Source of the DNA: a virus | Direction: 5' to 3' (one strand) | Length of the DNA: 25,876 nucleotides | Virus record (IMG/VR): IMGVR_UViG_3300043427_002589 | Span: 1 to 25,876 of that record | In this document: positions 1-25,876 of the stretch, piece by piece | How positions within the stretch are numbered: the first letter of the stretch is position 1 | Layout: each line of letters begins with the position of its first letter | Position numbers and translations under genes: made by a program | The notes under the pieces: generated by a model | Seen by the model: only the letters and a program-made list of their open reading frames with translations | Database searches by the model: none | Told to the model about the DNA's origin: nothing

Positions 1-3000
1 ATAGGTGTAAACGTCTCCGCCAGTTTGTCCAGCGACATAAATCCAACCATCAGCATTGTCCACGGCCAAGCCCCAACCGTCTGTTTCAAGATCGTCGGTA
101 AATCTTGCTGTCCATATTTTACTACCAGTGTCAGTATACTTGCCCACTGAGAAATATCTGCTGTCACCTCCCATTCCGCCAGTTTGAAAATGACTGAACA
201 GAGCAATGACATTGCCGTAACTGTCATATTCTACACTGGTTGCGATTTGTGGGAAATCTGTTGTAGGAGCACTGGACACAAATGTCTGTACCCAGATGTT
301 GTTATTGACTCCGCCGCCACCTAGCACTGAATTGCCTTCGCTGTCCACAATGTCTCCACTTGTAGGTAAGTGTAGTACACCGTTGGCATCAAACTTCCAC
401 TCTTTTTGTCCGCCCACTTCTTTTTCTGTAATGATCTTGAGAAAACCTTCTGTGGGGGCTCCATTAGTTGCGTCATTGCCCACATCCAATGTTACTAATT
501 CTGTAGGGTCATTGCCTGAGGAATGACGACCTTCTGCGTTCCAGAATCTCAATACTGATTCGCTGATACCGTCAATAGTATCAATGCCAGTAAATCTTAA
601 ACTTTGACCGCCTGTGATATAAACATCGCCGTCGTTGAACAGGCCCGCAATACCTGCATTGAGATTGTCTACAACAATACCTTGAGTGCCGTTGAATATT
701 GCTGTGCCTGGTGCTGTTAGGACGCCATTAGTGCCAAATGTCCAAGTCTTAGTTGTTACTACTGTACTAAATGTAACTGTGTCATAATCATCATGCCCCG
801 CAGTAATATCTTGATCAACGTGGATTTGCCAAAAGCCGTTATCTTGTTGGATAGCTGTAATAGTGGCAGTTATAGGAGTTCCCCAGGATGTAGTTACGGT
901 GTCGCCTATCTGAACAGTTGTACCTAAAGTAGGATATGCTTCGTCACCAATAAACAATCTCCAAATGCCGCCTGGACCTTCTGGTGGCCCCCATTCATCT
1001 ACTGTTTGTACCTCGATGTTTCCTAATGAACCACTACCTACTTCAATCGATGCGTCGTTATTGTTTGCGATTGTATCTGCGTTGAACGTAAAGTTTCCAG
1101 TGCTACCACCTAACACACTCTGTCCAGTGCTGTCTAAAATGTCTCCACCTGCTGGCAGTGTTAACGTACCATCTGAGCCAAAGATCCATTCGCGATCGAC
1201 ATCCATGTGGTTTGATATAATACTCACATCGTACCCAGACCTTAGATTTATACCAGTTACTTCATTAGAAGTAACAAATCCTACTGGTAATGTTAGATTA
1301 CCATCTGATCCTAAACTAACTGTGTGAGCACCGTTGACTAAACTTGATATACTACCAGTTAACTGAGTTATATCTGTAAGTGGCGACTTAGTTAAATTGA
1401 AGTTATAAACATAAACATTGGTATTTGCCGCTGTTCCTACAGGAATTATAAAATCGTAATAATCACCAGACGGGTCAGGTGTCTTTGTAGCAGGACCTGT
1501 TAGTGTTACTACAGTGTTTGCAGGGAAGGCTCCGTTACCACCAGTCAATAGTTCAAATGTGTCGCCTTTCTTTAGACTGTCAAATTTGGCTATAAATGGG
1601 GATGTATCTGTGGTTCTAATTTCAAGTTCGCTGGCTGTGGTCCATTGTACACTGGCAATATCTCCTATGCCTTCACCACCTAAAACTGATTCTGATATGA
1701 CTAATTGTCCATTAGCATCTACTCCTAAACCGTTTGATCCTAGATAGATAGTATTGGTACTTAGATAGATATCTCTAAATCTGAAAGAAGGACTGCCTAG
1801 ATCGTATGTGACATCGGCGTCGGGAATTAAATCATCACTTATTGTTGTACCATCCCAAGTACCACCACCTAACACACTCTGTCCAGTGCTGTCAAGGATG
1901 TCACCGCCCACAGGTAGTGTTAGATCACCGCTGGTATTAAAATGCCAACTATTTCCCTGATTATCAGTGTTTATCTCAATAGTTGCTCCGTTGCCGTCTA
2001 AGTACAATCCGGCAACGTTGGCATTATATCCCGGAGTAGGATTTAAGATTACTGCACGTTGATATGCCGCACTAAACTGATAGCCGTTTTTTGCGTTTAT
2101 TGATACTCCGCCCTCGCCAATAATGCTACCTTCCGGAGCACTGGATACTTTAAGAGATCCTGGTAAAGTTAAACTACCGTTAGGATCAAAAACCCAATCA
2201 CTAGTGTTAGCACTGAGTTTAATAGCACCTAGTGAACTAACTGTGCTAGGATATTCTGGAGGAGGTGTAACTCCTATCACTACTAGAAATCCTGTTCCTG
2301 GTATTTCTGAAAATCCGTTGATTGTAACAGCAAATATAAATCCTGGAATACCGTGATCCTCTTCAGTGAACTCAAACTCGTCACCTGGCGAATATCCTGG
2401 ATTTGTTGGCCAATCTGGATTGTCTATTTGTGTTTCAACAGCCCCACCAGGTCCTACCACAAACGCAACAGTGTATTGCCACGGTGTGCCTGATATAGCG
2501 TTACCTACAGTTCTGTGAGCGTTGTCTAACACCGCAGTAAATGTTTTTGGTAGTAGTAGTGGAGTTGTAAGAGTTGCATTCTTACCAAATGCCCAATCTT
2601 TGGCTGTTCCGTTGTTGTCTGCTCTTATTATAGCATTCCCGTTGGCATATAACATTGCTGTGCCAACTAGTGTATTACCGTTTAAGAATAGTCCTGAACT
2701 ATTTCCATCAACTAGGGATTTAACATACACGTCGTTAGATCCTGTAATTGTTCCGTCTTGCGGCAAGTAAAGATCGCCATCTGCACCGTAAGTCCACGAT
2801 TTACTTCCCCCACCTACATTACCAGAACCGTTGGCTATTATATAAAGGTTGTTTTGTGAAGTAACTGCAAGACTTCCTGATAAGGAGGAAAGTTCAGCAC
2901 CCTGTATCTGTAGTTGATCCCCACCAGTAATAGCAGGAAAAGTAACGTAGGGATCGGCACCACCAACTAGTACAACTTCGTCACCACTGCTGGATAATCT

Positions 3001-3249
3001 ATCTGTACTACTTGTTAAAATAATTTTGTTATTTGTGTCTTGATATACAGCAGTGATGTTTACATGATTACTATGATTAAAAAGAGGAGCTGCATAATCT
3101 TGTGCTAATTCAGTTAACTCAGCTACAGTTCCTCCAGTTAAATTATAAAGTTCAGTAAAATTATCATTTATTTTACCAAACGCAACACGCAGTGGATCTC
3201 CGTTACCTGCGTTCTCTGAACTTCCGATGTTAATATTTTTCTTTGCCAT
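1..3249 (-). CDS. Giant phage fibre/virion structural protein (3' end beyond window)
   Basis: The frame is open from an ATG at 3249 to the left edge, at least 1083 codons, with no stop, so the C-terminus is missing. The N-terminus (MAKKNINIGSS..., then AFGKINDNFTELY) closely resembles the start of the neighbouring 2953-residue protein and the opening module of T4-like marine phage fibre proteins. The body repeats a motif of the form W-x-F-x-x-x-G-x-L-x-LP, often followed by GGDILDSTGQSVLGGG, and contains a fibre-type YDLGSPSFRFRDIYLST segment. Near the edge the sequence DGWGLAVDNADGWIYVAGQT looks like an SBBP or delta-60 beta-propeller blade. The start overlaps the upstream gene's stop as TAATG, so the two are probably translated together. 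I infer an adhesion or tail-fibre role. The exact virion position is unknown. Confidence 0.8.
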   Translation of the reverse strand, partial: MAKKNINIGSSENAGNGDPLRVAFGKINDNFTELYNLTGGTVAELTELAQDYAAPLFNHSNHVNITAVYQDTNNKIILTSSTDRLSSSGDEVVLVGGADPYVTFPAITGGDQLQIQGAELSSLSGSLAVTSQNNLYIIANGSGNVGGGSKSWTYGADGDLYLPQDGTITGSNDVYVKSLVDGNSSGLFLNGNTLVGTAMLYANGNAIIRADNNGTAKDWAFGKNATLTTPLLLPKTFTAVLDNAHRTVGNAISGTPWQYTVAFVVGPGGAVETQIDNPDWPTNPGYSPGDEFEFTEEDHGIPGFIFAVTINGFSEIPGTGFLVVIGVTPPPEYPSTVSSLGAIKLSANTSDWVFDPNGSLTLPGSLKVSSAPEGSIIGEGGVSINAKNGYQFSAAYQRAVILNPTPGYNANVAGLYLDGNGATIEINTDNQGNSWHFNTSGDLTLPVGGDILDSTGQSVLGGGTWDGTTISDDLIPDADVTYDLGSPSFRFRDIYLSTNTIYLGSNGLGVDANGQLVISESVLGGEGIGDIASVQWTTASELEIRTTDTSPFIAKFDSLKKGDTFELLTGGNGAFPANTVVTLTGPATKTPDPSGDYYDFIIPVGTAANTNVYVYNFNLTKSPLTDITQLTGSISSLVNGAHTVSLGSDGNLTLPVGFVTSNEVTGINLRSGYDVSIISNHMDVDREWIFGSDGTLTLPAGGDILDSTGQSVLGGSTGNFTFNADTIANNNDASIEVGSGSLGNIEVQTVDEWGPPEGPGGIWRLFIGDEAYPTLGTTVQIGDTVTTSWGTPITATITAIQQDNGFWQIHVDQDITAGHDDYDTVTFSTVVTTKTWTFGTNGVLTAPGTAIFNGTQGIVVDNLNAGIAGLFNDGDVYITGGQSLRFTGIDTIDGISESVLRFWNAEGRHSSGNDPTELVTLDVGNDATNGAPTEGFLKIITEKEVGGQKEWKFDANGVLHLPTSGDIVDSEGNSVLGGGGVNNNIWVQTFVSSAPTTDFPQIATSVEYDSYGNVIALFSHFQTGGMGGDSRYFSVGKYTDTGSKIWTARFTDDLETDGWGLAVDNADGWIYVAGQTGGDVYTY
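1105..1893 (-). repeat. 30-bp exact direct repeat inside the fibre gene (1105-1134 and 1864-1893)
   Basis: The 30 bases at 1105-1134 recur exactly at 1864-1893, in the same frame, and encode the DSTGQSVLGG segment. A diverged third copy (DSEGNSVLGGG) lies around 311-350. They mark duplicated modules of the fibre protein and are a possible site for recombination between modules. Confidence 0.85.
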
Positions 3250-6200
3250 TATAGTCTTCCTACGACAATTTCTATTATACCTTCTCCACCATCCCAGTTT
3301 TGAAGAGCTTTACCTATTACACTTCCTAATTTAGGATCATCAGACGATTTTGCAAAACCGTTACCTGCACTAATCATTAGGTCACCTTTTTCTATCTTAC
3401 CAACAACTTTGCAAGGCACTCGACCTTGTAACGCTATAGATACAACATTGTCACCTTCTAATACAGTGTTCATCTCAAAAGCTGGTTTAGTAGAAACTAT
3501 TCCTGCAATTTTTCTAGTTGCTTCTCTAGCTAAAGTGACTTCATGATCTCCGCCAAATTCTAAAACTGTTCCAGGCTCATAACTATTGTCTGCTTGATAT
3601 CTTTCTGCTAAGTCAGCATATTTGGCTTTTAGAGCAGTACCTTTGAATTCATTGGCATAAATGTCTTGGTTGCCATCACGTATCGCAACAGTATTCGCAC
3701 TAGCACCTGTACTTCCTAAATAATCTGTGGTACCAATTCTTACAGCTTTTGAAGTATCAGCTACACCATCTAAATCGCCCTCAAATGTAGTGGCTTTCAA
3801 TACTCCGTTATTTCTCTTGGCTAGCAAACTATTGTTGCCGTCAGTGGAACTGGACACTGCTATAGTACATGATTGACTACCATTGAAACTGGTAGAAGTT
3901 GTTCCTGCAACAATAGTAATATCTGTTCCAGCTGATAGACTAAATGCTAGTCCGCCATTACCAACTTTGTCAGCATATGAAGCTATACCATAAAAAGTGT
4001 GTGGATTAGCTTCGGTTAGGTTTGTTGGCGCAGTAGTTCTACCAAATCTTGTACCATTAAAGTTCGTACCTTCAAATGTAGTACTATGAATAGTTTTAAA
4101 TTTTTTAGTAGAAGTACCAATGTCATATTTGTCAGTGTCCTCAACATTGATAATAGGAGTTATACTCGGGTCACCTGAAGGTAATGCGCTGTCAAAAGTT
4201 AATCTTCCACGCATTCTACCACCAACTTTTAATAGGGCGCCATAAGATGTTGCTCCACCTTTTCTTGTAGCTAGACCAGTACTAACACGATTTACATTAC
4301 TATCTTCAGGTAAATTAGTTGGTTCGAGACCACCCAAAGTATCATCACTGATAATAGTTGCCACAGTTTCTGTGCTAAGACCTAATATATCTCTAACGTT
4401 TTGCGCACTTAGCTCTGCTATATTACCAGTGTCAGTATCTCCTTGTGTAGAATTATAATAACCTAATATTTTTTTATTTGTTATTTTTCTAAGTTGAGAA
4501 AATGTAATACCGTCTGTGGTACTTGATGAATCTCTAATAGAAATAAATCCATTATCTGAATTGAATTGTGTTTCTTTAAATGCTGCAATACCATATCTAG
4601 AAGCCAATTGTTCTGAAGTCAATCCAGTAGTATCTTGTCCAATAGTGTTTGAACGGTTCAGTGATAGTTTAGTTTGCGCAATACCTGCACTGGAAGCTAC
4701 ATCAGCATTGGTAATGCTACCAGCTCTATAAGTGAAAGTAATTGAATTACCACCTTCAGTTAAAGTAACTGTTGAAACAATATCACTTTCTGTACTGATA
4801 GATACATTGGTCATAGAACCGCTGCTGTTTTCGTCTGGTTCCTGCCCTGTGAAAACTAACAAATCACCTAAACCAGGATTTCCAACAATTTCAACGTCGT
4901 TAATTTTTCCTATGTAATTATTTGTATCAAAAAATTGTTTGTTTATTAAATCACTAGTAGCCGTTGGTAACCCTGATCCAGTGATTTTATTTCCATTTAA
5001 ATCTATATTTCTTGGCACAGCAGAGGTCACTGCGGTAGCTACTGCTCCGCTGCCAGCATTTAATACTGATAAAAATGTAGCAGGATTTCTTCCAGCAACT
5101 GTATCAGAATAAGTTTGTGTAATGCTTGGTGGAATTGTATATCCAGATCCCCCATTTACAACAACTACTTCTTTAATTCTCTTATTATCACCTTGACCTT
5201 CCATTATAGCATAACCTGTTGCAGTTATGCCGCCCACAGTCTGTGGTGGTGAGAAAGTTAGTATCGGAGGTAGATTATAATTTAAGCCACCAAATAATAA
5301 TTGTACTTCCCTAACAGAACCACCTATGATCACTGTAGGAGTGTCAATGTAATTATAACCAGGATCATCAACAACAATGCTAGCCACTGAATATGTAGGT
5401 CCAGCACCACTTGATAATACTGCCCTAGCTGATGCACCAGTTCCTGAAGATGATACGATTGTTACTACTGGTGCAGTAGTATATCCTGAACCATTTTGGT
5501 TTACGTTAATATTTTGTACTTTATATCTCTGAGTGGTATTGGCTAGAGTGAAGCCACTCCACCCAGTTCTAACTCCACCAGTAGCTATAGCTTGATCTAC
5601 ATAAGATTTATTTGTAGCATCACCAGCTTGTGTTGGAGTTTTTAATAATGTAATTTTGTTATTGTTAAGACTAATTCCGCCTCTATTTCTAAAAACGCCA
5701 CCAACATCTGTTAGATCTTGAATCATAGAAAAACCAAAAACATCAGTTCTTCTTCCAGTGGTTTCTAATATATACGCAGTGCCGAATTCACCATAAGAAA
5801 CAGTTCCACCAGCGAACACATTATCCACGTACTTTCTGTTTACTGCACCTGTACCATTTACGTCTTCACTGTTTCTCAATGTTTCTATAGAATTACTTCC
5901 CAACTGCATGTTACCCTGCATGATACTAGCACCGTCTAATCTCATTAGACCTTTTTGCGGAGTTTCAGTGCCGTCAATAGAGTAAAAACCATTTATTATA
6001 TTATTAATATAGGTTACAATAGCCTTCTGTGTTGATACAGTAGTGTCCTCAGGAGCATCCATCTTAGTATCAGCACTGAAATTATCAACTGTCTCACCAA
6101 CAGCAAAACTCAAAGAACTAACACCAGATAGACCAATTCTAGCAGCAATGTTAACTGTGCCGTCCCCTTGATTTACATTGAAGTATGTACCGACTCTAAA

Positions 6201-9200
6201 GTTTCCATCTTGATCTGTACTAACATGGAAAACACGACCTGTGCCTATTTCTTTAACTATCGCACTAGGACTAGGACCAGGAGGCTCAGGTTGACCATAA
6301 ACATTATTAGGATAATTTGAATCGTCAAATCCACCTGCGCCTACTTGTAAGAAATCATGACCAGTGGCTCTAACTGTGGAGAATGTAGTAGTAATTCCAA
6401 TCACGTCTCCTGGTTGATGTTTTATATCCAGTGCAGTGTTTAGATCGAACAAATAGTTACTACCAGGACCAGTAATGGAAATTTCAGTTCCGGCAGGTAT
6501 AGACTGTGTTATAATACTGCTGATTCTAACTTCATAACCAGAAGTAGTACCGTCTTGATTAAATTCTTGAGTTACTGTTCTAATAAATGTATTCTGAGTA
6601 GTTCCATTTGGATCTCCGGCATAAGGAATGCCAGGACCAGAAAGAACAGCGCCATATTGTAATCCAGTTGCAGTTGCTGGGAATGTTAACGATTGCAAAG
6701 TATCTAACACTTGAGGTTGTACATTAATATGTAAGCTAACACTCAATAATGCTGTCAGTTGTGCAACTTGAGTTGGACTGTTACTCCCACCATTGACAAT
6801 TGTAACAGTAGGAACAAAATCATAACCAGATCCTGGGTTAGTGATAGTAACATCAGTTATTACACCGCCTTGCACTGTAACAGTAGCAGTTGCTCTATTA
6901 GAACCACTTGAGGGTGCTGCTATGAGTAGTGTAGGAGGGGTGTTGTCATTGTATCCGGCACCACCATCACTTATAACTATATCAGATATTACTCCAGCTG
7001 GATTTCTCTCACCAAGATTTATTATCCTAACGATTTGATCCATTAACTCGCCGACCTTTGTAGCTGACCCTGTTTCTGCTTCTAAATTATTATCTATAAT
7101 TTGAGGACTGTAACCTCCAGCGGTTGGATCTTGATATGATCTTCTAATACCTAAATTTCTGGCAGGTATTGTAGAAGACCCGCTTTGTAGAGCAGTGGTA
7201 ATAAGAGTCATCAATGTTTCAACAGTACTGTCGTCAATTCCCGAAACGCCTGCTGTGCCGTCAGTGTCTTGTGGTAGTAGATTACCTGCTTGTGGAGTAA
7301 CTGTTGATTCTAATACTATTAATTTGGAGATTGTTCTTATATGATTAATAGCAGCAATCATTTGAGATTTTTGTTCTGCTAGTAAAAATATACTTTCTGG
7401 AGTACCGTCATAAAATTTAAGAGTAGTATATCTAGTTTTTACATTTGCTTCATATTCTAGATCATATGCTAATGACTCTACAATAGTGCTAAACTTGCTT
7501 CTCCAAAGAGTTTCGTTATATGTGAAACCAGTACCCTGTGTTAAAATATTTAAATATCTTATTGTATCTTCTACAATAAAATCTTTATTAGCCAAAATTT
7601 GTTCAGAAGCATTTATTCTTGTACCTTCATATGGTAATGCAGTTTGACTAGGTGTAGAACCAGAATAAACGTTTAAGGCAGTCAATGCTACAGTTGTTGC
7701 AAAATTAATAGCATCAATTGTTTCTGTTTTTTGTTGACTCAACACAGTCGCTGCACTAACATTACCTTGTTGGTAGTATGCTATACCAGCTGCTCTACTT
7801 CTAACATTACCACCGTATGTTAAATCATAAGCAACAGCATCAATAATCAATCCTACATCTCTTGAACAAGTTATTTGATTATAAACAAAGTCTGGATATA
7901 TTTCATTTAAAAAATTAATAACTTCTCTTTGAATAAACGATTTATTTGCAACAAGTTTTGTTACAGCTTCAACATTAAACCCAACTAAAGGATTTGCAGT
8001 AACAGCTAACGGATATGAATCTTTAGTAATTCCAGCACTTCCAGGAGTCTCAGTTTTTCCTAAAATTCTGTAGATACTAGGATCAAAGTTAGTTTCAGAA
8101 AACTTCATTGCTGAAGAATTAATAATAGGTGGAACGTTGCGTATTTGAGATACTGAGATAGTTTTGGTTTGTGCAAATACTAAAGGTTTAGGCTGTGGCT
8201 TATTATATGCATCTGGTGCATAGAAAGGTAAGTCATTACTTAATGACGGATCAAGATTAATTCTCCAATATGAATCATAGAAAAAGAATCTTATTGGAGT
8301 TGTATTAGGTATTGATGCTGACAGTGGTCTGTCTAGTGTTAAATCCCAAATACCATCGACTCTAGTCTTTTTGGCTGTAGCAATTTGGTTTACCATATTA
8401 ACAGTTAACGGTAAATCTAATTCTATTAACCACCTATCTTCGACAGCATCATATGTCGGAGTAGTTCCTTCTTTTATAGTATATCTGGTATAATTTAAAG
8501 TTTCATTCAATGCAGGATCTAATAACTGGAAACTCCATCCTGCTTTAGGTGCCCAAGGACTAGCAGGATCTGTAATAATAACACTTGGATCAGCTTCATT
8601 TTTTACTTCAGTAATATAGATCTCAGTAGCACCAATTTTATTATCATTGACACCTAATGGTTCAACTAATCTAATGTTTACTTTAAATGTAACATCTTGT
8701 CTAACAACATTTGTGACGGTATATACTTGAATATCATTTGATACCACTGCAGGTACCGTAGACCCCAGAGTAAATTTCATATTTTTTACAGCTGGACGTC
8801 TTAATTGAATCACTTTTAAGGTATTTTGATTAGCTTGATTTTCACCAGCGACACCATCAAATCTAGCAACACCTGCAATTCTATCTTCACTGGCATTACC
8901 AGATATAGAATATATTCTATCTTGAACCAGTACTCCTGTTGGTGCTAAACTTTGTCTAGCTACTGGACTCTCATTGTAACTAAAAGCTGTTTTGATTAAG
9001 TCGTTAATGTGAGTAGTAGAGTCATTGGGTATTTCACTAGGCAACCAGTAATCGCTACTTTCTGTTTCATCTAAGGTAAAATTATACTCGTCTAAAATAG
9101 TTACTGTATATGTGTTACCTGAAATATCATTTGGTAAAGGATTGCCGCCTGGTGTAGTTGGTGGCAAATTGAGGCCAGCGTCAGTCTTAACTCCAGTAAT

Positions 9201-12110
9201 CTGCACTTCCTCGCCAGTTTTAAAAGGATGTCTATAATAAGTTGTAACTTTTAACGGACCAGTGGTCAGTGTTCCGCCTGACAATCTAGCTCTACGTATA
9301 TCTTTAATAGCTATTTCGTGGGCGGTTAATTTAAAAGTTGCGTTTCTTAATGGAGGACAATCAGCATTGCCTACATAGAAAGATACAGCACCAAATCTAC
9401 CTTCATTAATAGGGTCATCAATGTAAGGTGTAATAAGATTCATTACCGGAGTTCTTAATCTACCTATTTGAATAGCTTCATTCGGATCACTACCTTCTGA
9501 TTGTAATCCAATTATTCCGTAACAACTTGAACCAGTAACTGAACGTATTTGTCCACCAGCTTTACTCAAATAACCAACTCTACAATAGTATGTAAATTGG
9601 CTAACTGCTTCACATACCCCGTTGTTATCAACATATATACCATAACCAAGATCGTTGATCATAGTAAAGTCGTTGGACAACATACTTCTATTACCAGCAG
9701 TTTCAATTAAAATTTGTGTTCCATTTGGTATGAAACCTGCAGGTAAAAATGTATCATCAAGTTCTATGAATTCGCCCGGAGCACTGCTCAATGTTAAAGT
9801 GGCTGAACCGTTTTGATCTACTTCAGTAGTATCAATGATCACATAGCGTTTCTTTGAAAGATAAAAAGTATTAGGAACTTCTGGTTTTCTAACTAAACCA
9901 GTAACTCTCATTTTAGTGCCACTGGCACCTAAAGTACCAGTAAATGGATCTGTGTATGTAGTATCATCAACGTAACACAGCTGATTACCTGCCATACCGT
10001 CAATTAATTGACCGCCGCCACCTTCACCAGAAAATGTTGAACAAACTTGAGCATATGGACTTCTAGTTAAAATTTGACCATTAGGATCAAATGCCATAAC
10101 GAAGCCTTTACTACCAACGAAGGTTATGTTTCTGGCTTGGAATGCATCATTGACTAGCAGCATGTCAGCATGTTCATTGTCTAAGAAAAATTCTATCAAG
10201 GTGTTGTCAGGAATAGATTGAGCTAGAGGTTTTAAATCTCCATTCTCATCTACTATGTCCATAGTATATGTTCCTGGAGCAATATTCAAATCAGGATTTG
10301 GTGTCTTATAAAGTATTTTTCTTACAGGACCAACTCTATAAACGTTTGGAACACCGCCCGTAGAACCTACAATAAACCTCATTCCAGATTTAGGTGGATA
10401 TGCGGCGTCTCTAATTTCTAATCTAGTACTGTTTACAATATTTGTAGCACCAACAGATCTTCCTAATTGTCTGTAGTAATGATTGTTATACCAGAAATTA
10501 GCGTTTAAACTTCTATCACCTCTTACAAATTTTAGATTTATATTTTCTGCAGGAACCGGCCCTTGCTTAGGTTTAATTAAAGTTCTTCTAAATTCATCAC
10601 CTTTGATCGCCACGTTTGGTGGAACAATGATTGGAAATTCTTCAAAATAAACACCAGATTCTATCATTACAGTAATTTCTGGTTTTGGAATAAAGAATCC
10701 TCTAAAACCAAGGTCTACTCTACTCAATGTACTATAAGGACCATCTTTCTTATTAGCAAGTGCTATGGTTATAAATGGATCCAATGGATCAACTACAGGA
10801 TTGACCCAAGAAAATGTTTTCTTTAAATTTAATTCAAATAAGTTGGCATTTATTCTGTTTACTCTAAAGATACCGTTCAATTCTCTAGTATCTACTGCTC
10901 CTAATAAAACAGCACCACTGACTTGAACATAGTCGCCATCTTGATAACCGTGATTTTGTAAACTGACTCTAACTTTTGTTCTAGGATATTCTAACTCAGT
11001 ACCTAAAGCAGGTATATATTTGAATACTTGGCTAGTACTTACTTTGTATGGAGTTGTTTGTAATGTAACTCTATCGATATACTTTTTAGCGAATTTTAAC
11101 GCTGCTCTAACGCTCTTAAATGCTTTACTCCAACTTCTTCCTATCTCATATTCGGGATATCCGTAATCAGGATTAGGAGTGTCATTGTCAAAATCCCACA
11201 TATCATCATTACCTATGGTACTAACATAGATATTTGTAGGACTGCTATATGATTTACTATCTACATAACCTTTAGTAGCCGCACGATAATCTTCCTGAAC
11301 AAATGCTGGACCGCCTTCTTTTGGACTAAGTTCAATTCCTTGATATTCTCCTGGGTGATCATTTAAGATCAATGGTCCAGTCATGACTCCAAAGCCTCTG
11401 TCAGTTAATCCAGTTTCCGGATCAACTGCCAATGTTCCTGCTAAACTTATCTTGGAATCTGCATAATCTTTTCTTACAGAGTGTGCAGGATCAGTTCCTT
11501 GAAACTTTAAGAAAACATTTGTCTTTGGGGTTAATCCATCTGAGTCTAGTAACGGAATGAAACGCTCACCCAAATTAGGATTACCATTGTTAGGAGCAGG
11601 CTGTATTTTAAAATTGTCTCTCATGGTACTGCCATCTACAGCATTGACAGTTCCTGTTAAATCTTCGTTGTCTCGATTTAAAAAGTTACTATAAACCCAA
11701 CGTCTAGTTACAGCATCGTTATCTGCTTGTGGCGCAGCCATATTAGATACTTTAAATCCACCTGCATTTAATGTATTTGACAGTGTTGGAGTCGGGTCTA
11801 AACTTATACTAATACCCGTTAAACTTAGGCTTATTTTTGATGGGTCAGTAGCAGTATCTATAGAAATGTTAGCACTACCAACTAGTTCTTTACTAATTAC
11901 ATTGTTACCTAAAGAATTTAATGATAAAACTCCATTAGGTCTCAAAGGTTTAACAACATCTACTAAGTTCTCAAATGTTAACCCTTCCTCAAGACCTTGA
12001 CTAGCATATAGCTCTCTAAAATTTTCATTAACTTTTGAAAAAGCGTCACGAATGCTATCACCGGTTCCATCATTGCCGGTTAGACCAATATTAATATTTT
12101 TTCTTGCCAT
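3249..12110 (-). CDS. Giant modular tail-fibre-like protein, 2953 aa
   Basis: The protein begins MARKNINIGLTGNDGTGDS with an AF-KVN-NF-ELY signature, the opening module of large T4-like marine phage fibre proteins. Residues about 300-520 include a stretch (SGVYFEEFPIIVPPNVAIKG) typical of the entry to a right-handed beta-helix. Residues about 1400-1640 hold two copies of a module with CSRDVGLIIDAVAYDL and STIVESLAYDLEYEANVKT. GxGYxxxPxVTI repeats cluster near residue 1720-1760 and again near 2200-2330. A YDIGTSTKKFKTIHS segment precedes a C-terminal domain of about 125 residues (YADLAERYQAD-YEPGTVLEFGG) seen at the end of other phage fibres. A GGAG Shine-Dalgarno lies eight bases upstream of the ATG. 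Its length and module order suggest a trimeric host-recognition or whisker-like fibre. The specific T4 counterpart is not identifiable by eye. Confidence 0.85.
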   Translation of the reverse strand: MARKNINIGLTGNDGTGDSIRDAFSKVNENFRELYASQGLEEGLTFENLVDVVKPLRPNGVLSLNSLGNNVISKELVGSANISIDTATDPSKISLSLTGISISLDPTPTLSNTLNAGGFKVSNMAAPQADNDAVTRRWVYSNFLNRDNEDLTGTVNAVDGSTMRDNFKIQPAPNNGNPNLGERFIPLLDSDGLTPKTNVFLKFQGTDPAHSVRKDYADSKISLAGTLAVDPETGLTDRGFGVMTGPLILNDHPGEYQGIELSPKEGGPAFVQEDYRAATKGYVDSKSYSSPTNIYVSTIGNDDMWDFDNDTPNPDYGYPEYEIGRSWSKAFKSVRAALKFAKKYIDRVTLQTTPYKVSTSQVFKYIPALGTELEYPRTKVRVSLQNHGYQDGDYVQVSGAVLLGAVDTRELNGIFRVNRINANLFELNLKKTFSWVNPVVDPLDPFITIALANKKDGPYSTLSRVDLGFRGFFIPKPEITVMIESGVYFEEFPIIVPPNVAIKGDEFRRTLIKPKQGPVPAENINLKFVRGDRSLNANFWYNNHYYRQLGRSVGATNIVNSTRLEIRDAAYPPKSGMRFIVGSTGGVPNVYRVGPVRKILYKTPNPDLNIAPGTYTMDIVDENGDLKPLAQSIPDNTLIEFFLDNEHADMLLVNDAFQARNITFVGSKGFVMAFDPNGQILTRSPYAQVCSTFSGEGGGGQLIDGMAGNQLCYVDDTTYTDPFTGTLGASGTKMRVTGLVRKPEVPNTFYLSKKRYVIIDTTEVDQNGSATLTLSSAPGEFIELDDTFLPAGFIPNGTQILIETAGNRSMLSNDFTMINDLGYGIYVDNNGVCEAVSQFTYYCRVGYLSKAGGQIRSVTGSSCYGIIGLQSEGSDPNEAIQIGRLRTPVMNLITPYIDDPINEGRFGAVSFYVGNADCPPLRNATFKLTAHEIAIKDIRRARLSGGTLTTGPLKVTTYYRHPFKTGEEVQITGVKTDAGLNLPPTTPGGNPLPNDISGNTYTVTILDEYNFTLDETESSDYWLPSEIPNDSTTHINDLIKTAFSYNESPVARQSLAPTGVLVQDRIYSISGNASEDRIAGVARFDGVAGENQANQNTLKVIQLRRPAVKNMKFTLGSTVPAVVSNDIQVYTVTNVVRQDVTFKVNIRLVEPLGVNDNKIGATEIYITEVKNEADPSVIITDPASPWAPKAGWSFQLLDPALNETLNYTRYTIKEGTTPTYDAVEDRWLIELDLPLTVNMVNQIATAKKTRVDGIWDLTLDRPLSASIPNTTPIRFFFYDSYWRINLDPSLSNDLPFYAPDAYNKPQPKPLVFAQTKTISVSQIRNVPPIINSSAMKFSETNFDPSIYRILGKTETPGSAGITKDSYPLAVTANPLVGFNVEAVTKLVANKSFIQREVINFLNEIYPDFVYNQITCSRDVGLIIDAVAYDLTYGGNVRSRAAGIAYYQQGNVSAATVLSQQKTETIDAINFATTVALTALNVYSGSTPSQTALPYEGTRINASEQILANKDFIVEDTIRYLNILTQGTGFTYNETLWRSKFSTIVESLAYDLEYEANVKTRYTTLKFYDGTPESIFLLAEQKSQMIAAINHIRTISKLIVLESTVTPQAGNLLPQDTDGTAGVSGIDDSTVETLMTLITTALQSGSSTIPARNLGIRRSYQDPTAGGYSPQIIDNNLEAETGSATKVGELMDQIVRIINLGERNPAGVISDIVISDGGAGYNDNTPPTLLIAAPSSGSNRATATVTVQGGVITDVTITNPGSGYDFVPTVTIVNGGSNSPTQVAQLTALLSVSLHINVQPQVLDTLQSLTFPATATGLQYGAVLSGPGIPYAGDPNGTTQNTFIRTVTQEFNQDGTTSGYEVRISSIITQSIPAGTEISITGPGSNYLFDLNTALDIKHQPGDVIGITTTFSTVRATGHDFLQVGAGGFDDSNYPNNVYGQPEPPGPSPSAIVKEIGTGRVFHVSTDQDGNFRVGTYFNVNQGDGTVNIAARIGLSGVSSLSFAVGETVDNFSADTKMDAPEDTTVSTQKAIVTYINNIINGFYSIDGTETPQKGLMRLDGASIMQGNMQLGSNSIETLRNSEDVNGTGAVNRKYVDNVFAGGTVSYGEFGTAYILETTGRRTDVFGFSMIQDLTDVGGVFRNRGGISLNNNKITLLKTPTQAGDATNKSYVDQAIATGGVRTGWSGFTLANTTQRYKVQNINVNQNGSGYTTAPVVTIVSSSGTGASARAVLSSGAGPTYSVASIVVDDPGYNYIDTPTVIIGGSVREVQLLFGGLNYNLPPILTFSPPQTVGGITATGYAIMEGQGDNKRIKEVVVVNGGSGYTIPPSITQTYSDTVAGRNPATFLSVLNAGSGAVATAVTSAVPRNIDLNGNKITGSGLPTATSDLINKQFFDTNNYIGKINDVEIVGNPGLGDLLVFTGQEPDENSSGSMTNVSISTESDIVSTVTLTEGGNSITFTYRAGSITNADVASSAGIAQTKLSLNRSNTIGQDTTGLTSEQLASRYGIAAFKETQFNSDNGFISIRDSSSTTDGITFSQLRKITNKKILGYYNSTQGDTDTGNIAELSAQNVRDILGLSTETVATIISDDTLGGLEPTNLPEDSNVNRVSTGLATRKGGATSYGALLKVGGRMRGRLTFDSALPSGDPSITPIINVEDTDKYDIGTSTKKFKTIHSTTFEGTNFNGTRFGRTTAPTNLTEANPHTFYGIASYADKVGNGGLAFSLSAGTDITIVAGTTSTSFNGSQSCTIAVSSSTDGNNSLLAKRNNGVLKATTFEGDLDGVADTSKAVRIGTTDYLGSTGASANTVAIRDGNQDIYANEFKGTALKAKYADLAERYQADNSYEPGTVLEFGGDHEVTLAREATRKIAGIVSTKPAFEMNTVLEGDNVVSIALQGRVPCKVVGKIEKGDLMISAGNGFAKSSDDPKLGSVIGKALQNWDGGEGIIEIVVGRL

Positions 12111-12191
12111 TGTAAACTCCGAATTGGATGATTATGGTATTTCCTAACTTTATTTACCTTTAAATTTTGTAAACTTAATGTAAATACTGGC

Positions 12192-12479
12192 ATGTACGTA
12201 GGTAGCGTAAAAGAAAAAAGTTCACATAAAAGAACAAGTAAGAACGGTATTGAACACGTTTATTTTAGAACGAAAAAAGTAAACGAGTTTATCTGTGATA
12301 GTTGTGGTGAAAGGTTTTTTCGAAATCACGCTAACATGAGTCCAAAAAGAATCAGCAATTCATATTTCCACGTGTGTAGTAGTTGTGATTCTAAAAGATT
12401 TGCTCAGAAAAAGGGCGTGGAAAAAAGAAAAATTTGGGATATGCCAGCAAGTAGTGATATGCCTATTGGCAGATTGTAG
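12192..12479 (+). CDS. Small zinc-binding conserved phage protein
   Basis: The product has 95 residues and is one of only two genes here on the plus strand. It has two CxxC pairs, C35-x2-C38 (FICDSCGERFF) and C62-x2-C65 (VCSSCDSKRFAQKKG), spaced as in a treble-clef or zinc-ribbon finger. Basic residues flank them, including MSPKR and a KKGVEKRKIWDMP tail. I recall similar short proteins in marine myoviruses, but no function is known to me. Nucleic-acid binding is an inference from the finger and the charge. It diverges from the giant fibre gene across 81 bases and ends 1 base from the stop of iscA, so it sits convergent to the Fe-S operon. No strong Shine-Dalgarno is visible before the ATG. 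Overlapping minus-strand frames here carry no recognisable motif. Confidence 0.72.
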   Translation: MYVGSVKEKSSHKRTSKNGIEHVYFRTKKVNEFICDSCGERFFRNHANMSPKRISNSYFHVCSSCDSKRFAQKKGVEKRKIWDMPASSDMPIGRL

Positions 12480-12480
12480 A

Positions 12481-12807
12481 TTAAATTCTAAAACTTTCGC
12501 CGCAACCGCAACGATCTTTTTCGTTAGGGTTAATAAATTCAAACCCTTCATTGAGACCTTTTTTCTGCCAGTCCATAGTAAGTCCTTGAACATACGGTGA
12601 ACTTCGGCCATCTACCCAAACTTTTACACCATAACTTTCATAGACAAATTGATCTCTTGTTACTGGTGCAAAGTCTACATATTCTAAAACATAGGCCATG
12701 CCTGAACAACCAGTGGTCTTAACACCTATTCGTATGCCTAAACCCTTGCCCCTACGTTCTAAATTTTGTTTGATTTTAGATGCTGCAATTTCAGTTAACA
12801 AGATCAT
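12481..12807 (-). CDS. iscA: A-type Fe-S carrier protein IscA
   Basis: IscA binds iron or a [2Fe-2S]/[4Fe-4S] cluster in the cytoplasm and passes it to apo-enzymes. The 108-residue length matches the family. The three ligand cysteines are present: C34 in the TTGCSGMAYVLEYVD motif, and C100 and C102 in the C-terminal CGCGESF. The run GCSGMAYVLE and the phrase GLNEGFEFINPN are typical of the IscA branch rather than ErpA or SufA. Its start overlaps the end of iscU by 17 bases, so translation is probably coupled. It is the last gene of the Fe-S operon. It differs clearly from the ErpA-type paralogue two genes upstream, so the pair is not a recent duplication. Confidence 0.93.
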   Translation of the reverse strand: MILLTEIAASKIKQNLERRGKGLGIRIGVKTTGCSGMAYVLEYVDFAPVTRDQFVYESYGVKVWVDGRSSPYVQGLTMDWQKKGLNEGFEFINPNEKDRCGCGESFRI

Positions 12808-13180
12808 GCTTTTCTTTATAATCTTTTATGGCTGCTTGAATCGCGTCTTCAGCAAGAATTGAGCAATGTATTTTAACTGGGGGGAGTGCAAGCTCTGTGG
12901 CGATCTCAGAATTCTTAATAGATCCTGCTTCTGCCAACGTCTTACCTTTGAGCCACTCCGTAACGAGTGATGAACTTGCGATTGCTGATCCACATCCGTA
13001 AGTTTTGAATTTCGCATCTTCAATGATTCCTTCATCGTTTACCTTTATTTGTAATTTCATTACATCACCACAGGCAGGTGCTCCTACCATACCAGTACCA
13101 ATGTTAGCATCATTTTTGTCAAAGCTACCAACGTTGCGAGGGTTCTCGTAGTGATCTATAACTTTGTCGCTGTACGCCAT
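12791..13180 (-). CDS. iscU: Fe-S cluster scaffold IscU
   Basis: IscU is the scaffold on which a [2Fe-2S] cluster is built from sulfur supplied by the desulfurase IscS, then released with HscA/HscB. The protein is full length (129 aa). The three cluster cysteines are intact: C37 in GAPACGDVM, C63 in TYGCGSAIASSS and C106 in KIHCSILAEDAI. D39 and H105, and the HscA-recognition motif LPPVK (99-103), are also intact. By eye it differs from my recollection of E. coli IscU at only about 20 positions, so it looks like a functional, fairly recent acquisition from a gamma- or betaproteobacterium. The window holds no IscS, HscA, HscB or Fdx, so it would have to work with host partners. Confidence 0.97.
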   Translation of the reverse strand: MAYSDKVIDHYENPRNVGSFDKNDANIGTGMVGAPACGDVMKLQIKVNDEGIIEDAKFKTYGCGSAIASSSLVTEWLKGKTLAEAGSIKNSEIATELALPPVKIHCSILAEDAIQAAIKDYKEKHDLVN

Positions 13181-13193
13181 ATCTTATTCCTAA

Positions 13194-13523
13194 TTAAACT
13201 GAAAAACTGCTACCACATCCGCAGGTAGTCTGAGCGTTTGGATTCTTAATTGTAAAACTATTACCAGTCAAATCCTCAGTGTAATTGATCTCTGCGCCGA
13301 TTAGATACTGATAACTCATAGAATCTACTAATATTTTAACACCAGATTTTTCTATCACAAAATCGTCCTCATTTTGTTCTTCATCAAAAGTAAATCCGTA
13401 TTGAAATCCTGAGCATCCGCCACCTTGGACAAATGTTCTTAATTTTAAATTAGGATTATTTTCTTCTGCTAACAAATCGGCAATTTTTGTCACTGCTGAT
13501 TCTGTAACTATAATTGACTCCAT
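13194..13523 (-). CDS. erpA: A-type Fe-S carrier ErpA
   Basis: ErpA is an A-type carrier that delivers [4Fe-4S] clusters to client enzymes, in bacteria including the isoprenoid enzymes IspG/IspH. The 109-residue protein carries the ErpA hallmarks [21 protein letters not shown] and a C-terminal [16 protein letters not shown]. The ligand cysteines are C37, C101 and C103. The whole family core is present with only a slightly short N-terminus. It lies 13 bases upstream of iscU, and its ATG is 1 base from the stop of the superoxide dismutase gene, so it is inside the operon. Having both ErpA and IscA lets the phage cover the two A-type branches found in gammaproteobacteria. Confidence 0.95.
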
Positions 13524-13524
13524 A

Positions 13525-14082
13525 TCAAGTTCCTAATCTAATGTTAACAACGTCCCAGTCTATGATACGCCATATATTTGCAAGATATTTGGCTTTATCT
13601 TGCTGGTAATCTAATGCCCAGGCATGTTCCCAAGCATCTATTAATAGTGCGATTTTCATATTCTTTTTGTATTCGTGATTATGTATAGTGTGTAGTTTTC
13701 CAGAGGTATCCATATAAATCCAATTAGACCCTTGTGCTGCCATAAATTCTTTTTCAAAAGCATCTTTAAACTTTTCAAAACTACCATATACTTCATCTAT
13801 TGTTGTCTTAGAAGTGCCATTTGGTTTGTTTGCTGCTCTGGCAGGGGCCAGATTGCCAAAAAACAAATTATGTAAAATAGCGCCGCCGTAGTTAAAGTCA
13901 GCATCACCTTCTCCTTTGTTGTAACGTTCGTAGTATTTGGCTGCTAATCCATCGTAATGATATTTTATAGTAGCCTCACTCATAACAGGATCAAGCTCAT
14001 TTTTGCTGTATTTGAGCCTGTTCTGATTAATTTCTCTAATGTCCGAAGACTCTTTTAAACTTTTAATAAATCTCATATTCAT
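13525..14082 (-). CDS. Fe/Mn-family superoxide dismutase
   Basis: This enzyme family converts superoxide to oxygen and hydrogen peroxide. All four metal ligands can be placed: H42 ([12 protein letters not shown]), H71 ([13 protein letters not shown]), and D149 and H153 ([13 protein letters not shown]). The C-terminal [14 protein letters not shown] is also typical. There are oddities. The HH pair that normally follows the first ligand, including the second-sphere His30 of E. coli Mn-SOD, is Leu-Ala here, although the partner Tyr is kept (Y50). The site of the Fe-SOD glutamine is Gly67. A His (H134 or H136) sits about where Mn-SOD has its glutamine. Metal choice is therefore uncertain. The protein has a roughly 20-residue N-terminal extension and no clear signal peptide. 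It sits between the SUF-like and ISC-type genes. M3 is an alternative start, and no good Shine-Dalgarno is visible. Confidence 0.9.
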
Positions 14083-14090
14083 AATGCTAT

Positions 14091-15095
14091 TTATTTTAAT
14101 TTTTTTAAGTATTCTGCTAAATTAATCATATCGTCTTTGGTATTATTATGATCCCATTTTACTTTAATCACTCCTTTAGTAGAGTACTGGAGTATGTATT
14201 CATCAATATCAAAAAACCCGAATTCTACATCAAAATCTTTTAAAAAATCATAGTTCTTATCTAAATCCATATTATCAGTGTAAAAACTTATGATTCCGGC
14301 TTTATAATATTCTGGACATAAAATTTTAATGTGATCACAGTCCTGTAGTTCGCCTAGGAGAGTAGCACTTAATAGTAGATATTTTGTTTTAAGATCATTA
14401 ACTCCTTGACTTAAAATATCAGTTAAACTTTCTATGACAAATGTTAAAAAATTAGAATTTATTTTTTCTAACTCTAATCTATTTGGTAACATAAGACTTT
14501 TGGTGCTTTTAGGAAAAATAGGGTTTAATTTTTCTAACTTTTTGTAATCCCCGTATAAAAATCCTAATCCCTCGCCAACACCGATATTCTCAGAATCAAA
14601 GAACAAGAAATCTGTGGATTGATCTTGTACGTTTATAGGTTCACTGACTATACTATCGTTACAGTTTAATACAGTAATACCTTCATATTTTTTAACTAAA
14701 GAAAATAGTTCTTTTATTGGTTGAAGGATGCCTGTAATTTCATTTACATGCGATATGAAAAATAAAATTCTACCTTCAGAATTTTCTAAAAGTTCTTCTA
14801 AATGAGCTAAATCCAATGTCCCATTTTTGATGACATTAACACGTTCTAACGAGCAGTTACTTTTATTTTGTAAATGTTGCAGTGCAGAAGTATATTTTGG
14901 TAATTCATTTTCAGGAAATAATATAAGGTCTCTAGGCCTCCAAACTATGCCCTGCGTAATAATATTGATCGAATGAATTGAATCTGCTGTAAAGATTATT
15001 TCATTTGATTTTCGTGCATTGATCAGTTGTTTGATTTTGTTTCTTACAGTTTCTTTTAATTCTGAATTAACTGTTGAAAAATTCTTTGACTTCAT
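14091..15095 (-). CDS. SufS-like cysteine desulfurase homologue, probably inactive
   Basis: The fold-type-I aminotransferase/SufS pattern is recognisable: INARKSNEIIFTADSIHSIN, then ILFFISHVNEITGILQPIKE, then GVGEGLGFLYGD. The key residues are missing. The PLP lysine of SufS (FSGHKLYG) aligns with N170 in FFDSENIGVGEG. The PLP-binding Asp and Gln of the DGAQ motif are N144 and D147. The His that stacks on PLP is replaced near L65-P66. The C-terminal RxGxHC motif with the catalytic Cys is replaced by DEYILQYS (about 298-305). About 70 N-terminal residues present in E. coli SufS are also absent. I infer a pseudoenzyme that may still bind SufE/SufBCD-type partners. It overlaps sufD by 29 bases. 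The open, unbroken 334-codon frame argues against simple decay. A shorter start is possible. Confidence 0.72.
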   Translation of the reverse strand: MKSKNFSTVNSELKETVRNKIKQLINARKSNEIIFTADSIHSINIITQGIVWRPRDLILFPENELPKYTSALQHLQNKSNCSLERVNVIKNGTLDLAHLEELLENSEGRILFFISHVNEITGILQPIKELFSLVKKYEGITVLNCNDSIVSEPINVQDQSTDFLFFDSENIGVGEGLGFLYGDYKKLEKLNPIFPKSTKSLMLPNRLELEKINSNFLTFVIESLTDILSQGVNDLKTKYLLLSATLLGELQDCDHIKILCPEYYKAGIISFYTDNMDLDKNYDFLKDFDVEFGFFDIDEYILQYSTKGVIKVKWDHNNTKDDMINLAEYLKKLK

Positions 15096-15891
15096 CTTTT
15101 AGATCTTCAAATTCAATTAAATTTAAAATTAAACCTCGATGTGATTCTAATAATATTTCTTTGGCTCTTTGAACTTCAATTCCTCTGGTTCTCAAGTACC
15201 ACAATTGTTCCTCGTCAAATTCCCCAATACTACAACTATGATTAGCTTCTACTTTACCGCAGTCGATAGCTAACTGTGGTATACTAAATGCCTGTCCACT
15301 TTCGTCAGTAATAATACTTGCATTATTAATTTGTGTATAACTGTTTATCATATCTTCTACGATTCTTACATGCCCTTGAAATACAGTTCTGCTCTCTTTT
15401 CCTGAAACGCAATTTACTATTTGATTGGTTTCGACATTAGGGCCTTCATGATGAATTTTTGATATAATTTCGCTACTACCACCTTCTGTATTTTCTGCGA
15501 TTCCAAATATACTGATAGAACTATTTTCGCCAGCTGAACATTCAAAAATGTGTTTATTTAATTTTCCGTTTTTGATAAAAACGCCAATATTTAAATTTGA
15601 ATCAGGTTGTGCTTCGATATGATACAAAAAAACTTGCTGGGTAGTTGAATCACCTTCACACAAAATAAACAAATTTAAGTTGCTGGATTCTTTACCTATA
15701 ATCTGTAAATGTTTACATAATAGATCGGATTCAGTAGGATTTAATCTTAAAACAACACTGTCGTCTGTTCCTTCTTTTATCATTAAACAGTTAGCATCAA
15801 TTACCTTAAACTGTTTTCCAAAATAATGATTAGGACTATAAGTCCAATCCGGATCTCTTTCGTCAACTTTTAAAAAACTTTCAATAGCCAT
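15067..15891 (-). CDS. sufD: SufD-like Fe-S scaffold subunit, shortened
   Basis: SufD pairs with SufB and SufC to form the SUF scaffold complex. The conserved C-terminal core is clear. It has HHEGPNVETNQ (147-157), VFQGHVRIVEDMINSYTQIN (170-189) and then ANHSCSIGEFDEEQLWYLRT (216-235). H218 aligns with the His of the CSHGAT motif that is essential in E. coli SufD, but the preceding Cys is Ala here. The IGEFDEEQLWYLRTRGI pattern favours SufD over SufB. At 274 residues it is much shorter than the bacterial protein of about 420, mostly through N-terminal loss. Its start overlaps the end of the sufC-like gene by 11 bases. No SufB is present, so any complex would need host SufB or a homodimer. Confidence 0.85.
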   Translation of the reverse strand: MAIESFLKVDERDPDWTYSPNHYFGKQFKVIDANCLMIKEGTDDSVVLRLNPTESDLLCKHLQIIGKESSNLNLFILCEGDSTTQQVFLYHIEAQPDSNLNIGVFIKNGKLNKHIFECSAGENSSISIFGIAENTEGGSSEIISKIHHEGPNVETNQIVNCVSGKESRTVFQGHVRIVEDMINSYTQINNASIITDESGQAFSIPQLAIDCGKVEANHSCSIGEFDEEQLWYLRTRGIEVQRAKEILLESHRGLILNLIEFEDLKDEVKEFFNS

Positions 15892-16594
15892 TAGTTCTTA
15901 TCCTTTTAAGAATTTTTTTGTCACCTGTCTTAACTATTTTTCCATTAGACATTAAATGAACTTTAGTTGGCGATAGTGAATCTAGTATTTTTGTGCTACT
16001 AGTGAATATTAGAACAATTTTATCATTGTTTTTTAGAAAATTTTGTATTTCGTTAGATATAAACTTTACAGTATCCTCGTCAACACCATCTTCTAAATCG
16101 TCTATCAAAATTAATTCAGGATTAGAACTAATCATTTGAGCGATTTCATTTTTCTTTCTTTCAGAAGGAGTACTTCCTAAATTAAAATCTTTATCTTTCC
16201 ATTCAGAACCTAACTCAAACTGTTTGATCAAATTTTTATAACTTTGTAAAATATCAGTTTTGCTCTTTGAATTTCTTTTTGTTTTTGACATTTCAACAAT
16301 TAATGAAGAATTTGAAATCCCCAAAATATCAGGTGGATTTTGAAAAGAAAGAAAAATTCCTAAATTGTTTCTTTCTTCAGAATTTAGGTTAAAAATATTT
16401 TTTCTTTTAAAAGTGATTTTACCAGAATCAGCTCTATATCTAGGATGCCCTGCAATAATATTACCTAGGGTACTTTTTCCACATCTTTTAGGCCCAATGA
16501 TAGCATGGATTTCTCCGGGCGTTGCTTCTAAGTTAATATTTTCTAATATTAAGATTCCATTTGAAGAGACGCTTACATTTTCTATTTTTAGCAT
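15881..16594 (-). CDS. sufC: SufC-like ABC ATPase with degraded catalytic motifs
   Basis: The 237-residue protein follows SufC along its length. It has Walker A GPKRCGKST (34-42), a Q-loop in the SufC-specific GIFLSFQNPPDILGISN (79-95), and a Walker B region LILIDDLEDGVD (161-172). Bacterial SufC is the ATPase that drives SufBCD rearrangement during cluster assembly. Several catalytic features have changed. The ABC signature SGGE is TPSE (142-145). The catalytic Glu after the Walker B Asp is D166. The H-loop His is S199 (FTSSTKIL). ATP binding looks possible, but hydrolysis is doubtful. It is the first gene after the operon promoter, with a modest AAGG Shine-Dalgarno, and overlaps sufD. The name reflects homology, not proven activity. 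Confidence 0.85.
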   Translation of the reverse strand: MLKIENVSVSSNGILILENINLEATPGEIHAIIGPKRCGKSTLGNIIAGHPRYRADSGKITFKRKNIFNLNSEERNNLGIFLSFQNPPDILGISNSSLIVEMSKTKRNSKSKTDILQSYKNLIKQFELGSEWKDKDFNLGSTPSERKKNEIAQMISSNPELILIDDLEDGVDEDTVKFISNEIQNFLKNNDKIVLIFTSSTKILDSLSPTKVHLMSNGKIVKTGDKKILKRIRTNGY

Positions 16595-16643
16595 TTGACT
16601 ATTTTACCTTAATTATTATTTTTATAGTCTGTGTGTACACACT

Positions 16644-16672
16644 ATTGTACGTTGTTTAACGGGTTAAGTCAA
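16644..16672 (-). promoter_or_regulatory. Sigma70-type promoter of the Fe-S operon
   Basis: On the minus strand there is a -35 TTGACT (16672-16667), a 17-base spacer and a -10 TACAAT (16649-16644), 50 bases before the sufC-like ATG. The spacer contains the inverted repeat TTAAC-CC-GTTAA. A perfect 12-base palindrome, GTGTGTACACAC (16631-16642), lies at the expected start site. These are candidate operator sites. The promoter is of host vegetative type, which fits early or middle transcription. Confidence 0.75.
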
Positions 16673-16739
16673 TCTCCTTTTTTGATACTTTCAAAATTTA
16701 TTTATCGCTCTTAAACAAGGCATAATTAATAGACAAGGA

Positions 16740-16751
16740 GGTTACGTAACC
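16740..16751 (+). promoter_or_regulatory. 12-bp palindrome overlapping the ribosome-binding site and abutting the ATG
   Basis: GGTTACGTAACC is a perfect palindrome. Its first two bases are the last two Gs of the AAGGAGG Shine-Dalgarno, and its last base directly precedes the ATG at 16752. It could be a repressor operator or a small RNA hairpin that limits translation. Confidence 0.5.
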
Positions 16752-17108
16752 ATGGAAATTATTATTGCATTAATCGTAGTTGTTGTTTTTGGAGCTATGT
16801 TCTACTTCAATAGATCTAGTAATAGTCTAGACGTCAATTCTGACGGAAAAGTAGATTTAGCTGATGCCAAGACCGCTCTAGTAAACACTGTTTCTGGAGT
16901 CAAAAAAGCAGCTGATGCTGACGGTGACGGGAAAGTCACAGTTAAGGACGCTAAAGCAGCCGCTAAAAAGGTGAAGGAATCAGCAGCCAAAACCGTAGCA
17001 AAAGCAAAAACAAAAGTAGCTACCAAAACTGCTGCCAAAGCAAAACCAAAAACTGCTAAAGTAGCAACAGCAAAACCCAAGACTACCAGAAAAAAGAAGG
17101 AAGTCTAA
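16752..17108 (+). CDS. Membrane-anchored double EF-hand protein with histone-like Lys/Ala tail
   Basis: The 118-residue protein has three clear parts. Residues 3-19 (IIIALIVVVVFGAMFYF) form one hydrophobic helix, an N-terminal membrane anchor. Two calcium-loop motifs follow, DVNSDGKVDLAD (27-38) and DADGDGKVTVKD (55-66), with acidic residues at positions 1, 3/5 and 12 as in EF-hands or dockerin repeats. Residues 67-118 are almost all Lys, Ala, Thr and Pro, like histone H1 or the chlamydial Hc proteins, and could bind DNA, RNA or acidic lipid head groups. An excellent Shine-Dalgarno (AAGGAGG) supports the start. The gene is transcribed against its neighbours and has its own terminator, so it is an independent unit. 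Function is unknown. A calcium-responsive, envelope-linked nucleic-acid-binding protein is a guess. Confidence 0.8.
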   Translation: MEIIIALIVVVVFGAMFYFNRSSNSLDVNSDGKVDLADAKTALVNTVSGVKKAADADGDGKVTVKDAKAAAKKVKESAAKTVAKAKTKVATKTAAKAKPKTAKVATAKPKTTRKKKEV

Positions 17109-17115
17109 TAAAAAT

Positions 17116-17137
17116 GAAAAGGGCGTAAGCCCTTTTC
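17116..17137. terminator. Bidirectional Rho-independent terminator
   Basis: A perfect 9-bp stem (GAAAAGGGC / GCCCTTTTC) with a GTAA loop lies between the convergent EF-hand gene and the DUF465 gene. On the minus strand it is followed by a T-rich run (CATTTTTATT), and on the plus strand by CGTTTGAG. It probably ends transcription from both sides. Confidence 0.85.
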
Positions 17138-17144
17138 GTTTGAG

Positions 17145-17336
17145 TTAATTTTCTAGTAGTTTTTTAGATTTTGTGATTTCGTCCAAAGTCTTTAATTTTT
17201 TCTTTTTTAAATAGTTTACCAGTGCATCATCTTTGTATCTAGAGTGATCTTCTTGAATTTGCTTATCTAAGTCATCATGTAATTTCTGTAAGTAAGCTAT
17301 TCGATTGTTTATCTTTACTGAGGTTAGATTTTTCAT
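17145..17336 (-). CDS. DUF465/YdcH-like small helical protein
   Basis: The 63-residue product (MKNLTSVKINNRIAYLQKLH...) matches the DUF465 pattern: LxxLHxxLDxxI, then a gap, then a KKKKLKTLDEI segment, forming a two-helix coiled coil. The family is common in proteobacteria and of unknown function. I chose the ATG at 17336 because an AGGAG Shine-Dalgarno lies just upstream (minus-strand CAGGAGTATCAAATG). A longer reading from 17399 adds 21 residues with no family match. The gene overlaps the 3' end of UVDE by 62 bases in another frame, an unusually long overlap even for this compact window. It ends at the bidirectional terminator. Confidence 0.75.
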   Translation of the reverse strand: MKNLTSVKINNRIAYLQKLHDDLDKQIQEDHSRYKDDALVNYLKKKKLKTLDEITKSKKLLEN

Positions 17337-18357
17337 TTGATACTCCTGTAAAATATTTGTGTAATTCAAATGATGCAAGATTTTTGGCTTTACTTTCACA
17401 CATGACGTCTGCCCATTGCCAGTGTGTAGCTGCCCAACTATTTACTGCATCATTCCAATAGAAGTTAGAATGTGCTCGTAATTTTGCTTTCTTATGTCCT
17501 GATTCTAGGAGGGCCTGAAGAGCGGGACGGGTGTGTCCGGGATGTTCTCCAAGTAAATTTTCCCTAGAAACAGAGTAGTGTATGACAGGACGCACACCGC
17601 GCCAACTATCAATAATCCTTTTAATACGGTCGTCATTTTCTTCAATATATTCTCCTGTGTGTATCCAATGATGGTGTATGTCTAGCACCAAAGCGAGATC
17701 GTTTGCCAATTCGAGGCTGGCGTCGATTCCCCAACTGATTTCGTCGTTTTCGATAGTAATACAGTTTCTCGCTTCTGGTGAGAGACGCCTAAGTGCGGCT
17801 TTGATACCGGCTGGACCGGCTCTACCCGCGATGTGGACATTGATTTTAAAGTCCTGGAACGATGTGCCATAGCCCATCCATCTAACCATATCTGCATGAT
17901 ATTCAAACTCCTCTATACTACGCTGAACAATATCAGCATTGTCACTTGCCAACACAGTGAATTGACCAGGATGAAAACTAAGCCGAACGTTACGGGCTCT
18001 AGCAATATCTCCCACTTCTCTAAAATGTTTGCTGGCATAATCCTGTACATCAGCTTGACGCCAAAACCAGCACCAATCGCGCTGAGTATACACAGGAAGA
18101 AGGTCACTGCTAAGACGTACCATACGTAGCTCATTATCTAAATTACCTACTCTTTCTACTAATAGTCTAGTTGATTCAATGTTTTGTTTTACCAATGACC
18201 AAAGTTTTTCAACGGCAACGTCTTTACTTTGTCTATTTAACCAAGATACTGTAGTAGCACCGGTATTGTATTTTTTACAGTCATCTTTGGGGCTGATTCC
18301 ATCTACTTGATCAGGGCGATCAATCCATTTACAGGCGAAACCGATACGTTTAGTCAT
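17275..18357 (-). CDS. uvsE: UV damage endonuclease (UVDE family)
   Basis: UVDE enzymes nick DNA 5' of UV photoproducts to start an alternative excision repair. The TIM-barrel family motifs are present: MTKRIGFACKW at the N-terminus, VRLSSDLLP, RLSFHPGQFTVLAS, NVHIAGRAG, ITIENDE, LALVLDIHHHWIHTGEY and the HYSVSR segment. They supply the His, Glu and Asp metal ligands expected. The chosen start is the ATG at 18357, giving 360 residues. The frame extends 24 codons further upstream, but that stretch covers the promoter and encodes an unrelated hydrophobic peptide. The leader has no strong Shine-Dalgarno. The gene has its own consensus promoter embedded in a palindrome. Phage-encoded UVDE would protect phage DNA in sunlit water. 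Confidence 0.93.
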   Translation of the reverse strand: MTKRIGFACKWIDRPDQVDGISPKDDCKKYNTGATTVSWLNRQSKDVAVEKLWSLVKQNIESTRLLVERVGNLDNELRMVRLSSDLLPVYTQRDWCWFWRQADVQDYASKHFREVGDIARARNVRLSFHPGQFTVLASDNADIVQRSIEEFEYHADMVRWMGYGTSFQDFKINVHIAGRAGPAGIKAALRRLSPEARNCITIENDEISWGIDASLELANDLALVLDIHHHWIHTGEYIEENDDRIKRIIDSWRGVRPVIHYSVSRENLLGEHPGHTRPALQALLESGHKKAKLRAHSNFYWNDAVNSWAATHWQWADVMCESKAKNLASFELHKYFTGVSNEKSNLSKDKQSNSLLTEIT

Positions 18358-18370
18358 GATGAATAATAAG

Positions 18371-18405
18371 AAAGGACATAAAGCTATTATAGCAGTATGC
18401 CCTTT
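18371..18405. promoter_or_regulatory. 35-bp near-palindrome spanning the UVDE promoter -10
   Basis: The 35 bases form an inverted repeat with 17-base arms and 3 mismatched pairs around a single central base. The core GCTATTATAGC (18383-18393) is a perfect 11-mer palindrome and contains most of the -10 box. It could be a repressor operator, or an RNA hairpin ending transcripts that arrive from queD and the small membrane gene upstream. Confidence 0.6.
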
Positions 18406-18414
18406 GTTTGTCAA
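18386..18414 (-). promoter_or_regulatory. Consensus sigma70 promoter of UVDE
   Basis: On the minus strand there is a perfect -35 TTGACA (18414-18409), a 17-base spacer and a perfect -10 TATAAT (18391-18386). It lies about 30 bases before the UVDE ATG at 18357. This is the best match to a host vegetative promoter in the window. Confidence 0.85.
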
Positions 18415-18422
18415 GGATAAAT

Positions 18423-18614
18423 CTACCAATGTCTAATTACATTAGCGATGATAAAAAAGCAAGTTATGATGTGTATTATTACCCAAAATGTTTTGAAAAA
18501 TAATGCTATCCTTGCTTCTCTAACCGTTAAAATGGGAATATCTGGACGATCATCGTCAGTTTTTCCCATTAAGTGCCCAGTTGCCCGAGCCCAGATTTTT
18601 TCAAAACTGTTCAT
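18423..18614 (-). CDS. Small membrane protein, 63 aa
   Basis: The product has a polar N-terminal half (MNSFEKIWARATGHLMGKTD) that includes DDDRPDIPILTVREAR. One long hydrophobic helix follows (ALFFKTFWVIIHIITCFFIIANVI, about residues 37-60), and the protein ends in RHW. This predicts a single-pass inner-membrane protein with a cytoplasmic N-terminus. Similar short proteins occur, as I recall, next to housekeeping genes in cyanophage-like genomes. Its function is unknown to me. The start overlaps the queD stop as ATGA. The Shine-Dalgarno-like AAGG abuts the ATG, so translation is probably coupled to queD. The UVDE -35 box begins 9 bases beyond its stop codon. Confidence 0.7.
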   Translation of the reverse strand: MNSFEKIWARATGHLMGKTDDDRPDIPILTVREARIALFFKTFWVIIHIITCFFIIANVIRHW

Positions 18615-19126
18615 CCTTCGTATGTAGCTGAGTTAGCACCGTGTTCAAATACTTCAACTGATTTAACTCTTACTGTTGGATTAATTGGATAGCGCATTGT
18701 GCCTGATGCTAATAGTTCAGCCATTTTGTCAAAACACATTTTAGCAAACATTTCGCAACCTACACCATCTACTACTCGCAAATCACAAATCGCACCACGT
18801 TCGTGTGGAACATTGCTGTCTGGATTTGCAGAACCCATGTTAACTGTTGATGCAAGGTGTTTAAAAACATCTAGCATTGGATCGTCTTTGGCAACAACCA
18901 GTGTATGATCAAACATGTGATCGGCCCATGCTTTGAATTCTTTAAGACCGCCAAAGTCCATACACCAGTTTTTGTCATCTAGTGTGTCACATTCAAATAC
19001 AAGTTTGATACCAATCGAGTATCCGTGTAGTGTTGAGCAATGACTGTGTGTTGCTCTCCACTGTCTAAAACAGCATGACAGCCCTCTGTCGTTACCGTAA
19101 GTTTTTGTTGAATAAAATTTTGCCAT
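18611..19126 (-). CDS. queD: QueD / 6-pyruvoyl-tetrahydropterin synthase family protein
   Basis: Family members convert dihydroneopterin triphosphate to 6-carboxy- or 6-pyruvoyl-tetrahydropterin, an early step of queuosine or pterin synthesis. The protein is 171 residues. The core FRQWRATHSHCSTLHGYSIG carries the catalytic-type C30 and the Zn-type H34. MDFGGLK (56-62), MFDHTLVV (the Asp-His pair) and the C-terminal VEVFEHGANSATY also fit. Two features are unusual. The usual HGH is HGY (Y36), so one Zn ligand is missing there. The loop between the first Zn His and the Cys is almost absent, so H27 or H29 may complete the site. No QueC, QueE, FolE or Tgt is in the window. It has a GAGGAGA Shine-Dalgarno and its own promoter. 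Confidence 0.85.
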   Translation of the reverse strand: MAKFYSTKTYGNDRGLSCCFRQWRATHSHCSTLHGYSIGIKLVFECDTLDDKNWCMDFGGLKEFKAWADHMFDHTLVVAKDDPMLDVFKHLASTVNMGSANPDSNVPHERGAICDLRVVDGVGCEMFAKMCFDKMAELLASGTMRYPINPTVRVKSVEVFEHGANSATYEG

Positions 19127-19150
19127 TGTTATCTCCTCAAAGTTAGCAAT

Positions 19151-19202
19151 GGCATGCAGAATATTTAAAGAGGGATGAATGCCTAAAGTCCTCTGTGTGT
19201 AC
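19151..19202 (-). promoter_or_regulatory. queD leader with possible pseudoknot
   Basis: In the minus-strand leader, AGAGG (19194-19190) can pair with CCTCT (19173-19169). The loop GGCAT (19183-19179) can pair with ATGCC (19155-19151) further downstream. The layout is reminiscent of an H-type pseudoknot such as a preQ1-I riboswitch, but the loop and tail do not match that consensus. Treat it as a candidate only. Confidence 0.25.
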
Positions 19203-19203
19203 T

Positions 19204-19231
19204 ATTTTACATGAAATATTTATTATGTCAA
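19204..19231 (-). promoter_or_regulatory. Sigma70-like promoter of queD
   Basis: On the minus strand there is a perfect -35 TTGACA (19231-19226), a 16-base spacer and a -10 TAAAAT (19209-19204), 77 bases before the queD ATG. The -35 overlaps the stop codon of the upstream gene. An AATAAATA, one base from the T4 late motif TATAAATA, lies in the spacer at 19217-19224. Confidence 0.65.
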
Positions 19232-19542
19232 TCTTTTTTGGAAATTTTCTTTATATCCGTTTTGACATGAGATATTTCTTCTGACATCTGTTTGAGCAGG
19301 GTGTAAAATTCTTTATGACTGATCAGTAGTGATTGGAATATTTTCAAAGTCCAAAGCCACCATATCAAGCAAGTAATGACGAATAAAAACCAACCAATTA
19401 TCATTACTGTCATTGTTTGATTTAAAATAAAATGGAATGCGATAAAGATTACTAAAAAGAAAGCAGGGGTGATAATGCCGTAAAATTTCCATGCTGATGC
19501 CTGTGCGCCTAATTGTTCGAATTTTTCTAAAAGTTTTTTCAT
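19228..19542 (-). CDS. Two-pass small membrane protein
   Basis: The 104-residue product has two hydrophobic segments, about residues 21-41 (YGIITPAFFLVIFIAFHFIL) and 44-70 (MTVMIIGWFLFVITCLIWWL). A charged helix of about 35 residues follows (LKQMSEEISHVKTDIKKISK), probably a cytoplasmic coiled coil. I do not recognise the family. Size and topology would suit a holin-like or membrane-organising role, but there is no specific motif. It follows the fibre-like gene by 3 bases and probably shares its transcript. A separate promoter for queD starts at its stop codon, so it may end a transcription unit. Confidence 0.65.
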   Translation of the reverse strand: MKKLLEKFEQLGAQASAWKFYGIITPAFFLVIFIAFHFILNQTMTVMIIGWFLFVITCLIWWLWTLKIFQSLLISHKEFYTLLKQMSEEISHVKTDIKKISKKD

Positions 19543-19545
19543 GAT

Positions 19546-20625
19546 TTATTCCTGTATTATGCCAAATTGTAGCCATTTGCCGGGAGACCCTGAAACAACA
19601 CAGACCCACCCAATCGGCGAATTTGTCTGTGGATTTTCGTTCCAAACTATGTCTCCTCTTTTATAGTTACCTTTATTTGGAGGAGAATTATCTACCATGA
19701 AAAGTTTTCCAGAAATTTTTATACTGCCTCGTATGTCTAAATCAACTTCGGGATTTTTAACATTAATACCTACTTTTCCCCATACTCTTGTGGTGACGTC
19801 TTCTTTATATTCATTGCCAATAGTTAATACTCCTTTTGGCTCTAAAGTGATCAATGTAAGATCACCGACGGTTAAATCAAATGGTCTGTTATTAAAAGTT
19901 CCTATTCGAGCCCTACCATTATCTACATCAATATTCATGATAACATCTTGTTCGATGTCACTGATAGTAATGGTACCTACTGGTTGTTCGGTATTGATAG
20001 CTATTCTTTGTTGATCAGAACTGAATCGCACAAATTCAGATAAGTTCACATCTCCAGTTACATTTAAACTGTGTAATGTGCCAACTTCTCTTAGGCTACT
20101 TTTTCTTATTGTAGATCCTAATGTATTTTTGTTTAGTACATCTACACCATCTATTTTGTAAGATTTTTCTGGCGGCAAATCAAAATTTTCTGTAGAAAAG
20201 AATCTATCTGGATTATTTTTAAAAACAAATAGTTTGGTATAGTCTCTACCCTTCCAAATCAATCCACTGCCGTTGGGATTAACAGAAACATCTATAGGCT
20301 GAAATTCCAGATACATTTTATCATATGTTCTATCTGAAACCAATTCTGTGACTTTTAATTTTTCTATTCTTAATTCACCAGTAACGTGAAGATTGCCTAG
20401 TAATTGTACATCACCGTCAATTCTTTTAGTTTCGATTATATCTACTTCTATTTTATTGTCTTTAATAACTAAAGAAGTTTTAGTAGATTGATCAGATATT
20501 CCTGTACTGGAAAAGGAAGAGACGCAACCTCCGGAAATTAAATCTCCGGAGATTTCGCCATTATTGATGTTTAATTGATTAAACTTTATATTTTTTAATA
20601 ATTCACTACTGTTAAATGCTGGCAT
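19546..20625 (-). CDS. Fibre- or baseplate-like structural protein, 359 aa
   Basis: The protein is rich in short beta-strand motifs and has several phage tail-fibre features: [16 protein letters not shown] (75-90), [20 protein letters not shown] and [20 protein letters not shown]. The last of these is the 'VGI-NP-LDI-G' repeat seen in tail spikes and fibre shafts. The C-terminal part ([12 protein letters not shown], then [18 protein letters not shown]) resembles the last domain of several marine phage receptor-binding or structural proteins. It has no signal peptide or membrane segment. Its start overlaps the end of clpP by 14 bases. A virion role is likely, but the precise part (fibre, whisker or baseplate) cannot be set from sequence alone. 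Confidence 0.72.
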
Positions 20626-21211
20626 TTGGTCGTTTATCTACTATATGATCCACTAGTCCGTAATCTAAGGACTCTTGTGCATTCATATACTTATCACGCT
20701 CCATATCCAAGCTCAGTTGATCAAAAGTTTTTTCTTTGCTGTTGTGTTTAACATAAATTCCTGTCAGCTCTTTTTTGATCTTTAGTATTTCTTCAACTTG
20801 AATCTGCATGTCTGTAGCCTGCCCTCGGGCACCACCACTAGGTTGATGTATCATGTGTCGAGCATTGGGCAACATATATCGTTTTCCTGGAGTGCCTGAT
20901 TGTGCTAACAAACTGCCCATACTACAGGCCTGTCCCATAACATATGTACAGACATCAGGTTTAATGAATTGCATGGTATCATAGATACTCATACCTGCAG
21001 TAACTACTCCGCCAGGACTATTGATATACATGTGTATATCACCTTCCCCTTCACTTTCTAAGAACAGTAATTGCGCTACAATTAAATTAGCCATGTAATC
21101 TTCAACTTGTCCATTTAAAAAGATTACACGATCTTTCAATAGACGACTATAGATATCATAGGAACGCTCACCTTGACTACTTTTTTCTACTACGATTGGT
21201 ACTAAACTCAT
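20612..21211 (-). CDS. clpP: ClpP-family serine protease
   Basis: ClpP forms a barrel-shaped protease that degrades unfolded proteins fed by a Clp ATPase. The 199-residue product is full length with an intact catalytic triad: S97 ([14 protein letters not shown]), H122 ([18 protein letters not shown]) and the Asp of MERDKYM (D173). The [18 protein letters not shown] segment forms the usual oxyanion and substrate groove. The nucleophile motif has Cys before the Ser where Ala is usual. No ClpX or ClpA is in the window, so it would use host ATPases or act alone. It lies in an overlapping cluster (ATGA with the upstream membrane gene, 14 bases with the fibre-like gene). Phage ClpP has been proposed to act in protein turnover or virion maturation. 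Confidence 0.95.
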
Positions 21212-21498
21212 TGATTTTCTCCTAAAATTTTGACAAGATTACGTTTTTCTTCTTGATATTTGTTCCAAGAACGTTTGATTCCAGAATAGATAAGCAAATA
21301 ACCTATCCAATAAAATACTATTAGGCATGCCAAGAAGAGTCTACTAATAGCTTCTATAGTTGTGCCTTTGTCTGCGCTAAAAAACATTGATGTAAAGAAG
21401 CAGGTAAAAATCCATCCCCATTGCCAACTATCCCAAGATTTCACATCAGCAACAATTTTACGCCAACACCATTTAAGAAAATATATTTTTTCACTCAT
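21208..21498 (-). CDS. Small Trp-rich membrane protein, 96 aa
   Basis: The product has a basic, Trp-rich N-terminus ([20 protein letters not shown]), two hydrophobic segments (about 27-42, [16 protein letters not shown], and 51-72, [20 protein letters not shown]) and a charged C-terminal tail. I do not recognise a family. Two membrane helices with both termini on the same side are predicted. It overlaps both neighbours by 4 bases (ATGA), so it belongs to the clpP transcript and is probably translationally coupled to it. Its linkage to clpP may be chance. Confidence 0.65.
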
Positions 21499-21941
21499 TG
21501 ATACTTGTCATCCAAATCTACGTTAGATAATCCGGCCACTAATTGAAAGTTTTCCCATGCTTTTTGAGCGGCAGGATTGTTTTCTAATTCACTGCTAGGC
21601 AACACAGTCTCTAACCAAATTTCTGATCGACGAACAGGATAAGCTCCAAACTGTCTAGGTTGATGTAGCTTACCACTTTCCCAAAGTTCAATGCTTACTT
21701 TTCGATACTTTTCTTCATCTTCATCAGAAGTTCCATACCATTCTGGGTTACTTCCACCAAACATACCTCGAACTGGATCGCTGTTTGAACCTCCACAATA
21801 ACCAACCCAAATACCTTGCCATTGCTTATCATCACGTGGATCAAAATCTGTACGAGCAATGATTATCAGTATGTCGTCGATCTCTACTTTGCCTTCGATA
21901 ATATCTCGAATACATCTACTATAGCTAAGTCCAATTTTCAT
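21495..21941 (-). CDS. Conserved hypothetical phage protein, 148 aa
   Basis: The soluble, acidic protein begins MKIGLSYSRCIRDIIEGKVE and goes on with IDDILIIIARTDFDPRDDKQWQ. It contains a Gly/Trp-rich middle (WVGYCGGSNSD, GMFGGSNPEWYG). I recall the N-terminal pattern from hypothetical proteins of marine T4-like phages, but no function. It has no membrane segment, signal peptide or metal-binding motif. It abuts the upstream small gene with no spacer and overlaps the downstream membrane gene by 4 bases. The presence of several aromatic and acidic clusters suggests a folded globular domain and not a spurious frame. Confidence 0.65.
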   Translation of the reverse strand: MKIGLSYSRCIRDIIEGKVEIDDILIIIARTDFDPRDDKQWQGIWVGYCGGSNSDPVRGMFGGSNPEWYGTSDEDEEKYRKVSIELWESGKLHQPRQFGAYPVRRSEIWLETVLPSSELENNPAAQKAWENFQLVAGLSNVDLDDKYQ

Positions 21942-22208
21942 TTATTTTCCTTCTTTAGGTATATTGATATCAGCTTTGTACTGACTTTCAATACTGTTTT
22001 TTACTTCTGGGCTAGTATATTTGATATTACTTTCTACAGTAAGTCCAAATGCTTGTCGAATATTTTTACGATCTGCTTGGCTGCCGCATATTTGAGCACA
22101 TTCTTCTGCTACCAGAGCAACTACAAACTCAATTCGATGTTGGCATTCTTCAGTGATATACTTGTGTGTTCCAGAATCTTCTATTAGTTTTTTAAGTCTA
22201 CTATTCAT
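21942..22208 (-). CDS. Small 'MNERI'-type family member, 88 aa (divergent)
   Basis: The product begins MNSRLKKLIEDSGTHKYITE and has a helical core VVALVAEECAQICGSQA. The core matches the 'FAELIVxEC' centre of the other family members to the right, but the typical HFGVEE ending is missing (it ends NIPKEGK). It is the left-most and most divergent member of the tandem family. No enzymatic motif is visible. It overlaps the next upstream gene by 4 bases (ATGA). Confidence 0.6.
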   Translation of the reverse strand: MNSRLKKLIEDSGTHKYITEECQHRIEFVVALVAEECAQICGSQADRKNIRQAFGLTVESNIKYTSPEVKNSIESQYKADINIPKEGK

Positions 22209-22429
22209 ATTCTACCTTTAGTATTCTCTATTTGAGTAGTAACACAAGTTCCTTCCATCTCCTTAATTTCACCTTTACCAGCTTTCTTTACTAATTGTAT
22301 CATATGTTGTTTTTGTTTTTCTAATGAAATTCTGCATTTAGTTTCGGAGGTATAATGTATATCAGGCGACATAAATTCACAATTAGCGTTAATACAAATC
22401 CATAATACAGGAATAAAAATTTCAATCAT
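22205..22429 (-). CDS. Small exported or membrane-anchored hypothetical, 74 aa
   Basis: The short N-terminal hydrophobic stretch (IEIFIPVLWICINA) could be a signal peptide or anchor. The rest is polar, with cysteines at C12, C17, C32 and C61, which would suit disulfides in the periplasm. I do not recognise a family. Its ATG is formed by the last codons of the upstream family member (GGAGTTAAAGAATGATT), which also supply its ribosome-binding site. It overlaps the gene downstream by 4 bases. Confidence 0.55.
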   Translation of the reverse strand: MIEIFIPVLWICINANCEFMSPDIHYTSETKCRISLEKQKQHMIQLVKKAGKGEIKEMEGTCVTTQIENTKGRI

Positions 22430-22659
22430 TCTTTAACTCCGAAATGTCTTTTGATTGCAGAACTACATTCTCTAGCAAACATAGCAGTAGGAGCCTCATC
22501 GTGTAGAAATCTACCACCTTCTACAACTCCTACACATTCTTTCACAATCAACTCAGCGAACTTTTCCATAGTGCGTTCCCATTTAGTTCTATCTAGGCCG
22601 AGACCATAAATCTCAAGTCCAGACTCTTTTTCAAATTGTCGAATTTTTTCGTTCATCAT
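22426..22659 (-). CDS. Small 'MNERI...HFGVEE' family member, 77 aa
   Basis: It reads MMNEKIRQFEKESGLEIYGL with the core KFAELIVKECVGVVEGG and the end AIKRHFGVKE. The three conserved blocks are an N-terminal MNE-I helix, a central FAELIV-EC helix and a C-terminal HFGV-E, with variable spacers between. The function is unknown. Such short helical proteins are frequent in marine phages. The codons for GVKE form GGAGTTAAAGAATGA, the Shine-Dalgarno and start of the next gene. It overlaps the upstream gene by 29 bases. A start at M2 is equally possible. Confidence 0.65.
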   Translation of the reverse strand: MMNEKIRQFEKESGLEIYGLGLDRTKWERTMEKFAELIVKECVGVVEGGRFLHDEAPTAMFARECSSAIKRHFGVKE

Positions 22660-22897
22660 AATGCCTATTATCGTAGAATATAAAATCCAAATTGTAACTT
22701 AAAAGTTCTATATCAAAATTGAATCCTGCATGGTCTTGTTTGAATCCTGTGATACCAAAAGAACCACCAATAATTGCATTGGTGCGATACAACCCAATCT
22801 CAATTGTTTTATTCTTAGACACTGGAAAAACCCAGTCTTTAAGCATCCTATGTAATTGCTGGAAAGGATTGCGAATAGCAAAGCCAATATAAATCAT
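22631..22897 (-). CDS. Conserved hypothetical phage protein, 88 aa
   Basis: The product begins MIYIGFAIRNPFQ and contains the pattern KNKTIEIGLYR, then FKQDHAGFNFDIELLSYNLD, then FYDNRHYDE. I recall this pattern (IGFA-RNPF, DHAG, FYD-RHW) from short conserved proteins of several phages. It is probably a small beta-rich domain. No catalytic motif can be named. Its start overlaps the stop of the family member upstream (ATGA), whose GVEE codons carry the Shine-Dalgarno. Its end overlaps the following gene by 29 bases. Confidence 0.65.
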   Translation of the reverse strand: MIYIGFAIRNPFQQLHRMLKDWVFPVSKNKTIEIGLYRTNAIIGGSFGITGFKQDHAGFNFDIELLSYNLDFIFYDNRHYDERKNSTI

Positions 22898-23076
22898 TCT
22901 TCAACTCCGAAATCTTTTTTAAGTATGTTCCACACATTCCATTTGTCATGATGAATATAAGCACCTGCTACCATCAGCATATTATGTGCGTGGTCAATGT
23001 CATGAGGCGTTACTACCTTTCGACCTTCATATAGGTCTTGCAGTTTTGCTTCGAGTTCTTGAATTCGTTCGTTCAT
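22894..23076 (-). CDS. Small 'MNERI...FGVEE' family member, 60 aa
   Basis: The product begins MNERIQELEAKLQDLYEG and ends NILKKDFGVEE. The central FAELIV-EC block is missing and a short His-rich stretch (HDIDHAHN, YIHHDKW) stands in its place, so only the two ends match the family. I chose the ATG at 23076. The longer open frame from 23157 begins with an Arg/Cys-rich stretch that is the upstream gene read in another frame. The start overlaps the upstream stop as ATGA. Confidence 0.7.
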   Translation of the reverse strand: MNERIQELEAKLQDLYEGRKVVTPHDIDHAHNMLMVAGAYIHHDKWNVWNILKKDFGVEE

Positions 23077-23495
23077 AGTGCAACTTCTTCTCGAGCGTGA
23101 GCATCGCAGGCAGTGTAGATCCAGCTGCGACCTCTCCTGGTACCAGGAGCACCGCATTCTTCACAAGTAACAGCACTCATTGATTCAGCCATACGTATCA
23201 TGCCATACGTCTGTTCATCGCCACCGTTGGTGTAAAATCTCAGTGTGCCAAACTTTTCTTTGATCTGTACAGCCACGACCTGTGAACAGCCTTCTCCGCG
23301 ACCGTACTTTTCTTTCTGTTCCTGTGCCCAATCAACATGATGTTGTATGTTGGCACACAGCTGATTGATAATATTGTACCACCCATCTCCGCACTCAAAG
23401 CCCCAACACATTAATGTTTCTTTCATATCACCGTGTCTATCTGCAAATATCTTTGGATAACGTTGGCACAGCAGTTCGTCTAGTTCTGGTTTCAT
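23073..23495 (-). CDS. Conserved phage protein with C-terminal zinc ribbon, 140 aa
   Basis: The protein starts MKPELDELLCQRYPKIFADR and contains MCWGFECGDGWYNII, then VVAVQIKEKFGTLRFYTNGG. The end carries a CEECGAPG...YTACDAHA pattern, that is, two Cys pairs or a Cys/His mix, typical of a zinc ribbon. I know this architecture from many tailed phages and from prophage regions, always without an assigned role. Nucleic-acid binding is a reasonable guess from the ribbon. The start uses the GGAG of the upstream member's final codons as Shine-Dalgarno, and the stop overlaps the next gene's ATG. Confidence 0.75.
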   Translation of the reverse strand: MKPELDELLCQRYPKIFADRHGDMKETLMCWGFECGDGWYNIINQLCANIQHHVDWAQEQKEKYGRGEGCSQVVAVQIKEKFGTLRFYTNGGDEQTYGMIRMAESMSAVTCEECGAPGTRRGRSWIYTACDAHAREEVAL

Positions 23496-23755
23496 TCTTC
23501 AACTCCAAAATGTCTTGCTACTGCTAATCCAGCCCAATCGGCACCCAATGCCTGTGTGCCTTCACCATCTTCTTCGCATCCATCACGAATTTTATCAATC
23601 TGTGCTAGACATTCTCCCACAATCAATTCGGCGAACTTTGTATCATATGTTTCTGAATAAACCTTCAATGCTTGTTCTTTGTCTGTGATTTTAATCATAG
23701 CATCAAGAGCATACTTTTTAGCCTGTTCAGCCAATTCTTTAATTCGTTCGTTCAT
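23492..23755 (-). CDS. Small 'MNERI...HFGVEE' family member, 87 aa
   Basis: This is the most typical member: MNERIKELAEQAKKYALDA, then KFAELIVGECLAQID, then AGLAVARHFGVEE. It is predicted to be mostly helical and soluble. The variable middle holds KITDKEQALKVYSETYDT and an acidic CEEDGEGTQ stretch. The last codons (GGAGTTGAAGAATGA) are both its C-terminus and the ribosome-binding site and start of the next gene. No function is known to me. Confidence 0.72.
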   Translation of the reverse strand: MNERIKELAEQAKKYALDAMIKITDKEQALKVYSETYDTKFAELIVGECLAQIDKIRDGCEEDGEGTQALGADWAGLAVARHFGVEE

Positions 23756-24189
23756 TCTTCAACTCCAATCACTTCTTCTGGATGATAGAACACATCAGTG
23801 CTTGCACCATCTCGCATGACCCACATTCTACCAGTAGGCTCAATATAACTAACTGTGCCTTTTGCACCCACGTTAAATCCAGAAACAACTTTTACTCGAC
23901 TACCGACCTTGATTGAGGTACTCTCAACTCCAAAATGTTCTTTCAATTCTTCACCTAAGTCTTGTAGCAATCTAATGTGAATATCATAGATATCTTCCCA
24001 CTTGGCTGAATGTCCAGGAACTAAGTCGTAGGTTGTAATCTTGTCAACACATTCCTGCACAATCAACTGGGCGAACTTTTCCACAAAATCTCTTTGCAAG
24101 GGATCAGGAACAACAATAGTGGCGTATTCGTTTTCTACCTTGAATTCTTCCAAAGCCTGGTCAAAAAGTTTTTCAATTCGTTCGTTCAT
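23752..24189 (-). CDS. Fusion of an 'MNERI' family unit with a KOW/SH3-like domain, 145 aa
   Basis: Residues 1-93 form a complete family unit (MNERIEKLFDQALEEFKVEN ... KFAQLIVQECVDKI ... ELKEHFGVE). The reading then continues past the place where other members stop, into IKVGSRVKVVSGFNVGAKGT (about 97-116). That segment and the following GRMWVMRDGAS-VFYHPEEV resemble a KOW-type SH3 barrel of the kind that binds RNA or ribosomes. The protein ends again in GVEE. The internal HFGVE at 23921-23940 looks like the relic of an old stop/start junction. It overlaps both neighbours by 4 bases. Confidence 0.7.
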   Translation of the reverse strand: MNERIEKLFDQALEEFKVENEYATIVVPDPLQRDFVEKFAQLIVQECVDKITTYDLVPGHSAKWEDIYDIHIRLLQDLGEELKEHFGVESTSIKVGSRVKVVSGFNVGAKGTVSYIEPTGRMWVMRDGASTDVFYHPEEVIGVEE

Positions 24190-24392
24190 ACTGGATAATC
24201 AATTCCAAAGTGAATATCTTGGAGGCATTTGGCCGCATCGTCATAACCGTTGTTGATCAAAGTCTGGATGCAGTCCTGGATGATTAGTTTGTTGAACTTC
24301 TGTGTATCAAAATGTAGATGCCCGTCAATCAGTGCTCCGTCGATATAGTGACTCCAGCATTGTTTTTCAAACTCTCGAATTCGTTCGTTCAT
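24186..24392 (-). CDS. Small 'MNERI' family member, 68 aa
   Basis: The product begins MNERIREFEKQCWSHYIDGA, with a core KFNKLIIQDCIQTLINNGYD and end DIHFGIDYPV. It has the N-terminal and central helices of the family but a changed C-terminus (HFGID in place of HFGVEE). It is the right-most member and therefore the first one transcribed. Its ATG overlaps the upstream stop as ATGA. Function is unknown. Confidence 0.68.
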   Translation of the reverse strand: MNERIREFEKQCWSHYIDGALIDGHLHFDTQKFNKLIIQDCIQTLINNGYDDAAKCLQDIHFGIDYPV

Positions 24393-24610
24393 ACAATCTT
24401 ACCCAATCCTAACCAAATCAATTGATCCAATTCTACTTGATAATCCTTGCCTAGTCTACGTTTCTCATAGAGAGACATTAGAATGTCTTTACCATCGCCA
24501 TAGTCGGTGGTGCCAGCGCCACGGCTTTCCAATTCTTCAATTAGATCGTCTGTGTCGAAGTCGCTGAGATCAACATCAACTTCGAATTCTTTGTAAACTG
24601 TCTTATACAT
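24389..24610 (-). CDS. Small acidic conserved hypothetical, 73 aa
   Basis: The product reads MYKTVYKEFEVDVDLSDFDT, then DDLIEELESRG, then a C-terminal LIWLGLGKIV helix. It is strongly acidic in the first half. I recall similar 'EVDVDLSDFDTDDLIEELE' stretches in small proteins of other phages and some bacteria, without a known role. An acidic partner-binding or inhibitor protein is possible but unsupported. It overlaps the upstream gene by 8 bases and the downstream one by 4. Confidence 0.65.
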   Translation of the reverse strand: MYKTVYKEFEVDVDLSDFDTDDLIEELESRGAGTTDYGDGKDILMSLYEKRRLGKDYQVELDQLIWLGLGKIV

Positions 24611-24848
24611 TTTCTTCCTTTCCTTTTAAAAGGAACCTATGCAAGTCCTCTATTCGTTCTTGGAAAACATCCGGGGCACTTTCTGAGGCACGATTCATAT
24701 CCCAATCGCTTGGGTAATGCCGCAACATACTTCGAGCAGTCTCTCTAATGAGCTTAGGTACTCTGGGAGTATGTTGAGGATTGCATAAATCTAATAAAAA
24801 TCTGCGAGTTTGTACTACAGCACGATATCTTTCATCTGGTAATGTCAT
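24603..24848 (-). CDS. BPSL0761-like small protein, 81 aa
   Basis: The product starts MTLPDERYRAVVQTRRFLLD and continues VPKLIRETARSMLRHYPSDWDM. This pattern (PDER-RAV--TR-FL-DL, then R--A--LLRHYP) matches my memory of the BPSL0761 family of short proteobacterial and phage proteins of unknown function. It is basic and helical, which would suit nucleic-acid or protein binding, but there is no catalytic motif. Its ATG overlaps the stop of the large gene upstream by 4 bases. Confidence 0.68.
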   Translation of the reverse strand: MTLPDERYRAVVQTRRFLLDLCNPQHTPRVPKLIRETARSMLRHYPSDWDMNRASESAPDVFQERIEDLHRFLLKGKEENV

Positions 24849-25876
24849 TTATAAACTTTCAAAATTACAACATCTTCATTGAAGCGACCATTGAGTTTGA
24901 TTTCTGTAGTCTTTACTTCTTTCTCAAACCAAGTTTGACTACGCTTTTGTGTATTCATATCTTTGAACGCTTTCAGTTGTTCTGCAGGCTTACGCAAAGT
25001 CTTTTGTACACTCTTGTCAGTGAAATTAGTAACAGTAGTACCTTTGACTCCAAACCCTTCGCTGTTCAGTGCAATATACTGTCCAAACTTACGAGTTTTA
25101 GTGTTGTATACATACATAGCCTGAGCACCAATGATCTGTGCAGGTGGCACTGACACAATACCAAGACTGTCATCTGTTTTACAGAACTTCAATCGCTTGA
25201 TCAAATCTTCTGCAGGCTTGACTTTTTTAGCACGTGGCTTTTTATTGAGTTTAGCTTCAGCACCAATCTGCTCACAAGCATCCATAATAGCTTGATAAAA
25301 CTCCATCAGCTTTCGAATATTCTTACGTGCCACATGACTGTAGGCTTCTCGGAGTTGATCATCCGCTTCACCACTGGCAAGCTCTGTGAGTTCATTTTGA
25401 CCAAACGTATAAAACCCTTTGATCATTCGAGCATGTGCAGGTTTCACACCTTTACCACGCAACAGACTAGCAACTTTGAACGCTTTAGGGTCAAAGCCTT
25501 CAGGGTCAGTAATCCAAGTGTCAATAGCAACATCTAGTTCTTCTGTCATGTTGCCTGCGGCTTCACGTAGACGATCTTGTATGCTGGGAACATATACTTC
25601 AACTTTAACTTTTTGTTTTTCAGCTTCTACAAGCTCTTCGTCAATATCAAGACCGCCTTCTTCGATAGCCTTTTGAATAGCATTGCGCAACCACTCTGCA
25701 CTGTTACGACCTTCGTTAAAATCTTTACGAACCTCAGGCATACCACGAAGCAAACATGCGGCGAGACCGCCCATGGTACTATTACAACGATGGTCTTTGG
25801 TTTTCTTAAAAGATTTGATCACGTCTTTATCGTAACCAACTTTGCCCATCCAATCAATTACTTTGGGCTTGAGATC
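24845..25876 (-). CDS. Large conserved marine-phage protein (5' end beyond window)
   Basis: An ATG exists at 25849, but the frame stays open to the window edge (DLKPKVIDWMGKVGYDKD...), and the residues before the Met fit the same domain. I therefore treat it as 5'-truncated, with 343 residues visible. Recognisable segments are TKDHRCNSTMGGLAACLLRG, then ITDPEGFDPKAFKVASLLRG, then AHARMIKGFYT, NKKPRAKKVKPAEDLIKRLK and IIGAQAMYVYNTKTRKFGQY. I recall these from a conserved hypothetical of T4-like cyanophages. It is soluble, basic in the middle (a Lys-rich linker of about 15 residues) and alpha-helical at the start. A DNA- or virion-associated role is possible but unproven. Confidence 0.75.
   Translation of the reverse strand, partial: DLKPKVIDWMGKVGYDKDVIKSFKKTKDHRCNSTMGGLAACLLRGMPEVRKDFNEGRNSAEWLRNAIQKAIEEGGLDIDEELVEAEKQKVKVEVYVPSIQDRLREAAGNMTEELDVAIDTWITDPEGFDPKAFKVASLLRGKGVKPAHARMIKGFYTFGQNELTELASGEADDQLREAYSHVARKNIRKLMEFYQAIMDACEQIGAEAKLNKKPRAKKVKPAEDLIKRLKFCKTDDSLGIVSVPPAQIIGAQAMYVYNTKTRKFGQYIALNSEGFGVKGTTVTNFTDKSVQKTLRKPAEQLKAFKDMNTQKRSQTWFEKEVKTTEIKLNGRFNEDVVILKVYK

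Follow-up and report, generated by a model that had tools for sequence, protein, structure and literature searches.

A phage-encoded pseudo-cysteine desulfurase of SufS descent in an operon that also carries IscU

In the literature searched, Fe-S assembly genes of phages appear as isolated genes only. According to the accessible part of one report, T4-like marine viral genomes carry ATC, IscU, Grx, PaaD and ClpP (PMC5332604), and viromes from oxygen-minimum zones contain viral sufE and nifU as auxiliary genes (PMC8940887). No report of a phage SufBCDS operon, a SufC-SufD pair or a pseudo-SufS was found in the literature outside subscription-only papers. The protein described here resembles the group II cysteine desulfurase SufS of Escherichia coli (PDB 5db5) and Bacillus subtilis in predicted fold and, through phage SufS, in ancestry, and its locus shares the gene order sufC-sufD-sufS with SufS systems. 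In contrast to these enzymes, it lacks the active-site Lys, His, Asp, Arg and Cys, the first ~56 residues and the beta-hairpin over the active site.

The window, by which we mean the whole stretch of 25,876 nucleotides analysed (IMG/VR record IMGVR_UViG_3300043427_002589), has in common with the T4-like marine viruses a phage-borne IscU of gammaproteobacterial type together with ATC and ClpP; the accessible part of that report mentions no SufB, SufC, SufD, SufS or dead members (PMC5332604). As with viral sufE and nifU, single Fe-S assembly parts are present that would need host partners, whereas in those viromes sufE occurs without sufS, and there is no operon and no pseudoenzyme (PMC8940887). 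On one strand the window encodes, in order, SufC, SufD, the protein that we call pseudo-SufS, superoxide dismutase (SodB), ErpA, IscU and IscA, followed by a large tail fibre gene (Table 1). SufC and SufD overlap by 11 nt, and no tRNA or Rfam matches were found in the window. The closest IscU found in 369 genomes of the class of Pusillimonas shares 86% identity with that of the window and points to a host in the Gammaproteobacteria (in the GTDB sense, the class of Pusillimonas) and no finer. A 95-aa protein encoded against the direction of the operon has no match in Pfam or PHROG; in L008, L009, L010 and L017 relatives occupy the same site, with the Fe-S genes on one side and the tail gene on the other, and none was seen in L016.

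Table 1. Features of the window around the Fe-S genes.
Feature	Coordinates	Strand	Remarks
95-aa protein	12192-12479	+	two CxxC pairs
IscA	12481..12807	-	140 bits, just under cut-off 150.6; C34, C100, C102 present
IscU scaffold	12791..13180	-	TIGR01999, 229 bits vs cut-off 192; C37, C63, H105, C106 present
ErpA	13194..13523	-	over curated NCBIfam cut-off; C37, C101, C103 present
Fe/Mn superoxide dismutase (SodB)	13525..14082	-	four metal ligands present, read by eye
Pseudo-SufS (pseudo-cysteine-desulfurase)	14091..15095	-	334 aa, ATG start, frame open throughout
SufD	15067..15891	-	274 aa, short phage form; PF01458, 116 bits
SufC	15881..16594	-	Walker A kept; signature, Walker B Glu, H-loop His lost
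UvdE-like UV endonuclease	17275-18429	-	adjoins Fe-S genes in most related phages as well
QueD-like gene	18611-19126	-	adjoins Fe-S genes in most related phages as well
ClpP-like gene	20612-21211	-	adjoins Fe-S genes in most related phages as well

Pseudo-SufS is an aminotransferase class V homologue (PF00266, E 6.5e-31, 108 bits in a Pfam profile search). The best-scoring NCBIfam model, TIGR01979 (sufS), gives 105 bits, under its cut-off of 475; the active phage SufS relatives likewise fall under this cut-off (432, 418 and 435 bits), and Cys-less phage forms described below score 274 and 266 bits. An AlphaFold2 model computed with 37 related sequences as input (mean pLDDT 88.4, pTM 0.89) has E. 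coli SufS as its closest solved structure (Z 35.9, 2.1 Å over 327 residues), and we are confident that the protein, as modelled, keeps the fold type I aminotransferase fold of SufS. The initial annotation, made from the DNA letters, had called the protein SufS-like on the strength of aminotransferase fold signals and had proposed a profile search and a predicted-structure comparison with SufS; both bear it out. It had also proposed that ~70 N-terminal residues are missing. The structural match starts at E. coli residue 57, so pseudo-SufS corresponds to the SufS body minus its first ~56 residues: the loss is confirmed, and its size was overestimated.

The state of the active site was read from a 37-sequence alignment. 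The column of the Schiff-base PLP lysine is occupied by N170, with E169 in place of the preceding His, and the D-G-A-Q column reads N144-C145-N146-D147, so that N144 replaces the PLP-ring Asp. The E-H-H-x-N column reads E64-L65-P66-K-Y68, with L65/P66 for the catalytic His and Y68 for the Asn; the substrate Arg of the RASF motif is K311; and the Cys loop (GHHCAQP, or GFLCAQP in phage relatives) has become G293-FFDIDE, which contains no catalytic Cys. The assignments of N170 and of N144 to D147 had been made beforehand and proved exact, there being no Lys at the Schiff-base position, and the C-terminal Cys motif is gone, as had also been claimed. Conservation in the alignment is 90% or more for the columns of Lys, Asp, His, Asn and Arg, and the window type deviates at all five. 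These losses exceed chance, and the observation stands. A 13-aa HRGxH loop and a 9-10-aa hairpin (GGDMIxxV...) are absent from pseudo-SufS and already from the Cys-less intermediates, in which the remaining N-terminus is present; that part is absent solely in the window type.

Two technical explanations were rejected. An alignment artefact is contradicted by the agreement of pairwise HMMER, two multiple alignments and the structural match. The possibility that a frameshift or a wrongly annotated start conceals the N-terminus is contradicted by the start, which overlaps sufD as in the relatives, and by the next conserved block, which is in frame; the indels that separate pseudo-SufS from its relatives keep the reading frame open. 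By its sequence the protein is a pseudoenzyme of SufS descent and is not to be classed as a cysteine desulfurase.

For comparison, 37 phage SufD loci from IMG/VR were sorted into four kinds. INPHARED phage records gave no close match to the Fe-S genes of the window, and weak matches in cultured phages were set aside because they resemble host-type suf genes in phage-labelled assemblies. The first group (L022, L028, L030, L033) has a full SUF operon, SufB-SufC-SufD-SufS-SufE-SufT/DUF59-SufA, with intact SufC motifs and an intact Lys and Cys in SufS; in L022 a monothiol-glutaredoxin-like gene lies between SufB and SufC. The second, Cys-less group (L023-L027, L029) encodes SufC, SufD and SufS followed by IscU-IscA, without SufB or SufE; SufE, SufT and SufA have been lost, as has SufB where the contig shows the region. 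Its SufC has the signature SAGE and Asp for the Walker B Glu. Its SufS has lost the Cys, the Gln of DxxQ and the two active-site loops, but keeps Lys, His and Asp, and from these residues may still bind PLP; an AlphaFold2 prediction was likewise obtained for the Cys-less relative L024 (pLDDT 92.4). L008 has a SufS of this kind and a more degenerate SufC, within which its contig begins; IscU-IscA is missing from the stretch that separates its SufS from the tail gene. The third group is the window with its near-copies L020 and L021. The fourth (L031-L055 except L033; contigs up to 353 kb) has SufC-SufD but neither SufB nor SufS, and superoxide dismutase is frequently present as well; it is larger than the other groups, and the SufC-SufD pair without SufB is widespread in phages.

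Across these loci SufD is 273-276 aa long in 37 of 37, those with an intact SUF operon included. The short SufD that the initial annotation had listed as an oddity is thus normal for the lineage, and truncation is rejected. The presence of SufB and an intact SGGE signature in SufC agree in all 37 loci (signature intact in 4/4 with SufB and 0/33 without), a concordance that represents few independent events, given several near-copies and shared ancestry, and that includes five loci with <1.5 kb of upstream sequence, where SufB absence cannot be read. In the Cys-less group, neither the 245-kb nor the 215-kb contig contains a further gene for a SufBD protein or a class V aminotransferase, and no second SufS or SufB was found elsewhere in the 75-kb (a fragment), 245-kb or 215-kb contigs. 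A separate scan for SufB returned many candidate viral contigs (L153-L172, SufB 64-72% identical), mostly without recognisable SufC-D-S alongside; L161 and L172 have SufB, SufE, SufC and a SufD-like gene.

In the SufS tree, bacterial SufS all fall outside the phage clade as outgroup. The dead pair joins the Cys-less forms (98/91), and both are nested in active phage SufS (99/92, 100/94, 100/100). The dead-pair stem carries 4.49 changes per site against ~0.25 in sister branches, a length at which its exact position could reflect long-branch effects; its placement with the Cys-less group is independently supported because the two loop deletions are common to both. In the SufC tree, the SufC-SufD-only group forms one clade (100/99), with the window SufC weakly adjacent on a long branch. 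Sequence comparison shows that pseudo-SufS descends from an active phage SufS of a complete SUF operon, and that the chemistry of SufS was lost in ordered steps, from active to Cys-less to PLP-less forms.

Gene content, alignment and tree together show at least two such steps. At the first, SufS lost two loops at the active site along with its catalytic Cys and the Gln of DxxQ; sufE, sufT and sufA vanished as well, as did sufB where the contig shows the region, and most members acquired iscU-iscA. At the second, confined to the window group, what remained of the N-terminus went, together with the PLP lysine, the ring Asp and the catalytic His. Since L008 is Cys-less yet lacks IscU, Cys loss and IscU gain are not strictly coupled; either IscU-IscA entered once, before the second and third groups split, with a later loss in L008, or it entered at least twice.

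Evidence for what became of SufS after these losses comes from the rates of change. In two diverged phages the Cys-less SufS has a dN/dS of 0.049, compared with 0.048 for the SufD of those phages and 0.040 for active SufS. Purifying selection is strong and equals that on SufD, so this group still needs its Cys-less SufS, and it is mainly this value that argues for a retained role of pseudo-SufS. The window protein differs from its nearest relative by 6 synonymous and 4 nonsynonymous changes (dN/dS 0.16), where ~73-76% nonsynonymous changes are expected under neutrality (P 0.008-0.03, by assumptions), in a test that draws on ten changes only, from the sole slightly diverged copy. All ten are later than the loss of the active site. 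The constraint is weaker than in the Cys-less group and gives modest support to a retained role.

The same data bear on a serious rival, late decay, which we hold to be a substantial though lesser possibility: pseudo-SufS (and the window SufC) would be relics on their way out after the takeover by IscU, the frame remaining open through residual constraint or because disruption would harm translation of the downstream sodB-erpA-iscU-iscA. Synonymous change is saturated on the window stem, which makes its dN/dS unreliable, and relative rates were used instead: on the window branch SufS changed several-fold more than SufD. The window SufD has evolved at a normal rate (62-64% identity to most relatives) and is the best preserved of the three Suf proteins, while SufC keeps 46-48% identity. 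This strong acceleration of pseudo-SufS and SufC is what decay predicts, and three of the four amino-acid differences between the window and its nearest relative outside the tail gene lie in pseudo-SufS. The gene is also tightly packed, its start overlapping the last 29 nt of sufD and sodB starting 8 nt past its stop, as the translational variant would have it. Moreover L021, which over 9,025 bases shows 0 mismatches to the window, carries a 25-bp deletion at contig position 1347, between short AGAA repeats, and the resulting frameshift cuts pseudo-SufS to 108 aa; seen in one metagenome contig, the deletion may be genuine or may stem from misassembly. Decay is opposed by the confident fold prediction, the 334-codon frame that is still open, a dN/dS under the neutral value and the strong constraint seen after catalytic loss in the first-step group. 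Weighing these, we somewhat favour a working over a fading pseudoenzyme.

The neighbours of pseudo-SufS had prompted the earlier suggestion of a dead desulfurase beside an ATPase-dead SufC and a short SufD, possibly forming a regulatory or decoy complex. The dead desulfurase is confirmed and the short SufD, as seen above, is normal for the lineage; for SufC the suggestion holds in part, and a regulatory or decoy complex is a hypothesis. The Walker A motif is kept (GPKRCGKST), but the ABC signature SGGE has become TPSE, the Walker B Glu is Asp and the H-loop His is gone, so that SufC is better described as ATPase-impaired; it scores 203 bits on TIGR01978 (cut-off 212.8). In asymmetric ABC ATPase pairs one of the two sites is degenerate. 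The window SufC is like such a site in its retained Walker A, degenerate signature and Walker B Glu-to-Asp change; unlike in those pairs, no partner SufC is encoded in the window, and a partner would have to come from the host. SufD scores 129 bits on TIGR01981, under the cut-off of 222, and its H218 aligns with His360 of E. coli SufD, which is essential and lies where SufB and SufD meet (PMC5571166). That SufD is best preserved and keeps this His fits partnership with a host SufB, without proving it.

These features would also suit a decoy or poison, in which SufC, SufD and pseudo-SufS enter mixed complexes with host SufB, SufC, SufE or SufS and block or divert host SUF while the phage ISC parts run. 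The SufB-facing His speaks for it, as does a Walker A without signature, which is how the degenerate member of an asymmetric pair would look, and mixing with host subunits has to be considered when many related phages have SufC-SufD without SufB or SufS and other viral contigs have SufB without these genes. However, in the SufC-SufD-only group the His360 equivalent is lost, and with it a uniform mechanism, so that this group has a different use, or none, at the His site; there the (G)xLNKHI block and the YLxxxG helix of SufD are kept, Walker A of SufC is kept in nearly all and the ABC signature lost in all. Moreover, in a point absent from the initial annotation, the residues listed in Table 1 make the phage IscU, ErpA and IscA, and likewise SodB, look functional, and this gives the picture of a SUF operon rebuilt around IscU and not of a poisoned SUF complex. 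We consider the decoy or poison reading unlikely. Less probable by far is a new activity, with the empty PLP pocket binding another ligand or catalysing another reaction: N144-C145-N146-D147 puts a Cys at the cofactor site of a fold predicted to be intact, but no conserved new motif can be defined, as the window-type copies are all near-identical.

We give an even chance to the proposal that pseudo-SufS is kept as a folded non-catalytic subunit, in a once-active SUF operon rebuilt mostly around IscU, and among the explanations considered such a retained subunit is the most likely. The folded remnant would dock on its old partners, namely SufD and perhaps host SufE or host SufS. Sulfur for the intact phage IscU would be supplied by host IscS, a pairing that we infer because the phage sequence examined has no desulfurase of its own, and IscA and ErpA would pass clusters onward. 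SufC, SufD and pseudo-SufS would then form a putative accessory or regulatory module, possibly a hybrid with host SUF proteins. We offer only tentatively, as rather doubtful, the broader account that loss of SufB led SufC to drop its signature and SufS its sulfur chemistry, the remainder being kept as a docking module for host Fe-S proteins.

Taken together, the series from active through Cys-less to PLP-less forms makes a path from enzyme to pseudoenzyme readable within one operon. A change of partners is visible beside the loss of the enzyme, with SufB and SufE gone and IscU mostly gained, and uncultured phages are seen to carry whole SUF operons. If the dead proteins have a role, they would give a handle on SUF subunit interactions apart from catalysis.
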